A DNA stretch of 64,000 nt from Chitinophagales bacterium (lineage in GTDB: Bacteria > Bacteroidota > Bacteroidia > Chitinophagales > JADIYW01), in contig JAMLHI010000001.1 of assembly GCA_023957235.1 (NCBI GenBank), positions 434,001 to 498,000 of the forward strand. Direction: 5' to 3'. Each line of letters begins with the position of its first letter. Position 1 is the stretch's first letter. Below, in pieces: positions 1 to 64,000 of this stretch. The notes beneath the pieces are model-generated. The model saw nothing but the letters and a program-made list of their open reading frames with translations. It searched no databases and was not told the origin of the DNA. The position numbers and the translations under genes were made by a program.

Positions 1-885
1 CAATTCCAGGTAAGCCTTATATTTCTTTTTGATTTGACTGCTCCAGTCTTTTTCTACGACTAATTTATAAATACTATAACTAGCAATAGGTGCAAATAAT
101 ACATCATAGGAATAATGGACATGTTGCCATACTAGTAAGACGGCCACCGTAATGGCTGCAAAAAATAAATAAATTTTAATGTATTTGTTTTGAGCTAAGA
201 AAAAGAAGAGGACTACTAGCGCTACATGTCCTGAAAAAAACAAATCATTAGCTACCCTAATAGAGTCGCCATAAAAGAATTGGACAAATGGATCTACTAA
301 AAAAATCATATCATCTGGAGGAGATAAACGAATAGCAATAAAAGAGCAACATCGCACTAATTGTAAAATGGTAGCTCCCCACAATCCATTGATTAATCGA
401 AGAGGATGTTCGCTGACATTAAATAATGTAAGTATTACAGCAAGGTATTCAATGAAAAAAATTTCTTTTGACCAATCTGTTACTGGAAGTAAGTTCATGA
501 TGGGATCATTGAGGACTTTTCCAGGAACTCCTGCATTATAAGCCATGAGTTTTGCACTAAGAACAAAGGCAACTATACAGAAGATAGCAGAAGAAATAAA
601 ATAAATAGAATTGGTATGGTCAGAAAAATAAGATTTCCATGATTGAATGAATTGCAGGTGACTATTTCTACTTAAAAATGAAGACCAAGCATTAGAAATC
701 CCCTTTTTACGATATAAAGCTGACCAATGAAATCTAATTTTCCCCCAAAATAATTTTCCTAAAACGAGGGCAATGAAAGCCAAAAGTAAGACAAGTCCAT
801 ATTCATAAATCAAAGTTTGAATAGCTTCAATATTGTCATTTTGAACTATGCCGTATTGCTCAAAAAAAGATATTAGCGTTTGCAT
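1..885 (-). CDS. Sphingomyelin-synthase-like PAP2_C membrane phosphotransferase, 3' end outside window
   Basis: The frame opens at ATG 885 and stays open for 295 codons to the left edge, so the C-terminus is missing. The protein is strongly hydrophobic, with about six predicted membrane segments. Near the end it carries S218-G219-H220 inside a membrane stretch and H257-Y258-S259-Y260-D261-V262 in the next one. This spacing and the HY[ST]xD form are the two catalytic signatures of the PAP2_C / sphingomyelin-synthase branch of the phosphatidic acid phosphatase superfamily, whose His and Asp carry out head-group transfer between lipids. Bacteroidota often make sphingolipids, so a sphingolipid or phospholipid head-group transferase in the inner membrane is the best inference; a plain lipid phosphatase is possible. 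It is divergent from the SpmAB gene across about 200 bp. Confidence 0.72.
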   Translation of the reverse strand, partial: MQTLISFFEQYGIVQNDNIEAIQTLIYEYGLVLLLAFIALVLGKLFWGKIRFHWSALYRKKGISNAWSSFLSRNSHLQFIQSWKSYFSDHTNSIYFISSAIFCIVAFVLSAKLMAYNAGVPGKVLNDPIMNLLPVTDWSKEIFFIEYLAVILTLFNVSEHPLRLINGLWGATILQLVRCCSFIAIRLSPPDDMIFLVDPFVQFFYGDSIRVANDLFFSGHVALVVLFFFLAQNKYIKIYLFFAAITVAVLLVWQHVHYSYDVLFAPIASYSIYKLVVEKDWSSQIKKKYKAYLEL

Positions 886-1069
886 CTGGTGACTTATTAT
901 TTAATAAATATCAACAAAATATTTTAACAAAAACATCTCGAAATAAAAAATAACCAAAAAGGATTAATGGTTTTTGTAGAGGATTTTGAGAGGTAGTCTT
1001 TTATATGAAAACTTTTCATTTTTTGATAAATAGATTAAATGAATTTACTTGAAAAATCGAACGAATACT

Positions 1070-1077
1070 TACTTTTA
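1070..1077 (+). promoter_or_regulatory. Near-consensus -7 element (TActTTTA) before the SpmAB gene
   Basis: TACTTTTA differs from the Bacteroidota TAnnTTTG only in its last base and ends 5 nt before ATG 1083, implying a very short leader. The rest of the 886-1082 divergent spacer shows no other structure to me. Confidence 0.4.
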
Positions 1078-1082
1078 TTCTT

Positions 1083-2315
1083 ATGGTATTAAACTATCTC
1101 TGGGTTTTATTTTTTTTGGCATCTTTTATAGTTGCCATAGTCAAATTGTTTCTTGGTGATTCGGGGGTCATTTCTACTATGGTCAATAGCACTTTTGATA
1201 TGTCTAAAACTGCATTTGAAATTTCTCTCGGACTTACGGGCATAATGACCTTATGGCTTGGATTGATGAAAGTAGGAGAGGCAGGAGGAGCAATACGCAT
1301 AATGTCTAAGATTGTTGGTCCATTTTTTTCAAGATTATTTCCAGAAATTCCCAAGGAGCATCCTGCTATGGGCAGTATCCTTATGAATTTTAGTGCCAAT
1401 ATGCTGGGGTTGGATAATGCGGCGACACCATTGGGATTGAAAGCGATGAAAGAACTTCAGGAACTCAATCCTCATAAAGAAAAAGCGAGTAATGCAATGT
1501 TGATGTTTCTGACCATCAATACCGCAGGACTTACTATTATCCCAGTAAGTATAATGGCTTTTAGGACACAGGCAGGAGCTACCAACCCAACAGATATTTT
1601 TCTTCCATTGATTATTGCTACCTATGGTTCTTTGATGGTTGCAATTATTACTTTGTCGCTTATTCAGAAGATTAATATTTTTGACAAAGTCTTAATTTTA
1701 TACTTTATTGCCATATTAGGTGGAATTTCAGGATTGGCATGGATGGTACACTCCCTTCCCGAAAGTCAAATCAATCAAGTCATAGATGTATTTGGCAATC
1801 TGATTATTTTGAGCATTATAGTTTCTTTTATAACGCTAGCCTTTTTTAAGAAAGTAAATGTATATGAGACTTTTATCGAAGGGGCGAAGGAAGGATTTCA
1901 GGTTTCGATTACTATCATCCCCTACTTAGTGGCAATGCTGGTCGGGATAGGACTATTGCGAAGCTCAGGTACAATGGAAATCCTTACACTAGGCATTACA
2001 AAATGTGTATCATGGATGGGAATGGACACTTCATTTACTGATGCATTACCTGTCGCCTTAATGAAACCATTTAGTGGAAGTGGAGCTAGAGGTCTGATGG
2101 TTGATATAATGAATGAATTTGGTGCTGATTCATTTGCTGGCCGTCTTGCATGTATTATGAATGGTGCGACAGATACTACCTTTTATATTTTGGCATTATA
2201 TTTTGGTTCGGTGAGCATAAAAAATACAAGATATGCTGCAGGAATAGGTTTGTTTGCCGATTTTGTAGGAATGATATTCGCAATAATGGTAGCCTATTTA
2301 TTTTTTACTATTTGA
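1083..2315 (+). CDS. SpmA-SpmB fused nucleoside-recognition (Gate) membrane protein
   Basis: A 410-residue polytopic membrane protein built from two halves. The first half (to about residue 200) resembles spore maturation protein A, including the conserved NMLGLDNAATPLG stretch at 106-118; the second half (from about 260) resembles SpmB, with the EGAKEGF motif and the late SGAR(G) and GATDTTFY-like stretches. Both carry the nucleoside recognition/Gate domain. In Bacteroidota the two are commonly fused in one gene although these bacteria do not sporulate; the transported substrate is not established. The start ATG 1083 follows a -7-like element by 5 nt. Faces the hydrolase gene at 2374 convergently; an imperfect inverted repeat (2335-2343 with 2382-2390) spans the junction but its long loop makes it a poor terminator. 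Confidence 0.85.
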   Translation: MVLNYLWVLFFLASFIVAIVKLFLGDSGVISTMVNSTFDMSKTAFEISLGLTGIMTLWLGLMKVGEAGGAIRIMSKIVGPFFSRLFPEIPKEHPAMGSILMNFSANMLGLDNAATPLGLKAMKELQELNPHKEKASNAMLMFLTINTAGLTIIPVSIMAFRTQAGATNPTDIFLPLIIATYGSLMVAIITLSLIQKINIFDKVLILYFIAILGGISGLAWMVHSLPESQINQVIDVFGNLIILSIIVSFITLAFFKKVNVYETFIEGAKEGFQVSITIIPYLVAMLVGIGLLRSSGTMEILTLGITKCVSWMGMDTSFTDALPVALMKPFSGSGARGLMVDIMNEFGADSFAGRLACIMNGATDTTFYILALYFGSVSIKNTRYAAGIGLFADFVGMIFAIMVAYLFFTI

Positions 2316-2373
2316 TAAAAAAATCATAAAAGGAAGAATAGTTTGAACCTCTCCCCAAAGATTGTAGAAATAA

Positions 2374-3060
2374 CTATTCTAGTTCCTGCAAAAGATTGAG
2401 TTTAATAAAGGCAAGCATTCTCTCAAATGCTTCTTTCCCTTGTTCTGTATTGAAAAAGAAATGAGGAATTCCGTGTGGCAAATTATACCAGTAATCTTCT
2501 AATTTCAATCCAATTTCTTCTTTTAATTTTTGCACTCTTGAATTGGGACACATTGGGTCTATATTGCAGAAATGCCCTTGAAGTTGTTGTTCTATTTTTG
2601 CGGAGCAGCTATTAGGAATTCCACTCCCTTTCCATCCAAAAGAATGATGAAAAACAATAGGAGCTTTTATTTCTTGACGAATGGCAGCATGTAAAACAAA
2701 TCCCCCTGTGAGGCATTGTCCAACTATCCCTAAGTTGTTGCTTTCAACTTCATCTCGCTGATTGATAGCTGTAATCAGTTCATGAATTTCATCGATAAAG
2801 GGATTGTTGTCTGGTTCATTATTTCTAAATACAGTTGAAAATAAAGTTCTGATACAATATTTTGCCCCTCCATCAGTATATAAATCGGGCAAAAAGACAT
2901 GCACCCCGATTTTGGATAGTGCTTCAGCTGTTTTTCTCAATGCAGGAACAATACCCATAATGTCATGGAAAAAGATAACTGCGGGTCTCATTCCTTCTCC
3001 TCCGGAATAAAATTCCAGATTCAAAGTTCTTTCAGAAAGAGAGATGGAAATGTTTTGCAT
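2374..3060 (-). CDS. Dienelactone hydrolase family protein
   Basis: A 228-residue alpha/beta hydrolase. The nucleophile elbow is G-Q-C116-L-T-G, with Cys rather than Ser, which is diagnostic of the dienelactone hydrolase family. D169 in the stretch NIDPMCP and H196 or H200 near LPHGIPHF are the likely remaining triad members. The N-terminal oxyanion region (FFHDIMGI, 30-37) also fits. There is no signal peptide, so a cytoplasmic enzyme acting on a lactone or ester is expected; the true substrate cannot be told because the family is broad. It is a single gene, convergent with SpmAB and divergent from guaB. Confidence 0.82.
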   Translation of the reverse strand: MQNISISLSERTLNLEFYSGGEGMRPAVIFFHDIMGIVPALRKTAEALSKIGVHVFLPDLYTDGGAKYCIRTLFSTVFRNNEPDNNPFIDEIHELITAINQRDEVESNNLGIVGQCLTGGFVLHAAIRQEIKAPIVFHHSFGWKGSGIPNSCSAKIEQQLQGHFCNIDPMCPNSRVQKLKEEIGLKLEDYWYNLPHGIPHFFFNTEQGKEAFERMLAFIKLNLLQELE

Positions 3061-3212
3061 AAGACATATAGTTGAAATTTAAAATTACAAAATAAAAAAT
3101 CGATTATTTCAATCAATTAATAAAATATGGGATTTTATAGGAGAGATGCAATTCATGGTGTCGTAAACAAAAATTAACAAAATATCTATTTATAAGTATC
3201 AAGTCAATTTTG

Positions 3213-3220
3213 TACATTTG
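3213..3220 (+). promoter_or_regulatory. -7 promoter element TAcaTTTG for guaB
   Basis: Exact TAnnTTTG match ending 3 nt before ATG 3224. It overlaps the TTG at 3218 that would give a slightly longer frame, so translation must begin at the ATG or later. Transcription probably starts on or next to the ATG. Confidence 0.65.
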
Positions 3221-3223
3221 CAC

Positions 3224-4708
3224 ATGGGAAATCTATCTTTTAATTCATCCAATCACTTCTTAGGAGAAGGCGTTACTTTTGATGATGTTTTATTAGTGCC
3301 TCAATATTCTGAAGTGCTACCAAGAGAAACCAATACAAGTTCAAATGTGACCAAAAACATTCGTGTTAATATTCCGATATTATCAGCAGCGATGGATACG
3401 GTGACCGAATCTGCAATGGCGATGGCGATGGCTCGTCAAGGAGGAATTGGGGTGTTACATAAAAACATGAGCATTGAGCGTCAGGCAGAAGAAGTGAGAA
3501 AGGTCAAAAGATCTGAGAGCGGATTAATTTTAGACCCTATTACATTAAAAGGTAATCAGACGATAGCTGAGGCTGTCCAATTAATGTCTAATTTTAAAAT
3601 TGGAGGAATTCCTGTAGTGGATGACAATCAAAAATTAGTTGGAATTTTAACAAATAGAGATTTGAGATTCTGCAAAAATCATAGTGGTCTTGTGAAGGAT
3701 TTTATGACTTCTGAACAAATTATCACTGCTCCAGAAGGGACTACACTACAACAAGCAGAATTAATTTTAGATGAGTATAAAATAGAAAAACTACCAGTTG
3801 TTGATGAAAATAATATACTAGTAGGGCTGATTACGTATAAAGATATTTTGAAGGTTAAGAATTATCCCAATTCTTGTAAAGATGAATTTGGAAGGCTGAG
3901 AGTCGCTGCTGCTGTAGGAGTAACTCCTGACATGATTGATAGAATACAGGCGTTAGTAAATGTTGGAGTTGATTTCATTTGTATAGACACCGCACATGGT
4001 CATTCTAAAGGAGTATTAGATGCCGTAAGATTAGCCAAAAAGACTTTTCCTTCTCTTGAAGTTGTAGGAGGCAATATCGCCACTGGTGAAGCGGCATTAG
4101 CTCTGGTTGAAGCGGGAGTGGATGCAGTAAAAGTAGGTGTAGGGCCTGGTTCTATATGTACTACAAGAGTTGTTGCAGGAGTCGGCGTCCCTCAATTGTC
4201 TGCAATTTATGAAGTTGCGCAGGCATTAAATGGGACAGGAATTCCAGTGATAGGAGATGGAGGAATCAAATATACAGGAGATGTGGTAAAAGCATTAGCA
4301 GCAGGCGCATCAGTAGTGATGGCTGGTTCTCTTTTTGCTGGGACAGAAGAGTCTCCAGGAAAAACAATTATTTACGAAGGAAGAAAATATAAACTCTATC
4401 GCGGTATGGGTTCGGTTGAAGCGATGCAAGAAGGCTCAAAAGATAGATATTTTCAAGACGTTGAAGATGATATAAAAAAATTAGTTCCAGAAGGAATTGT
4501 TGGAAGAGTTCCCTATAAAGGATTTTTGTCTGAGGTGGTATATCAATTTGTCGGAGGGCTAAAAGCTGGAATGGGATATTGTGGAGCAAAAGATATTCCT
4601 GCCTTGCAAGAGAATGCTAGGTTTATAAAAATCACTGCTTCTGGAATTAAAGAAAGCCATCCTCATGACGTGACAATCACTCATGAAGCACCCAATTACA
4701 GTAGATAG
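3224..4708 (+). CDS. guaB: Inosine-5'-monophosphate dehydrogenase
   Basis: A 494-residue enzyme oxidising IMP to XMP with NAD, the committed step of GMP synthesis in the cytoplasm. The TIM-barrel start (GVTFDDVLL) is followed by a Bateman module of two CBS domains at about 95-215, then the IMP loop GSICTTR with catalytic Cys312, the GGIKYTGD phosphate-binding stretch and the mobile flap ([10 protein letters not shown]). Length and order are normal for the family. A TTG six bases upstream could extend the frame, but it lies inside the -7 promoter element, so ATG 3224 is chosen. It appears monocistronic. Confidence 0.97.
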
Positions 4709-4758
4709 ATACTGCAATAGATTATATTTGGCTGATTTCTTTTTATTATATTAGCTAT

Positions 4759-5004
4759 ATGAAGACATCTTCTGACTATTCACCTATTGAGAAATCAAGA
4801 AATTTTATTGAAACCAGTATTTATGGAGTTTGTGCTTATTTGGGTCGAAAATTAGACATCCCTTCTAAGAGAGTCCGTTTATTTTTTGTCTATGCCTCTT
4901 TTTTAGCATTAGGTTCTCCAGTGATTGTGTATTTGACTTTGGCATTTGTTCTTAACCTGAGATATATGGTCAAAACTCAAAGGAATCCAGTATGGGATAT
5001 TTAA
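4759..5004 (+). CDS. PspC-domain small membrane protein
   Basis: An 81-residue protein matching the PspC family: an amphipathic N-terminal stretch with ICGVCAYLG-like sequence (YGVCAYLGRKLD at 23-34), then VRLFF and a hydrophobic helix pair at about 42-70. In other bacteria PspC domains sense or transmit inner-membrane stress; here the domain stands alone and no partner psp gene is visible. Its last 13 bases overlap the start of recX in another frame, so the two are probably translationally coupled. Confidence 0.8.
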   Translation: MKTSSDYSPIEKSRNFIETSIYGVCAYLGRKLDIPSKRVRLFFVYASFLALGSPVIVYLTLAFVLNLRYMVKTQRNPVWDI

Positions 5005-5498
5005 AGAAAAAAAATCTTCCGTATCAATTTAAGGAAGGACACGAGAAGGAAATCATTAATAGATTAGAGAGATATTGTGCCTATACTGAACGTTGTGAAA
5101 TGGAAGTGGTAAATAAAATGAAGGGGTGGAAAGTCCCCGAAGAATTATTTTCTGAAACCCTTAATTATCTGAAAGAGAATCAGTTTATACATGCTTCTAG
5201 ATATGGGCAGTTATATGCCAATGGAAAGTTTAAAATCAAAAGTTGGGGTAAAATCAAAATTAGAGCAGCCCTACAGTCTAAACAAATAGAGGAAGAAATT
5301 ATTACCTCATCTATAGAAGGGATAGAAGAGGATAAATATATTGAAAGATTGAATCAACTGCTGACCCATAAATATTCTTCTTTTAAAGGACAAGATAATT
5401 ACACAATGAGAAATAAGTTATACCGCTATGCCGTTCAAAAAGGCTATGAACCACAGTTGGTCTTACAATGGATAAACAGTCATTTTTCTCAAGAATGA
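4992..5498 (+). CDS. recX: RecX regulatory protein
   Basis: A 168-residue, mostly helical, highly charged protein built of three RecX-type three-helix repeats. Recognisable pieces are RLERYCAYTERCE near 24-36, the WKVPEELFSETLNYLKENQFI stretch near 46-66, SWGKIKIRAALQSK near 83-96 and a C-terminal LYRYAVQKGYEPQ region. RecX binds RecA filaments and limits recombination. It overlaps the PspC gene and has no recA nearby. The family is weakly conserved but the repeat pattern is clear. Confidence 0.85.
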   Translation: MGYLKKKNLPYQFKEGHEKEIINRLERYCAYTERCEMEVVNKMKGWKVPEELFSETLNYLKENQFIHASRYGQLYANGKFKIKSWGKIKIRAALQSKQIEEEIITSSIEGIEEDKYIERLNQLLTHKYSSFKGQDNYTMRNKLYRYAVQKGYEPQLVLQWINSHFSQE

Positions 5499-5523
5499 GT
5501 ATTTTTATAACGGGTCATAAATG

Positions 5524-5531
5524 TATCTTTG
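5524..5531 (+). promoter_or_regulatory. -7 promoter element TAtcTTTG for the GT2 gene
   Basis: Exact TAnnTTTG match, 8 nt before ATG 5540, predicting a leader of only a few nucleotides. Confidence 0.6.
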
Positions 5532-5539
5532 GCACTTAG

Positions 5540-6460
5540 ATGAGTCCTTCTAATCAGACAATTGGAGTAGTTACTATAACTTACAATAGCGGAATGGTCA
5601 TAGCTCCATTTCTTGATAGCATATTGAATCAGACACATAAAGACTTTATTCTTTATATAATTGACAATGTATCACAGGACAATACAATTGAATTGATATC
5701 CCAATATTCAGATTCAAGAATCAGGCTTCTGAGAAATGACACAAACGTAGGTGTTGCAGCTGGAAACAATCAAGGTATGCGTTTGGCAATGGAAGCGCAT
5801 CTTCCTTATTTAATGTTGTTAAATAATGATGTGGAATTCGAAGACACTTTATTTGAGAAGCTACTGAGAGCAATGAATGAAAACTTGCATTCTCTAGTAA
5901 CTTGTAAGATGATGTATGATAGCGAAAAGGAAAAGATCTGGTATGCTGGTTGCAAATGGGACGTGAAAGGGGGATATATGGCGCCACATATAGGGCAAAA
6001 AGAGGTGGATGAGGGACAATATGACCATCTTTCAGAAGTTGATTATGCACCAACCTGTATGGTAATGATGAGAAGAGAAGTGGTTGAAGAAATTGGCTAT
6101 ATGGATGAAAAATACTTCGCTTACTTTGATGACACAGATTATTTTTATAGGATTACTCAACATGCCAAACATAAGATTTTATACTATCCATTTGTGAAAT
6201 TTTACCATAAAGTAGGAGGTCTGACTAAATCAAAATCTGGCACTGTCTCTCAGTTTAAGTTTGGAAATTTCCATATTCATCTGACAACTAGGAATAAGGT
6301 ATATTATTTGATGAAGCAAAGGAGTGTGCTTGGATATTGGAATGTGATTTATTTTTTCTTTAGAATGAATTTGAGATTTTTGTTTAGTGGAAAATATCAT
6401 GTAAATTTCAGCACTTGGAAACTATTAAATTCTGCATTCGTTGAAGGGTTAAAAATGTAA
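5540..6460 (+). CDS. Family 2 glycosyltransferase
   Basis: A 306-residue GT-A fold enzyme. It begins with VVTITYNSG (10-18), has the nucleotide-sugar region IDNVSQDNT (41-49), NVGVAAGNNQG (69-79), the metal-binding LLNNDVE (N95-N96-D97) and an acceptor-side motif FDDTDYFYR (D197, D198, D200). This arrangement is typical of rhamnosyltransferase-like GT2 enzymes that extend O-antigen or other surface glycans at the inner face of the membrane. A hydrophobic, aromatic stretch near 270-290 may associate with the membrane. Its donor and acceptor cannot be read from sequence. Two nt separate it from the next gene, so they are co-transcribed. Confidence 0.9.
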   Translation: MSPSNQTIGVVTITYNSGMVIAPFLDSILNQTHKDFILYIIDNVSQDNTIELISQYSDSRIRLLRNDTNVGVAAGNNQGMRLAMEAHLPYLMLLNNDVEFEDTLFEKLLRAMNENLHSLVTCKMMYDSEKEKIWYAGCKWDVKGGYMAPHIGQKEVDEGQYDHLSEVDYAPTCMVMMRREVVEEIGYMDEKYFAYFDDTDYFYRITQHAKHKILYYPFVKFYHKVGGLTKSKSGTVSQFKFGNFHIHLTTRNKVYYLMKQRSVLGYWNVIYFFFRMNLRFLFSGKYHVNFSTWKLLNSAFVEGLKM

Positions 6461-6462
6461 TT

Positions 6463-7080
6463 ATGATAAAAAAGATTTCAATTCTGTTTTCTTTGATGCT
6501 AGTGATAGCTATTGCTTGTAGAAAGGAAAGCATCTGTGCCAATCAAGGCAACTATGTTGTACATCAATTTTCTTTTCAGATCAATAGTGTCAACAGAGGA
6601 CTTTTCAAAGAAGAAGGGCGCAATACCGCAACAACAATCGGCAGTATTCGCAATCAGTTTTTGTTTATTCCAGAGAAATCTTTTATTGCATCAAGTGTCA
6701 ATAGAACAATTGGATTTGATATATTTCCAAGTGCTTATGCAAGAGATTGTATAGAAGTCGAAAGATCTTTAACCAGCTTTGATGCCTCAAAGACGACGCT
6801 TACAATTGACAGAGATTTAGATTTATCAATTTTTGGTTTATCTGGAGTTATATTAAAGGGGCAAAATCTTTTGGATAATTCTGAATTGAAAAGTAAATAT
6901 TTAAAAGATATTACTTCCAATATAGATATGCATGCAGGAATTGAAATTCCAGTGTCTTTGTCTATTGATTTTCTTAGAATATTGGATGGAGAGAAAATAA
7001 ACTTTACTTTAGGATTAGTTTCTACTACTGGAGATAAGATGGAATCTTCTGTGGAGGCAGTCATTGATGTGACTGTCTAA
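6463..7080 (+). CDS. Hypothetical lipoprotein
   Basis: A 205-residue protein of unknown function with a lipoprotein signal: basic MIKK, a hydrophobic core and the lipobox AIAC (C19), so it should be lipid-anchored in the periplasm or outer membrane. The rest is beta-rich with many Thr/Ser/Ile residues and no motif I recognise. It starts 2 nt after the GT2 gene, implying co-transcription, and its 3' end faces the outer-membrane protein gene with 25 bp between them. Confidence 0.75.
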   Translation: MIKKISILFSLMLVIAIACRKESICANQGNYVVHQFSFQINSVNRGLFKEEGRNTATTIGSIRNQFLFIPEKSFIASSVNRTIGFDIFPSAYARDCIEVERSLTSFDASKTTLTIDRDLDLSIFGLSGVILKGQNLLDNSELKSKYLKDITSNIDMHAGIEIPVSLSIDFLRILDGEKINFTLGLVSTTGDKMESSVEAVIDVTV

Positions 7081-7105
7081 AAAAGTGTAATCTATAAAGA
7101 AAAGG

Positions 7106-8545
7106 CTAAAAGGGCATTTCTAAATGAATAAAAAAGCCATGTTCTTTCCTTCTGTTTAGTGAATATTCCAATCTGACAATTTTGTCATACATCAATAAAA
7201 TATCAAGGCCAATACCTGTGCCTAACATCCATTGATTGCGTAGCGTGTTGTTCTTCGAGAAGAAGTCATCATCTACATAGCCGCCATCAAAAAATGCTTT
7301 TAAATAGAAATCAAAAGGAAGGACGGGTTTGTGGGTCGAAGATTTCTTTTTCTTATTGAAATTCCATTTCCAAGAAGCAAAATGAAAGCGATATTCATTT
7401 TTAAACAATGCATAACTTTGACCATCAATTACATAATATTCATAGCCTCTAACAAAGTCTTGCTCATAACCCAATCCACTTTGAAGGTTATAGGGTTGTT
7501 TTTTGGGGAAAGAACCTTGGAGTTGTAGCAAATGACCAGTAGAATGTTTGTTTCGCTTGTCAAGCGTAAAAAATTTACTTCCTGTAATTTTTGCTATCGT
7601 TAGGTTGGTGTTTCTTTGCAATCCTAAGCCATAATTTTTAAAGGATCCTTTTATCTGAAAACCACTTGTCGGATATGCTTTTAAAGTTCGCTTGTCAATA
7701 TCAAAGCCGTATTCTAATGCAACAACAGATTGAGAATTATTGCTGTCTAAAAAGTAATCTTTATTCAAATCCCTTATTTTCTTATCTACCCACCTATAGC
7801 TATATTGTGCTTCTATATAATATTGAACATTGATATTTCTGTGGAAGATAATTCTAGGTGCTACATCTATGGCTCTTTTGATAATATCATCGCTATAATA
7901 GAATTTTAGCTTGTCACGAACTGTGTTATAAGGCATTCTTTTAGTCTGCATCATTGATACCTTGAAAGCTGCACCTATTTTATCATTTTTAGACAAGTTG
8001 GGCATAAGATATTGAATATCCAAAAGTTGGGCAAATCCTAAAGACCCAGATATGATAAGGTTTTCATTTCTTCCTCTGAAATTGGACCAATTTAAAGTCA
8101 GTCCATATTGAATGCGTTTGAAATCTTTATTTCTATCTACCCACCATTCATTAATATTTCTGTCTGCCAACTGAAATATAGGAATAGGAATGATATACCA
8201 TTTTTCAGAGACTGTCACAGACAGTACAAGACCTAAGTCGTCCCAATCTTTAATATTGACAAGCACATTGGTAAATAGCTTGGTGTTTAGAAGATTTAGT
8301 CTGATTCTTTCCAATGTGGAAGAAATATTGGATACTGGGACGGAGTCTCCAATTGAGAATCCAGTCTCCCATACAATGATATTTTTTTTGGTGATTTTAT
8401 TACCTGAAATTTCTACATCTTTTAGATAGGCTTTTGCACCAGTATCTTTAAGGATATCACTGTAAGTAGGAACTCTAAGTTCTGATTGAGCTCTAACTTT
8501 CATTACAGCAAGACAAATAAATAGAGTCGTAATAAATATCTTCAA
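7106..8545 (-). CDS. POTRA/beta-barrel outer-membrane protein (BamA/TamA-like)
   Basis: 479 residues with a clean signal peptide ending in VRA-Q (about residue 20). Residues about 38-115 form a POTRA-like domain (GNKITKKNIIVWE, then LLNTKLFTNVLVNI and SVTVSEKW), followed by a barrel of roughly 300 residues rich in alternating aromatic strands and ending in phenylalanine (HLEMPF), as outer-membrane barrels do. It is too short to be the main BamA, which in this phylum is much longer with several POTRA domains, so it is an accessory Omp85-type protein. The start is TTG 8545: it is the only start giving a complete signal peptide, and a -7 element ends 18 nt upstream. Confidence 0.82.
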   Translation of the reverse strand: MKIFITTLFICLAVMKVRAQSELRVPTYSDILKDTGAKAYLKDVEISGNKITKKNIIVWETGFSIGDSVPVSNISSTLERIRLNLLNTKLFTNVLVNIKDWDDLGLVLSVTVSEKWYIIPIPIFQLADRNINEWWVDRNKDFKRIQYGLTLNWSNFRGRNENLIISGSLGFAQLLDIQYLMPNLSKNDKIGAAFKVSMMQTKRMPYNTVRDKLKFYYSDDIIKRAIDVAPRIIFHRNINVQYYIEAQYSYRWVDKKIRDLNKDYFLDSNNSQSVVALEYGFDIDKRTLKAYPTSGFQIKGSFKNYGLGLQRNTNLTIAKITGSKFFTLDKRNKHSTGHLLQLQGSFPKKQPYNLQSGLGYEQDFVRGYEYYVIDGQSYALFKNEYRFHFASWKWNFNKKKKSSTHKPVLPFDFYLKAFFDGGYVDDDFFSKNNTLRNQWMLGTGIGLDILLMYDKIVRLEYSLNRRKEHGFFIHLEMPF

Positions 8546-8563
8546 AATATAAAATTGTCATTG

Positions 8564-8571
8564 CAAATTTA
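8564..8571 (-). promoter_or_regulatory. -7 promoter element TAaaTTTG for the POTRA/barrel gene
   Basis: Exact TAnnTTTG on the minus strand, 18 nt before the TTG start at 8545. It supports the rare TTG start because no ATG lies between promoter and signal peptide that would keep the frame. Confidence 0.55.
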
Positions 8572-8697
8572 TAGATATGAACTTATGAAAGGAAGGAATT
8601 TCAATTATAGTTTATTGAAAGCAAGATAATATTGATGTTATGGTTTAAAATAAAGGAGAGGGAAGTAGCAATAGTACTGAAAAGACAGCATTAATAT

Positions 8698-9357
8698 TTA
8701 GACATTTAGATAGACCATCAATGAATCATACCTGTCTTTGAGGTCATTCTCATATTCTGAGCTATGAAATACTTCAAGAACATGGAAATGAAATCTTTCA
8801 AAACTCAGAACAATTTCTTTTAAGTCATTTTTATTAATCTTTATTGTGACAAAAATATTTTCTGATTGAGGACTGCTTGAAACAAATGAATGGATGATAC
8901 TTGCATGGTTACTCTCAACAATTCTTGCAATTTCAGTTAAGGAGTAATTAATAGCTTTGAGTTCTAAAATAATTATACCCCCTTGTTCTTCAATTGATTT
9001 TGTTTGTGACAAGAATTGGAGAATTGTTCTGATACTTAGGCTGCCAATATATTCTCCGTGATTATTGATGATAGCTAAAAAATTATTTTTCTGGAGAGAG
9101 GTGCTTTTAAGAATGTTTAAAAAATGTTCTTCCTGAAAAACCGTATCTTCTTTTGTAATGAATAGTGTAATTCCCTGATGAGCATCTATAATATCTAATA
9201 AAGTACTTTCGTGAATATTGCCTAAATATTTGTTTTCTTCATCTATTACAGGGAGAGAGCTCATTAGATTGTCTTCCATGACAGAAAGCATCTTTGCAAT
9301 GGAATCTTGCACTTGAACACTTGGAATCGAGTCATCAATGAGAAAATGAGCAATCAT
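8698..9357 (-). CDS. CBS-domain protein (AcuB-like)
   Basis: 219 residues. Two CBS repeats occupy about 1-120 (the SLPVIDEENKYLGNI and LAIINNHGEYIGSLS stretches are the typical ends of the two repeats), followed by an ACT-like region with EQGGIIILEL, EIARIVESN and a beta-alpha pattern to about 200. CBS pairs bind adenosyl nucleotides and regulate partner proteins; this combination is found in AcuB-like proteins, whose exact role in Bacteroidota is not established. No signal or membrane segment, so cytoplasmic. Single gene with its own promoter. Confidence 0.78.
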   Translation of the reverse strand: MIAHFLIDDSIPSVQVQDSIAKMLSVMEDNLMSSLPVIDEENKYLGNIHESTLLDIIDAHQGITLFITKEDTVFQEEHFLNILKSTSLQKNNFLAIINNHGEYIGSLSIRTILQFLSQTKSIEEQGGIIILELKAINYSLTEIARIVESNHASIIHSFVSSSPQSENIFVTIKINKNDLKEIVLSFERFHFHVLEVFHSSEYENDLKDRYDSLMVYLNV

Positions 9358-9372
9358 TTATAGTCTTATTTG

Positions 9373-9380
9373 CAAATATA
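9373..9380 (-). promoter_or_regulatory. -7 promoter element TAtaTTTG for the CBS protein
   Basis: Exact TAnnTTTG on the minus strand, 15 nt before ATG 9357. Confidence 0.6.
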
Positions 9381-9428
9381 AACGTAAAATAAGGTAGAAT
9401 AGTTTTTAAGAAAAAGATAAAGGGTGTT

Positions 9429-10547
9429 TTAACTTTCTTGTACCCAAGAATATAAATCTATTAAAGCAGAAGTGACTACCTCTGGTTTGAATTTCTGTAT
9501 ATGGTGCTTCCCGTTGATTCTCAATTGATTGGCATACGATGTGTCTAACATTGTTTTATTGATAGCATCTACCCAGCCATCTACATCAGAGGCATCTACA
9601 TAAGTAGCCCCTGCCCCTCCCGCTTCTCTTAAAGAAGAGTTATCTGAGGCTACTGCAGGAATTCCCATTTTTAGACCTTCTATAATTGGCAGTCCAAATC
9701 CCTCATAAAAAGATGGATATACAACACATTTAGCCATTTTATAAATTCCAGGCAATTCATACCAAGGCACATTTTTCAGAAAGAATATTCTGTGGCGTAT
9801 CTCTTTGTTATAAATATAATTTTCCATTTCTTCTAAATTGTCTCCTCCGTTTGTAACAACAACAAGAGGAAATTCACTGTTCTCTGGATACTCTAGGGCA
9901 TCAATAACGACTTTAAGGTTTTTCCGTTGAGAGGTAGAGCCAATAAAAAGAACAAAATGAAAGGGTATCTTATATTTTTGACGTAATAATTCAGTAAACC
10001 AGTTAGTGTATTCGTATTCAAATTCGCGACCCCAGCTTGGAGGAATGACAAAAATCATATTTTCTGGAACCTTAAAATCTTCAATCAAATCTTTTCTAGT
10101 ATTAGAACTGACAGCGACAATTGCCCTTGCCTGTTCACAAGATTTTTTGACTTTATATCGATACAGCTTTCGATCTAATAATGGAAAATAATCAGGGAAC
10201 TTATGAAAGATGATATCGTGAATTGTGACAATAGATTTTATATTTTCAGGCATATTGAATGGCAATTCATTACTCAATCCGTGAAAAATGTCTATTCCAT
10301 TGGCTTTAACATCCTGAACAATATCTATGCTTCTCCACAAATCAGGGATATAATGATTGGAGACAATTGTTTTATCAACAAAATTTTGATATTTAAATGG
10401 ACTAGGACGGTAATATTTTTCGTGTACAAACAGTTTATAATCATACTGAGGAAACCATCTCAATAGATTGTGCATTAGACTTCTGCTATAATTCCCTAGT
10501 CCAGTTGTATTATCATAAATACGCTTTGCATCAAATCCAATAACCAT
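9429..10547 (-). CDS. Family 4 glycosyltransferase (GT-B fold)
   Basis: 372 residues. The N-terminal Rossmann domain starts with GFDAKRIYDNTTGLGNYSR, a form common to mannosyl- and rhamnosyl-type GT4 enzymes. The C-terminal domain has the FIGSTSQRKNL phosphate-binding loop near 200 and the donor-binding E-x7-E motif in YEGFGLPIIEGL near 285. It should transfer a sugar from a nucleotide donor to a cytoplasmic lipid-linked or glycan acceptor. No other glycan genes are adjacent, so the product cannot be named. Confidence 0.88.
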   Translation of the reverse strand: MVIGFDAKRIYDNTTGLGNYSRSLMHNLLRWFPQYDYKLFVHEKYYRPSPFKYQNFVDKTIVSNHYIPDLWRSIDIVQDVKANGIDIFHGLSNELPFNMPENIKSIVTIHDIIFHKFPDYFPLLDRKLYRYKVKKSCEQARAIVAVSSNTRKDLIEDFKVPENMIFVIPPSWGREFEYEYTNWFTELLRQKYKIPFHFVLFIGSTSQRKNLKVVIDALEYPENSEFPLVVVTNGGDNLEEMENYIYNKEIRHRIFFLKNVPWYELPGIYKMAKCVVYPSFYEGFGLPIIEGLKMGIPAVASDNSSLREAGGAGATYVDASDVDGWVDAINKTMLDTSYANQLRINGKHHIQKFKPEVVTSALIDLYSWVQES

Positions 10548-10711
10548 AACTTGAATTTAAGTACTTCAATTGAATTTATAAGCATCTCGTCAAATCTTAA
10601 ATATCCACATTTATTGAAAACAATTTTATGTGATAGATTTTCATTCAAAAATGCCTATAAAGAAGGGATTCTATCTTTGAAAATTCAATTAGCATCCATT
10701 CTTTTAATAAA

Positions 10712-10737
10712 AAAGCCTATGAAAAATCACAGGCTTT
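10712..10737 (-). terminator. Rho-independent terminator after the HMA protein gene
   Basis: AAAGCCT (10712-10718) pairs with AGGCTTT (10731-10737) around a 12-nt loop that can add two more pairs. Read on the minus strand the stem is followed by a T-run, and it lies 22 nt past the stop at 10760. On the plus strand a shorter T-run follows as well. Confidence 0.7.
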
Positions 10738-10759
10738 AATTTTTAATGATGTCAAAAGA

Positions 10760-11137
10760 CTATTTCTTTTCGCAAGAAGTGCTTGCCTTTCCAGAACAGC
10801 ATGAATGCTTTGCTTTGCTACTATTGTTTTTGCCACCAGAATTATTTGTGCTAACTTTATAGCCTGTCTTTTCTGCTAATGTTGTTGAAACTTCTTTTTC
10901 TGAAGTAAGATTTTTATCTATGACAATAACTGCAGTTCCGCTAGCAGCATCCACACTTTCAGTACTGAGAACTCCTTTTGTGTCTTTCAATACAGATTTT
11001 ACTTTCTTTTCGCAACCCATACATTTCATACCAGAAATTTTTAGGTTGACTGTCGCCTTTTGAGGCTCTGCGGCAAATGTCAAGCTTGAAACCAACATTA
11101 CCGATACAATAGCCAATATCCAGTTTTTCATTTTCAT
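10760..11137 (-). CDS. Secreted heavy-metal-associated (HMA) domain protein
   Basis: 125 residues from ATG 11137 (the frame can be extended upstream, but the signal peptide MKMKNW...TFAA starts here; ATG 11131 is also possible). After the signal peptide comes one HMA domain (about 28-95) with the metal site G-M-K-C39-M-G-C42. A Lys/Ser/Asn linker leads to a cysteine-rich tail (CCSGK, SCEKK) that adds metal or redox ligands. HMA domains bind Cu(I) or other soft metals; export to the periplasm and the extra cysteines suggest metal capture or delivery rather than an ATPase domain. Which metal is unknown. It is followed by a clear terminator. Confidence 0.82.
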   Translation of the reverse strand: MKMKNWILAIVSVMLVSSLTFAAEPQKATVNLKISGMKCMGCEKKVKSVLKDTKGVLSTESVDAASGTAVIVIDKNLTSEKEVSTTLAEKTGYKVSTNNSGGKNNSSKAKHSCCSGKASTSCEKK

Positions 11138-11278
11138 TGTTGATGTTTTTAAAAGATAAACCAATTTTCATGCCGTTAAGCATATTAAAGATAAAGAATT
11201 TACTACTTTAAAACATTTCTGATGGATTACTAAAATATTAATGTATTTCTTGTGTGGTTAAATCAATTTTGGAGACTT

Positions 11279-11755
11279 TTAATATTCGCTTTTGTTTTCC
11301 TTTTTATCCCATAATTCAAACACTTTCAATGCCTCATCTAATTGAATGTGCTCAAATTCAATTTGTCTTTGGTGAAGTGGCAAAGGGATTTCTTTGTAAA
11401 TAAATTCATCGTCAAAGCCTATTGCTGCAGCCTCTATTCGAGTGTTGGCATAATATACTTTTTTAGGTCTTGCCCAATAAATGGCACCAAGGCACATAGG
11501 ACATGGTTCACAAGAAGTGTAAATAATACAATCTTCAAGTTGATAGCTATCCAAATTTTTACAAGCATTCCGAATAGCCACTACCTCGGCATGGGCAGTA
11601 GGATCATTAGTGGAGGTTACAGCATTAAATCCTTCTGCAATAATTTGATTGTCTTTGACAATGACACAACCAAATGGTCCTCCTTTGTCGTTGAGCATTC
11701 CTTGTTCAGAAAGTTCAACGGCTCTTCTCATAAATACAAAATGATTTTCTTCCAT
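11279..11755 (-). CDS. guaD: Guanine deaminase, cytidine-deaminase-fold type
   Basis: 158 residues, the size of the zinc-dependent bacterial GuaD that converts guanine to xanthine. The zinc site is H55-A-E57 with SCEPCPMC (C85 and C88), and E57 is the proton shuttle. The downstream signature GAIYWARPK and the C-terminal GFDDEFIYKEI separate it from the tRNA adenosine deaminase TadA and match guanine deaminases. Only 5 nt separate it from the stop of the large secreted protein upstream, so it probably has no own promoter, an odd pairing of a purine-salvage enzyme with a surface protein. Confidence 0.88.
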   Translation of the reverse strand: MEENHFVFMRRAVELSEQGMLNDKGGPFGCVIVKDNQIIAEGFNAVTSTNDPTAHAEVVAIRNACKNLDSYQLEDCIIYTSCEPCPMCLGAIYWARPKKVYYANTRIEAAAIGFDDEFIYKEIPLPLHQRQIEFEHIQLDEALKVFELWDKKENKSEY

Positions 11756-11760
11756 GATGG

Positions 11761-14142
11761 TTATCTATTGATTATAAATTTAGTGGAGGCTCCTTCTTTT
11801 GTCGAGATCATCATTATACCATTGGGGAGGGCGCTTATATCAATCTGCTGTGCCTTCTGACCACTCTTTAACATGACGCCCCTTATATCGAATATCATAT
11901 AGTCGATAGGTTCGCTTAAATATAGGATATCTCCATGGTTGGGATTGGGAAATAAGATGATAGGGTTTTTATCTGAACGATAGATAATAGATGTAGGAAA
12001 ATTACTGGCTTTGAAAGTAGGGGATTCAAAAATTTTCCATGTCTCTTTGCAGTCTTCTGCTCTACCATAGCTTTGATTGGTAATGACGCTAGGAAAACTG
12101 ATTTCATCAACAATTGTTTTGCCGTCAGGCATCACTAAAGCAAAATATTCTCCAGATGAGCTTAATGCAAAACTCAAATGATTAGAACCTTGGTTGGGTT
12201 CATTATCTGCCCACAAAATCAAATATCCATTGGCAGGAATGGTAATATCCCCAACATCTTCAAAAGGCAATTGGTGTTTAGTGAGATTGTCAGGATTATC
12301 TGTTACAAAATATCCAGCAAGAGTAATAGGGAAATCGCTTCCATTTTTCAATTCAATCCAATCATCAGAATTTCCATATTCATCTTTAATGCCACTCAGA
12401 GAATTATTAGAAGCACTTAGTTCATTGATACAGACTTGAGTGATTGCATCATCGTTATCCAAGATATTCAGCTCAAAAAAACCTTGTCCGCCGATAAGGG
12501 CATTGGTAGGATTGAGGAGTTGAAAGATGGCTTTTTCCAATCCTTCTCTTTTTGTATCATCTAAAATCTGAATTTCGACTTCTTTTTTAAGGGTGTTGGC
12601 TAGAAACTGGATGCTTACTGGAAAATTTGTGCTAGATGTATAATCAGATCCGAATGTTGCTGTAGATGCTTCGTCTATTTTCAGAAGAATGCTACTTGAG
12701 TTGGCATTAGGGTTGACTAGAGTCATGGAGACTTTGACTTTTGTTGCTCCTTCAAATGCATAAGACGAATATGAGTCAAATCTGATTTCAGGAATAATAA
12801 GGCCACACCCTTTACCCGGGGAGGCAAAGAGAGGGATGCCATTGACTGATTTCCCAGTTGCATCTTGAGTAGAGCTCCAGTTGAGTGGGTTGCTGTTGTC
12901 AGTCTGCTGAACGGGGTAACAGTATGAAAGAGAACGACCATTGCCGTCTCCTCCCCAATTTCTTTCATATTTTACAGCAGTAATGACTTGCTCAGATGAA
13001 TTTTTGATTTCTATTTTTTCACCCGAATTGTCCAAAGAGCCAGCAGTCCACTGGTAAAAAGGTTTTTCAAAAATAGTTTGAGCCGCGTTACTATTGGAAG
13101 CAATTAAAAAATAATCGCCAGCAGCTAATGTATATTCTGGCAACGTGTATGTCAAACCTGCAGAAAAATACAAGCCTCCTAATAAGGCAGGTTCAGGACC
13201 TTTGTTGAAAATCTCTAAATATTCCAAAGAGTCTTCTTCTGCGGGAGAGTGATACATGATTTCGGTAATAAATAGATTGGGTCTTGTATCGTTAAAAATA
13301 ATATTTTGAGAGTAAGGACTTGCCATTTTATTTCCTGCTTTGTCCAATACATTACTAATAGTCAAGTTGAGTAATTTCCCAATACCAAATGGTTCTGAAA
13401 ATACCAATGTAAATGTGCTACTATCTGGAGATGGAGTGATAGATGTTAAATGAGGAAGACCTGAATAGTTATTGATAAGAGTTGATGAAGTGCCCATTTT
13501 ATCATTATATTTCACTCTGACACTCTTAGAGTTGACGGCAGTAGCACCTATGACTTCAGGGGGAGCCATGTCTTTGTCTTCACTATAGATGATAAAGTCG
13601 TCAATAATGATTTTAGGAGTTGTTCCTTGTCCCTCTTCACTTCTTTGCAAAAAGAGTTTAAGTAGAATATTCTTTTTATTACCTGCTACGCCGGGTAATA
13701 TGTATTTGTATGTTTTAAATGGAGAGTCCTCGTTTTCAAAGGTTTGAATCTTTCTTGTCGTATGCCATGTAAATCCTCCGTCATGAGAGGTCTCAATAAA
13801 TAAAGAACTATTGCGCTCTCCTTCTCCATTTTCTAGGCCTTTGGCTTTGAAAGAGACAGCTATATTTTCGTAATTAAGTAGATTGAGACGGACTTGAACT
13901 TCAGGAGTAAAAGAACCCGTTGCAATCATCCCTAGTTCTTTGTTGGAGGTTTGAAAAATTCTAGAATTGACATCTACTTCATTGCCTAGCCAATTGGGAA
14001 TAAAGTCCACATTATTGCCAATGGTAAAAGTTGTCTCAAAGGATTCAGTATGAGGAAGTGAAGCAATCTGGGCATTTAAAGAGAAACTTGCCAATACTCC
14101 TATTGTTATTAAATATTGTTTTATTTTGTAAAATATGATCAT
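11761..14142 (-). CDS. T9SS-exported lamin-tail-domain / Calx-beta protein
   Basis: 793 residues. A signal peptide ends at LNAQ (about 25). Residues to about 190 form a jelly-roll-like beta domain (SFETTF, GGFTWHT). About 195-285 is an Ig-like/SbsA-type domain (PPEVIGATAVNSKSVRVKY). A first lamin-tail domain begins at FITEIMYHSP near 300. A Calx-beta-like domain follows near 450-560 (FEGATKVKVSMTLVNP ... TFGSDY ... EIQILDD). A second lamin-tail domain starts at CINELSASNNS near 575. The last 75 residues are a type A T9SS sorting domain (FPNPNHGDILYLS ... IFDIRGVML ... ISALPNGIMMI). It is thus secreted across the outer membrane and attached to or released from the cell surface. Ligand unknown; first gene of a pair with guaD. 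Confidence 0.85.
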   Translation of the reverse strand: MIIFYKIKQYLITIGVLASFSLNAQIASLPHTESFETTFTIGNNVDFIPNWLGNEVDVNSRIFQTSNKELGMIATGSFTPEVQVRLNLLNYENIAVSFKAKGLENGEGERNSSLFIETSHDGGFTWHTTRKIQTFENEDSPFKTYKYILPGVAGNKKNILLKLFLQRSEEGQGTTPKIIIDDFIIYSEDKDMAPPEVIGATAVNSKSVRVKYNDKMGTSSTLINNYSGLPHLTSITPSPDSSTFTLVFSEPFGIGKLLNLTISNVLDKAGNKMASPYSQNIIFNDTRPNLFITEIMYHSPAEEDSLEYLEIFNKGPEPALLGGLYFSAGLTYTLPEYTLAAGDYFLIASNSNAAQTIFEKPFYQWTAGSLDNSGEKIEIKNSSEQVITAVKYERNWGGDGNGRSLSYCYPVQQTDNSNPLNWSSTQDATGKSVNGIPLFASPGKGCGLIIPEIRFDSYSSYAFEGATKVKVSMTLVNPNANSSSILLKIDEASTATFGSDYTSSTNFPVSIQFLANTLKKEVEIQILDDTKREGLEKAIFQLLNPTNALIGGQGFFELNILDNDDAITQVCINELSASNNSLSGIKDEYGNSDDWIELKNGSDFPITLAGYFVTDNPDNLTKHQLPFEDVGDITIPANGYLILWADNEPNQGSNHLSFALSSSGEYFALVMPDGKTIVDEISFPSVITNQSYGRAEDCKETWKIFESPTFKASNFPTSIIYRSDKNPIILFPNPNHGDILYLSEPIDYMIFDIRGVMLKSGQKAQQIDISALPNGIMMISTKEGASTKFIINR

Positions 14143-14305
14143 AAGTAATTCTTAGATGACAATTCACTAAGATAAGCATTTTTTGTCTTTTTTGAGAATT
14201 ATCTGCTATGGGAAGTATAGGTGTCAGGCCTTATTGACTTCAATCAATCTAGTTTGAAATAGATTTCTTAAGTCTCATTTAATGACTATTGTCCTATTTA
14301 GTTTG

Positions 14306-15391
14306 CTACTCAGATAGGAGATTGCTGATCTGCATTCCCAATTTTTTACTGTATATTTCAGAGCCTTTCGAATTCATGTGATGATAATTATAACCATTTT
14401 CCAAGGTGAAAAATTCTGGAAACACTCGAGGGTCAGCCAAATTTATTTTGCTGTTTTCAGGGAGATGTTCATAAATGGCAGATAAAAGCTGGTAATCCGT
14501 CCTTCCTTTTGGAGGCATGATAAAAATTAATTTGATGCCTTGCTCCTCACATTTTTTATGCAAGTCTAAATAAGTAGATAAATATAAAGGAATAGGCGGA
14601 GTGCCAGGGACGTAAGTGGCAAATTGGTTTGACCATAATAATTCAAGGCTATCTCTTTTGGCTTGATTTTTTTGATAGTCTAATTTTGACAATTCATTGT
14701 TCTTCATCTTACTGACGATTTCATCCGGCAAGTCTTTTCTTAAAGAAAGATATTTTTCTTCGTCGTCATAAGGGAAGTATCCATTTTTGTGATGTCCTAG
14801 ATAAATAGAATCTGCATAAATAGGTTGAACATGAAATTGAATCAGGTCATCCATCATTTCAACTTTCAGCATATTTTCCACTAGAGAAGTAATATAGAAT
14901 CTAGAAAATTGAGTTTTTAATTTATTAGAGATATTCATCTGATATAGTACTCTGATGGAGAATATTGTGCTTCTGATATTCTGCCAATAATTCCATTCTT
15001 TTGTATGAAGGATTCCTTTGTAAAACAAGGGGTCAGAAGATAAGCTCAAAAAGATATACTTTATATTTCCTTGATTTTTTTTCAATAAATTTTCAGTGAC
15101 CCATACTTGCAAAGGAAGGTTGTATCCATCATTGCCCAAATTGAAAGACCTTAAATCAATACCTTTATCCTTGGCTATTGCATCAATTACAAAAGGATCA
15201 ATATGTCTATATTCCAATGAGCCTCCAACATATACCCCATTGAAGTCTTCAGGATGATCAAGAAAGTATTTTGATTTTGTATAAAAAGTGTTGTCGCCCC
15301 ATCCAAATGTCGAAAATATATTTCCTATAACAATAGCAATAGCTAAGGATATAAGTGCGATGATGATGATATTTCTGATGAGCTTAAACAT
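14306..15391 (-). CDS. SGNH-hydrolase-like membrane-anchored partner of the MBOAT acyltransferase
   Basis: 361 residues with one N-terminal membrane anchor (about 7-25) and an extracytoplasmic domain. The nucleophile block is VGGSLEYRHIDP with S58 in a GGS variant of the GDS motif, and the late block HHMNSKGSEIYSKKL near 338 supplies the His, preceded by Asp in NLADP. It starts 3 nt after the MBOAT gene. In alginate, cellulose and peptidoglycan O-acetylation systems an MBOAT protein passes acetyl groups across the membrane and an SGNH partner places them on the glycan; this pair fits that division of labour. The target polymer is unknown. Confidence 0.72.
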   Translation of the reverse strand: MFKLIRNIIIIALISLAIAIVIGNIFSTFGWGDNTFYTKSKYFLDHPEDFNGVYVGGSLEYRHIDPFVIDAIAKDKGIDLRSFNLGNDGYNLPLQVWVTENLLKKNQGNIKYIFLSLSSDPLFYKGILHTKEWNYWQNIRSTIFSIRVLYQMNISNKLKTQFSRFYITSLVENMLKVEMMDDLIQFHVQPIYADSIYLGHHKNGYFPYDDEEKYLSLRKDLPDEIVSKMKNNELSKLDYQKNQAKRDSLELLWSNQFATYVPGTPPIPLYLSTYLDLHKKCEEQGIKLIFIMPPKGRTDYQLLSAIYEHLPENSKINLADPRVFPEFFTLENGYNYHHMNSKGSEIYSKKLGMQISNLLSE

Positions 15392-15394
15392 GTA

Positions 15395-16900
15395 CTAAAA
15401 CTGAAAATAAACAAATTCTGTTTCGTTAAAGACGCCAAACCAAATGATACTGATAATGATAAAAATATATACAGACCATCTGAATATTTTTTTCTTTTTG
15501 ACTAATACATCTTCAATGGGTGTGTCGCCACAAAATGCTTCCACAACAAACAGCAATAAAATAGATAGGACGGCAAGAATAAAATTAGTTTCGCCTTTAT
15601 GTTCTATTACTTCATCGAAAAATCGGGCTTCCCACAGTTTGAAAATATTTGCATAAAGTTTTCCTGCTATATGTGTCCATGATACATCAAGTCCTTTTGC
15701 AGTCAAATGTTCTACAACTGTCTGGACTCTGAATAATAAAAATCCAAACATAAGTGTAAAAAAAGTGATGAATCTGTGGACATTCTCTGTGATGACAATT
15801 TCAGACCATCGAAACAAGTTGCTAGGTTTGATTTGTCTGACTATATTAAATTGCCAAAGATATCTGATGGCCATCATCCCTCCAATAATAGAGAAAGATA
15901 ATACCATCGGCCAGTTGGCTCCATGCCACAAACCACAGATAGTCAAAACAAAAATGACATTAAAAACAACTTTAAGCCCGGAAGATTTGTAAGCCCCTAA
16001 ATAAAAGAAGACGTAGTCTGTCAACCAAGTAGATAGAGAAATATGCCACCTTGTCCAAAAGTCTGCAAGATTTTTGGCAAAAAATGGTCGCTTAAAGTTT
16101 TCCATGAGCTTTATACCCATCATTCTAGATGCGCCAATAGCAATATCTGAGTATCCAGAAAAATCACAATAGACTTGTATAAAAAACAATGATGCTCCAA
16201 ATACAATTGTCCATCCTGTGGCATGAGTATAGTTGTCAAAGACATGGTTGACGTAAATTGCCAGCCTGTCAGCAATTACAACTTTTTTGAACATTCCAAT
16301 AGCCATACGGATTAATCCGCTCTTCATTCTTTCGTAATCAACTTCCACGGGCTTACGAAGTTCAGGGATAAGCTGGTTGGCTCTTGGAATTGGTCCAGCC
16401 AATAACTGAGGCCAATAGGAAACAAATAAGGTGTAAAAGGCAAAGCTTCGCTCTACAGGTGTTATGCCTTTATAAACGTCTATTGTATATGCTAAAGAGT
16501 GGAAAGTGAAAAATGAGATACCTACAGGAAGAATAATATTATTAAACCATGGTTCAGGGACAGGATAGTTCAAACCAATTAACTCAAACAACTCTCTGAA
16601 GTTTTCATCAAAGAAATTGAGATATTTGAAGATAACTAATTGTAATATGTTTAAAATCAAACCTATAGCCAACCAGTTTTTTCTTGTCTTTTCAACTTGA
16701 CTCTCTGAAATCTTTTTTGCACTATACCAAGAAATGCCAGTACTGAACATCAATAGCACGACATATTTGGGGTCGTAACTCATATAAAAGTACAAGCTGG
16801 CCAATAAAGTGAATAACCATCTATGCCTTTGTGGAAGAATAAAATATACACTAAGAAATACCGGAAAAAATATCAGGAATTCTATGGAGTTAAAAAGCAT
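15395..16900 (-). CDS. MBOAT-family membrane O-acyltransferase (AlgI/PatA-like)
   Basis: 501 residues with about eleven membrane segments. Characteristic blocks are the N-terminal LFNSIEFLIFFP start, PVGISFFTFHSLAYTID near 125, the DFSGYSDIAIG block near 245, NFKRPFFAKNLADFWTRWH(IS)LSTWL near 270-295 and the catalytic His326 in GLWHGANW. It should move acetyl groups from a cytoplasmic donor through the membrane to its SGNH partner encoded 3 nt downstream. ATG 16900 follows a -7 element at 16937-16944. Confidence 0.93.
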   Translation of the reverse strand: MLFNSIEFLIFFPVFLSVYFILPQRHRWLFTLLASLYFYMSYDPKYVVLLMFSTGISWYSAKKISESQVEKTRKNWLAIGLILNILQLVIFKYLNFFDENFRELFELIGLNYPVPEPWFNNIILPVGISFFTFHSLAYTIDVYKGITPVERSFAFYTLFVSYWPQLLAGPIPRANQLIPELRKPVEVDYERMKSGLIRMAIGMFKKVVIADRLAIYVNHVFDNYTHATGWTIVFGASLFFIQVYCDFSGYSDIAIGASRMMGIKLMENFKRPFFAKNLADFWTRWHISLSTWLTDYVFFYLGAYKSSGLKVVFNVIFVLTICGLWHGANWPMVLSFSIIGGMMAIRYLWQFNIVRQIKPSNLFRWSEIVITENVHRFITFFTLMFGFLLFRVQTVVEHLTAKGLDVSWTHIAGKLYANIFKLWEARFFDEVIEHKGETNFILAVLSILLLFVVEAFCGDTPIEDVLVKKKKIFRWSVYIFIIISIIWFGVFNETEFVYFQF

Positions 16901-16936
16901 GGGTTTTGTTCAGATAATTTTTTAAGCAAAAACATC

Positions 16937-16944
16937 CAAAAGTA
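16937..16944 (-). promoter_or_regulatory. Promoter of the MBOAT-SGNH operon (TActTTTG)
   Basis: Exact TAnnTTTG on the minus strand, 36 nt before ATG 16900. A TTG at 16961-16963, 16 nt upstream of the element, may act as the -33 half. Confidence 0.6.
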
Positions 16945-17055
16945 CAAAAATATGTTGATTCAAGGCACTAGAAATTTACTTTATGCTGTTTTTGGGAGAT
17001 ATTGACAACACTATTTGTTGACATTATTACTTAAAAGTTGTTTTTACACTTAGTT

Positions 17056-17078
17056 ATTGACTGAAGAATATAGTCAAT
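17056..17078. repeat. 7-bp inverted repeat in a gene-free spacer
   Basis: ATTGACT (17056-17062) and AGTCAAT (17072-17078) form a perfect inverted repeat with a 9-nt loop, without a T-run. It lies between the divergent MBOAT and lipoprotein promoters and could be an operator or a chance palindrome. The rest of 16945-17166 shows nothing else I can support. Confidence 0.35.
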
Positions 17079-17166
17079 CATTATTATCAAGAGTTCAATA
17101 ATGCCCATAGTTTTTAATAAGAATAGTTAAAGTAATGTTAATGTAATGAGAATAATGCAACGAATA

Positions 17167-17174
17167 TAATTTTG
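17167..17174 (+). promoter_or_regulatory. -7 promoter element TAatTTTG for the interrupted lipoprotein gene
   Basis: Exact TAnnTTTG match, 27 nt before the GTG at 17202. Confidence 0.55.
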
Positions 17175-17201
17175 CAAACATCAATAAGAAAAATAGATAT
17201 A

Positions 17202-17654
17202 GTGATTAAATATTGGTGTTATTGTTTCATCTTTTTATTATTTGCTAGTTGCTCGAAAGATGATACAAATTATAAAATTGATTTTATCAGCAATAATAAA
17301 AGTAGTTCTTATACATAGGAGTCGGATGATGTTGAGGCAATAATTATGAATGATTCTTTAATGATAGTGGGGAAAAATGATGATAATTCTTCCATATCAA
17401 TTGTAGTTGAAAGTTATAATGTAGGAGATTATGATTTTTCTGTAAGTGAGATGAAGGCAATTGTTATTATAGATAAGAAAGACGATAAAAAATCAAAATT
17501 GATTTCTACAGATGGAATAGTGTCTATTACAGAAGTCAATACAAACAAAAGATCTATCACGGGAAATTTTAATGTCAACATGGTCAATCTAGAATCTGTG
17601 ACACAGAAAGAAAATATATCAGGAGAATTTACCAGTAAGTATAGCAAATATTAG
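17202..17654 (+). pseudogene. Lipoprotein gene interrupted by an in-frame TAG
   Basis: Reading from GTG 17202 gives a lipoprotein signal (IKYWCYCFIFLLFASC, lipid Cys at about residue 17), then about 20 residues, then TAG at 17316-17318, after which the same frame runs on for 112 codons to TAG 17652-17654. The longest ATG frame (17346) would have no signal. The body after the stop (EAIIMNDSLMIVGKND ... GIVSITEVN ... GNFNVN ... SGEFTSKY) resembles small Bacteroidota lipoproteins of the DUF6252 kind with a lipocalin-like beta fold. In such proteins an aromatic residue commonly sits at the stop position, so a Trp TGG to TAG change is a simple explanation. It has its own promoter and terminator. 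Function unknown. Confidence 0.68.
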
Positions 17655-17691
17655 CATACACTCGGTATTTTATTATAAGGTTCGTGTTTTT

Positions 17692-17723
17692 AAGGGATAA
17701 TGAGACAATCATTATCCTTTTTT
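17692..17723 (+). terminator. Strong rho-independent terminator
   Basis: A 12-bp stem with one G-T pair (17692-17703 with 17709-17720), a 5-nt loop and a run of six T (17718-17723). It lies 38 nt past the lipoprotein stop and isolates that gene from pssA. The spacer from here to 17849 holds nothing else clear. Confidence 0.85.
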
Positions 17724-17849
17724 GTTTTTGTTGGGGGTGTTAATATTTTGATTAAAAACCTTGAATAGCTCATTTTAAAGAATAATCTTTGTTCTATTAA
17801 AGTTTTTTTGCTTAAAAGACATTTTGAAATCAAAACAGCAAACTCAGAT

Positions 17850-18590
17850 ATGATACAACACATCCCCAATATGCTTACCCTACTAAATTTATTCTCAGGA
17901 AGTGTAGGTGTATATGCTTGTGCTACTGCCAATTGGAAGCTAGTCCCTATTTGTATCATTATATCATTAACAGCTGATTTTTTTGATGGACTTTCTGCAA
18001 GAATCCTGAAAGTCAAATCAGCATTAGGTGCTCAGATAGATTCTCTAGCAGATATGGTCAGCTTTGGATTATTACCTGGGATGATGTTCGTTCAATTGAT
18101 AGGGATGTCAAGTATGCGAGGAGGAGGCTCTTATGAAGTCAGTTTTATTTCTTATTTGGGTTTTATATTTACTTTGTTTGCTGCACTAAGATTGGCAAAG
18201 TTCAATATAGATACACGCCAGTCTGACTCATTTCTTGGACTTGCAACTCCTGCAGCCACTATTTTTGTACTGGGTTTATATTTGTTTTATTTTGCTCAGA
18301 ATTTTGACGTTTTACCTTCAATAATATCTCGATTGATATTTCAGACATTAACATTGTTTGTCATTATTGGAGTTTTGTCTTTTTTGATGATAAGTGAAAT
18401 TCCAATGTTTGCACTGAAAAAAAATATTTTCAAATGGAAAGGTAATGAAGTAGTTATCTTGTTTTTAATTGCATCCATCGTCATATTGTTTTCCATGGAA
18501 GAATTAGGGCTAAGCGTAGTGATTATCCTTTATATAATATTTTCAGTAATTGATAATATGATTCAGAAAGCCAAGCTATTAAAGAATTAA
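17850..18590 (+). CDS. pssA: CDP-diacylglycerol-serine O-phosphatidyltransferase
   Basis: 246 residues. The CDP-alcohol phosphotransferase signature is complete: D46-G47-x2-A50-R51-x8-G60-x3-D64-x3-D68. The N-terminal IPNMLTLLNLFSG and the length with about seven membrane helices match the PssA subclass, which makes phosphatidylserine, the precursor of phosphatidylethanolamine. A TTG at 17808 would extend the frame by 14 residues, but family members begin just before IPNxLTxxN, so ATG 17850 is chosen. Its last 4 bp overlap the end of the convergent GIN lipoprotein gene. The decarboxylase gene psd is not in this window. Confidence 0.92.
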   Translation: MIQHIPNMLTLLNLFSGSVGVYACATANWKLVPICIIISLTADFFDGLSARILKVKSALGAQIDSLADMVSFGLLPGMMFVQLIGMSSMRGGGSYEVSFISYLGFIFTLFAALRLAKFNIDTRQSDSFLGLATPAATIFVLGLYLFYFAQNFDVLPSIISRLIFQTLTLFVIIGVLSFLMISEIPMFALKKNIFKWKGNEVVILFLIASIVILFSMEELGLSVVIILYIIFSVIDNMIQKAKLLKN

Positions 18591-19300
18591 GGTTGCTGAA
18601 TGACGCTGCCACTACCTGAAATTGCTTTTTCTACAGATGCTGCTCCTTTGTAATAGACATTGCCACTTCCCGAAATTACAGCATTCAAATATTCAATAAC
18701 GGTAGCAAAGATATTCCCGCTTCCTGAAAGGTTGGCATTTAATTTTGTTGTAGGGAATTGAAACATTTCTATTTCTCCAGAACCACTGAGGTTTGCATTG
18801 ATGACACGAGCTCCTTCTCCATTTAAACGGATGTTGCCACTTCCATCAACTGCACTATTGAGTGAGTCAACAGATAAATCACTAAACAGGATGGAGCCTG
18901 AACCCTGGTTGATAATGGAAATATTACTTTGTTTAAAAGATTGTTCTGCAATCACTTGCCCTGAACCTGACAACTTCACTTCTTTAATATTTGGAACGAC
19001 GAGTACAACTTCTATTTTCTCTTCACAAGCAAAGCAATCAGGATAAGAAACGTCCCACACTCCATCTGTTATTGAACGGTTGATATCTAAAATGGCAGCT
19101 TCTGGACCTAAAACACTTGCAAATTGAAATGTATCCTGATAAAGATAAAGAGTACCTTGAAATTTAACATTTACACTTTCAAGATGATCCAAGGGAATGG
19201 GCGATTCAATATTTCCTCCTCTACATTTTTGACATTCCCGAGAACATGAAGATATAAACAGTCCCAGTAGAATAAGAACCCCGACAACTTTAATTTTCAT
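18587..19300 (-). CDS. GIN-domain (DUF2807) lipoprotein
   Basis: 237 residues with a lipoprotein signal (lipobox ISSC, C19). A short Cys pair (CQKCR) follows, then the body is a beta-ladder in which a GSG turn (LSGSGQV, NQGSGSI, VDGSGNI, LSGSGEI, LSGSGNI, ISGSGNV, ISGSGSV) recurs seven times about every twenty residues. This is the head-GIN/DUF2807 fold, widespread in Bacteroidota and sometimes called a putative adhesin head; its function is unproven. It starts 4 nt after the small membrane protein gene, so the two form an operon. Confidence 0.85.
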   Translation of the reverse strand: MKIKVVGVLILLGLFISSCSRECQKCRGGNIESPIPLDHLESVNVKFQGTLYLYQDTFQFASVLGPEAAILDINRSITDGVWDVSYPDCFACEEKIEVVLVVPNIKEVKLSGSGQVIAEQSFKQSNISIINQGSGSILFSDLSVDSLNSAVDGSGNIRLNGEGARVINANLSGSGEIEMFQFPTTKLNANLSGSGNIFATVIEYLNAVISGSGNVYYKGAASVEKAISGSGSVIQQP

Positions 19301-19304
19301 AATT

Positions 19305-19793
19305 TTATTTTAAAACAGATTGAGGGACCTGCCTCCATTTGAAGATAAGTTGCAAAGCCCTCAATTCAAATATAATGATTAATACCAATAATGAAGAAAC
19401 AGAAGCGATTGAAAGTGTTCTTAAGTACATGATTATCTCAAAGGGAGTTCCTTGCAGAATCAAATTCTGTGCTTGATTGCCATAAGAAAAATTAAAAGAA
19501 TCAAATACTTCTAAAACAGATAGAAAGTATTTGACAGTGGCTATCATCAATGGAATATTTATAATCGCCAAAATAACTTTAAACCAAAAGGAAAACATGA
19601 GAGGAGAGTTTTTGGGAAAAATTATCCATCTCAAATAATTGATTGCCAATATGATAACAAAATTTAAATAGATAAAGTAAGAAAAACTTATGCTTGACTG
19701 AATATTCCAAGTAAAATAGGAAGCAATAACGATGGATGAAATTATCCATAAAAATTCATTGGTCCATTGAATAATTATTCTCTTTTCTTTCAT
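19305..19793 (-). CDS. Hypothetical four-helix membrane protein
   Basis: 162 residues with about four membrane helices (near 10-30, 37-55, 68-88, 120-145 from ATG 19793). No family recognised. A TTG at 19814 would lengthen the frame, but a -7-like TATCTTTC (19802-19809, minus strand) lies inside that extension, so ATG 19793 is the better start. It is the first gene of an operon with the GIN lipoprotein and diverges from pcrB across 58 bp. Confidence 0.65.
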   Translation of the reverse strand: MKEKRIIIQWTNEFLWIISSIVIASYFTWNIQSSISFSYFIYLNFVIILAINYLRWIIFPKNSPLMFSFWFKVILAIINIPLMIATVKYFLSVLEVFDSFNFSYGNQAQNLILQGTPFEIIMYLRTLSIASVSSLLVLIIIFELRALQLIFKWRQVPQSVLK

Positions 19794-19851
19794 TTCGGCG
19801 TGAAAGATAGTCAAAATTCAAAATCTTTAAAGAAACCTAATTGTTAATTAT

Positions 19852-20619
19852 ATGGACGAAAATGATAACTTTGAGACAAATGAATATATTTTGAATATTT
19901 TATCTCTAATCACCAAAGCGTCCAGACAGCTTGCTGTTCTCATTGATCCGGATAAATATTCTGAAGAGAGACTCTCTTTACTAACGAATTATGCCAACAA
20001 AGGAAAGATTCATTTTTTCTTGATAGGAGGAAGTTTGGTATTTAAAAATCAAATAAAATTCATTGTTGAATTTTTAAAAGCGAGATGTGAAGTCCCTGTC
20101 TTGATATTTCCAGGCAATCCGTCTCAGATAGAAGAAGGCGCGGATGGATTGCTTTTGCTCTCTCTTATTTCAGGTCGTAATTCAGATTTACTGATTGGCA
20201 GACATGTAGAGGCGGCTCCATTGATTAAACAAAGTGGACTAGAGGTGATTCCTACTGGTTATATTTTAATCGATGGAGGTAAAAGTACTTCAGTATCATA
20301 TATTAGCAATACAACCCCTATCCCGTCTGACAAAGGGGATATTGTCGCAGCTACTGCTATGGCTGGAGAATTGCTCGGATTGCAACTGATTTATCTAGAA
20401 GCAGGAAGTGGAGCATTGAATCCTGTGCCGCTTGAAATAATTGAAAGAGTTAAAAAATCGGTAGATATTCCTCTAATAGTCGGAGGAGGAATAAAAGATG
20501 CCACACAATTAAAAAATAGCTTTGATGCTGGAGCCAATATTGTTGTGATTGGAACTGCGATAGAACAATACCCACATCTTTTATCTTCATTAGACATTTC
20601 TGTATCTCAGGATATATAA
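19852..20619 (+). CDS. PcrB/GGGPS-type prenylglyceryl phosphate synthase
   Basis: 255 residues, TIM-barrel. It has IDPDKYSEE (31-39), a GG-SLVF loop near 59-64, IPTGYILIDGGKSTSVSYI near 137-155, the YLEAGSGA substrate motif near 181-188 and the phosphate-binding VGGGIKDA near 212-219. This family joins a polyprenyl diphosphate to sn-glycerol-1-phosphate by an ether bond, the first step of archaeal lipids; Bacteroidota carry a bacterial branch (group II). Chain length and biological role here are uncertain. It is followed 13 nt later by rsgA. Confidence 0.88.
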   Translation: MDENDNFETNEYILNILSLITKASRQLAVLIDPDKYSEERLSLLTNYANKGKIHFFLIGGSLVFKNQIKFIVEFLKARCEVPVLIFPGNPSQIEEGADGLLLLSLISGRNSDLLIGRHVEAAPLIKQSGLEVIPTGYILIDGGKSTSVSYISNTTPIPSDKGDIVAATAMAGELLGLQLIYLEAGSGALNPVPLEIIERVKKSVDIPLIVGGGIKDATQLKNSFDAGANIVVIGTAIEQYPHLLSSLDISVSQDI

Positions 20620-20632
20620 TACAATAGAGGCC

Positions 20633-21565
20633 ATGAAAGCCAGAGTGTTGCAATCTACGGGTAGTTGGTATCTTGTCAAATCAGAATTTGGACAATTATT
20701 GAGTTGTCGTTTACCGGGTAGGTTTAAACAAGAGGATATTTCTTCAACCAATCCAATTGCAGTAGGCGATGAAGTGGTCGTTAAACAAGATGAAGAATCA
20801 AGAGATTTTGTGATTAATGAAATCTTAAAGCGTAAAAATTATATTGTCCGACAGTCTCCAAGACAGAAGCATTTGAAACATATCATTGCTTCAAATATTG
20901 ACAGAGCAATTCTGGTGATGACTATTTCTCAACCTAGAACATCTTTAGGTTTTTTGGATAGATTTTTAGTAATAGCAGAAGCATATCATATTCCTATTAC
21001 GATTGTAGTCAATAAGACTGATATCTTCAGTACAAAAGACCAGTTGGCCTTCAATAAAATCAATGAAATTTATACTAAAATTGGATATGATATTGTACCA
21101 ATTTCGGCAAAAATGCAACAAGGGATAGATATTATCCAGTCATTGATGAATGGGAAAACTAGTTTGTTGATAGGGCATTCTGGAGTAGGGAAATCTTCTA
21201 TCGTCAATGAAATCAATCCTCAGTTGAATTTAAAAACGGCCAAGCTTTCTAATAAATGGAACAAGGGGACACACACAACAACTTTTGCAACGATGTATGA
21301 AATCTTTGAGAACAGTTTTATTATAGACACACCGGGTATTAAGGAGTTGTTTGTAATTGAAATTGAGCCAGAAGAATTAGGTGGTTATTTTAAAGAAATA
21401 AGAAATTATAGTACAAAATGTCAATATAATAATTGCCTTCATGAAAACGAACCCAATTGCGCTGTAAAACAAGCAGTAGTAGATGGAGAAATAGCTGCTT
21501 CCAGATATGAATCTTATCTGGCTATTCTTGACAATATTCGTTCTGTAGATTATTGGGAACGTTAA
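20633..21565 (+). CDS. rsgA: Ribosome small-subunit GTPase A
   Basis: 310 residues with the circularly permuted GTPase order that defines RsgA: N-terminal OB domain, then G4 (VVNKTD near 124), G1 (GHSGVGKSS near 185), G3 (DTPGIKEL near 232) and a C-terminal zinc knuckle CQYNNCLHENEPNCA with Cys/His ligands. It assists late 30S subunit maturation. It starts 13 nt after the PcrB-type gene and probably shares its transcript. Confidence 0.95.
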   Translation: MKARVLQSTGSWYLVKSEFGQLLSCRLPGRFKQEDISSTNPIAVGDEVVVKQDEESRDFVINEILKRKNYIVRQSPRQKHLKHIIASNIDRAILVMTISQPRTSLGFLDRFLVIAEAYHIPITIVVNKTDIFSTKDQLAFNKINEIYTKIGYDIVPISAKMQQGIDIIQSLMNGKTSLLIGHSGVGKSSIVNEINPQLNLKTAKLSNKWNKGTHTTTFATMYEIFENSFIIDTPGIKELFVIEIEPEELGGYFKEIRNYSTKCQYNNCLHENEPNCAVKQAVVDGEIAASRYESYLAILDNIRSVDYWER

Positions 21566-21711
21566 ATACAGAATAAGAATTGATTAACTATTTTATTTTT
21601 GTAATGTTAAAACAATAGAAACATCTCTACTGTGCAAATTTTGATATATTTTTACCCTATGTTTTATTTTGAATATCAATTGAAAACACAACTTTTTACT
21701 TTTACCATTCA

Positions 21712-22983
21712 ATGGAAATTTTAATTATCATCATTTTAATATTGGTTAATGGGCTATTTTCTATGAGCGAAATAGCACTAGTGTCATCTAAAAAATACAA
21801 ATTGGAGATGTTGGCCAAAAAAGGGAATAGCAATGCTGAAAAAGCATTACAATTAGCTACAAATCCCAATACTTTTTTATCTACTGTACAAATTGGAATT
21901 ACCCTTATTGGAATATTGACAGGTATTTATTCTGGAGATAGCCTTACTCAGCCCTTGCAAAATTGGCTCTCAACTTTTTCGACTATTGTACCTTATGCCC
22001 ATCCTTTGGCGGTAGCACTCATTGTCGTAATTATTACCTTCTTTTCAATAGTCTTTGGGGAATTAATCCCCAAGAGAATCGCCATGATGTTTCCAGAGTC
22101 TATTGCATCTGTTGTGGCTACACCAATGAAGATATTATCTACTATTGCTCGACCATTTATTTGGTTATTGACAGCGACAAACGAATTTGTCTTGGCAGTA
22201 TTTGGTTTGGATAATCAACAATCTGAACATATTAGCGAAGAAGAAATCAAAGCAATTATTCAGGAAAGCACTACAGCAGGTGAGATTCAGGAGATTGAAC
22301 AAGATATTGTTGAACGAGTTTTCTCAATGGGAGACAGAAAGGTGGATGAGATCATGACGCATAGGAGCGATATTCTATGGGTGGATATTCAGGATAGTAT
22401 GGAGGAAATCAAAGAAAAGATTAAAGATGAGCTCCATTCTGTATATTTAGTTTGTGACAAACAGATAGATGATTGGAAAGGCTTGGTTTTTGTGAAAGAA
22501 CTTTTCCCTGTACAATTTGAAAACGCCACGTTTAAAGTGGAAGATTTTATACGTAAACCAATTATTTTTCCTGAAAACACTCCTGTCTATAAAGTACTAG
22601 AGAAATTTAAAGAAAATCGCTTCCACTATGGTATTGTTGTCAATGAGTACGGTGCATTAGAAGGACTGGTAGCAATGGACGATGTGTTGGATGCACTATT
22701 GGGAGATATGACAGAGTATAATCAGGATGAGTTTCAGATTGTGGAAAGAAACGAAAACTCATGGTTGATTGATGCTCAGATTCCTTATTATGTATTTTGT
22801 GAGTATTTTGAAATAGATGAAGATGCTTATGAAGGCAATTTTAATACTTTAGGAGGATTTGTCTTGCAAGAACTGGGGCATATTCCATCTGCTGGAGAAA
22901 AATTCAATTGGGAGAACTATGAATTTGAAATAGTGGATATGGATGGAGTGCGTATTGATAAAATAATGGTCACGAGAAGCTAG
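21712..22983 (+). CDS. CNNM/CorC-type membrane protein (HlyC/CorC family)
   Basis: 423 residues. A DUF21/CNNM membrane domain (to about 165, starting ILVNGLFSMSEIALVSS with the SEIA motif), a cytoplasmic CBS pair (about 205-335; MTHRSDILWVD, EYGALEGLVAMDD) and a C-terminal CorC_HlyC domain (about 340-420; NTLGGFVLQELGHIP) in the canonical order. Members are linked to magnesium or cobalt export and resistance; the hemolysin label is historical. A TACTTTTA -7-like element (21697-21704) ends 7 nt before the ATG. Confidence 0.92.
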   Translation: MEILIIIILILVNGLFSMSEIALVSSKKYKLEMLAKKGNSNAEKALQLATNPNTFLSTVQIGITLIGILTGIYSGDSLTQPLQNWLSTFSTIVPYAHPLAVALIVVIITFFSIVFGELIPKRIAMMFPESIASVVATPMKILSTIARPFIWLLTATNEFVLAVFGLDNQQSEHISEEEIKAIIQESTTAGEIQEIEQDIVERVFSMGDRKVDEIMTHRSDILWVDIQDSMEEIKEKIKDELHSVYLVCDKQIDDWKGLVFVKELFPVQFENATFKVEDFIRKPIIFPENTPVYKVLEKFKENRFHYGIVVNEYGALEGLVAMDDVLDALLGDMTEYNQDEFQIVERNENSWLIDAQIPYYVFCEYFEIDEDAYEGNFNTLGGFVLQELGHIPSAGEKFNWENYEFEIVDMDGVRIDKIMVTRS

Positions 22984-23120
22984 TTTGACTTCAATTTTAT
23001 TGGTAGAGAACTTTGTTAGATAGTTCATTATTTCTCCCTATCCGTGTTAAAAATGATAAATATCATTGACAAATTCGTTGTCAGTTTATAGATTTCAGTT
23101 AGGATTTCGTATTATGGCTT

Positions 23121-23128
23121 TATATTTG
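23121..23128 (+). promoter_or_regulatory. -7 promoter element TAtaTTTG before the 23144 gene
   Basis: Exact TAnnTTTG match, 15 nt before ATG 23144; probable promoter for the three-gene secreted cluster. Confidence 0.6.
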
Positions 23129-23143
23129 GTAATAATATAAAAG

Positions 23144-23788
23144 ATGATGAGAACTCTATTATTGATATTTTTTGCATTTCAATCCTTGATTTTAAAGGCG
23201 CAGTATGTTCCAGTAGATCAAGATACGGATGATTTACGCTATATATTTATGAATTTTCAGGCTGGAGTGGAGAGCAATCAACCACAATTAGCGGCTCAAT
23301 ATATGGATAGCAATAGTATAAAATATATGGATGAAATTTTATATGCCTTGCAAAACTATGACAGCACACAATTGGTAGGACAACGTTACGGAATTATCAT
23401 TCCTGTTATGATGTCTCGCTTCATGGCAGCAGACGGGCAAATTTCTAAGATGAAAGATGGCAATGATTATTTTAGTTTTTTCATAAAAAATATACTTACA
23501 CCTATTTATGCTGGACAAATAATTATTGATATTAAGGTAGAAGGAGATAGCGCACGTGTATATACAAATTCAGAGGGAAATGAAACGCTCAACACCTTTT
23601 ATTTCTATAAATTCGGTGAAGATTGGAAAATTTCTTTCGTCAAAGAAATTGAAGTTGTTGAAGCCTCTTTGTACTCCTCTCAAAATATTCCTTATTTTAG
23701 TGGTAGCAAGGATAAAGTAATCAATTCGATTGTAAAAGGAAATAAATGGGATTCCATGGGAAGAGATTTATGGAAAATATTGCCTTAG
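23144..23788 (+). CDS. Hypothetical secreted protein
   Basis: 214 residues with a signal peptide ending near LKAQ (20). The mature part alternates helices and strands (YIFMNFQAGVESNQPQLAAQYM; TPIYAGQIIIDIKVEGDSARVYT; TLNTFYFYKFGEDWKISFVKEIE) in a way that suggests an NTF2/SnoaL-like fold, but I see no diagnostic residues and do not assign a family. It is the first of three consecutive genes for exported proteins (23144, 23882, 25918). Confidence 0.7.
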   Translation: MMRTLLLIFFAFQSLILKAQYVPVDQDTDDLRYIFMNFQAGVESNQPQLAAQYMDSNSIKYMDEILYALQNYDSTQLVGQRYGIIIPVMMSRFMAADGQISKMKDGNDYFSFFIKNILTPIYAGQIIIDIKVEGDSARVYTNSEGNETLNTFYFYKFGEDWKISFVKEIEVVEASLYSSQNIPYFSGSKDKVINSIVKGNKWDSMGRDLWKILP

Positions 23789-23881
23789 TGGAACTGTATC
23801 AATCTTCCATGATAATTTTTAATCTTCAATATTCGGTATCCTTTTCATAAGAAAGATATTCTTTACAATAAATATAACACT

Positions 23882-25858
23882 ATGAAACATTTGCCATGCC
23901 TGTTACTGATTGTTTTTTCATTGAATTTTTATTCTTCAAGCTATGGGAATGATTCAATTCCACAGGGGAGTGATTTGTGGCAGGAAGTAAAGGCTGATAC
24001 TTTCCCTTACTCATTAACCGGGGAGTCTATAAATACATTGGCAGATATCTATCTGCTTTCTTATTATATAGCTAAGCAAAAGGCAGATTCCAATAGTGCT
24101 CAAGTCATAGCACAAGCTTATTATTATAACTTATTGGCTGACAGACCAGCTCTTTGTGATAGTATTTTTTATTCATTATCACCAACAGATTCGGCATATA
24201 TTCATATCATGGGGCATCAGGCATTAAAGAATTATGCTGAATGTTTTGGTGTAAATTCTCCCCATTGTGATGAGGTCAAAAAATCAGTTTTGCCCTTGCT
24301 GAAAGCAGCTTCTACTCAAAGTGAGCTGATGCCAAAAGAACAATGGAAGTGGCTATATCAGTTGATAACAGATTCAACTTCTTTCTCCAAAAGCGCAATA
24401 AAGCTACAGCTTGCTAATGACGGGTTAGATTCGTTATTACAGATTTCAAAAGAAGGGGGAGTGATAAATTTCTCTCTATACCCTCACAAGCAAAATTTAT
24501 TGATTTCCAATGGGGTGAAATCTCCAGTTCAAGTATTAGAGCTAGATTCTTTATCACAATGGAAAGACATAACAGCAACTACTGGACTTGAAGATTATCC
24601 TGGGGGAAGTAGATTGTACAATATTGATTATAATGGAGATGGATGGGATGATTTATTTATCATTAGAAAATCTTCAACATTGAAAAATACTGCAAAATAT
24701 TATTCCTCTCTTTTGGTCAATCAAAAAAATGGAACATTTAAAGATATTTCTAAAGATTTAAAATTGGATGCACTCAATCGAGTCAATTGTGCTTGTTGGG
24801 GGGATGTTAATGGAGATGGACGACTAGATGTTTTTCTAGGAACAGAATTTACGGGTTCTCCTTGGTTAGTCCAACAAGAAGATGGACAGTTTCAAAATCA
24901 AGGGTATAGCTATAATATTTTGACTAGAAAACAAATAGTTTCAGATTGTATGTTGACGGATTTGAATAAAGATGGGAAACATGACCTTCTCCTTTCTATT
25001 TCAAATGACTCCAACAAAGTATATATTCAAGAATTAGTAGATAATCAATATGTTGTTTTCAAAGATGAAGCTGAGAAATATCAACTACAAACTCCTGTAG
25101 CTTCTGGACAAATTATTCAAATGGATTATCAACTCAATGGTGATGGTGAATATCTTTTACAAGCCAACTATATTGATGATTATCAGGCAGTGGCAGATAT
25201 TTTAACAGCCAAGGATACTGTTGATGCTGAACCTGGAGTCTTATTTAAAGAGAGCGATAAGGGAATCGTTCAGATTGTTTCCAGCCCAGAAACATCATTG
25301 TTTAGAGCAGGAATTTTGATTTATACACCTAATAATAATTATCTATTAGGAGCAGGAGGTCAAAATACCGAGTCGATTTATCCATTATTTGTATATCAAC
25401 TATCTGATAATGGTCAAAAGATCAGCCTATCCAATCCTGATTTGTGGCCTTCCTATATCCATAGTGCAACTGCCTATGCTGATAATAAGGATCAACCAGT
25501 ATTGATATTCAAAGGAGGAGGCAATTATCCTTTTATGGAGAATAGACAAGAAAGTTATAGAATAAAAATGCCTAATGAAGGAAGGTTTGAGAGAATTTTT
25601 GATAGAAGTAAAACCATTCCTGGTTCTAAAGTCCAATTTACTTATATCTCTCCAGAGGGTCAAAAAAGTAAGAATGAACTGACTGTTATGATATTAGACA
25701 GTAGAGGATATTATGCTCTTCAGGAATGGATTTGGGTTCCTCAAGGAGCAAAAATTGAAGATATAAAAGTGGACACTAAGAAAATAGTTGCTGAACAATC
25801 TGAAAAACAAGAGGTGGCCCCAGAACTTAATAAAGGCAAAAAAGGGAAGAAACGTTAG
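23882..25858 (+). CDS. FG-GAP/VCBS-repeat secreted protein
   Basis: 658 residues with a signal peptide (cleavage near YG at about 22). After a helical region to about 185, a beta-propeller-like section carries calcium-binding repeats DYNGDGWDD, DVNGDGRLD and DLNKDGKHD plus a degenerate fourth (YQLNGDGEY). These are the D-x-N-x-D-G loops of FG-GAP/VCBS repeats. A C-terminal beta module (SKVQFTYISPEGQ ... YYALQEW) is reminiscent of the UnbV/ASPIC module. It ends in a Lys/Gly-rich tail and lacks a T9SS sorting domain. Ligand unknown; probably periplasmic or outer-surface. Confidence 0.82.
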   Translation: MKHLPCLLLIVFSLNFYSSSYGNDSIPQGSDLWQEVKADTFPYSLTGESINTLADIYLLSYYIAKQKADSNSAQVIAQAYYYNLLADRPALCDSIFYSLSPTDSAYIHIMGHQALKNYAECFGVNSPHCDEVKKSVLPLLKAASTQSELMPKEQWKWLYQLITDSTSFSKSAIKLQLANDGLDSLLQISKEGGVINFSLYPHKQNLLISNGVKSPVQVLELDSLSQWKDITATTGLEDYPGGSRLYNIDYNGDGWDDLFIIRKSSTLKNTAKYYSSLLVNQKNGTFKDISKDLKLDALNRVNCACWGDVNGDGRLDVFLGTEFTGSPWLVQQEDGQFQNQGYSYNILTRKQIVSDCMLTDLNKDGKHDLLLSISNDSNKVYIQELVDNQYVVFKDEAEKYQLQTPVASGQIIQMDYQLNGDGEYLLQANYIDDYQAVADILTAKDTVDAEPGVLFKESDKGIVQIVSSPETSLFRAGILIYTPNNNYLLGAGGQNTESIYPLFVYQLSDNGQKISLSNPDLWPSYIHSATAYADNKDQPVLIFKGGGNYPFMENRQESYRIKMPNEGRFERIFDRSKTIPGSKVQFTYISPEGQKSKNELTVMILDSRGYYALQEWIWVPQGAKIEDIKVDTKKIVAEQSEKQEVAPELNKGKKGKKR

Positions 25859-25917
25859 TAATTATTAATAACAACCAATAGAGGATTTTTCAGAAATATG
25901 TTCAGTCTCCTCTTTTA

Positions 25918-28533
25918 ATGGATCATCGTATGAAATATTATTTGTGTTTTTTTTGTTTTGTGATTTCATGCTTATTTACTGAGTCATTACGAGCACAGAA
26001 AAGCACATCCTCTATACTGCACCAAGAGATTTTATTTTCTCCTGAAGATTATAGAAATGTACAGATTAGCCCAGATGGGAGATGGATATCTTTTCTCAAG
26101 AATGTCCAAAATAAAGATGTATTGTATTTCTCGCCGACTGACATAGAATCATTATCTCCCAACCTTGTGAGTGAAGCAGATCAATCAGTCTCTACTTATC
26201 AATGGTCGGCAGATAGTAAAACAATTTTATTTGTAGTCAAAGACCAGATGATGCAGAAAGATATTTTGTATTATAGGAGTATTGACAACCCGCTATATAA
26301 AGATAAAAATGTTCGACTTTTTGAAACAACTTCCATTCAAAAAATAGATGTTGGGAAAGAAAATCCAGGTAAAGTTTTTGTTCAGACAAGTGGAAGAAGT
26401 CCATTTTCCAACTCCTCTCCACTCTATCAGTTGACATTATTTGATAATAGAGTTCATGAGATTGAAATTCATGTTCCTAATTCAGTCCAATATATTTTCA
26501 ATTCCAAAGATGAAATTCAATATTATATTACACAAGGGCATAAAGGAGAAAGAATGATTGTTTCTAGCTCTCCTCAATACGCCTTAGACACACTGTTTGA
26601 AGTTCCCTTTTATGGACTTATAGAACAGTTTCATTGGAATAAGGAGAGTAATAAATTTTATTTTCTAGCTGATATAAGCCCTCAAAATCTTTCTACTCAT
26701 ATTTATGAAATTGATTCATTAGGGGAAGTCAGGCAGCTTGAATTGAAGTCAACAGATAAAAATTTGAAATTCAATAATATATTGATAGATGATGCTCGTC
26801 AGGAAATTGTTGCATATCAATATCAGCATATTTCACCTCATACTCAATGGCTGTCTTCCTATTGGAAAGGCATCAATGATTCTTTACAAAAGCAATTTCC
26901 AAATAAATCTATCCAAATATTAAATCTGAATTCAACACATCCAAAAATCTATTTTTGGGTATCTTCAGATGTTTCTTCACCTGAATTATTCCAATATGTT
27001 CTAAGTACAAATCAATCTAAATTGATTTTAATTGCTAACTCTTCCATAAATAAGATTCAGCGCCTATTATCTACTTCAAAAGAAATCTCTTATACAAGTA
27101 TAGACGGCACAAATATTTATGGAACACTGACATATCCATCTCAACAGAAAGCTAAAAACCTTCCATTAGTTATTTGGGTTCAAAATCAAGAACAAAAATC
27201 TAATTCTATTAAGAGCTATGAGCCAGATATTCAATTTTTAGCCAGTAGAGGTTACGCTGTCCTTCAAATTTATTGTCGCAAAATATTCCCTGAACAAAAA
27301 AATATTTATTCTTCAACATTAGAAGATATACAGGCTGGAGTGCAGTTCATGATTCAAACCAAGACCATATCTCCTGAAAGGATTGCAATCATGGGAAAAG
27401 GATTAGGTGGATATTTTGCAACTGCGGCAGTGACTTATTTGCCTCATCTGTTCAAAGCGGGAGTCAATCTTTTGGGTACAAACGACCTCTTTTATTCCTA
27501 TTATTCAGTTCCAGACCAATGGGAAGAGAAAAAAAGGAATATACAATATCTATATGGCCACGGTGTGACCGACAGTATATTATTAAAATATAGCCCTTCT
27601 CAATTTACTGAAAACATTCAGACCCCTTTATTTATTGCTCAGGATTCAAGTCATCAGGACGTGTCTTTGCAAGAAATTAAAAAGATGGTGATTCAACTAT
27701 TCGATAGAAAAATTCCTGTAGAATATCTTTTGACACAAAAAGAGAATTTTCAAACACAAAAAAACCAACGTATTCTTTATTCTGCAATTGAGCAATTTTT
27801 AATGAAAAATATAGGAGGGAAGGCCATAGAAATTTCTGAAAGTGATAAATCTGCTATTCAGCACCTCAGTATTCAACCTGAAGTCTTAAAAAGTTCACTT
27901 TGGACAATACAAGAGGCAGACACTTTCCCTACTCTTCGACCTAAGTTTAGAGCTTCTGATCTATTTTTCCAAGTGACCTATGAATATCAAGGAGAAAAAA
28001 GGGTGGTGGATTTACAAAGGTTGATTTATAAAAGTAATAACAGATGGGTTGTTTGGGATAATTTTAAAGATAATTTGAATAAAAGGGAAGAACAAGTGTT
28101 TTATATACCTGATGGACAAGTAATGTATGTCGAAACCAATTCATCGGAAGAGAAATTACAGACTACTTTTGGGAAAGACTCTATTTATTTCAATGATTTT
28201 CTATCTGTATATCAGAAAGTCACCCCTCAAAATTATCTAGCTCAGGTGGCAGGATTAGATATGATTATTGGGGGTTTAGCTCTGGAAAAGTATTATCATA
28301 GCTATCTTATGTTATTTCAGCCCTATTCCAAATCATTTCAACTTGTTGACATCAGTGTGGTGACAGAAGAAGAGTATAATCATAGAGAACATTTTGTTGT
28401 TAAAATTACCAATACTGCAAATACAGATGACTATACTTTGTTGTGGATCAATAAAGAAAGTCGTCAAATGAGTAAATCTATTCAACAGATTTCTGATAAA
28501 GGAAATTTAAGGATAACCATTGAGAAGAAATAG
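25918..28533 (+). CDS. S9 prolyl-oligopeptidase-like protein, predicted catalytically dead, with C-terminal extension
   Basis: 871 residues. A signal peptide ends near LRAQ (about 26; ATG 25930 is an alternative start). Residues 30-370 form a WD-like propeller (NVQISPDGRWISFLKN; YQWSADSKTILFV) and 375-640 the alpha/beta hydrolase domain of peptidase family S9. The catalytic residues appear lost: the nucleophile elbow reads G-K-G495-L-G instead of G-x-S-x-G, the usual HGxxD motif reads Q-D-S-S-H579, and the late His is absent (TQKENFQTQKN). About 220 further residues form a beta-rich extension (FFQVTYEYQGEKRVVDLQR ... YTLLWINKESRQ) that I cannot name; it has an outer-membrane lipoprotein-carrier feel but no proof. 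Frame is intact, so this looks like a maintained pseudoenzyme, perhaps a binding protein. Confidence 0.78.
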   Translation: MDHRMKYYLCFFCFVISCLFTESLRAQKSTSSILHQEILFSPEDYRNVQISPDGRWISFLKNVQNKDVLYFSPTDIESLSPNLVSEADQSVSTYQWSADSKTILFVVKDQMMQKDILYYRSIDNPLYKDKNVRLFETTSIQKIDVGKENPGKVFVQTSGRSPFSNSSPLYQLTLFDNRVHEIEIHVPNSVQYIFNSKDEIQYYITQGHKGERMIVSSSPQYALDTLFEVPFYGLIEQFHWNKESNKFYFLADISPQNLSTHIYEIDSLGEVRQLELKSTDKNLKFNNILIDDARQEIVAYQYQHISPHTQWLSSYWKGINDSLQKQFPNKSIQILNLNSTHPKIYFWVSSDVSSPELFQYVLSTNQSKLILIANSSINKIQRLLSTSKEISYTSIDGTNIYGTLTYPSQQKAKNLPLVIWVQNQEQKSNSIKSYEPDIQFLASRGYAVLQIYCRKIFPEQKNIYSSTLEDIQAGVQFMIQTKTISPERIAIMGKGLGGYFATAAVTYLPHLFKAGVNLLGTNDLFYSYYSVPDQWEEKKRNIQYLYGHGVTDSILLKYSPSQFTENIQTPLFIAQDSSHQDVSLQEIKKMVIQLFDRKIPVEYLLTQKENFQTQKNQRILYSAIEQFLMKNIGGKAIEISESDKSAIQHLSIQPEVLKSSLWTIQEADTFPTLRPKFRASDLFFQVTYEYQGEKRVVDLQRLIYKSNNRWVVWDNFKDNLNKREEQVFYIPDGQVMYVETNSSEEKLQTTFGKDSIYFNDFLSVYQKVTPQNYLAQVAGLDMIIGGLALEKYYHSYLMLFQPYSKSFQLVDISVVTEEEYNHREHFVVKITNTANTDDYTLLWINKESRQMSKSIQQISDKGNLRITIEKK

Positions 28534-28590
28534 CCTATACCTTAATAAATGTGCGTTTATAGTGAAGTTTGAGATGCAGCTAAATAAAAA

Positions 28591-28615
28591 AGTCGATTGT
28601 CCAAAACAACCGACT
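28591..28615 (-). terminator. Rho-independent terminator of the PorT-like gene
   Basis: AGTCGATTGT (28591-28600) pairs with ACAACCGACT (28606-28615) with one mismatch and a 5-nt loop; on the minus strand a run of five T follows. It lies between convergent genes and may serve both. Confidence 0.75.
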
Positions 28616-28641
28616 TCTCTATTATATAGTAAATTTATTTT

Positions 28642-29367
28642 CTAGAACATTACTGCTATTCTTAATCCAAGGCCTCTGGCAACAATTCTGTCATTGTCTT
28701 CATCTTTGATAACATTAGTAAACCCATTTCTGAAATACAATCCACCAATGATTGAAGTATTATCTGAAACTCTAAATTCAGTACCAGCTTCAAAATGTAG
28801 AGATAAGTGATAAGGATTTACCTTTTTAATATTACTAGGAAAGAAAGCAAGATCTTTGATTTTAATATTGCTCTCTGAAATGCTGATGTTGTATTCTTGA
28901 TTGCCCTCCATTCTTGCTTCCTTATAGACTTGATTGAATTCATACTTGCCTCTAGAACGAATTCTGAATCCATTTACAATGCCCAAAACGCCATAAAAAG
29001 TTAGATTGTTAGAAGTTTCATTAGAACGCAATTTTAAGCCAACCGGAATTTCCAGATATTGGTTTTTAGTGGTTAATTTTGAAAAAGAACCTTCTTCTTT
29101 AGTCAAGGGGGTAGCTTCTATTTTCCCACCATTCATATCTATGGTCAATCCAGAAGTAATGGCATATCGCTCATTGTTATCCAAAATAAAATCTACAACT
29201 GCTCCATAATTGAATGTGAATCTTGCCCCTTTGGTATTTTGTACTTTGCTGTCTCCAGAATAAAAAGAAACGCCTGGAGAAGTAGTGAATCCAAATCTAA
29301 CATTTCCTTGAGCAAACAAAGAAAAACTTAAGAATAGTAAACAAATAATTAAAATTGATTTTTTCAT
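28642..29367 (-). CDS. PorT-like outer-membrane beta-barrel protein
   Basis: 241 residues with a signal peptide ending LFAQ (20). The body is a series of amphipathic beta strands (FGFTTSPGVSFYSGD, TFNYGAVVDFILD, YLEIPVGLKLRS, LHFEAGTEFRVS, GLGLRIAVMF) ending in phenylalanine, matching the outer-membrane barrel family that includes PorT. Many such proteins have no assigned role, and adjacency to gldB only hints at type IX secretion. It is divergent from gldB with the two starts 27 bp apart. Confidence 0.75.
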   Translation of the reverse strand: MKKSILIICLLFLSFSLFAQGNVRFGFTTSPGVSFYSGDSKVQNTKGARFTFNYGAVVDFILDNNERYAITSGLTIDMNGGKIEATPLTKEEGSFSKLTTKNQYLEIPVGLKLRSNETSNNLTFYGVLGIVNGFRIRSRGKYEFNQVYKEARMEGNQEYNISISESNIKIKDLAFFPSNIKKVNPYHLSLHFEAGTEFRVSDNTSIIGGLYFRNGFTNVIKDEDNDRIVARGLGLRIAVMF

Positions 29368-29378
29368 GTTATGCCTTT

Positions 29379-29386
29379 TATCTTTG
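29379..29386 (+). promoter_or_regulatory. -7 promoter element TAtcTTTG for gldB
   Basis: Exact TAnnTTTG match. It falls inside the 5' part of the longest frame (ATG 29371), so that start cannot be used by this transcript; ATG 29395, 8 nt later, is the start. Confidence 0.65.
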
Positions 29387-29394
29387 TAGTTAAT

Positions 29395-30405
29395 ATGATA
29401 CGCAAATATCTAAAATTTTTGGTAATACTATTAGGTGTAGTTCTTTTTACTGAGCAATGTAATTCATTTGATGAACAAAAACAAAAATTTCCTCCAACAA
29501 TTAGACTAGAACAAGAGTTGTATCAAATTCCCAAAGATAAGACCGCTCAAGGTATAGAACAGTTGAAAGAAAAATATCCTGTCTTGATGAAATTTTATCT
29601 TCAGGCAGTTTTAGAGATAGTAGATACAAGTCAATCTCAGGAATATACTATGAAAATGATGGACGATTTTATTCATCATCCGCAAATGGTTTCTCTGAAT
29701 GATACTGTCCAACTTCTGATGAAAAACTTTAGTGTCTATGAAAAGGAACTACATCAAATGCTGAGTAATTATCATCGCTATTTTCCGCAGAAGCCTATTC
29801 CTCAATTAGTAACATACACTTCACAATTTGGTCCCAAAAGTTTCTATTACGAACCTTTTCTAGGAGTAGGTTTAGATCTTTATTTAGGGAGTGATTTTAT
29901 TTATTATCCTTCAGTCGGCATTCCAAATTTTATCATCAAACGACTAGATTCTAAATATTTGGTTACAGATGCAGCATTTAATCTTATCCAAGATATGAAG
30001 GAAGAGCCTCTAAAAAGAGGGGCAAAATTGTTGGACATGATGGTTTACTATGGCAAAATATATTATATAGCCAATGAACTTTTGCCTAAAAGAGAAGTGA
30101 GAGATTTTTTTTATTATTCTCCAGAAGACTGGAAATGGTGTGAAGATAATGAGAAAGAAATATGGTCATTTTTTATAGACGGCTCATGGTTGTATAATAG
30201 TCTATATGTCAATTATTCCAAATTTATTAATGATGGCCCCACAACTATGGGAATGCCTCAAGGTGCTCCTGATAGAGTGGGAAGATGGGTGGGCTATCAA
30301 ATTGTCAAGAGATATATGGATAAATATCCTAACACTACACTAGAAGAATTAATGAAAATTGATTCAGGACAAGCGTTTTTAACTGCTTCTAAATACAAGC
30401 CCTGA
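29395..30405 (+). CDS. gldB: Gliding motility lipoprotein GldB
   Basis: 336 residues. After a short signal core comes FTEQC (C22), an atypical lipobox. The conserved GldB pieces are present: KEKYPVLMKFYLQAVL near 52, HRYFPQKPIPQLVTYTSQFG near 130, LDLYLGSDFIYYP near 160 and the C-terminal GAPDRVGRWVGYQIV near 300. GldB is required for gliding in Flavobacterium and is linked to the T9SS-dependent motility machinery; its exact function is unknown. A longer start at 29371 contains the promoter element and is rejected. hflX follows after 50 bp with its own -7-like element. Confidence 0.92.
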   Translation: MIRKYLKFLVILLGVVLFTEQCNSFDEQKQKFPPTIRLEQELYQIPKDKTAQGIEQLKEKYPVLMKFYLQAVLEIVDTSQSQEYTMKMMDDFIHHPQMVSLNDTVQLLMKNFSVYEKELHQMLSNYHRYFPQKPIPQLVTYTSQFGPKSFYYEPFLGVGLDLYLGSDFIYYPSVGIPNFIIKRLDSKYLVTDAAFNLIQDMKEEPLKRGAKLLDMMVYYGKIYYIANELLPKREVRDFFYYSPEDWKWCEDNEKEIWSFFIDGSWLYNSLYVNYSKFINDGPTTMGMPQGAPDRVGRWVGYQIVKRYMDKYPNTTLEELMKIDSGQAFLTASKYKP

Positions 30406-30455
30406 TTTGAAAAAGAAATAACTGACGATATCTTAATTCTTTTTATTTTTAGCCT

Positions 30456-31637
30456 ATGTTTGAAACCAACCCTGAATATGAAGAAAGAGTGATTCTTGTC
30501 GCTGTTATACAAGACAAGGAGACGGTGTCAAGGGTAGATGAATACTTAGATGAATTACAATTCCTTGTTGAGACTGCTGGTGCTAAAACGTTTAAACGCT
30601 TTACACAAAGACTAGACCATCCAGATACCAAGACATTTGTAGGAAGAGGAAAATTAGATGAAATCAAATCATATATTGAGTTTGCTGAAATCAATCTTGT
30701 AGTTTTCGATGATGAATTAACACCTACTCAGATCCGAAATTTAGAAGAAGAGCTGAAATGTAAAATTTTGGATAGGACAGCTTTAATTTTAGATATTTTT
30801 GCACAAAGAGCTAAAACGGCTCAAGCTAAAGCTCAAGTAGATTTGGCTCAGATGCAATATCTTCTGCCTAGATTGAAAGGCCTTTGGACGCATCTTGAAA
30901 GGCAAAAGGGAGGAATCGGAATGCGTGGTCCCGGAGAAAAAGAAATAGAAACTGACAGACGGGTAGCTAAAGATAGAATCGCATTACTTAAAAAAGAATT
31001 GGAGATTTTAGATAAACAAGATCAGACAAGACGCAAAAATAGAGGGGAGCTTATCAGAGTAGCGCTTGTTGGATATACCAATGTGGGAAAATCTACAATC
31101 ATGAACCTGTTGAGTAAATCTGAAGTTTTAGCAGAAAACAAACTTTTTGCTACTTTAGATACTACCGTGAGAAAGGTTGTCATAGACAATGTTCCTTTTC
31201 TTCTTTCAGACACAGTAGGATTTATCAGAAAGTTACCACATCACCTGGTGGAGAGTTTCAAATCTACATTAGTCGAAACTAAAGAATCTGATATTATTCT
31301 TCATGTTGTGGATGCTTCCCATGTTCAATTTCAAGAACAGATAGCAGTCGTACAACAAACACTCATTGAATTGTCAGTTGTCAATGTTCCTGTTTTAATG
31401 GTTTTTAATAAGATGGATTCATACAGACATCTTCATTTTGATCCTTATCTTCCTCAGTCTGTAAAAGATAATTTGGAAGAAGAATTTAAGAAGAGTATGC
31501 GAAATCAGTTTCAGTGTCCTTGTGTATTCATCTCTGCTACTGAAAAAGAAGCACTCGATGAGTTTAGAAATACGCTAGTATTATTAGTTCAAGATGGATA
31601 TCATAAAAGATATCCCTATAAGACACATTTTTATTAA
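30456..31637 (+). CDS. hflX: GTPase HflX
   Basis: 393 residues. N-terminal HflX domain with GAKTFKRFTQRLDHPDTKTFVGRGKLDEI (about 38-66, quoted in parts), the linker MRGPGEKEIETDRR near 165, and the GTPase domain with G1 GYTNVGKST near 207, G3 DTVGFIRKLP near 253 and G4 NKMD near 322. HflX binds the 50S subunit and rescues or splits stalled or heat-damaged ribosomes. TATTTTTA (30444-30451), a near -7 element, ends 4 nt before the ATG. Its last 4 bp overlap the convergent ppx gene. Confidence 0.95.
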   Translation: MFETNPEYEERVILVAVIQDKETVSRVDEYLDELQFLVETAGAKTFKRFTQRLDHPDTKTFVGRGKLDEIKSYIEFAEINLVVFDDELTPTQIRNLEEELKCKILDRTALILDIFAQRAKTAQAKAQVDLAQMQYLLPRLKGLWTHLERQKGGIGMRGPGEKEIETDRRVAKDRIALLKKELEILDKQDQTRRKNRGELIRVALVGYTNVGKSTIMNLLSKSEVLAENKLFATLDTTVRKVVIDNVPFLLSDTVGFIRKLPHHLVESFKSTLVETKESDIILHVVDASHVQFQEQIAVVQQTLIELSVVNVPVLMVFNKMDSYRHLHFDPYLPQSVKDNLEEEFKKSMRNQFQCPCVFISATEKEALDEFRNTLVLLVQDGYHKRYPYKTHFY

Positions 31638-32539
31638 GACTTTGTTCTGCTAGGTATATCTGATCTAAGATTTTTGTACAGTATTCTTATCATGCCATCT
31701 GAAAGGCCGATTTTAGGGACTATGATTTTTTGGGCAGCAAGAGCATTTGTTATTCTCAAGATAATTTGAAGAGCTGGAACAATCACTTCTGCACGGTCTG
31801 GCTTAAGTGAGTACTTTAAAATTCGCTCTTCTACACTCAAATCTTTTAAATTGAAATAGGTGTCTTCTATTAGCGAACAGGGCATATCTTGTTTTTTACT
31901 CTTATGAAAATATTTTTGAAGCGTATTGATGTTTCCTCCTGAGCCTACTAGTATCAAAGGGCTATACTGATTTTTAATTTTTTTTATTTTCTTATCCAGT
32001 TCATTAAACTTTTCTGCTGAGTCTTTTGAACCTCTGATTCTTAGCGTTCCAATATCAATGGATTGCCTATCCTTCATCTGCCCATTTGCGACCAGCACTA
32101 GCTCAGTGCTACCTCCCCCTATATCTATAAACAAATAATGATATTCAGGATGAGGTTGCAATTGTTCGATATGATTGGAAAATAATACATCTGCCTCCTC
32201 CTTTCCGGTAATCACTTTGATTTTTATTTCTGTTATTTCCTTTATTTTTTTTATGAGTTCTTGGGCGTTCTCCGCATCTCGCATGGCTGAAGTTGCATAA
32301 GCTAGATATGCTTCTGTCTGATGAACCTTCATTAAATGTTGGAAGGCGATCATTGTGTCAAAAAGATGATTTGCCTTGTCTTCTCCAATTCTCCCATGTG
32401 AAAACACATCTTCTCCTAAACGCAATGGAACTCTATGCAATGCTTCCTTTATAAATATAGGAGTACCTTCAGATTCCATAACATGAACCAATAATAAACG
32501 CACTGCATTGGAGCCGATGTCAATTGCTGCCAGTCTCAT
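31634..32539 (-). CDS. Ppx/GppA exopolyphosphatase family protein
   Basis: 301 residues of the ASKHA fold. Phosphate-1 motif AAIDIGSNAVRLLL (4-17) and phosphate-2 motif LFIDIGGGSTELVL near 127-140 are intact. It is the short form without the C-terminal HD domain of E. coli Ppx, as is common in Bacteroidota. It should hydrolyse inorganic polyphosphate and possibly pppGpp. Its start overlaps the end of ppk1 by 20 bp, so synthesis and breakdown of polyphosphate are encoded in one operon. Confidence 0.92.
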   Translation of the reverse strand: MRLAAIDIGSNAVRLLLVHVMESEGTPIFIKEALHRVPLRLGEDVFSHGRIGEDKANHLFDTMIAFQHLMKVHQTEAYLAYATSAMRDAENAQELIKKIKEITEIKIKVITGKEEADVLFSNHIEQLQPHPEYHYLFIDIGGGSTELVLVANGQMKDRQSIDIGTLRIRGSKDSAEKFNELDKKIKKIKNQYSPLILVGSGGNINTLQKYFHKSKKQDMPCSLIEDTYFNLKDLSVEERILKYSLKPDRAEVIVPALQIILRITNALAAQKIIVPKIGLSDGMIRILYKNLRSDIPSRTKS

Positions 32540-34610
32540 CTGTTTTTAATTTTGATAATTGATATAAGTGAAGAAAATAATCACGGACAGCTTCTTGACT
32601 TCGCAATTTTTTTACATCAGCAGAGGGTTGCCGAAACTTGTTTTTTTGTTCTATATCAAATATTCTTGCCTTGACATTGTCCTGCCATTGGATTTCCATC
32701 AAATCTTTCACTTGTTGCTTGATGTCATTATCTATAATTGGCGTCATCAATTCTACTCGATAATCAATATTTCGCGTCATCAAATCTGTGGAACCCATAA
32801 AGATTTCCTCATCGCCCTGATTGTGAAAAATAAAAATTCGGGAATGCTCTAAAAAGCGGTCAATAATACTGATAGCTTTGATATTTTTACTCCATTGTTC
32901 ATTTCCAGGAATTAAGGAGCAAGCCCCACGAATAATCAGTCGTACCTTAACTCCCGATTTGCTTGCAGCATAAAGTTTTTGAATAACACCTTCATCTACG
33001 ATGCTATTCGCTTTGAAAAAGATTTCAGCTTTTAGACCTGATTTTGCATTTTTAATTTCTCGGTTGATTAGGCTATTTATTTTTTTCCTGCTATTAAAAG
33101 GGGAAACCATTAGAAGAGAGGATTGAGGCAAAAAGTAATTTTTATCTAAGAACTTAAATAAAGATCTCAATTCTTTATTGATATCAGCATTTGCTGTCAG
33201 AAGATGAGCATCGGTATATAGTTTTGCAGTGTCTTCATGGAAATTTCCAGTTCCAATACATGAAATATATTCTTTTTGGTTACCTTCTTTTCTTGTAATC
33301 AGACATACTTTAGAATGAACTTTCAATCCATCTATCCCTATAATTACTTTTGCTCCTTCTTCCTTTAGCTGATTGGCCCAATTGAGATTGGCCGCTTCAT
33401 CAAAACGAGCAGTTAATTCAATAATGACAGTCACTCGTTTGCCATTTTTAAGGGCGGCCATAAGAGATTTAACAATATGGCTATTCTTAGACAGCCTATA
33501 TAAAGACATTCGGATATGCGTCACTTGAGGATCTATAGCTGCTTCTCTCAATAAATCCAAAAAATAATCAAAAGAATGATAAGGATAGTAAAGAAAAATA
33601 TCTTTGGATTTTATTTGTGATATGATACTTCTTTTTCCTTCAAGAGCAGGGTGTGGAACATGTAAATATGCTTCATTCCACATGTCTTTGGTGCCAATTT
33701 GAGGAAATTGCATAAAATCTTTAAAATGATGATACCTGACACCAGGAGTCAAAATACCCTGTTTATTGAAGTTCAATTTTTTCAAAAATATCTGAAGCAT
33801 TTCTTCTGGCATTTCTGCATCATAAACAATCCTGAGTGTGGAGCCTAAATTTCGCTTTTTGAGCCCAGATTCTACTGTCTGTAAGAAACTTTCTGAAACA
33901 TCATGATCTAGGTTTAATTCTGCATCTTTATTGAACTTGATAGTATATGCTTCTATTTCGTCAAAATCATAAATTTTAAAAATATCCTTCAAATTATATC
34001 TGATTACATCGTCCAAAAACATCACAAAAAGCTGATGCTTTTCGGAAGGGAAGACTATAAACCTATTGATTGTTGGAGGAATCTCAAGAAGTGAATAATG
34101 AATATCTTTTTTTGTCTTGCTGTAAAATTTTACTGCCAAATAAATAGAGGCATCTTGTAATACAGGAAACTTTAGGTTCTTATCCAATAGAATAGGAAAT
34201 ATCTCTTTACGTACATGTTGATGAAAATATTTTTCGACAAAATAAGATTGATGCTTTGTCAGATTTTTCTCGTTTAGCATTGAGATATGATTGCGTTTCA
34301 TTTCTTTCAACACCTTAAAATAGGCTAAGTCATATCTTTTTTGCAATGTCAAAACTCTTTTTTCAATCTCTTCCAATAGCTTTTGAGAGTATATCCCCAT
34401 ATCGACTTTTGTATCAGTACTGTAAACAGACATTTTTCTAATAATTGCTACTCTGATACGGAAAAATTCATCCATATTATTTGAAAATATCCCAAGAAAT
34501 TTTAATCTTTCAAGTAGGGGCACAGATGAAGATTCTGCTTCTTGAAGAACACGCTCATTGAATGATAGCCAACTGATATCTCTATGAATTTTTTGATTGC
34601 GTTTTAACAT
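32520..34610 (-). CDS. ppk1: Polyphosphate kinase 1
   Basis: 696 residues from ATG 34610 (a TTG at 34622 adds four residues and is less likely). N-terminal RDISWLSFNERVLQEA block, a central domain with VTHIRMSLYRLSKNSHI, and the two phospholipase-D-like catalytic blocks LKVHSKVCLITRK near 430 (the autophosphorylated His) and GTGNFHEDTAKLYTDAHLLT near 455; a second conserved His lies in FLEHSRIFIF near 583. It reversibly builds polyphosphate from ATP. It overlaps ppx downstream. Confidence 0.95.
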   Translation of the reverse strand: MLKRNQKIHRDISWLSFNERVLQEAESSSVPLLERLKFLGIFSNNMDEFFRIRVAIIRKMSVYSTDTKVDMGIYSQKLLEEIEKRVLTLQKRYDLAYFKVLKEMKRNHISMLNEKNLTKHQSYFVEKYFHQHVRKEIFPILLDKNLKFPVLQDASIYLAVKFYSKTKKDIHYSLLEIPPTINRFIVFPSEKHQLFVMFLDDVIRYNLKDIFKIYDFDEIEAYTIKFNKDAELNLDHDVSESFLQTVESGLKKRNLGSTLRIVYDAEMPEEMLQIFLKKLNFNKQGILTPGVRYHHFKDFMQFPQIGTKDMWNEAYLHVPHPALEGKRSIISQIKSKDIFLYYPYHSFDYFLDLLREAAIDPQVTHIRMSLYRLSKNSHIVKSLMAALKNGKRVTVIIELTARFDEAANLNWANQLKEEGAKVIIGIDGLKVHSKVCLITRKEGNQKEYISCIGTGNFHEDTAKLYTDAHLLTANADINKELRSLFKFLDKNYFLPQSSLLMVSPFNSRKKINSLINREIKNAKSGLKAEIFFKANSIVDEGVIQKLYAASKSGVKVRLIIRGACSLIPGNEQWSKNIKAISIIDRFLEHSRIFIFHNQGDEEIFMGSTDLMTRNIDYRVELMTPIIDNDIKQQVKDLMEIQWQDNVKARIFDIEQKNKFRQPSADVKKLRSQEAVRDYFLHLYQLSKLKTDETGSN

Positions 34611-34715
34611 AGCTATTACCAATTAAAATAAAAACTCATTTCATCTTGAATATAAATAAAATAAGGAGAAAGCACCTTACTTTCTCCTTTTAAGATATGA
34701 TTGAGAGTTAAAAAA

Positions 34716-35681
34716 TTATTTTTTCCTTTCGATAGCTTTATAAGCTGCTGCCACGATATTTTGAGGGGATAAACCATATTTCTCCAATAGCTGGTCAGGT
34801 GTTCCTGATTCACCGAAAGTATCATTTACAGCAACAAATTCTTGAGGGACAGGAATGTTGCTGACTAATACTCTGGCAACACTTTCTCCTAAACCTCCAT
34901 TGTACTGGTGCTCTTCTGCTGTCACGATACAACCTGTTTTGGCTACAGATTTTAATATAGCATCTATGTCCAAAGGTTTGATAGTATGCATATTGATTAG
35001 TTCAACAGAAACTCCATTTGCTTCTAATTGTTTTCCTGCTTCTACTGCTTGCCAAACCATGTGCCCACAAGCGATAATGGTAACATCTGTTCCTTCTGAA
35101 AGAAATTGCGCTTTGCCAATCTGAAATGTTGAATCTTCTGATGGAGTAAAAATAGGCCATACAGGACGACCAAATCTGAGGTAACATGGACCATGCCATT
35201 CTACAACTGCTTTTGTAGCTAATCTAGTCTGATTATAATCCGCAGGAACGACTACTGTCATACCCGGAAGCATTTTCATCATACCGATATCTTCCAAAAC
35301 CTGATGAGTAGCACCATCTTCTCCCAATGTCAAACCTGCGTGCGAACAAGCGATTTTTACATTTTTATCAGAGTAAGCCACTGACTGACGGATTTGGTCA
35401 TACACACGACTTGTACCAAAATTGGCAAAAGTAGTAGGTACTGCAATTTTTCCAGCAATAGCAAGACCTGCTGACACGCCGATCATATTTGCTTCTGCGA
35501 TACCTGCTTGAATAAATCTATCAGGAAATGCTTCAATAAATTTCTCTAATTTCAAAGATCCAATTAAGTCCGCGCAAAGCGTTACAACATTTGGATTAGC
35601 TAAACCAGCTTCATAGATACCTTGACCAAAGCCGGAACGAGTATCTTTTTTATCTGTATAAGTGATATTTTTTAATGACAT
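34716..35681 (-). CDS. Transketolase, C-terminal (pyrimidine-binding) subunit
   Basis: 321 residues forming the pyrimidine-binding and C-terminal domains of a split transketolase. The key Glu that activates thiamine diphosphate is in GIAEANMIGVSAG near 78-90; FANFGTSRVYDQIRQSVAYS and ACSHAGLTLGEDGATHQ follow, and the C-terminal domain has TAEEHQYNGGLGESVA and FGESGTPDQLLEKYGL. It works with the N-terminal subunit encoded at 37074-37916 in the pentose phosphate pathway. In related bacteria the halves are usually neighbours; here 1392 bp with two foreign-looking genes separate them. It has its own promoter at 35708-35715. Confidence 0.94.
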   Translation of the reverse strand: MSLKNITYTDKKDTRSGFGQGIYEAGLANPNVVTLCADLIGSLKLEKFIEAFPDRFIQAGIAEANMIGVSAGLAIAGKIAVPTTFANFGTSRVYDQIRQSVAYSDKNVKIACSHAGLTLGEDGATHQVLEDIGMMKMLPGMTVVVPADYNQTRLATKAVVEWHGPCYLRFGRPVWPIFTPSEDSTFQIGKAQFLSEGTDVTIIACGHMVWQAVEAGKQLEANGVSVELINMHTIKPLDIDAILKSVAKTGCIVTAEEHQYNGGLGESVARVLVSNIPVPQEFVAVNDTFGESGTPDQLLEKYGLSPQNIVAAAYKAIERKK

Positions 35682-35707
35682 GAAGAATTAGTGTCTATAA
35701 TTGGATA

Positions 35708-35715
35708 CAAATTTA
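35708..35715 (-). promoter_or_regulatory. -7 promoter element TAaaTTTG for the transketolase C-subunit
   Basis: Exact TAnnTTTG on the minus strand, 26 nt before ATG 35681, in the 98-bp gap after the acid-tailed gene. It would keep the subunit expressed independently of the module upstream. Confidence 0.55.
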
Positions 35716-35779
35716 GTATATCCTTACGGAAGTTTTATATAAACAAAATATTTTCAAACTTAATAAATTCGTAAAACCA

Positions 35780-36589
35780 TTATCCTCTGCCCATATTGTC
35801 TAACATATCTGAAATATCACCACCATAATCATCATACCTTCCATAATTGCCATCATCTAGTGCATCGAAAGTATCATTTGAATAATTTGAAGATTCATAT
35901 TCTTCAAACCATTCTTCTCTACGATCACTTTCATCATCTCTATCTTTGTATATTTCATAAAAGGCTTTAATGCTTTTATAATTATCTGGATGAAATACAG
36001 AAAAAGAAGGTTTTGTATAATTAAAATTTAATACACATATTCTGTTTTCAAGATATTGAAAATATTCTGAATAATCTGTTTCATTAATGTTATCAAAATC
36101 TTTGATTCCTTCAATTAATAAATTAAAATTAACAAGTTTTCCAAGCTTAAAATCTGCTTTGTATAATAATTCAAAAGATTCATTTATTTTCTCTAACAAG
36201 AGAAAAGATAATGATAGTTTTTTAAAAGGAAAAAGCTGATTTTCGTTTAAATAAAATAGTTTTTCTGTTATATCTTCAACGGAGAATTTTTGATTAACAA
36301 AACAAATGTTTTTTAATATTTGTACGTTTTTTATATATATATTCAATTCTCTATCAATATAATAGCTTATTTTATGAGATTTTTTAATCGAATGTATATA
36401 TTTGAATGGATCGTTTATATTTACTGAATATATACATTCTCCATGATCATTGTCCTTTTTGTAGAATAGTTTAAAAATATCAAAATTTTCAGAGTTTTTT
36501 ATTTCATATCTCTTTTCTAAAAAATATAATTCATCAACAAAGTATGAATTAAGCACATTTAATTCGAATTCATATTGTAAAGCTTCCAT
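35780..36589 (-). CDS. Unrecognised protein with acidic C-terminal tail
   Basis: 269 residues, no signal peptide or membrane helix, and no family I recognise. Residues 1-210 look like a folded alpha/beta domain rich in Tyr, Phe, Asn, Lys and Ile. Residues about 216-269 form a hydrophilic tail loaded with Asp and Glu (KDRDDESDRREEWFEEYESS, then ALDDGNYGRYDDYGGD) that ends DMLDNMGRG. Such tails can mimic nucleic acid or serve as a handle for a partner. It starts 9 nt after the nuclease-like gene, so the two are an operon. Local GC is far lower than in the flanking transketolase genes (34 of 180 bases in 36241-36420), which suggests recent transfer. Confidence 0.6.
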   Translation of the reverse strand: MEALQYEFELNVLNSYFVDELYFLEKRYEIKNSENFDIFKLFYKKDNDHGECIYSVNINDPFKYIHSIKKSHKISYYIDRELNIYIKNVQILKNICFVNQKFSVEDITEKLFYLNENQLFPFKKLSLSFLLLEKINESFELLYKADFKLGKLVNFNLLIEGIKDFDNINETDYSEYFQYLENRICVLNFNYTKPSFSVFHPDNYKSIKAFYEIYKDRDDESDRREEWFEEYESSNYSNDTFDALDDGNYGRYDDYGGDISDMLDNMGRG

Positions 36590-36598
36590 CTTTAAATT

Positions 36599-37066
36599 CT
36601 ATTTAAAAGGATAAAATTCAACATTGATATATTTACCAACTTCGATAAATATACCATATTTATAATTTAATTGATTTACATATGCTTCGATTTTATCGAA
36701 GTCTATAAATTTTTTTCTGTTTTTCCAATTCATTTTAACTTCTATAACCGCAATATTTATTTCTGTATTTCTTTTATGTATTATTATATCAGGGTAAACA
36801 AATGAAGGCCCCTCTTCACTATTAGCATAATCAATAATTTTGGCAACAGCATCTCCAACATCATTTCCATTACTCATTCGATTATATTCAACATCTACAT
36901 CATAATCATATTTCTCTTTTAAATATGATTCAATATACATTGCCAATTTGTGAGTAACTGTTCTTTCGTGAATATTATATTTTTGATCCAAGAAGAGAAT
37001 ATCATTTTCTTGTAGTTTTTTTAAACTATTAATTATGATATTCTCTAATTCTTTTTTACTAATCAT
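36599..37066 (-). CDS. PD-(D/E)XK nuclease-like protein
   Basis: 155 residues. The layout fits the restriction-endonuclease-like fold: an N-terminal helix with E34 (HERTVTHKLAMYIESYL, 33-49), then DVDVEYNR (56-63), then Y-P92-D93 opening a strand (PDIIIHKRN), and E109-V-K111 in the next strand (IAVIEVKMNW). E34, D93, E109 and K111 are the expected metal-binding and catalytic set. I have seen this ER-x(4)-LA ... EYNR ... PDIIxHxR ... VIEVK pattern in a widespread, uncharacterised bacterial family. It starts 7 nt after the transketolase N-subunit stop and is followed 9 nt later by the acid-tailed gene. AT-richer than its neighbours. Confidence 0.65.
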   Translation of the reverse strand: MISKKELENIIINSLKKLQENDILFLDQKYNIHERTVTHKLAMYIESYLKEKYDYDVDVEYNRMSNGNDVGDAVAKIIDYANSEEGPSFVYPDIIIHKRNTEINIAVIEVKMNWKNRKKFIDFDKIEAYVNQLNYKYGIFIEVGKYINVEFYPFK

Positions 37067-37073
37067 AATATAA

Positions 37074-37916
37074 TTAGAAGTCGCCCAAAGTTTCTTCCAA
37101 TTGAGCCATTGCTTTTTCTACTTGTTCAGCATTAGGTGCACTACCGTGCCATTTGTGCGTTCCCATCATATAATCTACACCGGCACCCATTTCAGTAGTC
37201 ATCAAAATGGCGATAGGTTTACCTTTTTTAGCTTTGAGTTGTGCTTCAGAAAGAGTAAAGACTACATCTTCCATTCTATTACCATTCATTTCTAAAACCT
37301 CCCAACCGAAAGATTTGAATTTTCCTTTCAAGTCTCCCAATGAAAGGATCTGATCTACCGTACCATCGATTTGGCAATTGTTGTAGTCAACAGTCAAGAT
37401 CAAATTGTCCACTTTATTATGTGCAGCAAACATCACGGCTTCCCAGATTTGACCTTCTTGCAATTCACCGTCACCAGTCAAAACAAAAACAAATCTGTCA
37501 TCGCCATCCATTTTTTTAGCCAATGCTACACCTGTAGCTACAGATACACCTTGACCCAAAGAACCTGATGCAATTCTTACTCCAGGAAGTCCTTCATGTG
37601 TAGTCGGGTGACCTTGTAATCTACTGTTCAAAAATCTGAACGTGGACAATTCTTTCACGTCGAAATATCCGCTTCTCGCAAGCACACTATAAAATACAGG
37701 AGAGATATGTCCATTGGATAAGAAGAATACATCCTCTCCTCTACCTTCCATGTTAAAAGAGATGTCGTGTTTCATGACATCAAAATACAAAGCCACTAAA
37801 AAATCAGTACATCCCAAAGAGCCTCCAGGGTGTCCACTCTTCACTTTTCCTACCATACGCACAATATCCCTCCTCACTTGAGATGCAATGCGTTCTAATT
37901 CTTGTATTTCTGCCAT
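37074..37916 (-). CDS. Transketolase, N-terminal (ThDP pyrophosphate-binding) subunit
   Basis: 280 residues. It holds the thiamine diphosphate and metal motif GDGELQEGQIWEAVMFAA followed by DYNNCQIDG (about 147-188), the GHPGGSLGCTDF block near 29-40, LSNGHISPVFYS near 67-78 and the HKWHG(S)AP stretch near 257. It pairs with the C-terminal subunit at 34716-35681. The start ATG 37916 follows a -7 element. GC is high for the region (77 of 180 bases in 37441-37620), as expected of a highly expressed housekeeping gene. Two unrelated genes follow at 7 nt. Confidence 0.94.
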   Translation of the reverse strand: MAEIQELERIASQVRRDIVRMVGKVKSGHPGGSLGCTDFLVALYFDVMKHDISFNMEGRGEDVFFLSNGHISPVFYSVLARSGYFDVKELSTFRFLNSRLQGHPTTHEGLPGVRIASGSLGQGVSVATGVALAKKMDGDDRFVFVLTGDGELQEGQIWEAVMFAAHNKVDNLILTVDYNNCQIDGTVDQILSLGDLKGKFKSFGWEVLEMNGNRMEDVVFTLSEAQLKAKKGKPIAILMTTEMGAGVDYMMGTHKWHGSAPNAEQVEKAMAQLEETLGDF

Positions 37917-37941
37917 TTTTGATGTATTTATACTTCAATCA

Positions 37942-37949
37942 CAAAATTA
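37942..37949 (-). promoter_or_regulatory. -7 promoter element TAatTTTG for the transketolase N-subunit
   Basis: Exact TAnnTTTG on the minus strand, 25 nt before ATG 37916. The transcript probably includes the two inserted genes. Confidence 0.55.
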
Positions 37950-38290
37950 ACTTTTCTAGTGAGATTTTAAGTATAAAATGTCTGTTAAGCCTATATTGAT
38001 AATCAAATGACACTTATTTACGGTTTGAAAAGATAAACCAAGGTTGTATATATCCTCTTTACTAATATTTTTATTTTCACTTTTATTCTATTTAGAAAGT
38101 TGTCTAACAAACAAGATGAATCTATGCTAGTCTTTCTGATAGATATATCCAATAGAGATAAACAAGATTGTCCTTCTGTCAGCAGTTCAAAAAAGGTCAA
38201 TATACGAGAGTCATTCCAGATAACTTGGACCTCAACTTTCTATGTGAAAATTGATTTTTCAAACTAAATTGGAATGAAGAGCAATAGCTA
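37950..38290. other. Gene-free spacer
   Basis: About 340 bp between the sigma factor gene and the transketolase promoter. A 60-codon minus-strand frame here has no family resemblance and no start context, so I treat it as chance. No hairpin with a T-run is evident. Confidence 0.5.
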
Positions 38291-38881
38291 TTAAAACAAT
38301 TGTAGCTTTTGCTCTTCTATCATTTTTCGGAGATTAATTAGTGCGTAACGCATCCTCCCTAAGGCGGTATTGATACTTACTCCAGTCATTTCAGCGATTT
38401 CTTTAAAACTCAACTCAGCATAATGCCTCAAGACCAATACTTCTCTTTGTTCGTCTGGTAATAATTTTATCAATTGTTTTAGCGTCAGGATATTCTGCTC
38501 TCTTATTAAGATGTCTTCAACATTTTTATCTAAAAAGCCAATACTTTCTAAAATGTCATTTCCTTCGCTATCAACAATTACAGGCTTTCTTTTTATTTTC
38601 CTAAAATAATCAATGCATAGATTATGAGAAATCCGCATGACCCAAGGGAGAAATTTGCCTTCTTCTTTATAAACATTAGATTTCAGGCTATCTATTACCT
38701 TGACAAATGTTTCTTGAAAAATATCTTCTGCGAGATATTGATCTTTTACTAAAATAATTATTGAGGTAAAAATTCTTTTTTTATGCCTTTGAATCAAAAT
38801 ATTCAAAGCCTCAATGTCGCCCTTTTGATAATCTTTGACTAGTTCGAAGTCTGTCATACCTACACAATAAGTTGTTTTCAT
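38291..38881 (-). CDS. ECF-type RNA polymerase sigma factor
   Basis: 196 residues. Region 2 (about 25-95: ALNILIQRHKKRIFTSI, AEDIFQETFVKVIDSL, FLPWVMRISHNLCIDYFRK) and region 4 (about 130-185: LLPDEQREVLVLRHYAELSFKEIAEMTGVSINTALGRMRYALINLRK) are both complete, joined by a short linker; there is no region 1 or 3. This is the two-domain ECF group. No adjacent anti-sigma factor gene is visible. ATG 38857 (MTDFELVKDY) is an equally plausible start, since related Bacteroidota sigma factors begin there. Confidence 0.92.
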   Translation of the reverse strand: MKTTYCVGMTDFELVKDYQKGDIEALNILIQRHKKRIFTSIIILVKDQYLAEDIFQETFVKVIDSLKSNVYKEEGKFLPWVMRISHNLCIDYFRKIKRKPVIVDSEGNDILESIGFLDKNVEDILIREQNILTLKQLIKLLPDEQREVLVLRHYAELSFKEIAEMTGVSINTALGRMRYALINLRKMIEEQKLQLF

Positions 38882-38990
38882 TTCTTACAGATATTAATAT
38901 TGTGTAGATTTTCAGCATAGGCCAATTTAATGTTAAGCAAATATTAAGGCTAATTTATACAAAATAGATTTAACCTTTCATCCCTATAAA

Positions 38991-39025
38991 CTGTTATATT
39001 TTAGTTTTACTGTTATATTTTAGTT
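38991..39025. repeat. Tandem 16-bp direct repeat upstream of uvrA
   Basis: CTGTTATATTTTAGTT occurs at 38991-39006 and again at 39010-39025, a 19-bp period, 21 bp before uvrA ATG 39046. The period is not a full two helical turns. It may be a repeated regulator site or a small duplication that also repeats an AT-rich promoter-like stretch. Confidence 0.6.
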
Positions 39026-39045
39026 GTTTTAACAATTTTTTGAGA

Positions 39046-41832
39046 ATGTCTGATATCCAAACGTCATTATCTATGGTACATCAAAAGAATATCCTTATCA
39101 AAGGGGCGCGAACACATAATTTGAAAAATATCTCTTTGGAAATTCCAAGAAATCAATTTGTCGTTATCACGGGTGTCTCTGGATCAGGAAAATCAACCTT
39201 GGCTTTTGACACACTTTATGCAGAAGGGCAACGTAGATATGTAGAGTCATTGTCGTCTTATGTGCGTCAATTTTTAGATAGGATGGAAAAGCCTGATGTA
39301 GATTATATCAAGGGATTATCTCCTGCCATAGCCATTGAACAAAAGGTAACGACCTCTACATCTCGTTCTACAGTAGGAACATTGACTGAAATTTATGATT
39401 ATCTGCGTCTGCTTTATGCTAGAATAGGTAAAACATATTCTCCAATTTCAGGTCAATTAGTGAAGAAAGAGGAAGTTTCAGAAGTAGTAGATTTTATATG
39501 TTCACATGAAGTGGGCAAAAAATATCAAATACTTTCTCCACTTAAATTATCAACTACATTAATAGAAGAACTCAAATCTAAAGGAGTCAATAGGATAATC
39601 TCAGAAGGGCAAACGATAAGACTTGACTTGTTGGAGGAGGATGAAGAGATTCAAAAGCTCATCAATTCACGGTATAATTTTGCGCTGATTGACCGCTCTA
39701 CAGTGAAAAAAGACGAAGAGTCTATTCATAGAATGGCAGATTCAGTACAGCAAGCATTTGAAATCAGTGAAGGATATTGCAAGGTTGATTTTCCTGGGGA
39801 ATCATTTAGAGATTTCAGCACCATATTTGAATTAGATGGAATGCATTTTGAACAACCATCTCCACAATTTTTTAATTTCAACTCACCTTATGGCGCATGT
39901 AACACGTGTGAGGGCTATGGAAATATTTTAGGAATTGATGAAGAATTGGTTATCCCTAATAAATCGCTTTCGGTCTATGAAGGTGCAATAGCACCATGGG
40001 AAAGCGAAACTATGAGACTGTGGAAACAACATTTTATAGCCTCTTCTAAACAGACAGGATTTCGAATTCATTGCCCTATCGAAGATTTGACTCCAGAAGA
40101 AAATCAAATATTATGGAATAGCCAATCAAATCCGTTTGGTATCAAATATTTCTTTTCAGATATTGAATCGCAATCCTATAAAATCCAATATAGAGTTTTG
40201 CTTTCTAGATATAGAGGTCGTGCTATATGCCCTGATTGTAATGGGTCGAGGATAAGAAAGGATACACAATATGTAAAAATCAACAATCGTCATATTGGAG
40301 AGATTTTGTCTTTGACTATTTTAGAATTGCATCAATGGTTTGCTCAATTATCTTTATCAGATTATGATCGTCAAATTGCGAGTAGGATTTTGATTGAAAT
40401 TTCCAATAGATTACAATTTATGATAGATGTAGGCTTAGAGTATCTGACATTAAGTAGATATTCCAATACACTTTCTGGAGGGGAATCTCAACGAATAAAT
40501 CTGACTCGAACTTTGGGAAGCAATTTGACAGGCTCACTATATATTTTAGACGAACCAAGTATTGGATTACACCCTCAAGACACCTATAAATTAATTAAGA
40601 TTCTTAAACACTTGAGAAATTTAGGAAACACAGTCATTGTAGTGGAACACGAAGAAGATATAATTCGCAACTCAGATTATCTTATAGATATTGGACCTGA
40701 AGCTGGACGACTTGGAGGAGAGATTGTTTTTCAAGGACCATTCAAGACTGTGGCGAAACAGAAAAGTTTGACAACTCAATATCTCAATGGTGAATTGAGT
40801 ATCCCTATTCCAGACAAAAGGGCGATTTCTGCCAACTATATCAAAATTATTGGAGCAAGAGAGAATAATTTGAAAAATATTGATGTTCAAATTCCCTTAC
40901 AAGCATTAACTGTAGTGACAGGTGTGTCAGGTTCAGGGAAATCTACCTTAATCAAGCAAATATTATATCCGGCGGTTAAAAACAAAGTTGACTTTTCAAA
41001 AATAAAATCTGGGCATCATAAGGAATTGAAATTTCCAGCTAAATTAATTTCAAAAATTGAAATGGTAGATCAAAGTCCAATTGGGCGATCTTCTAGGTCA
41101 AATCCCGTTACATATATTAAAGCCTATGATGCCATTAGAGATTTATATGCTTCTCAATCATTATCAAAAATGCGAGGCTATCAACCCAAGCATTTTTCAT
41201 TTAATGTTGAAGGAGGTCGTTGTGAAACCTGTCTTGGAGAAGGGGAAACAATTGTCGAAATGCAATTTTTAGCAGATATACATTTGACTTGTGAGACTTG
41301 TAAAGGGAAAAGGTTTAAAAGTGAAATTCTTGAAGTAAGATATAGGGAGAAAAATATTTCTGATATCCTTGAGATGACGATAGATGAGGCAATTGTGTTT
41401 TTTCAAGACAAGAAAGAACTATCCAATAAACTACAACCTCTGGCTGATGTCGGACTTGGATATATACAACTCGGGCAATCTAGCAGTACACTTAGTGGAG
41501 GTGAAGCACAAAGAGTCAAATTGGCATCTTTCCTTTCAAAAGGATTTTGCTCGCAGCCTACCTTATTTTTATTTGATGAGCCGACTACTGGACTTCATTT
41601 TCATGATATCAATAAATTATTGAATGCTTTTTATGCACTGATAAAATCAGGACATACAATTGTTGTTGTCGAGCATAATTTAGATGTGATAAAATGTGCA
41701 GACTATATTATTGATCTCGGGCCAACTGGAGGCAAAGGCGGAGGATATCTTTTGTATCAAGGTAGCCCAGAAGGGATGATACATGAAGAAAAATCTATTA
41801 CCGGTAAATTTTTAAAAGAAAAGCTAAAGTGA
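39046..41832 (+). CDS. uvrA: Excinuclease ABC subunit A
   Basis: 928 residues from ATG 39046 (a TTG at 39040 adds two residues and is less likely). Two ABC ATPase modules: Walker A GVSGSGKSTLAF near 45 and GVSGSGKSTLI near 627; signatures LSGGESQRINL and LSGGEAQRVKL; Walker B YILDEPSIGLH and LFDEPTTGLH. Zinc-binding Cys pairs occur at CNTCEGYG, CPDCNGSR and CETCLGEG/CETCKGKR. It scans DNA for damage in nucleotide excision repair. A tandem repeat lies just upstream. It ends 9 bp from the convergent mvk gene. Confidence 0.97.
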   Translation: MSDIQTSLSMVHQKNILIKGARTHNLKNISLEIPRNQFVVITGVSGSGKSTLAFDTLYAEGQRRYVESLSSYVRQFLDRMEKPDVDYIKGLSPAIAIEQKVTTSTSRSTVGTLTEIYDYLRLLYARIGKTYSPISGQLVKKEEVSEVVDFICSHEVGKKYQILSPLKLSTTLIEELKSKGVNRIISEGQTIRLDLLEEDEEIQKLINSRYNFALIDRSTVKKDEESIHRMADSVQQAFEISEGYCKVDFPGESFRDFSTIFELDGMHFEQPSPQFFNFNSPYGACNTCEGYGNILGIDEELVIPNKSLSVYEGAIAPWESETMRLWKQHFIASSKQTGFRIHCPIEDLTPEENQILWNSQSNPFGIKYFFSDIESQSYKIQYRVLLSRYRGRAICPDCNGSRIRKDTQYVKINNRHIGEILSLTILELHQWFAQLSLSDYDRQIASRILIEISNRLQFMIDVGLEYLTLSRYSNTLSGGESQRINLTRTLGSNLTGSLYILDEPSIGLHPQDTYKLIKILKHLRNLGNTVIVVEHEEDIIRNSDYLIDIGPEAGRLGGEIVFQGPFKTVAKQKSLTTQYLNGELSIPIPDKRAISANYIKIIGARENNLKNIDVQIPLQALTVVTGVSGSGKSTLIKQILYPAVKNKVDFSKIKSGHHKELKFPAKLISKIEMVDQSPIGRSSRSNPVTYIKAYDAIRDLYASQSLSKMRGYQPKHFSFNVEGGRCETCLGEGETIVEMQFLADIHLTCETCKGKRFKSEILEVRYREKNISDILEMTIDEAIVFFQDKKELSNKLQPLADVGLGYIQLGQSSSTLSGGEAQRVKLASFLSKGFCSQPTLFLFDEPTTGLHFHDINKLLNAFYALIKSGHTIVVVEHNLDVIKCADYIIDLGPTGGKGGGYLLYQGSPEGMIHEEKSITGKFLKEKLK

Positions 41833-41841
41833 AAAAGGAGT

Positions 41842-42789
41842 TTAGATATAACTTAAAACTTCTAATTTTTGCCCTTTAAGTTGCATCCTAGTCTTATTGA
41901 TATTTTTGGTGAATCCTAAAATAAATCCACCTCCTCCTGCTCCACAGAGCTTGAAATAATAGTCGCCACTTTCCAATCCTCTCTTCCAATGCTTATTAAA
42001 AAAATGAGGAATCATTGGTTTGAAATGCTGAAATTGGAAATGTGAAAGTTTTTTCATGTAGCCAAATAGTGTTTCAGTATCTCCTTCTAAAAAAGCCTGA
42101 ATACAATTATTGGCAAAAGGTTTTAACTGTTTGTCCACAAACTCACGATAAGAAGGCTTCTCCATTTGTTCCATATAATATTTCACTAATGGTTCTGTCT
42201 TTCTGCTTATCCCCGTGTCAATTAAAAAGATAGCACCTTCTCCATCTTTTTTCATTGCGACCTTGACTGGTTCTATTTCTTGATTTTCCTTAATTAATAG
42301 AGGAAGGTTCAAATAGCAAATCAACGGATCTACTCCTGAACTCTTTCCATGAAAATAAGACTCCATTACACCCAATACACGCTTCAATTCTGCGATAGAT
42401 TCTTTTGTGGGTGTTTCATCCAAAGTGATTTTATCTTTTACATATCTTTCATATACAGCAGCGACTAAAGCTCCTGAACTTCCAATTCCAAATCCTTGAG
42501 GAATGGTAGAATGAAAGAAAATACCACCAGCAATATCATTATGAAAAGCAACAGTATCAAAATCAAAAGTTAGATTTCCAAGTTTGACTTGTTCTTGAAT
42601 ATAATTGCCTAGGTTCTTCAGATGTTCATTGGATTGAGTTTTGAACTCTTCTGAGACAGAAGTGTCTGAAAAAGTCAAAAAGCCTTTAAAGATTTCATAA
42701 GGAACAGTCAATCCCATACTGTCTTGGATAATGCTATACTCTCCAAAAAGGAGTATTTTAGAATGGAATGTGACGTCTTTTTTTGACAT
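41842..42789 (-). CDS. Mevalonate kinase-like GHMP kinase
   Basis: 315 residues. GHMP kinase motifs: KILLFGEYSIIQD (11-23, motif 1), GIGSSGALVAAV near 113 (the glycine-rich ATP loop, motif 2) and KLCGAGGGGFILGF near 281 (motif 3). The start 1 nt after the stop of the diphosphomevalonate decarboxylase gene makes mevalonate kinase the obvious assignment, in the pathway from mevalonate to isopentenyl diphosphate. Phosphomevalonate kinase, a similar fold, is the main alternative. The other pathway genes are not in this window. Confidence 0.83.
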   Translation of the reverse strand: MSKKDVTFHSKILLFGEYSIIQDSMGLTVPYEIFKGFLTFSDTSVSEEFKTQSNEHLKNLGNYIQEQVKLGNLTFDFDTVAFHNDIAGGIFFHSTIPQGFGIGSSGALVAAVYERYVKDKITLDETPTKESIAELKRVLGVMESYFHGKSSGVDPLICYLNLPLLIKENQEIEPVKVAMKKDGEGAIFLIDTGISRKTEPLVKYYMEQMEKPSYREFVDKQLKPFANNCIQAFLEGDTETLFGYMKKLSHFQFQHFKPMIPHFFNKHWKRGLESGDYYFKLCGAGGGGFILGFTKNINKTRMQLKGQKLEVLSYI

Positions 42790-42790
42790 T

Positions 42791-43861
42791 TTAATCTATT
42801 TTTTCAGGTCCTTTTCCTACCTGATCGTGTATGACACGATGATTCTCACACAAAGGTACTAACTCTTCGTCGATAAATGATATTATTTCTTTCTTAATAT
42901 TATCTGGATAAAGAAGGTGGATATTGGGACCAGCATCTAAAGTAAAAAATACAGGTAGTTGATTTTCTTTTCTAAATTGTTGTATTCTTTCTATGGCAAT
43001 CAATGTATTGGGATGCATTAATATGTAAGGAGGCTCGGATGCCATCATTAATGCATGAAGAGTCAGAGCTTCTTTCTCTACTATCTTTCCCCAATCATCA
43101 AGATTGCCATTCTTCATGGCATTGATTAGCAATTCAATATGGCTATTGGCTTGTTGGTATCTTGATTTTGCATAAGGATTTCCTTCCATCAACGCATGAC
43201 CAGCTCTGCTAGACACAGATTTTTCTGATGAACTGATGATTAATATGCTATCTCTGAAAGATTGGAATATAGGGTGAATATTTTCTGAGATAGGTATTGC
43301 AAAATCATTAGATGAATTTTGTACTGCGTCCAATTTCCCCCATAATGCTAAATGTGGGAAAACCGAACGGCAGGCACTTCCTGAGCCTAACCTAGCTATG
43401 ATAGAAGATTTTTCCAAAAACTGCTTTTCATCCTTCAGGTTTCCCGTTATTCTTTTTTCAATTTCACAAAGACATAAAGCTAAAGCACTCATAGACGATG
43501 CCGAAGAAGCAATTCCGGTAGAGTGGGGAAAGGAATTTTTACTTTCAATATCCAAATGAAAATCTTTCAAATATGGAAAATAGTCAATGATAGAGACTAA
43601 AAATTGATGAATTTTCTCTTCAAACTTTTTATTATTTACACCTTCAAATAAAAAACGTATTGAAACACCTTCAGTTTTTTCTGACTTCAAGGCATATTTG
43701 ACTGTTGTTTCAGTAAATGCATTTTGTAAAGTAAAGCTGATAGAAGTATTTTTAGGATATTGTCTTCCATATTTTCCCCAATATTTCACCAAAGCAATAT
43801 TTGAAGGGGATTTCCAAGTCACCTTGCCGATACTTTTTTTATCAGAACCTTGCATATTCAT
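42791..43861 (-). CDS. mvaD: Diphosphomevalonate decarboxylase
   Basis: 356 residues from ATG 43861. It has WKSPSNIALVKYWGKYG near 15-31, HSTGIASSASSMSALA near 111-126 (ATP loop) and GSGSACRSVFPHLALW near 158-173, the signature set of the decarboxylase that makes isopentenyl diphosphate with ATP. A longer frame starts at TTG 43876 but this lies within the -7 element, so it is rejected; ATG 43855 is also possible. First gene of an operon with the mevalonate kinase 1 nt downstream. Confidence 0.92.
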   Translation of the reverse strand: MNMQGSDKKSIGKVTWKSPSNIALVKYWGKYGRQYPKNTSISFTLQNAFTETTVKYALKSEKTEGVSIRFLFEGVNNKKFEEKIHQFLVSIIDYFPYLKDFHLDIESKNSFPHSTGIASSASSMSALALCLCEIEKRITGNLKDEKQFLEKSSIIARLGSGSACRSVFPHLALWGKLDAVQNSSNDFAIPISENIHPIFQSFRDSILIISSSEKSVSSRAGHALMEGNPYAKSRYQQANSHIELLINAMKNGNLDDWGKIVEKEALTLHALMMASEPPYILMHPNTLIAIERIQQFRKENQLPVFFTLDAGPNIHLLYPDNIKKEIISFIDEELVPLCENHRVIHDQVGKGPEKID

Positions 43862-43873
43862 GATTAAGAATTG

Positions 43874-43881
43874 CAAATGTA
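43874..43881 (-). promoter_or_regulatory. -7 promoter element TAcaTTTG for mvaD-mvk
   Basis: Exact TAnnTTTG on the minus strand, 12 nt before ATG 43861. It covers the TTG of the longer open frame. Confidence 0.65.
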
Positions 43882-44017
43882 AGCTAAAGTTGTTAATTGA
43901 AGCTATTGAAACCTGATAGGCATATATTTAGACACGTTTTAATTTTTAATTGATGAGAATTACAACGTACTTTGCTTTCCATTTTATATTTTTATTATAA
44001 AAGCTACTGATATTGAA

Positions 44018-45136
44018 GTGAAAAGAATAGGGATTATTGCAAATACTTCATGGAATTTATTGAATTTCAGATTGGGACTTATCCGTGCAATTGAGCAAGC
44101 AGGTCACAAAATTGTACTCATCGCTCCAAAAGATGAACATAGTCAGGAATTAGAGCGACTTGGGTTTCATGTCCAATATGTCAAAGGTCTTTCTAGAAAA
44201 GGAACCAATCCTTTAGCTGATTTATTATTAATTTTTGAATTAGCAAAAATATATAGAAATTTAAAACTGGATGTCGTACTTCAATATACCATCAAACCTA
44301 ATATCTATGGGAGTATTGCTGGGTATTTGACTGGCATTACTACTATTTGCACAGTTACTGGGCTAGGATATGTTTTTCTGAATAAAGGGATAAGTTCCAC
44401 AATTGCTAAGGTTTTATATCAATTTGCATTCAAATTTTCTCATTTAATCTATTTTCAAAATGCTGATGATAAATTACTTTTCGAACAAACTGGATTGGTA
44501 TCTATACATAAAAGTCGTTTAGTAAACGGTTCGGGAATAGATACAAATTATTTTCATCCCAATTTTTGTAACACTATTCATAAAGAAAAAGGGATAACAA
44601 CATTCCTGATGATAGCTAGATTATTAAAAGACAAAGGTGTTTATGAGTATATTTCTGCAGCAAAAAACATTGCAGTCAAATATCACAATAGTCGTTTTAT
44701 TCTACTTGGAGATCAAGACAATGGCAATCCTGCAGCGGTTAATGAAAAGGATATTGAGCTATGGAAAGAGGAGAATATCATTGAAATAACTGGGTTTAAG
44801 AAAAATATTCGCGAGTATATTTGTCAAGCAGATGCGGTGGTATTGCCCTCTTATAGAGAAGGGATTCCTAGAGTGATATTAGAAGCCTTTGCCATGGGTA
44901 AGCCATGTATTACTACAGATGCTCCTGGATGCAGGCATACAGTGGATGATAAAATAAATGGCCTTATCTGTAAAGTTGCAGATTCCAAAGAACTAGAAAT
45001 CAAGCTCGAAGATTTTATTTTGATGAAAGAGGAAGAGAAAACACTAATGGGAAATAATGCTAGACAAAAAGCACTGAATACCTATTCAATAGACTTGATA
45101 GCAAAAGAATATCTTACTTTAATAGACAATTTGTAG
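44018..45136 (+). CDS. Family 4 glycosyltransferase
   Basis: 372 residues with a GTG start (44018) whose MKRIGIIANTSWNLLNFR opening is typical of this GT4 subgroup. GT-B fold: an N-terminal domain with LQYTIKPNIYGSIAG near 90, a C-terminal domain with FLMIARLLKDKGVYEYI near 199 and the donor-binding SYREGIPRVILEAFAMGKPCITTDAPGC block (near 288-315, E-x7-E). It lies 46 bp before a WecA/MraY-type transferase gene, so the two probably act in early steps of one lipid-linked surface glycan. A TATTTTTA -7-like element is at 43987-43994. Confidence 0.88.
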   Translation: MKRIGIIANTSWNLLNFRLGLIRAIEQAGHKIVLIAPKDEHSQELERLGFHVQYVKGLSRKGTNPLADLLLIFELAKIYRNLKLDVVLQYTIKPNIYGSIAGYLTGITTICTVTGLGYVFLNKGISSTIAKVLYQFAFKFSHLIYFQNADDKLLFEQTGLVSIHKSRLVNGSGIDTNYFHPNFCNTIHKEKGITTFLMIARLLKDKGVYEYISAAKNIAVKYHNSRFILLGDQDNGNPAAVNEKDIELWKEENIIEITGFKKNIREYICQADAVVLPSYREGIPRVILEAFAMGKPCITTDAPGCRHTVDDKINGLICKVADSKELEIKLEDFILMKEEEKTLMGNNARQKALNTYSIDLIAKEYLTLIDNL

Positions 45137-45182
45137 TTTTCGATTTAATTTTTACATTTACACTAGTAAGTCATTTGGACGA

Positions 45183-46301
45183 ATGTTTGAGTTGCCAATT
45201 TTTAATATCATAATCGCTGCGGTTTTATCTGTAGCATTTTCAATGATTGCTGTACCTAGTCTTCTAGGAATTGCTGAAACCATTAAATTATTTGATAAAT
45301 CCAATCCAAGAAAATCTCACAAGGGAGAGATTCCCAATTTAGGAGGATTTGCAATTTTTGGAGCCTTTATTATATCTTATTGTATAGCAGGAAGTTTTGC
45401 TGAGAAGGAAATAAAATATATTATTGCTGCACTTTGCTTCGTTTTTATGATAGGAGCCAAAGATGACATAGTAGATTTGTCACCGAGGAAGAAGTTTATC
45501 GGACAGTTTATAGCGGCAGCACTTTTAGTGATTATTGGTGGAGTTAGGCTGACAAGCTTTTATGGAGTTTTGGGGATTTCTAATTTGCCTTATTGGGCAA
45601 GTGTTGTATTCTCAATCGTAACCATAGTATTTATTGTTAATGCATTTAATCTGATTGATGGGGTCAATTGGTTGGCAGGAGGTTTAACTATAGTTTCAAT
45701 GGGAGCTTTTGGTTCTTGGTTTTATATTCATGGTTATTATGATTATGCGATAATGGCTGCAAGTATAATCGGTTCGATAGTAGTGTTTTTAAAATATAAT
45801 TATACCCCTTCAAAGATATTTCTTGGTGATTCAGGTAGCCTTTCTATTGGATTGTTAACTGCGATGCTGGCTATTCGTTTTATTGAAGAAAGTGCAGAAG
45901 CTCGTTATTCACAAGCAGATTTGCCTTTTCTTGTCATTTCAGGGCCTGCTATGGCTATCGCCATTTTAATCATCCCTATTTTTGATACACTAAAGGTTTT
46001 TGCTCTTAGAATATACAATAGGAAATCTCCTTTTGAGGCAGATAAGACTCATCATCATCATAAATTATTGGATTTGGGATTTTCTCATGAAAAGACCAGT
46101 GCTATTTTAGTGTCAGTCAATATTTTATTTATTATTGCAGTCTATTACGCTCAATTTTTACGAAGTGTTATCTTAATTTTTTTAATTTTCCTAGTAGCAG
46201 CAATCTTGTCTTTTATATTGTATAAAATAAAGCCTTCTAAACGGTCATCAATCAATAATTCTTCTCATAAAGAGAAAGCTTTTGAACTAAATGAAATGTG
46301 A
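45183..46301 (+). CDS. WecA-type undecaprenyl-phosphate glycosyl-1-phosphate transferase
   Basis: 372 residues with about ten membrane helices. Motifs of the MraY/WecA superfamily: KSHKGEIPNLGG near 42-53, IGAKDDIVDLSPRKKF near 93-108 (the Asp pair), NAFNLIDGVNWLAGG near 153-167, KIFLGDSGSLSIG near 212-224 and DKTHHHHKLLDLG near 287-299 with the His cluster. The PNLGG and HHHH forms are of the WecA rather than MraY group. It loads a sugar-1-phosphate on undecaprenyl phosphate to start glycan synthesis. TACATTTA (45153-45160) is a possible -7 element. Confidence 0.9.
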   Translation: MFELPIFNIIIAAVLSVAFSMIAVPSLLGIAETIKLFDKSNPRKSHKGEIPNLGGFAIFGAFIISYCIAGSFAEKEIKYIIAALCFVFMIGAKDDIVDLSPRKKFIGQFIAAALLVIIGGVRLTSFYGVLGISNLPYWASVVFSIVTIVFIVNAFNLIDGVNWLAGGLTIVSMGAFGSWFYIHGYYDYAIMAASIIGSIVVFLKYNYTPSKIFLGDSGSLSIGLLTAMLAIRFIEESAEARYSQADLPFLVISGPAMAIAILIIPIFDTLKVFALRIYNRKSPFEADKTHHHHKLLDLGFSHEKTSAILVSVNILFIIAVYYAQFLRSVILIFLIFLVAAILSFILYKIKPSKRSSINNSSHKEKAFELNEM

Positions 46302-46318
46302 GAGTACTGAAACATAAG

Positions 46319-46969
46319 TTATCTCATTCTCAATTTATTTTGAGGAGCCAATTGTGTAACTTCTATTAACTCACTTATTATCATGGCGGTAGCTCCCCAT
46401 AGGGTTTTATTATGCACATCAAAATAGGGTGCCATGAGTTCCATTCCCATTGTGCTTTTTATCAACTTTTCTTTTCTTCTATTCTGCTCAAAAAACAATT
46501 GGAAAGGGGTTTCAAGTATTTGGGCTACTTCTCTTGAGTCGGGATGAGGGATAATTGCTTGGTCTGCAATAGCAACTATCGGTTGAATATTAAAATTACT
46601 AGCGGCAACAAAAAGCTTTGATAATTCACCTATAATATGGAAACACCCATTATCTATTCCCACTTCTTCCAGTGTCTCTCTAGCGGCAGCTTCAGTATAA
46701 GATTCATTTTTCTCCAATTTGCCTCCTGGAAAGCTAATTTGTCCACTATGCGCACCTTTGTAGATATTTCTTTCTATCAGTAAAATATGTGGCTGGTCTT
46801 GAATAGGATATAATAAAGCTAAGACAGCACTCTCTTTAGCAAATGGAGAAGGAGGAATGTCTAAGTTGGGAAATCCAGGCAAATAGGGGCGCATTTTCCC
46901 TTGAGCTTTAACACCTGGTAATGGGTTTAAAAGTTGTTTTTCAAGTGCTTTTGTTATTTCCTGAAACAT
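46319..46969 (-). CDS. Nudix hydrolase, CoA pyrophosphatase type
   Basis: 216 residues from ATG 46969. The upstream LLIERNIYKGAHSGQISFPGGK matches the NuCoA signature that precedes the Nudix box in coenzyme-A pyrophosphatases; the box itself is GGKLEKNESYTEAAARETLEEVGI, complete in G-x5-E-x7-REUxEExGU. It probably hydrolyses CoA or oxidised CoA to 3',5'-ADP and phosphopantetheine. A TTG at 46984 gives a longer frame that starts inside a -7-like TTTG region and is rejected. Convergent with the WecA-type gene. Confidence 0.87.
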   Translation of the reverse strand: MFQEITKALEKQLLNPLPGVKAQGKMRPYLPGFPNLDIPPSPFAKESAVLALLYPIQDQPHILLIERNIYKGAHSGQISFPGGKLEKNESYTEAAARETLEEVGIDNGCFHIIGELSKLFVAASNFNIQPIVAIADQAIIPHPDSREVAQILETPFQLFFEQNRRKEKLIKSTMGMELMAPYFDVHNKTLWGATAMIISELIEVTQLAPQNKLRMR

Positions 46970-47020
46970 ATTGCAAATATCCAAAAAAAAGAAAGATTAT
47001 AGACTAAATTCAATAGTATG

Positions 47021-47028
47021 TATCTTTG
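47021..47028 (+). promoter_or_regulatory. -7 promoter element TAtcTTTG for uvrD/pcrA
   Basis: Exact TAnnTTTG match ending 4 nt before ATG 47033, so the mRNA is predicted to start at or next to the start codon. Confidence 0.65.
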
Positions 47029-47032
47029 TTGA

Positions 47033-49360
47033 ATGGATGTTTTGAAAGAACTCAATGAGATTCAAGGTCAGGCTGTCAGTACAATAGATGGCCCTGTAAT
47101 GATTATTGCTGGTCCTGGTTCTGGCAAAACCAGGGTGCTCACCTATAGAATGGCTTTTTTGATTCAACAGGGAATAGATCCTTTCAGAATTTTATCTCTT
47201 ACATTTACCAATAAGGCTGCAGCTGAAATGCGCGAAAGAATACAACATATTGTCGGCAATGAAGCTAAAAATCTTTTTATGGGCACCTTCCATTCGGTAT
47301 TTGCTAGAATTTTAAGAATGGAAGCCAGTAAGTTAGGATATCCAAGTAATTTTACAATCTATGATACTGATGATGCTAAAAGTTTATTGAAGAGTATCAT
47401 TAAAGAAGAAAGATTAAATGATAAAATTTATAAAGCTTCTAATGTTTATTTTCGTATTTCTTCAGCAAAAAATAGCCTTATCGGACCAGAGGATTATCAG
47501 GCAAATGCTGATTTAGTCACAGAAGATGAACAGATGGGGAAGCCATTTATTGGGAAACTGTACGAAAAATATCAAAGAAGACTATTTGTGTCAGGAGCAA
47601 TGGATTTTGATGATTTGCTGATGAAGACTCATGAACTTTTAGAGGTGTTCCCTGAAGTTTTATATAAATATCAAAACCGATTCACTCATTTAATGATTGA
47701 TGAGTTTCAAGACACCAATTTTGCTCAATATAGTATAGTAAAAAAGCTAGCCGCTATACATGAAAATATTTGTGTAGTCGGTGATGATGCTCAAAGTATT
47801 TATGCCTTTAGAGGGGCGACTATTGCCAATATTCTCAACTTTGAAAAAGATTATCCTGATTTGAAAATATTCAAATTGGAACAAAATTATCGCTCTACCC
47901 CTTTTATAGTTCATGCTGCTAATGAGGTAATCAATAAAAATAAAAATCAAATTAGGAAACTCATTTGGACAGAAAAGGCTGAAGGAGACAAAATAAAAGT
48001 GTTTAAAGCGGGTACTGAAAATGAAGAAGCAAGAATGGTTTCTGAATCTATTTTTGAACAGAAAATGAGAATGCAACTCAACAATCAGGACTTTGCAATA
48101 TTATATCGCACTAATTCTCAATCTCGAGCATTTGAAGAAGCCCTTAGGAGGATGAATATTCCTTATAGAATCTATGGAGGTATGTCTTTCTATCAAAGAA
48201 AAGAGATTAAAGATTTTGTTGCATATCTCAGATTAATCATAAATCCTAAAGACGAGGAAGCGCTTAAACGAGTTCTGGGACTTACCAAGGGGATAGGTCA
48301 GACTTCAATAGATAAAGTTATCGTAGGTGCATCAAACAATAATACCTCCATCTGGGATATGATTCTTCATCCTGAAAATATCCCTCAAGTTACCAGAAAT
48401 GCTTATCAGATTTTAAATCATTTCAAGCTGATGATACAAAGCTTTCAGGCACAATTAAAATCTAAAAATGCTTTTGAAATTGCAGATATGGTCGGGAGAC
48501 AAACTGGATTTGTAGAAAATTTATTTTTAGATAAATCCAATGAAGGCGTTAGCAGATATGAAAACGTTCAAGAGCTTTTGAATGGTATCAAAGCGTATAC
48601 TTTAAGTGAGAAAGAAATAGTAGAAGAAGATGAAGTGGCTCCAGAGAACGATCTGGCTGCATATCTACAACAAATATCCTTATTGACAGATCAGGATGGT
48701 GAAGATAAAGACCCTAACAAAGTTAAATTGATGACTATTCATGCTTCTAAAGGGTTGGAGTTCCCTACTGTGTTTGTTGTTGGACTGGAAGAAAATCTTT
48801 TTCCTTCAATGTTGTCATTAAATACAAGAGATGAATTGGAAGAAGAGAGGAGATTATTCTATGTGGCTATCACTAGAGCTCAGGATAGATTGTTTCTTTC
48901 TTATGCTAGTTCAAGGGTCAGATTTGGCACAACTCAATTCAATGAAATCAGTAGGTTTATAGAAGAAGTAGGGTTTGATAATTTGGATATACAAGCCACT
49001 AAAGGGCTTCATCCTCTTTCTCGGCAGCAGTCAGCCAACCTGTCAAGGATCTCAACATTAGAAGACAATGATGATAGAAAACCATGGTATTTAAGAAAGA
49101 CCAAACCCTCTTATTCCTCTCAAAATTCAGAAAATAGTCTAAAAAAACTAGAATCTGAAAAGCAAAAAGCTGCATTTGTTCCTTCAGATTTAAGAAAGAT
49201 AAAAATAGGGGATATCGTATTTCATGAGAAATTTTATCAAGGAACAGTAAAAGAGTTAGAAGGGAAAGGAGACAACATAATGGCTACAATTTTCTTTGAT
49301 GCACACGGGCTAAAAAAAATCATGTTAAAATTTGCCAAGTTGCAGATTATTAATAGTTAA
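47033..49360 (+). CDS. UvrD/PcrA-type superfamily 1A DNA helicase
   Basis: 775 residues with all SF1A motifs: Q-motif LNEIQGQAV, motif I AGPGSGKTR, Ia LTFTNKAAAEM, II DEFQDTN, III VGDDAQSIYAFRGA, IV LEQNYRS, V TIHASKGLEFPTVFVVGLEE and VI YVAITRAQDRLFLSY. It unwinds 3' to 5' in excision and mismatch repair and removes RecA. The C-terminal 100 residues are a Ser/Lys-rich linker and a Tudor-like end (IGDIVFHEKFYQGTVKELEG), as in PcrA. With uvrA nearby, repair genes cluster here without being co-transcribed. Confidence 0.95.
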   Translation: MDVLKELNEIQGQAVSTIDGPVMIIAGPGSGKTRVLTYRMAFLIQQGIDPFRILSLTFTNKAAAEMRERIQHIVGNEAKNLFMGTFHSVFARILRMEASKLGYPSNFTIYDTDDAKSLLKSIIKEERLNDKIYKASNVYFRISSAKNSLIGPEDYQANADLVTEDEQMGKPFIGKLYEKYQRRLFVSGAMDFDDLLMKTHELLEVFPEVLYKYQNRFTHLMIDEFQDTNFAQYSIVKKLAAIHENICVVGDDAQSIYAFRGATIANILNFEKDYPDLKIFKLEQNYRSTPFIVHAANEVINKNKNQIRKLIWTEKAEGDKIKVFKAGTENEEARMVSESIFEQKMRMQLNNQDFAILYRTNSQSRAFEEALRRMNIPYRIYGGMSFYQRKEIKDFVAYLRLIINPKDEEALKRVLGLTKGIGQTSIDKVIVGASNNNTSIWDMILHPENIPQVTRNAYQILNHFKLMIQSFQAQLKSKNAFEIADMVGRQTGFVENLFLDKSNEGVSRYENVQELLNGIKAYTLSEKEIVEEDEVAPENDLAAYLQQISLLTDQDGEDKDPNKVKLMTIHASKGLEFPTVFVVGLEENLFPSMLSLNTRDELEEERRLFYVAITRAQDRLFLSYASSRVRFGTTQFNEISRFIEEVGFDNLDIQATKGLHPLSRQQSANLSRISTLEDNDDRKPWYLRKTKPSYSSQNSENSLKKLESEKQKAAFVPSDLRKIKIGDIVFHEKFYQGTVKELEGKGDNIMATIFFDAHGLKKIMLKFAKLQIINS

Positions 49361-49378
49361 ATTGGAAAAGGAAAATGA

Positions 49379-49386
49379 TATCTTTG
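49379..49386 (+). promoter_or_regulatory. -7 promoter element TAtcTTTG for the DUF4290-murA-moxR operon
   Basis: Exact TAnnTTTG match, 46 nt before ATG 49433; only a few nucleotides past the uvrD stop. Confidence 0.55.
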
Positions 49387-49432
49387 TAAAAGATAAACCA
49401 TCCAATATTTTATTGGTTAAAGAATTCTCTAT

Positions 49433-50086
49433 ATGAATTATAATACAAAAAGAGAAGCGATCATTATGAGAGAATATGGTCGCAGCGTACAACGATATGT
49501 AGATTTTGCTAAAAACATTGTCGATAAGGCACAGAGGCAAACTGCAGCTGAAAATATCATTCAAATGATGTCCTCTCTTAATCCTCAGTTGAAATATACT
49601 CAAGATTACAAGCAAAAATTATGGAGTCAGTTATTGGTCATGTCTAATTTTGAACTAGATGTAGATGTCCCAGATTCAGTTCCTACTAGTGCAGAAGCTG
49701 CTCAAATGACTCCTAGCCCTATACCATATCCTCGTTCTAATATTAGAATGAAAAATTATGGTAAAAATGTTGAATCTCTTATCGAAAAAGCAGTTCAACT
49801 AAAAGATGAAGAACAAAAGGAAGAATTGGTTCATCTGATTGCCAACTTCATGAAACTTACTTATAAAAACTGGAGCAATGAGGAAGTGAATAATCATCTG
49901 ATAAGAGAAGACTTGCGTACTATTTCTAGAGGAGGGCTTATTATCAGTGATGATATGCATATCGAAATCACTGCACCTACGGGTAATCCTCAAGGCAATA
50001 AGAAAAGAAACGCCCAAAATAAAGGTAAAAACAATTCTTCATATTCTCGAAATCGAAATAACAAGAATAACAAGCGGTTTAGATAA
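49433..50086 (+). CDS. DUF4290 protein
   Basis: 217 residues. The N-terminal two-thirds is helical (MREYGRSVQRYVDFAKNI, YTQDYKQKLWSQLLVMSNF, KNYGKNVESLIEKAV, MKLTYKNWSNEEV) and matches DUF4290, a family I know only from Bacteroidota, often beside murA. The last 30 residues are a Lys/Asn/Arg-rich disordered tail (KKRNAQNKGKNN, RNRNNKNNKRFR) that could bind RNA or the envelope polymer. No signal peptide. Its stop overlaps the first murA codon by one base, so translation is coupled and a role in cell-wall synthesis is plausible but untested. Confidence 0.82.
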   Translation: MNYNTKREAIIMREYGRSVQRYVDFAKNIVDKAQRQTAAENIIQMMSSLNPQLKYTQDYKQKLWSQLLVMSNFELDVDVPDSVPTSAEAAQMTPSPIPYPRSNIRMKNYGKNVESLIEKAVQLKDEEQKEELVHLIANFMKLTYKNWSNEEVNNHLIREDLRTISRGGLIISDDMHIEITAPTGNPQGNKKRNAQNKGKNNSSYSRNRNNKNNKRFR

Positions 50087-51396
50087 TGATGAAAGATGCT
50101 TTTGAAGTTATAGGAGGCAGGAAACTAAAAGGAGAAATCTTTCCCCAAGGAGCCAAAAACGAAGCCTTACAGGTTATTTCAGCAGTGCTATTAACAGATG
50201 AAGATGTTGTCATCAAAAACATTCCTGATATTAGAGATGTCAATTTCCTAATAGAGTTACTCCTCAATTTAGGGGTTAGAGTGACTAAAAACAAACCTGA
50301 CACTTATACTTTCAATGCTGCATCTATAGATCCTGATATTATTCTCTCAGAAGAGTTTAAAAGGAAAGCAGCCCATCTCAGAGGTTCAATAATGATATTA
50401 GGACCTTTATTAACTCGTTTTGGGAAAGCTCACATGCCAATGCCTGGAGGAGATAAAATTGGAAGGAGGAGATTAGATACACATTTCCAGGGGTTTATTG
50501 AATTAGGAGCTACTTTCAAATATGACAGTATCAATAATTTTTACTCTCTTTATGCGGAACATCTTCATGGCAAATTTATTCATCTAGATGAACCATCAGT
50601 CACTGGAACAGCCAATATTATTATGGCAGCAGTGATGGCAGAAGGGCACACGACATTATATAATGCCGCATGTGAACCCTATATTCAGCAATTGTGCTTG
50701 ATGCTGTGTAGAATGGGAGCAAAAATCACAGGGATAGCTTCCAATAAACTCGAAATTGAAGGCGTTAAAAAGTTAAAAGGTACTGAGCATTCATTGCTCC
50801 CAGATATGATTGAGATTGGTTCTTTTATTGGTTTAGCAGCCATGACTCAATCGGAAATTACGATTAAAAATTGTAGAATAGATATGTTGGGATTGATTCC
50901 CAATGCTTTTAAAAAGTTAGGAATTCAACTTGAATATAGGGGAGATGACATTTTTATCCCTGAACAAGAACATTATGAGATTGATTCTTTTATCGATGGT
51001 TCTATCCTTACTATTTATGATGCACCATGGCCTGGATTGACACCAGATATCTTATCCGTATTATTAGTGACAGCATGTCAGGCTAAAGGAAGTGTCTTAA
51101 TTCATCAAAAGATGTTTGAGAGTAGATTGTTTTTTGTTGACAAATTGATAGATATGGGCGCCAAAATAATTTTGTGTGATCCTCATAGAGCTACAGTCAT
51201 TGGGATTGACAGGAGCTATCCTCTTAGAGGGATTAACATGACCTCTCCAGATATCAGAGCAGGGGTGTCTTTGCTAATTGCTGCATTGTCAGCAGAAGGG
51301 AAAAGTACGATTTTCAACGCCCATCAGATAGACAGAGGCTACCAGAAAATAGATGATAGATTGATAGCTTTAGGAGCAGAAATTAAACGATTTTAA
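50086..51396 (+). CDS. murA: UDP-N-acetylglucosamine 1-carboxyvinyltransferase, Asp-type active site
   Basis: 436 residues. The first committed step of peptidoglycan synthesis, joining phosphoenolpyruvate to UDP-GlcNAc. The inside-out alpha/beta barrel starts with GGRKLKGEI and the K24-N25 pair in PQGAKNEAL. The mobile loop reads MPMPGGD123KIGRRRLDTHF, so Asp stands where most bacteria have the Cys that fosfomycin alkylates. Asp at this position preserves activity and gives intrinsic fosfomycin resistance in mycobacteria and chlamydiae. Other blocks (GTANIIMAAVMAEG, SPDIRAGVSLLIAAL) are normal. ATG 50086 or the next ATG, 50089, may start translation. Confidence 0.95.
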   Translation: MMKDAFEVIGGRKLKGEIFPQGAKNEALQVISAVLLTDEDVVIKNIPDIRDVNFLIELLLNLGVRVTKNKPDTYTFNAASIDPDIILSEEFKRKAAHLRGSIMILGPLLTRFGKAHMPMPGGDKIGRRRLDTHFQGFIELGATFKYDSINNFYSLYAEHLHGKFIHLDEPSVTGTANIIMAAVMAEGHTTLYNAACEPYIQQLCLMLCRMGAKITGIASNKLEIEGVKKLKGTEHSLLPDMIEIGSFIGLAAMTQSEITIKNCRIDMLGLIPNAFKKLGIQLEYRGDDIFIPEQEHYEIDSFIDGSILTIYDAPWPGLTPDILSVLLVTACQAKGSVLIHQKMFESRLFFVDKLIDMGAKIILCDPHRATVIGIDRSYPLRGINMTSPDIRAGVSLLIAALSAEGKSTIFNAHQIDRGYQKIDDRLIALGAEIKRF

Positions 51397-51417
51397 TTGG
51401 CCTCTTAATCATATATA

Positions 51418-52254
51418 ATGAAAGAAAAATTTAGCGGGACAGATCAATATATAGCATCTGATGACTTGAGGATAGCGGTCAATGCAGCAGTGACTTTGCA
51501 GAAACCTCTGCTTATTAAAGGAGAACCAGGCACTGGAAAAACTTTGCTGGCTTTTGAAATCTCCAAAGCCTTAAATCTTCCAATGTTTTCATGGAATATC
51601 AAAAGTACGACAATAGCTCAACAAGGACTTTATGAATACGATGCCGTAGCTCGACTAAGGGATTCCCAATTGGGGGATGAAAAAGTAAATGATATTAAGA
51701 ATTATATAGTCAAAGGTCCTATTTGGAACGCTTTTGAAGCAGAATCACAAGTAGTGTTGTTAATAGATGAAATCGATAAAGCTGACATTGAATTTCCTAA
51801 TGACCTTCTTTTAGAATTGGATAAAATGGAATTTTACTGCTATGAACTCCATCAAACTGTCAAAGCCAAGTTTCGACCTATAATTATCATTACTTCTAAT
51901 AATGAAAAAGAACTTCCAGATGCATTCTTAAGAAGATGCTTTTTTCATTATATCCGTTTCCCAGATAAGGAGACTATGCAACAAATTGTAGATGTTCATT
52001 TTCCTAATATTCAACAAGAACTTGTTAGTGATGCCATGAAAGCATTTTATCAAATACGGGACATTCAAGGGGTTAAAAAGAAACCATCTACTAGTGAATT
52101 GATTGATTGGATTCGTTTATTGAAATTAGGGGATAAGACTATTACCGAGCATACACCGAAAGAAGAATTACCTTATTTGGGTGCCTTACTTAAAAACGAA
52201 CAAGATATTGAACTCCTTCTGCGAATGGCAAAAATGGGCATGAGAAGATTTTAG
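51418..52254 (+). CDS. MoxR-like AAA+ ATPase
   Basis: 278 residues. Walker A GEPGTGKTLLAFE near 38-50, Walker B VVLLIDEIDKAD near 113-124, sensor 1 IIITSNNEKELPDAFLRRC near 159-177 with the arginine finger. It belongs to the MoxR branch that acts as a chaperone for metal or cofactor insertion, usually with a von Willebrand A partner, which is not visible downstream. It starts 22 nt after murA and probably shares its transcript. A weak hairpin with a T-run (52286-52302) may end it. Confidence 0.87.
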   Translation: MKEKFSGTDQYIASDDLRIAVNAAVTLQKPLLIKGEPGTGKTLLAFEISKALNLPMFSWNIKSTTIAQQGLYEYDAVARLRDSQLGDEKVNDIKNYIVKGPIWNAFEAESQVVLLIDEIDKADIEFPNDLLLELDKMEFYCYELHQTVKAKFRPIIIITSNNEKELPDAFLRRCFFHYIRFPDKETMQQIVDVHFPNIQQELVSDAMKAFYQIRDIQGVKKKPSTSELIDWIRLLKLGDKTITEHTPKEELPYLGALLKNEQDIELLLRMAKMGMRRF

Positions 52255-52314
52255 ACTTCAGTGCCTAAGAAATGTTAATAATCATAAAGCATTGCTTTTT
52301 TTAAAATAAAGTTA

Positions 52315-52322
52315 TACTTTTG
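52315..52322 (+). promoter_or_regulatory. -7 promoter element TActTTTG of greA
   Basis: Exact TAnnTTTG match with a possible -33 TTG at 52292-52294 (20-nt spacer). Transcription should start near 52326-52330, directly before the hairpin at 52331. Confidence 0.6.
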
Positions 52323-52330
52323 TAAATATC

Positions 52331-52365
52331 GGCACGTCCTCACAAAAGGACGTGTCATTTTTTTT
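52331..52365 (+). promoter_or_regulatory. Promoter-proximal terminator hairpin in the greA leader (putative attenuator)
   Basis: GGCACGTCC (52331-52339) pairs with GGACGTGTC (52348-52356) in a 9-bp stem with one G-T pair and an 8-nt loop, then one A and eight T (52358-52365). It has all parts of an intrinsic terminator but lies between the greA promoter and its ATG at 52384. It could release a short RNA or set the level of greA transcription. A terminator left from moxR is the alternative. Confidence 0.6.
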
Positions 52366-52383
52366 ATTTAAACCCGTTAAGGT

Positions 52384-52857
52384 ATGGCAGAGATAGTTTA
52401 TGTAACCCAGGAAGGGATGGACAAGATGAAGGTAGAGTTGAGTATGCTTATCAATGAAGAAAGGCCAAAGGCATCACAAGCAATTGCTGAAGCCAGAGAA
52501 AAGGGAGACCTTTCGGAGAATGCAGAATATGATGCAGCCAAAGAAGCTCAAGGGCTATTGGAATTGCGTATTTCAAAACTACAAGATACGATTGGAAAGG
52601 CAAGAGTCATCGACCCATCTCAATTAGATATTTCAAAAGTATCTGTACTGTCCAAAGTGAAAGTGAGAAATATCAAAATGAAGAAAGATTTTGAATACAC
52701 TTTGGTTTCTGAGAAGGAAGCAGATTTAAAGCAGATGAAAATATCAGTACAATCTCCGATAGGCAAATCACTTTTAGGAAGGGAAAAAGGAGAAAAAGTA
52801 GATGTAAAAACTCCCGGAGGAATTGTTACATTTGAAGTATTGGATATTTCTATTTAA
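52384..52857 (+). CDS. greA: Transcription elongation factor GreA
   Basis: 157 residues. N-terminal coiled coil with the LSENAEYDAAKEAQG tip (about 39-53), whose acidic pair (E45, D47 region) enters the polymerase channel to stimulate cleavage of backtracked RNA; C-terminal FKBP-like domain with SPIGKSLLGREKGEKVDVKTPGG near 121-143. Normal length. The hairpin upstream may control it. The HIT gene follows at 12 nt in the same operon. Confidence 0.97.
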   Translation: MAEIVYVTQEGMDKMKVELSMLINEERPKASQAIAEAREKGDLSENAEYDAAKEAQGLLELRISKLQDTIGKARVIDPSQLDISKVSVLSKVKVRNIKMKKDFEYTLVSEKEADLKQMKISVQSPIGKSLLGREKGEKVDVKTPGGIVTFEVLDISI

Positions 52858-52869
52858 ATTTAAAGGAGC

Positions 52870-53262
52870 ATGTCTAGTATCTTTTCAAAAATTATCAACG
52901 GTGAAATCCCTAGTTACAAGGTAGCTGAGGATGACCGTTTTTATGCATTCTTAGATATTAGACCTCTACAAGCAGGGCATGTGCTAGTTGTCCCCAAAAT
53001 AGAAGTGGATTATATCTTTGATTTAGATGATAATACACTTTCTGGACTGATACTTTTTTCTAAAAGAGTTGCCAAAGCAATTTCAGCGACTATTCCTTGT
53101 AAAAGAATAGGTGTTGCAGTGATAGGATTGGAAGTGCCACATTGCCATGTACACTTATCTCCTATTAATTCAATTTATGATTTGGACTTTTCTAAGCCCA
53201 AGCAGATTTCTGCTGAAAAAATGCAAGAGATAGCAGTTGCTATTCAAGCTAATTTCAAGTAA
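52870..53262 (+). CDS. HIT family nucleotide hydrolase
   Basis: 130 residues. Histidine triad at HCHVHL near 100-105, preceded by VPKIEVDYIFDL and the N-terminal SIFSKIINGEIPSYKV typical of the HINT/PKCI branch. It hydrolyses nucleotidyl phosphoramidates or related dinucleotides. Co-transcribed with greA (12 nt). Followed by a long hairpin at 53298-53336. Confidence 0.92.
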   Translation: MSSIFSKIINGEIPSYKVAEDDRFYAFLDIRPLQAGHVLVVPKIEVDYIFDLDDNTLSGLILFSKRVAKAISATIPCKRIGVAVIGLEVPHCHVHLSPINSIYDLDFSKPKQISAEKMQEIAVAIQANFK

Positions 53263-53297
53263 TTTTTATTTATATTTTTGTATGAATATGTCTATGC

Positions 53298-53336
53298 CTT
53301 CATATTCTTTCTAATTTTTTTAGAGAGAATATGAAG
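53298..53336. terminator. Long hairpin between convergent genes
   Basis: Fifteen bases 53298-53312 pair with 53322-53336 with one G-T pair around a 9-nt T-rich loop. It lies 36 nt past the HIT gene. The following sequence is only moderately T-rich, so it may act as a bidirectional terminator or as a 3' end stabiliser. The rest of 53337-53486 shows nothing else. Confidence 0.7.
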
Positions 53337-53486
53337 CATTTTGATTTTATCTCAATAGATATTCTCAAAGCTAGATGCACATAGAATGACAATCAGCGTT
53401 GAAAAACTTCTTATGAATTACTGGTAGCCTAATATTAGCTCATAGGCCAATTGCTCTTCGCAGAGAAATATCAAAATTTTACTATG

Positions 53487-54698
53487 CTATTTTTGATAAA
53501 GACTAAATTGCTTTTCACTAGTAGCAACGATTTGAGGTTTCCCTTTGTATAATTGTACCATTCCTTTAATACAGATCATCTTCCCATTAAGATAGACCTC
53601 TGGTTCATAAGTAAAATTCACCCGGTCTTTACCAAAGACTACAACAGAAAAAGGTGAATTGGGATAAGGTTCATCAAAGTTAATGTAAGTAATTGCTGTG
53701 CTAGTGTTCTTATTATATCTCGTTCCTACTACTTTGCCACAAACATTACATTCTGTTCCTACAAAATAGGTAGCTTGTCTAGTTGGGATATGATTAAGGT
53801 CATATTTAAGATTGGGAGCTTCAGAAATCTGTGTTTTAGAAAACTTCCAATTTTGAATATCTATAGTGCTTTCAAAAGATTCTGCATCAGGTATATTAGG
53901 GAAAAAATTGATTCCACTTAGAGATTCTATGCTATCAATTGAAACCATATATTTGGCGACAGGACCAGTAACAGGAGCATTGGGATATAAAAAGGCAATG
54001 GCTTGAATGCTAGGAGAATTAATATCTACTATAATCTTATAATAGGCTTCTGGGATACTCACTCTGAATGAGCCTTGTTGGATTTTAGGTAGATTATCTT
54101 TCAATATCGGACCTGTTATAACAAGCAAATCTCCATGTTCCACCACCCATTCTCTCACTTGAATTTCTAAATTGTTCCATCCATTTCTGTTCAAATCTGG
54201 ATTCTGAGGACTCATATTGCTGTAATAATAAGATTCGCTTAAGGCCTTCTTACTCCACCTGAAATCAGCAGAAGGGGCTAAATGTCCTCTGTCATATCCA
54301 CTATCCCAGTAATCGGCAACATCAGCCGAACCGGTGCTTACCATAGAGTCAATTCTAAAATCATTGGTACGAGTAATCGTTCCTGTTATGACATCTTTAG
54401 GGATGATATGCATCACCCAATTGGCTTGCTCATGATCCTCGTTATAACTGAGCATCATTGCAGAATGAGTGATAATCTCATGATTGTTATTTTCTTTAGG
54501 AATATAATGAATGAGCTGTTCTCTAATTTTATTTAATTTCAAACCTTCAATTTCATCAATGATATTTTGAACCTGAATTTGTTGTTGGGTCAGCTTCTCT
54601 TTTTGTGCATCTATCAAAACATCTGTCTCTTGCGAAATGCAAATTGAAGTATTGAATAAAAATACAAGAAATATTATTATAGAATAAAAGCGCACCAT
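53487..54698 (-). CDS. Secreted NUC1-type DNA/RNA non-specific endonuclease with OB-like C-terminal domain
   Basis: 403 residues with a signal peptide (hydrophobic to about 20). A Gln-rich helical stretch (30-65) leads to the nuclease domain, whose active site is D136-R137-G138-H139 with the metal-binding Asn in NMSPQNPDLNRNGWNNLE near 163-180. The domain ends near 285. The last 90 residues (TECNVCGKVVGTRY ... VVVFGKDRVNF ... CIKGMVQLYKGKPQIVAT) have the pattern of an OB-fold with a CxxC pair, likely binding nucleic acid. It should degrade extracellular or periplasmic DNA and RNA for nutrition or defence. Single gene with its own promoter. Confidence 0.86.
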   Translation of the reverse strand: MVRFYSIIIFLVFLFNTSICISQETDVLIDAQKEKLTQQQIQVQNIIDEIEGLKLNKIREQLIHYIPKENNNHEIITHSAMMLSYNEDHEQANWVMHIIPKDVITGTITRTNDFRIDSMVSTGSADVADYWDSGYDRGHLAPSADFRWSKKALSESYYYSNMSPQNPDLNRNGWNNLEIQVREWVVEHGDLLVITGPILKDNLPKIQQGSFRVSIPEAYYKIIVDINSPSIQAIAFLYPNAPVTGPVAKYMVSIDSIESLSGINFFPNIPDAESFESTIDIQNWKFSKTQISEAPNLKYDLNHIPTRQATYFVGTECNVCGKVVGTRYNKNTSTAITYINFDEPYPNSPFSVVVFGKDRVNFTYEPEVYLNGKMICIKGMVQLYKGKPQIVATSEKQFSLYQK

Positions 54699-54714
54699 GT
54701 TGTTTTTTAGCTGA

Positions 54715-54722
54715 CAAATCTA
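54715..54722 (-). promoter_or_regulatory. -7 promoter element TAgaTTTG for the secreted nuclease
   Basis: Exact TAnnTTTG on the minus strand, 16 nt before ATG 54698. Confidence 0.6.
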
Positions 54723-55021
54723 ATACTGTGCCAATATAGTAATAAATATAAATTATTTGCCATATCACTTAGGAAGAATTAACGAATCGCCAGTCAGTAA
54801 TTGTTGAGTGCCTGCTACACAACTAAGCCAGCTAAAAGAAACATTATTTTAAAATAGGATACTGAAATATATAATAAGATGACAATCAGTATAATGAAAT
54901 AATCAGCACTTATTCACAAATCCTATTTTTGCCTTACTCATATCGAAGATGTGGAACTCATATAATCAACGAAAATGACATTTTTTAGAATTGAGGAAAC
55001 TGTTCAAGGGTTAAAATGAGA
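54723..55021. other. Gene-free spacer
   Basis: About 300 bp between trkA and the nuclease promoter. I see no frame with coding character, no strong hairpin and no repeat. Confidence 0.5.
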
Positions 55022-55702
55022 TTACCGCATTAATGCTTCTATATCCTTCATTTCCCCAAACAAAACTAAAACATCGTTCTTCTCCATGACAAAACTAGGG
55101 GATGGGGTATCTATGACATTGGGCTTGGTTTGTATAGTTCCCAATATATTTTTCTCGTTTTCTTTACGGATAATTGCTAGCAAAGTAACTTTGTATCTAT
55201 TTAATAAATCAGCTTTTTCCACAGAAAATCCAATATATCTATCGGGGACTGTGATTTCCATGATTCTATATTTCTCAGAAATTTGAAATGAGTCAATCAC
55301 ATTTTTAATATCTAATGTATTGGCTAGCCTATCTGCAGTTTCAGTTTCCGGGTCAACAAACTCTGTAATTCCCATCGTCTCTAAAACATTTTTTTGTAAT
55401 GGAGAAGTCACCCTGCCAATGATTCTTTTAGCATTCAATTTTTTGAGTAAAGCCGTTGTCATAATAGAGGCTCCTTCATTTTCACCAATTGCTATTATCA
55501 CAGCATCAGCATCTTTTAAGGGAAGTCCTCTTACTGACATCTGATCGGTAGCATCCATACAAATGGTATGAGAGATATCCTCTTTAAAGGCTTCTACGCG
55601 ATTCATATTATTGTCGATACCTAGTACTTCATGACCCATATTGGTTAATCTACTGGCTAAAGCATAACCAAAATGTCCTAACCCAAAAATGATAAATTTC
55701 AT
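55022..55702 (-). CDS. trkA: TrkA/KtrA-type potassium-uptake regulator
   Basis: 226 residues: one RCK_N domain (GLGHFGYALASRL at 6-18, the nucleotide loop; acidic end in GIDNN near 33) and one RCK_C domain (about 138-226). It is the short KtrA form, which assembles as an octameric ring that gates the TrkH/KtrB channel in response to ATP/ADP or NADH. It starts 12 nt after the second trkH gene, third gene of the operon. Confidence 0.92.
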   Translation of the reverse strand: MKFIIFGLGHFGYALASRLTNMGHEVLGIDNNMNRVEAFKEDISHTICMDATDQMSVRGLPLKDADAVIIAIGENEGASIMTTALLKKLNAKRIIGRVTSPLQKNVLETMGITEFVDPETETADRLANTLDIKNVIDSFQISEKYRIMEITVPDRYIGFSVEKADLLNRYKVTLLAIIRKENEKNILGTIQTKPNVIDTPSPSFVMEKNDVLVLFGEMKDIEALMR

Positions 55703-55714
55703 AATACTAATTTA

Positions 55715-57547
55715 TTAAAAGATAATTTCTTGACTAGGATACTTTAGTTTCTTTTTATCTTTTTTATATAAAAGTGCCGTAAATAAGGTGAGAGAACCGA
55801 CTCTTCCGCCAAACATGGCTATTGTCAATACAATTTTGCTTTCAGCCGAAAATGCTCCTGTCCCAATCAAACTTAATCCACAATTATTAAAAGCTGAAAA
55901 TACTTCAAAGACAATATTGATTAAAGATAATTCTCCGTCCAAGCTATAGACTAAAAATGTAAAAAGACCCATCAGTACAATTGAAATAGATAAAACAGCA
56001 TATACTCTCTTCATAGATTCCTGCCCTACTTCCTTTCCAAAAATCACAAGGGTATCATTCCCCTTAGCAATATTCCACATATTTAAAAAGGCTATTGCAA
56101 AAGTAGTTGTTTTTATACCTCCTCCTGTACTAGCCGGTGACGCTCCGATCCACATCATCAGCATAAAGAAGAGGGCAGTAGGGGAAGCCACTAATCCCAT
56201 ATCTACAATGCTGATTCCTGCTCCTCTTGGTGTAGTAGCTAAAAAGAAAACTCCAACACTTCTTTCAATAATAGAACCGTTCGTTAAAGTATTTCCCCAT
56301 TCAAAAATGACAATTACAATAGCACTCAATATTGTCAAAATGAATGTAGTCCAAATGGCCAATTTGGGATTGACTCCAAAGGAGTGTGCTGGATAAGAAA
56401 AATGTTTTTTTAGAATAATTTTATTATAGATATTGTTAATAAAGTTTTTTATCTGCGAATAAAATGCAAAAACAATAGGGAAGCCAATTCCTCCTATAAT
56501 ATATAAAAATGAAATAATTAATTGATACCAATGGTTGGTTTCTATGATTCGACCTTCTGAGCTTAATGTCATTCCAACATTGCAAAAGGAAGAAATACTA
56601 TGAAATAAAGAATAAAAGATTCTGTCTCCAAAGCTGTCAAATGTATAGTCCAGAGAAATAAGATATAAACAGAAAACTCCTATCCCTTCTACTAATAGCG
56701 TCACAAAGACAATCTTATAAATTGTTCCCATGACTTCGCTGAGTTTATCTCCAAGATCTATCTTTTCGCTCATCTTTTCTCCCATAATGGTATCCTGCAA
56801 TAGCATCTGCTGTTGAAAGGAGACTCCTGAAGAAAACATGCGTCCCAATATGCCTGCAAAAGTCATCACCCCCAATCCTCCAAACTGCATCAACAGCAAG
56901 ATAATCCATAACCCTAAAGAAGTAAACGTCCCTGAAGTATCTACCACAGTCAACCCAGTTGTACATACAGCACTAACAGATGTCAGTAATGCATCAATAA
57001 AGCCTATCCCTTCATAAGTAGAGTTCGGAAGGAGAAGGCCTACTGTTCCTAATCCTGAAAGCAGAAAAAATGTGGAAAATAATAAAAAGGAAGCATTTGC
57101 TTTCTTGCTATAAAAACTGGCTATGTTTTTTGAAATAGAATATATGAAAGCTAGAAAAAATAGAGGATAGATATAATAGTGGTATCTATCATATAAAAAA
57201 GCTATTCCTTTCCAGTTCTGCCTTTGAGTCAATAGTTCAAATCCTCCAGCAAATAAAACTAGAAGTGCAAATTCAATCATTTTCTGTCGCAAGGGTTTAT
57301 TGACATAAAAAATATTAAAAAACACTCTGACGACACCAATAATTAAGCATGCTGAAATATATATTAAAAAGTAGGACTTAAATACTTCTATGTTATCTTC
57401 TGTATCATCAAATCCAATATCATAAAGGACACCTAGCATTGCCATGATTCCTAAAAACAATAAAATCTTGTCCGAGAGATGGACAACAAATCGACATGTT
57501 GGTTGAATCCAATTTTGCCATTTCTGATATATACTACTGATATTCAT
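55715..57547 (-). CDS. trkH: TrkH/KtrB-type potassium channel subunit, copy 2
   Basis: 610 residues. About 130 residues of N-terminal helices precede the channel core. Four pore-loop filters are visible: VCTTGLTVVD, SFCNVGMTL, TTPRGAGISI and NNCGLSLIG, each with the conserved Gly that forms the K+ filter. The third filter, PRGAG, is unusual compared with the TRTAG of copy 1. It starts 3 nt after copy 1 and shares the operon and probably the single TrkA ring. It may form a homodimer or pair with copy 1. Confidence 0.92.
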   Translation of the reverse strand: MNISSIYQKWQNWIQPTCRFVVHLSDKILLFLGIMAMLGVLYDIGFDDTEDNIEVFKSYFLIYISACLIIGVVRVFFNIFYVNKPLRQKMIEFALLVLFAGGFELLTQRQNWKGIAFLYDRYHYYIYPLFFLAFIYSISKNIASFYSKKANASFLLFSTFFLLSGLGTVGLLLPNSTYEGIGFIDALLTSVSAVCTTGLTVVDTSGTFTSLGLWIILLLMQFGGLGVMTFAGILGRMFSSGVSFQQQMLLQDTIMGEKMSEKIDLGDKLSEVMGTIYKIVFVTLLVEGIGVFCLYLISLDYTFDSFGDRIFYSLFHSISSFCNVGMTLSSEGRIIETNHWYQLIISFLYIIGGIGFPIVFAFYSQIKNFINNIYNKIILKKHFSYPAHSFGVNPKLAIWTTFILTILSAIVIVIFEWGNTLTNGSIIERSVGVFFLATTPRGAGISIVDMGLVASPTALFFMLMMWIGASPASTGGGIKTTTFAIAFLNMWNIAKGNDTLVIFGKEVGQESMKRVYAVLSISIVLMGLFTFLVYSLDGELSLINIVFEVFSAFNNCGLSLIGTGAFSAESKIVLTIAMFGGRVGSLTLFTALLYKKDKKKLKYPSQEIIF

Positions 57548-57550
57548 CTG

Positions 57551-59362
57551 TTAAAATTGAATTTCTTGTTGAGGAAATTTGACGAGATGGGTTCGTGGAT
57601 TTCTAATGAATGCAGATAAAAAAACAATGGCTCCCACTCTTCCTATTAACATGAGTATAATCAATATTGTCTTACTCTCTCCAGAGAGTCCTTTGGTAAT
57701 CCCTTGTGTCAACCCTGCAGTGCTGAAGGCAGAAAAAGATTCAAAAACAATCTGTTCTAACGTAAACTGTGGATCAAAATAACTGATTAAAGAAACTGCC
57801 ATTCCTATTAAAAGTAAAGAAAGCGTGATGATTGCAAAAGATTTATTAATAGAATAGGGAGTGATTCTTCTATTTTGAACTATCAAATAATTTTCACCTT
57901 TTGATAGCGAAAAGAAATTTAAAACCATCACAGCAAAAGTCGTTGTCTTGATGCCTCCTCCTGTGCTGCCAGGAGAAGCTCCTATCCACATTAGAATGAC
58001 AACCAAAATATAAGTTGGAAAATGGATAGAGGACAACTCTACTGCACTGAAGCCAGCGGTTCTAGTTGTTGCAGAAGTAAAAAAGGAAACAACTATTTTC
58101 TCAAATAGACTAAATTCACTCAGAACTCCATTGTATTCAAAAACAAAAACACCTATTGTCCCCAGCAATAATAGCCATCCCGTCACAACAAGAATAATTC
58201 TCGAATTGAGATTAAACAGATAAGGAACATAAACAAATCGTTTTTTGTGAATAACGTAATTCCAGATATTTTTTAGCTGCAAATGGATATACTCATAAAA
58301 ATTCAGCATAATTGGAAAACCTATTCCTCCTAGAATAATCAGAAAACTCATGTTCAATAGAAAAAGGGGTTGAAACCTCAAATCAACATGCTGTAATCCT
58401 TCTGGAAAGTTTGAAAAGCCTGAGTTGCAAAATGCAGAAATGCTGTGAAAGATGGAGAAAAACAAGTGGTCAAAATGATTTTCAAATAAGTTATTGGGTA
58501 CTAACTGATAGATCATGAATGCGCCTATAAATTCTAGAGTCAACATCATAGCCATGATTTTATATACAGCACCAATGACATCATTCATTCTTTGGCTATT
58601 GGCGATCTCTCTCAATAACAATCTTTGCTGAAAGGATACATTAGACCCTGAAAACATAAAGCCTATAAAGCTGGCGAAAGTCATAATTCCAAGTCCTCCA
58701 ATCTGTATCAAAATTAATATGATGATTTGTCCTAGCAAGGTCAGATCTTTTGAAATATCTATTACTGTCAAGCCGGTCACACAGACTGCTCCGGTGGCAG
58801 TGAATAATGTATCTATGAAGGAAAGGTGTCGATAAGAAGAATTCGGCAATGAAAGTAAGATTGTCCCAATAAAAACAATCAAAACAAAACTTAAAACCAA
58901 TATCAATGCTGGATTGAGGCGGGGAGAATAATAACTGACAGCATTTCTTGAAAATTCAATAAAGAAAATCAATGAAAATATGGGCGTTACCAAATATTTA
59001 TAAGAGGGAAGAGATGGTAAATAAAGACTAAAGAGACTTTCCTGAACATATAGTTGAGTGAGAAAAATTAAAATGATCAGAATGAAAAAGTCTAAAATTT
59101 TTATTCTTAAACTCTTGCTGTCATTAAAAATATTGAGAAGATTTCTTCCCAAAAAGACAGACACCAAAAACCATTTGACTATTCTATAAAAATTCCTGAG
59201 GTATTGTTCTTCCAAAATGTTCTGACCAAAGCCTAAGTCATAAAGAAATACTAAGAAAAAAACTATTCCAAGATATAAAATTGTTCCACTAATGAATTCC
59301 GAACTTCTTTTTCTATAGAAAAGTGTTTGTTCCAAAAAACGCTGATAGAAATTGGTTTTCAT
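57551..59362 (-). CDS. trkH: TrkH/KtrB-type potassium channel subunit, copy 1
   Basis: 603 residues, same architecture as copy 2. Filters: AVCVTGLTVID, AFCNSGFSN, TTRTAGFSA and FSTAGLTQG; the fourth differs from the NNCGLSL of copy 2. First gene of the K+ operon; ATG 59362 follows a -7 element at 59386-59393. The N-terminal helices (about 25-130) are an extension relative to minimal KtrB. Confidence 0.92.
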   Translation of the reverse strand: MKTNFYQRFLEQTLFYRKRSSEFISGTILYLGIVFFLVFLYDLGFGQNILEEQYLRNFYRIVKWFLVSVFLGRNLLNIFNDSKSLRIKILDFFILIILIFLTQLYVQESLFSLYLPSLPSYKYLVTPIFSLIFFIEFSRNAVSYYSPRLNPALILVLSFVLIVFIGTILLSLPNSSYRHLSFIDTLFTATGAVCVTGLTVIDISKDLTLLGQIIILILIQIGGLGIMTFASFIGFMFSGSNVSFQQRLLLREIANSQRMNDVIGAVYKIMAMMLTLEFIGAFMIYQLVPNNLFENHFDHLFFSIFHSISAFCNSGFSNFPEGLQHVDLRFQPLFLLNMSFLIILGGIGFPIMLNFYEYIHLQLKNIWNYVIHKKRFVYVPYLFNLNSRIILVVTGWLLLLGTIGVFVFEYNGVLSEFSLFEKIVVSFFTSATTRTAGFSAVELSSIHFPTYILVVILMWIGASPGSTGGGIKTTTFAVMVLNFFSLSKGENYLIVQNRRITPYSINKSFAIITLSLLLIGMAVSLISYFDPQFTLEQIVFESFSAFSTAGLTQGITKGLSGESKTILIILMLIGRVGAIVFLSAFIRNPRTHLVKFPQQEIQF

Positions 59363-59385
59363 TCAAAAGTGGTGTCTGTATGTTT

Positions 59386-59393
59386 CAAAGATA
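59386..59393 (-). promoter_or_regulatory. -7 promoter element TAtcTTTG for the trkH-trkH-trkA operon
   Basis: Exact TAnnTTTG on the minus strand, 23 nt before ATG 59362. Confidence 0.6.
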
Positions 59394-59486
59394 TTATTTT
59401 GAATAGAAAAGATATCTCCCCCTCCTAAAACAATATAGGCTATTCCTAAGAACAGCCTATTTATTTAGAGAAGAAATTACTAATAA

Positions 59487-59939
59487 TTATATAGCTAATA
59501 ACTCTTTTACTGTTGCAGAAATACGTCCTCCTTCTGCTTTACCAGCCAAAGCTTTACTTGCAACTCCCATCACTTTACCCATGTCTGCTGGACTTTTTGC
59601 TCCCACTTGCTCAATGATGGCACCTAGTACAGATTTCAATTCTTCGTCACTCATTTGTTTGGGCAAGAATGATTCTAAAATATCCATTTCTTCCTTTTCT
59701 TTCAGAGCCAACTCTTCTCTCCCTTGTTGATGGTACACGCTGTATGACTCTTTTCTTTGGTTGAAAAGTTTTTGAATAATTTTTATTTCTTGTTCCTCTG
59801 TCAGAGTACCAGAAGCACCTTTTTCAGTTTTTGCCAACATAAATGCTGATTTCACAAATCTCAATGTTCTCAATCTAGCCTCATCTTTTGCTAACATTGC
59901 CTCTTTGATAGCACTCATTATATTTGTATCTATAGCCAT
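59487..59939 (-). CDS. GatB/YqeY domain protein
   Basis: 150 residues, helical. The YqeY family signature is present: MAKDEARLRTLRF-like start (AMLAKDEARLRTLRFVKSAF near 14-33), EEEI-type region EQEIKIIQKLFNQRKES and the C-terminal GKVMGVASKALAGKAEGGRIS near 122-142. It resembles the tRNA-binding tail domain of the GatB amidotransferase subunit but is free-standing; its role is not established. It starts 5 nt after the 64-residue gene and belongs to the carB operon. Confidence 0.9.
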   Translation of the reverse strand: MAIDTNIMSAIKEAMLAKDEARLRTLRFVKSAFMLAKTEKGASGTLTEEQEIKIIQKLFNQRKESYSVYHQQGREELALKEKEEMDILESFLPKQMSDEELKSVLGAIIEQVGAKSPADMGKVMGVASKALAGKAEGGRISATVKELLAI

Positions 59940-59944
59940 AGCTT

Positions 59945-60139
59945 TTATTTTACTTCTTCGTAATCTATATAATCTTCTCCTGATTTGCGAGGTTTTACTT
60001 TAGAAATTTCCTCTTTGCTTTCTTTTTTTTGTGGAGGAGGAGCAGATGGACGATTGACTTCTCTGATAATTACAATTCTTCCAAATAATCTAGACAGAAC
60101 AAAATAACCTATCAGTGCAATCAATATAACTTTTAACAT
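59945..60139 (-). CDS. Small single-helix membrane protein (possibly DUF4834)
   Basis: 64 residues: one membrane helix (4-20, VILIALIGYFVLSRLFG), then a charged cytoplasmic tail with PSAPPPQKKE and a Lys/Glu-rich end (KPRKSGEDYIDYEEVK). This form is seen in small Bacteroidota proteins of the DUF4834 kind, but the length gives little to judge by. It lies 20 nt after carB and 5 nt before the YqeY gene, so it is co-transcribed with both. Function unknown. Confidence 0.65.
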   Translation of the reverse strand: MLKVILIALIGYFVLSRLFGRIVIIREVNRPSAPPPQKKESKEEISKVKPRKSGEDYIDYEEVK

Positions 60140-60159
60140 CTTGTATATCTCTATGACCT

Positions 60160-62973
60160 CTATTTGCTCAAGAACATTGATTTTTCTTTATAAAGTTCTC
60201 TGAAATAAGGGTCTTTCAAGTCCTTAATAAAACGAATGGTTTCTCCAGTTGATTTCATTTCTGGACCTAATTCTTTATTGACACCAGGGAATTTATTGAA
60301 AGAAAAAACGGGTTCTTTGATTGCAAATCCTGTCAGTTTCTCTGTAAAGGTATAATCTTTTAGTCTAGCAGTACCAAGCATTACCTTAGTTGCTACATTC
60401 AAATAAGGAATATTATATGCCTTGCAAATAAAAGGAGTTGTTCTAGATGCTCTAGGATTGGCTTCTATGACATATACGTTGTCATTTTTTATAGCAAATT
60501 GAATATTGATTAAACCTCTGATATTGAGTGCTTTACATAATTTCTCAGTATGCTCTTTCATCGTTTCTATAATAAAAGGACCTAAACTGTATGGAGGTAA
60601 TACTGCAAAGCTATCACCAGAGTGTACTCCAGCGGGTTCAATATGTTCCATCACACCCATGATTTGTACCGTTTCTCCATCATAGATAGCATCTATTTCA
60701 GCTTCTTTGGCACGATCCAAAAAGTGGTCAATCAAAATCTTATTATCTCCAACGTGTTTTAATAAATCAATGACGGAACGTTCTAATTCTTCATCATTAA
60801 TCACAATACGCATTTTTTGACCTCCTAAAACATAAGACGGTCTGACAAGAACTGGATATCCTATTTTATTTGCAACTACTAATGCTTCATCAGCAGAGAA
60901 GGCCGTACCATAATTAGGATAAGGAATATCTAATTCTTTCAATAAATCTGAAAAACGCCCTCTGTCTTCAGCTAAGTCTAAACTATCATAAGAAGATCCT
61001 ATAATTTTTACGCCTCTTTCAGATAATTTTTCAGCTAATTTCAAAGCTGTCTGCCCACCTAATTGAACAATCACCCCTTCGGGTTTCTCAAATTCTATAA
61101 GTTCCCAAAGATGCTCCCAGAAGACAGGTTCAAAATATAATTTGTCAGCAATATCAAAATCTGTTGAAACTGTTTCTGGATTACAATTGACCATGATGGC
61201 CTCATAACCTTCTTCTTTGATTGCCAATATGCCATGAACACAACAATAGTCAAATTCAATCCCTTGACCAATTCTGTTAGGACCTGCACCTAAAACTATA
61301 ATTTTTTTCTTATTTGAACGAACACTCTCATTTTCAACATCAAAAGAGGAATAAAAATAGGGTGTTGCCGCTTCAAATTCAGCAGCGCAAGTATCTACCA
61401 TTTTATATGAACGAACTATTCCTTGCTGTTTACGCTTTTCATATACTTCATCTTCAGTCGAATTGACACACCATGCAATCTGTGCATCTGAGTATCCATT
61501 GACTTTAGCATTTAGCAATAAATTTCTACTTAGATCATCAAGATGATGTTTCTTTAACTCTTTTTCAAGACTCACCATAGATTTGATTTGGTCAAGGAAC
61601 CACATATCTATTCGTGTCAATTTATGAATAGTTGCCAAAGGCACTCCTAAGCTGATAGCATCTCGAATCTTAAAGATTCTATCCCAAGATGGACGCTCAA
61701 GGCTATCAAGGATATCTTGAGTTCTTGTCCAGTTTTTCCCATCAGCACCTAATCCTATTTTATTGTTTTCCAATGACTGACAAGCTTTTTGTAATGCCTC
61801 ATTGAATGTTCTTCCTATCCCCATGACTTCGCCTACCGATTTCATTTGAAATCCTAAAGTAGAGTCACAACCAGGGAATTTTTCAAAGTTCCATCTAGGT
61901 ATTTTAACTATCACATAGTCTAAAGCAGGTTCAAAATATGCAGATGTAGTTTTTGTAATTTGATTTTTGAGCTCGTCTAGAGTATATCCGATGGCTAATT
62001 TAGCGGCGATTTTTGCAATTGGGTAGCCTGTTGCTTTAGAGGCAAGAGCAGATGAACGAGAAACTCTTGGGTTGATTTCAATCACAATGATTTGCTCTGT
62101 CTCAGGATCTACTGCAAATTGCACATTACAGCCACCTGCAAAATTCCCTAGATTTCTCATCAAGGTAATTGACTGGCTTCTAAGCTTTTGGAAGACAGTG
62201 TCAGGTAGAGTCATTGCTGGGGCAACTGTAATCGAATCCCCAGTATGAACACCCATTGGGTCAAGATTTTCTACTGTACAGATAATCACAACATTATCGT
62301 TGGTATCTCTCAGCAATTCCAATTCAAACTCTTTCCAGCCTAATACCGCCTTGTCAATCAATACTTCATGAATAGGGGAAGCTTTTAGACCTCTAGACAA
62401 TAGGGGTTCAAATTCTTCTGCTTTGTAAACTATACTACCTCCTGTCCCACCAAGAGTAAATGAAGGTCTGATGACCAGAGGAAATCCTAGCTTTTGTGCT
62501 GCATCCTTTCCTTCCAACATTGAATTGGCAACAATTGAGGGTGCAACTTCTAAACCTAAGTTGATGCAATACTCTCTAAACAACTCTCTGTCTTCTGTAG
62601 TGTCAATTGTTTTAAGATCGACCCCAATCACTTTTACTCCATATTTCTCCCAAAGACCTACCTCAGCGGCTTCCATACAGAGGTTGAGAGCAGTCTGGCC
62701 GCCCATAGTAGGAAGAACACTGTCAATATTACGTTCTTGTAGTATCTGCTCAATAGATTCTATAGTCAAAGGTAAAAGATAGATATTGTCAGCTGTTACC
62801 TCATCGGTCATAATCGTTGCAGGATTGGAATTAATGAGAGAGACCTCTATCCCTTCTTCCCTTAAGGATCTAGAAGCTTGAGAGCCAGAGTAATCAAATT
62901 CACAGGCCTGACCTATAACAATAGGACCGCTACCTATAATCAGTACGGATTTTATTGAGTTATCTTTTGGCAT
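60160..62973 (-). CDS. carB: Carbamoyl-phosphate synthase large subunit, short form
   Basis: 937 residues with both ATP-grasp halves: the first with [20 protein letters not shown] near 13-32, and the second with [20 protein letters not shown] near 561. It makes carbamoyl phosphate for pyrimidines and arginine. It lacks the C-terminal allosteric MGS-like domain, about 130 residues, of E. coli CarB; it ends shortly after the second synthetase domain, as is usual in Bacteroidota, so this is not a truncation. No carA lies in the window. ATG 62973 follows a -7 element by 41 nt. Confidence 0.96.
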
Positions 62974-63014
62974 GGGTATAAAATGAGAAAGAATTAGACT
63001 TGAGTAAATCGGCG

Positions 63015-63022
63015 CAAATATA
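63015..63022 (-). promoter_or_regulatory. -7 promoter element TAtaTTTG for carB
   Basis: Exact TAnnTTTG on the minus strand, 41 nt before ATG 62973. The predicted leader of about 35 nt is longer than for most genes here. Confidence 0.55.
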
Positions 63023-63109
63023 ATGGATTCTTATGTAAATTGGAATTATTTAAGATTAGATTTGCAGTATTTTCTGTTAAAGTTATATTACCCACTGTTT
63101 TGTTTGCTT

Positions 63110-63138
63110 TTTGATGCTGTGTTTTTAATTTAACTTTG
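63110..63138 (+). promoter_or_regulatory. Complete -33/-7 promoter (TTTG ... TAacTTTG)
   Basis: TTTG at 63110-63113 and TAACTTTG at 63131-63138 with a 17-nt spacer match both halves of the Bacteroidota promoter. It precedes the secreted protein gene at 63161 by 22 nt. Confidence 0.7.
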
Positions 63139-63160
63139 AAAAATGTTTGATGGTTGTTTG

Positions 63161-64000
63161 ATGAAGAAAACACTTTTTTCTATATTATTATTCATTACTT
63201 GTCTGGCAAATTCTTCCAATTTTGCTTTTGCTGAACATTTGACAGGAGGTGAAATGAAATATCAATACATTTCTTCTTTACCTGGCAACAAGCAAATTTA
63301 TGCTATTGTAATCACAATTTATCGGGATGCCCTCGGATATGGGGCTGATTTTGACAATCCTTTATATCTTACAAGATATGATATGGATAATTATTCTATT
63401 AAGAATACAGAAGTCTATTTGGATAGAATAAATGTCAGTACACTTCCATTGAATGACTTGGGGTCTTGTGCGCGCAATATTCCTAATGTTAGAATTGAAA
63501 AAGCAATATATACCACTTATGATACTGTCAGCATAAATAATTACGGATATGTCTATGCTCATCAAAGATGTTGCCGTCCTTCTAATATAACAAATTTATA
63601 TAACCCTGGAGAACAAGGATCTACCTATTCAGTATATCTGACAAGACCAGCGATGTTAGCTAAAAATTCAAATGCAGAATTTCTTCAAGACCCACCATTA
63701 TTGGTATGTATCCAATCAAATTTTGAATATCAATTTAGTGCCACAGATAAAAATAGCCACCAACTCAAATATTATTTGTGTGAGCCTACAATAGGGGGAA
63801 ATAATTATGATAATGATGGTATTCGCCCAGTGACAGCATCTTCTCCTCCCTATTCTTCAGTTCATTACGGCAATAATTATTCTTCTTTGCAGCCTTTCGG
63901 TCAGAAAGTAGATGTAGTCCTTGACTCTAATAGTGGAATTCTAAGATTTAGACCTGATAGAGTAGGAATTTATACAGTGGCGGTATGTATAGAAGAATTG
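63161..64000 (+). CDS. Large secreted protein, probably gliding/T9SS-associated, 3' end outside window
   Basis: The frame is open for 280 codons to the right edge. A signal peptide ends near FAFA (about 24). The mature start HLTGGEMKYQYISS, followed by YAIVITIYRDALGYGADF and DVVLDSNSGILRFRPDRVGIY, matches the N-terminal module of very large Bacteroidota surface proteins that often carry PKD-type repeats and a gliding-associated C-terminal domain. The extracellular cysteines (SCAR, RCCRP, LLVCIQ, YLCEP) probably form disulfides. ATG 63143 is in frame six codons earlier, but 63161 gives the better signal peptide. The sorting domain must lie beyond the window. Confidence 0.72.
   Translation, partial: MKKTLFSILLFITCLANSSNFAFAEHLTGGEMKYQYISSLPGNKQIYAIVITIYRDALGYGADFDNPLYLTRYDMDNYSIKNTEVYLDRINVSTLPLNDLGSCARNIPNVRIEKAIYTTYDTVSINNYGYVYAHQRCCRPSNITNLYNPGEQGSTYSVYLTRPAMLAKNSNAEFLQDPPLLVCIQSNFEYQFSATDKNSHQLKYYLCEPTIGGNNYDNDGIRPVTASSPPYSSVHYGNNYSSLQPFGQKVDVVLDSNSGILRFRPDRVGIYTVAVCIEEL

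Follow-up and report, generated by a model that had tools for sequence, protein, structure and literature searches.

In the 64,000-nucleotide stretch of DNA that was analysed (the window), two small genes, A and B, lie between the genes for the two halves of a split transketolase (tkt). All four are encoded on the minus strand, in the order tktN, 7 nt, A, 9 nt, B, 98 bp, tktC, and the open reading frames of A and B are both complete; the coordinates and narrow spacings given for the two AT-rich genes in a first-pass annotation of the sequence proved exact. The features discussed below are as follows.

37942..37949, minus strand: Bacteroidota -7 element, TAATTTTG, upstream of tktN
37074..37916, minus strand: tktN, N-terminal half of transketolase, 280 aa, the 5' flank of the insertion
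36599..37066, minus strand: gene A, PD-(D/E)XK nuclease of the PD-Lambda-3_A family, 155 aa
36734..36793, minus strand: predicted catalytic signature of A, P92-D93...E109-V-K111, with P92, D93, E109 and K111 invariant in 14 homologues
35780..36589, minus strand: gene B, orphan partner, 269 aa, starting 9 nt after A
35783..35899, minus strand: acidic C-terminal tail of B, residues 231-269, with the core DTFDALDDG
35708..35715, minus strand: -7-like element, TAAATTTG, before tktC
34716..35681, minus strand: tktC, C-terminal half of transketolase, 321 aa, the 3' flank of the insertion
34663..34689, minus strand: terminator-like hairpin directly after tktC

The A-B module (1,287 bp) has a GC content of 23.5%; the window as a whole has 34.0%, and no other non-overlapping stretch of equal length goes below 27.8%. 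Among the 51 genes of the window that encode 120 aa or more, A and B have the lowest GC (24.1 and 23.4%, respectively, vs. a mean of 34.6%, sd 3.1) and the lowest GC3 (16.1 and 14.9% vs. a mean of 28.4%, sd 4.8). Recounting reproduced exactly the hand counts of the first-pass annotation, 34/180 GC at 36241-36420 and 77/180 at 37441-37620; since the tkt genes rank among the GC-richest of the window, this contrast is somewhat flattered, and the window-wide comparison is still valid. The window contains no other defence genes, no integrase or transposase, and no tRNA or known RNA families; mobility genes are absent from the module ends, and no convincing target-site duplication or end repeats surround the module. 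Farther along the window, at 41842-43876, two adjoining genes resemble by eye mevalonate-pathway GHMP enzymes.

Homologues of A and B were absent from the 100 nearest genomes searched, both congeners included. The tkt halves are 34 bp apart in one congener (G001) and ∼167 bp apart in the other (G002), where a single 51-aa open reading frame lies between them; because the congener halves are close together and A and B are missing from congeners and ∼100 relatives alike, the module is interpreted as an insertion. Adjacent or near-adjacent halves were found in seven of 12 family relatives, and in four (G004-G007) the halves lie at a distance from each other or on separate contigs. In the family relative G010, 863 bp separate the halves. 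The insert (L109, 780-1720) carries genes of the DUF4160, DUF2442, and Unstab_antitox families, and a 32-nt stretch of the tktN 3' end recurs in it at 88% identity, as if the cassette had been captured together with its flank. A more distant relative, G039, carries a RelB-like/RelE-like pair, scoring just below the Pfam cut-offs, directly before tktC. Across the order, 40 tandem tkt pairs lie within 6 kb; in 13 of them the halves adjoin (≤250 bp), and in 24 they are separated by 2.8-5 kb. The expectation that the halves are normally neighbours thus applies to the genus and much of the family, but not to the order, for which the stronger form, that they always are, is rejected. All eight of the wide pairs that were opened have a pair of VWA-type proteins (∼450-480 aa) between the halves, an assignment confirmed by Pfam for two of these proteins; the arrangement is conserved in many genomes of the order (L112-L119).

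The comparison of close relatives proposed in the first-pass annotation therefore yielded both empty sites in the congeners and, in G010 and G002, small inserts of another kind at this junction, and the view of the two genes as horizontal cargo is borne out by their extreme composition, the empty congener sites, the lack of homologues in 100 relatives, and the other cargo at the junction. The A-B module is of foreign origin and was inserted at a site where toxin-antitoxin-type genes are found in relatives. The locus shows that small cargo, putatively for defence or addiction, can settle at a junction within a core-metabolism operon, a place left out by searches that look only at defence islands and mobile elements.

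A TAnnTTTG element, as found upstream of tktN, occurs in the same place in both congeners, and no terminator-like site lies between tktN and A, making read-through from the tktN promoter into A plausible. The -7-like element before tktC could allow independent transcription of that gene, as the first-pass annotation supposed; the element is present, but one alone means little, since the window contains 123 TAnnTTTG elements vs. 89 expected. Against an independent tktC promoter, no -33 TTG was seen by eye at the standard spacing of 19-21 nt from this element, and the empty site in G001 has only 34 bp in this place.

Gene A matches the PADLOC model PD-Lambda-3_A over residues 8-145 (E = 6.5e-21; PADLOC models were used here without a curated cut-off). 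Nothing scored above cut-off in Pfam or NCBIfam, and resolvase-like matches were weak (Pfam Hjc, E = 0.017, below cut-off; PHROG, E = 0.066). All 14 sequences in an alignment of A with 13 loci from genome contigs matched PD-Lambda-3_A, and the invariant positions, E34-R35, V57-D58, E60-Y61-N62, V90-Y91-P92-D93-I94-I95, H97, R99, E109, and K111, correspond to a predicted PD...ExK active site and family-specific blocks. The AlphaFold2 model of A (mean pLDDT 85.7) matched Cas4 SSO0001, BstEII, and other restriction-endonuclease-like folds among solved structures (E from 5e-3, the best, to 1e-1; probability up to 0.96), and Cas4-like and restriction-type proteins in a viral structure library; since no fold match had E ≤ 1e-3, the fold assignment rests on many weak matches agreeing with the sequence motif. 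Judged by its predicted catalytic residues and restriction-endonuclease-like predicted fold, A belongs with the PD-(D/E)XK nucleases, so that the nuclease-like motif noted earlier is supported by both the PADLOC match and the structure model.

The neighbourhoods of A-family genes were surveyed at 86 loci selected by similarity to A, not by context. Of the genes packed closely against an A homologue on the same strand, 56 in all, 10 encode type I specificity subunits and several others type I methyltransferases. The A homologue lies beside, and often between, hsdM and hsdS at L022, L024, L027, L034, L036, L068, L102, L106, and L107; the frames mostly overlap, and do so on both sides of the A homologue at L027, L034, L036, L102, and L107. 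Elsewhere, A homologues adjoin a patatin-like protein and two LmuA-type Lamassu effectors (L028, 4064-8039), another LmuA-type effector (L029, 3612-5498), or a caspase-domain gene (L032), or lie between a gene resembling, by eye, a DNA methyltransferase and one for a DUF4365-type protein (L035). Four Flavobacteriia loci (L029, L030, L032, and L033) have A homologues at one position beside conjugation genes recognised by eye. On the Klebsiella plasmid NZ_CP143509.1 (L021/L125, ∼50783-52579), PD-Lambda-3_B comes directly after the A homologue but is incomplete, with an IS5 transposase next to it; similar A genes were found on many plasmids of Klebsiella and Raoultella. Some A homologues adjoin genes without a known defence role, e.g., an aminotransferase. 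The association of the A family with defence is thus strong, though not exclusive, and it would seem that very different defence operons draw on one small nuclease as a shared component.

Gene B matched no Pfam, NCBIfam, or PADLOC family above cut-off and no solved structure, and its own structure model (pLDDT 35.7) was unusable. No full-length homologue was found in ∼1,100 sampled Bacteroidota genomes (species representatives in partly overlapping samples of 395 across the phylum, 378 Flavobacteriaceae, and 375 of the class), no relatives were found in phages or plasmids, and peptide-pattern scans of viral and genome contigs recovered no homologues. Co-occurrence of A and B in other genomes, which the first-pass annotation had suggested looking for, was searched for and not found. 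Several candidate identities were rejected: PD-Lambda-3_B agrees in length (269 aa vs. a 270-position model), but there was no PADLOC match and the hhalign probability was 0.1; a Rid/L-PSP protein (E = 0.013-0.12) and a DNA polymerase epsilon-like protein (E = 0.18) were each single weak partial matches, taken as chance; and matches in Flavobacteriaceae (E of 0.001-0.1) were short, many with stops, and likewise taken as chance.

B is acidic (pI 4.65), its C-terminal tail more so (pI 4.05), and in the class sample search residues 213-268 matched the C-terminus of a Pif1-like helicase, so named by eye, in G1130 (E = 8.7e-4; L145, the helicase ending at 9960). DNA patterns built on the core DT(F/W)(D/N)A(M/L)xDG recovered two further tailed proteins in IMG/VR contigs (L144, ∼4420-4532; L166, ∼2340-2450), both WG-repeat-like by eye and with the tail at the very end. 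Pattern matches at L165 and L167 were not C-terminal, lacked acidic context, and were dismissed as chance. The core, DT(W/F)(D/N)A(M/L)xDGxxG, is always found at the extreme C-terminus, on otherwise unrelated proteins, and the tail that B shares with the Pif1-like helicase and WG-repeat proteins of Bacteroidota has the approximate consensus DYxRDT(W/F)DAMTDGxYGDxxxxxDGDxx. A profile built without B retrieved B at E = 1e-6, the next best match being 0.7 (6,888 ORF ends, 3.08 Mb), and one built from just the two WG tails retrieved the helicase at 2e-4 and B at 0.0085, with the next best at 1.3; these scores derive from four examples and are inflated by acidic composition. Because the patterns drew on B and the helicase, and in part on a prior expectation of such tails in proteins of Bacteroidota, the core does not count as independent evidence; independent support comes from two features that lie outside the patterns, namely the position at the terminus and the distance to the stop. 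Searching plasmids and phages with the tail alone by tblastn gave no match, the low-complexity filter probably masking the tail, and the tested tail strings were not found printed in the searched literature. Its occurrence on unrelated proteins makes it likely that the tail serves for docking to, or recognition by, a host factor. The fuller proposal, that B is the second gene of a new PD-Lambda-3_A-nuclease defence pairing whose C-terminal ∼35-40 residues are a portable tag for one shared host factor, is put forward tentatively. The recurrent tail provides a direct handle on unannotated Bacteroidota proteins.

Taken together, A and B are given a somewhat better than even chance of being a horizontally acquired two-gene anti-phage (or anti-mobile-DNA) module inside the tkt operon. 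In such a module, A would be the effector that cuts DNA during infection, B would be its cognate partner, restraining A or directing it to its target, and both would be transcribed by read-through from the tktN promoter. This reading draws on the neighbourhoods of the A family, the PD-Lambda-3_A match and invariant PD...ExK, the restriction-endonuclease-like structure model, the foreign composition and empty sites, the tight same-strand packing with no terminator-like site after tktN, the presence of PD-Lambda-3_B after A in the Klebsiella plasmid in the order seen for A-B, and the toxin-antitoxin-type genes at the G010 junction and before tktC in G039. Against it, the partnership of A and B is drawn from adjacency in one genome and B has no homologue; the window has neither further defence genes nor an integrase or transposase; A homologues also occur beside non-defence genes; and the fold matches of A are individually weak, while its PADLOC match comes from a model used with no curated cut-off. 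Of the earlier suggestion of a candidate undescribed defence pair, the defence assignment is supported for A by its family neighbourhoods, and the pair is indeed undescribed, but B is an orphan and the family of A has been described. On the defence reading, the orphan B is linked to a family of nucleases found repeatedly as an extra gene in type I restriction, Lamassu, and PD-Lambda-3.

Four other explanations were weighed. A plain addiction module, in which the toxin would be A, acting as a DNase, and the antitoxin B, its acidic C-terminus filling the DNA-binding cleft of A, with the pair kept by addiction and not by defence, is considered rather unlikely: the two small tandem genes, the acidity of B and its tail, and the DUF4160/DUF2442, Unstab_antitox, and RelBE-like genes at the same junction in relatives agree with it, whereas B has no recognisable antitoxin or DNA-binding domain and relatives of A occur without a B-like partner, e.g., inside type I restriction operons. 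Comparably doubtful is a reading in which A works on its own as an accessory nuclease that has entered many defence operons, and B is unconnected with it beyond having come in on one piece of DNA; the widely differing neighbours of A homologues and the lack of a B-A link in the other genomes searched point this way, but the 9-nt spacing, shared strand, and two lowest GC values of the window suggest joint arrival and one transcript. That the insertion is neutral or decaying, without present function, is improbable; it was seen in one genome only and has no mobility genes, yet both frames and the catalytic residues are intact and the packing is compact. Least probable of all is a DNA repair or recombination pair resembling a Holliday-junction resolvase, which the weak resolvase-like matches of A bring to mind; the Pfam Hjc match falls below its cut-off, and the sporadic distribution, foreign composition, and defence-type neighbourhoods of the A family argue against it.

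Among known systems, A-B can be compared with PD-Lambda-3, described by Vassallo et al. (2022; PMC9519451) and classed as abortive infection in PMC13190303. The nuclease gene, A, is of the PD-Lambda-3_A family and comes first, with a ∼270-aa gene second on the same strand (9-nt gap here), the order also seen on the Klebsiella plasmid (L125). In contrast, B is not PD-Lambda-3_B (Hypoth_Ymh, PF09509), so the A-B pair is not PD-Lambda-3; the PD-Lambda-3_B model is absent from the bacterium's own genome, and A-B lies in a chromosomal housekeeping operon rather than on a plasmid or prophage. Considering the family context, A-B may well work as a nuclease-plus-partner defence like PD-Lambda-3. Type I restriction operons share the A homologue as an extra small gene between hsdM and hsdS (L022, L027, L034, L107, and others), whereas no hsdR, hsdM, or hsdS genes were seen in the window, where the open reading frames are, by eye, of housekeeping type. 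Similarly, A homologues adjoin LmuA-type effectors of Lamassu (L028 and L029), but no Lmu genes are found at the A-B locus. The DUF4160/DUF2442 and RelBE-type modules resemble A-B as small cargo at the tkt junction (G010) or before tktC (G039), but are unrelated in sequence to A and B, and unlike type II toxin-antitoxin systems, B has no antitoxin domain recognisable by Pfam, NCBIfam, or PADLOC. The pairing of A with B is new, whereas the family of A was already known.
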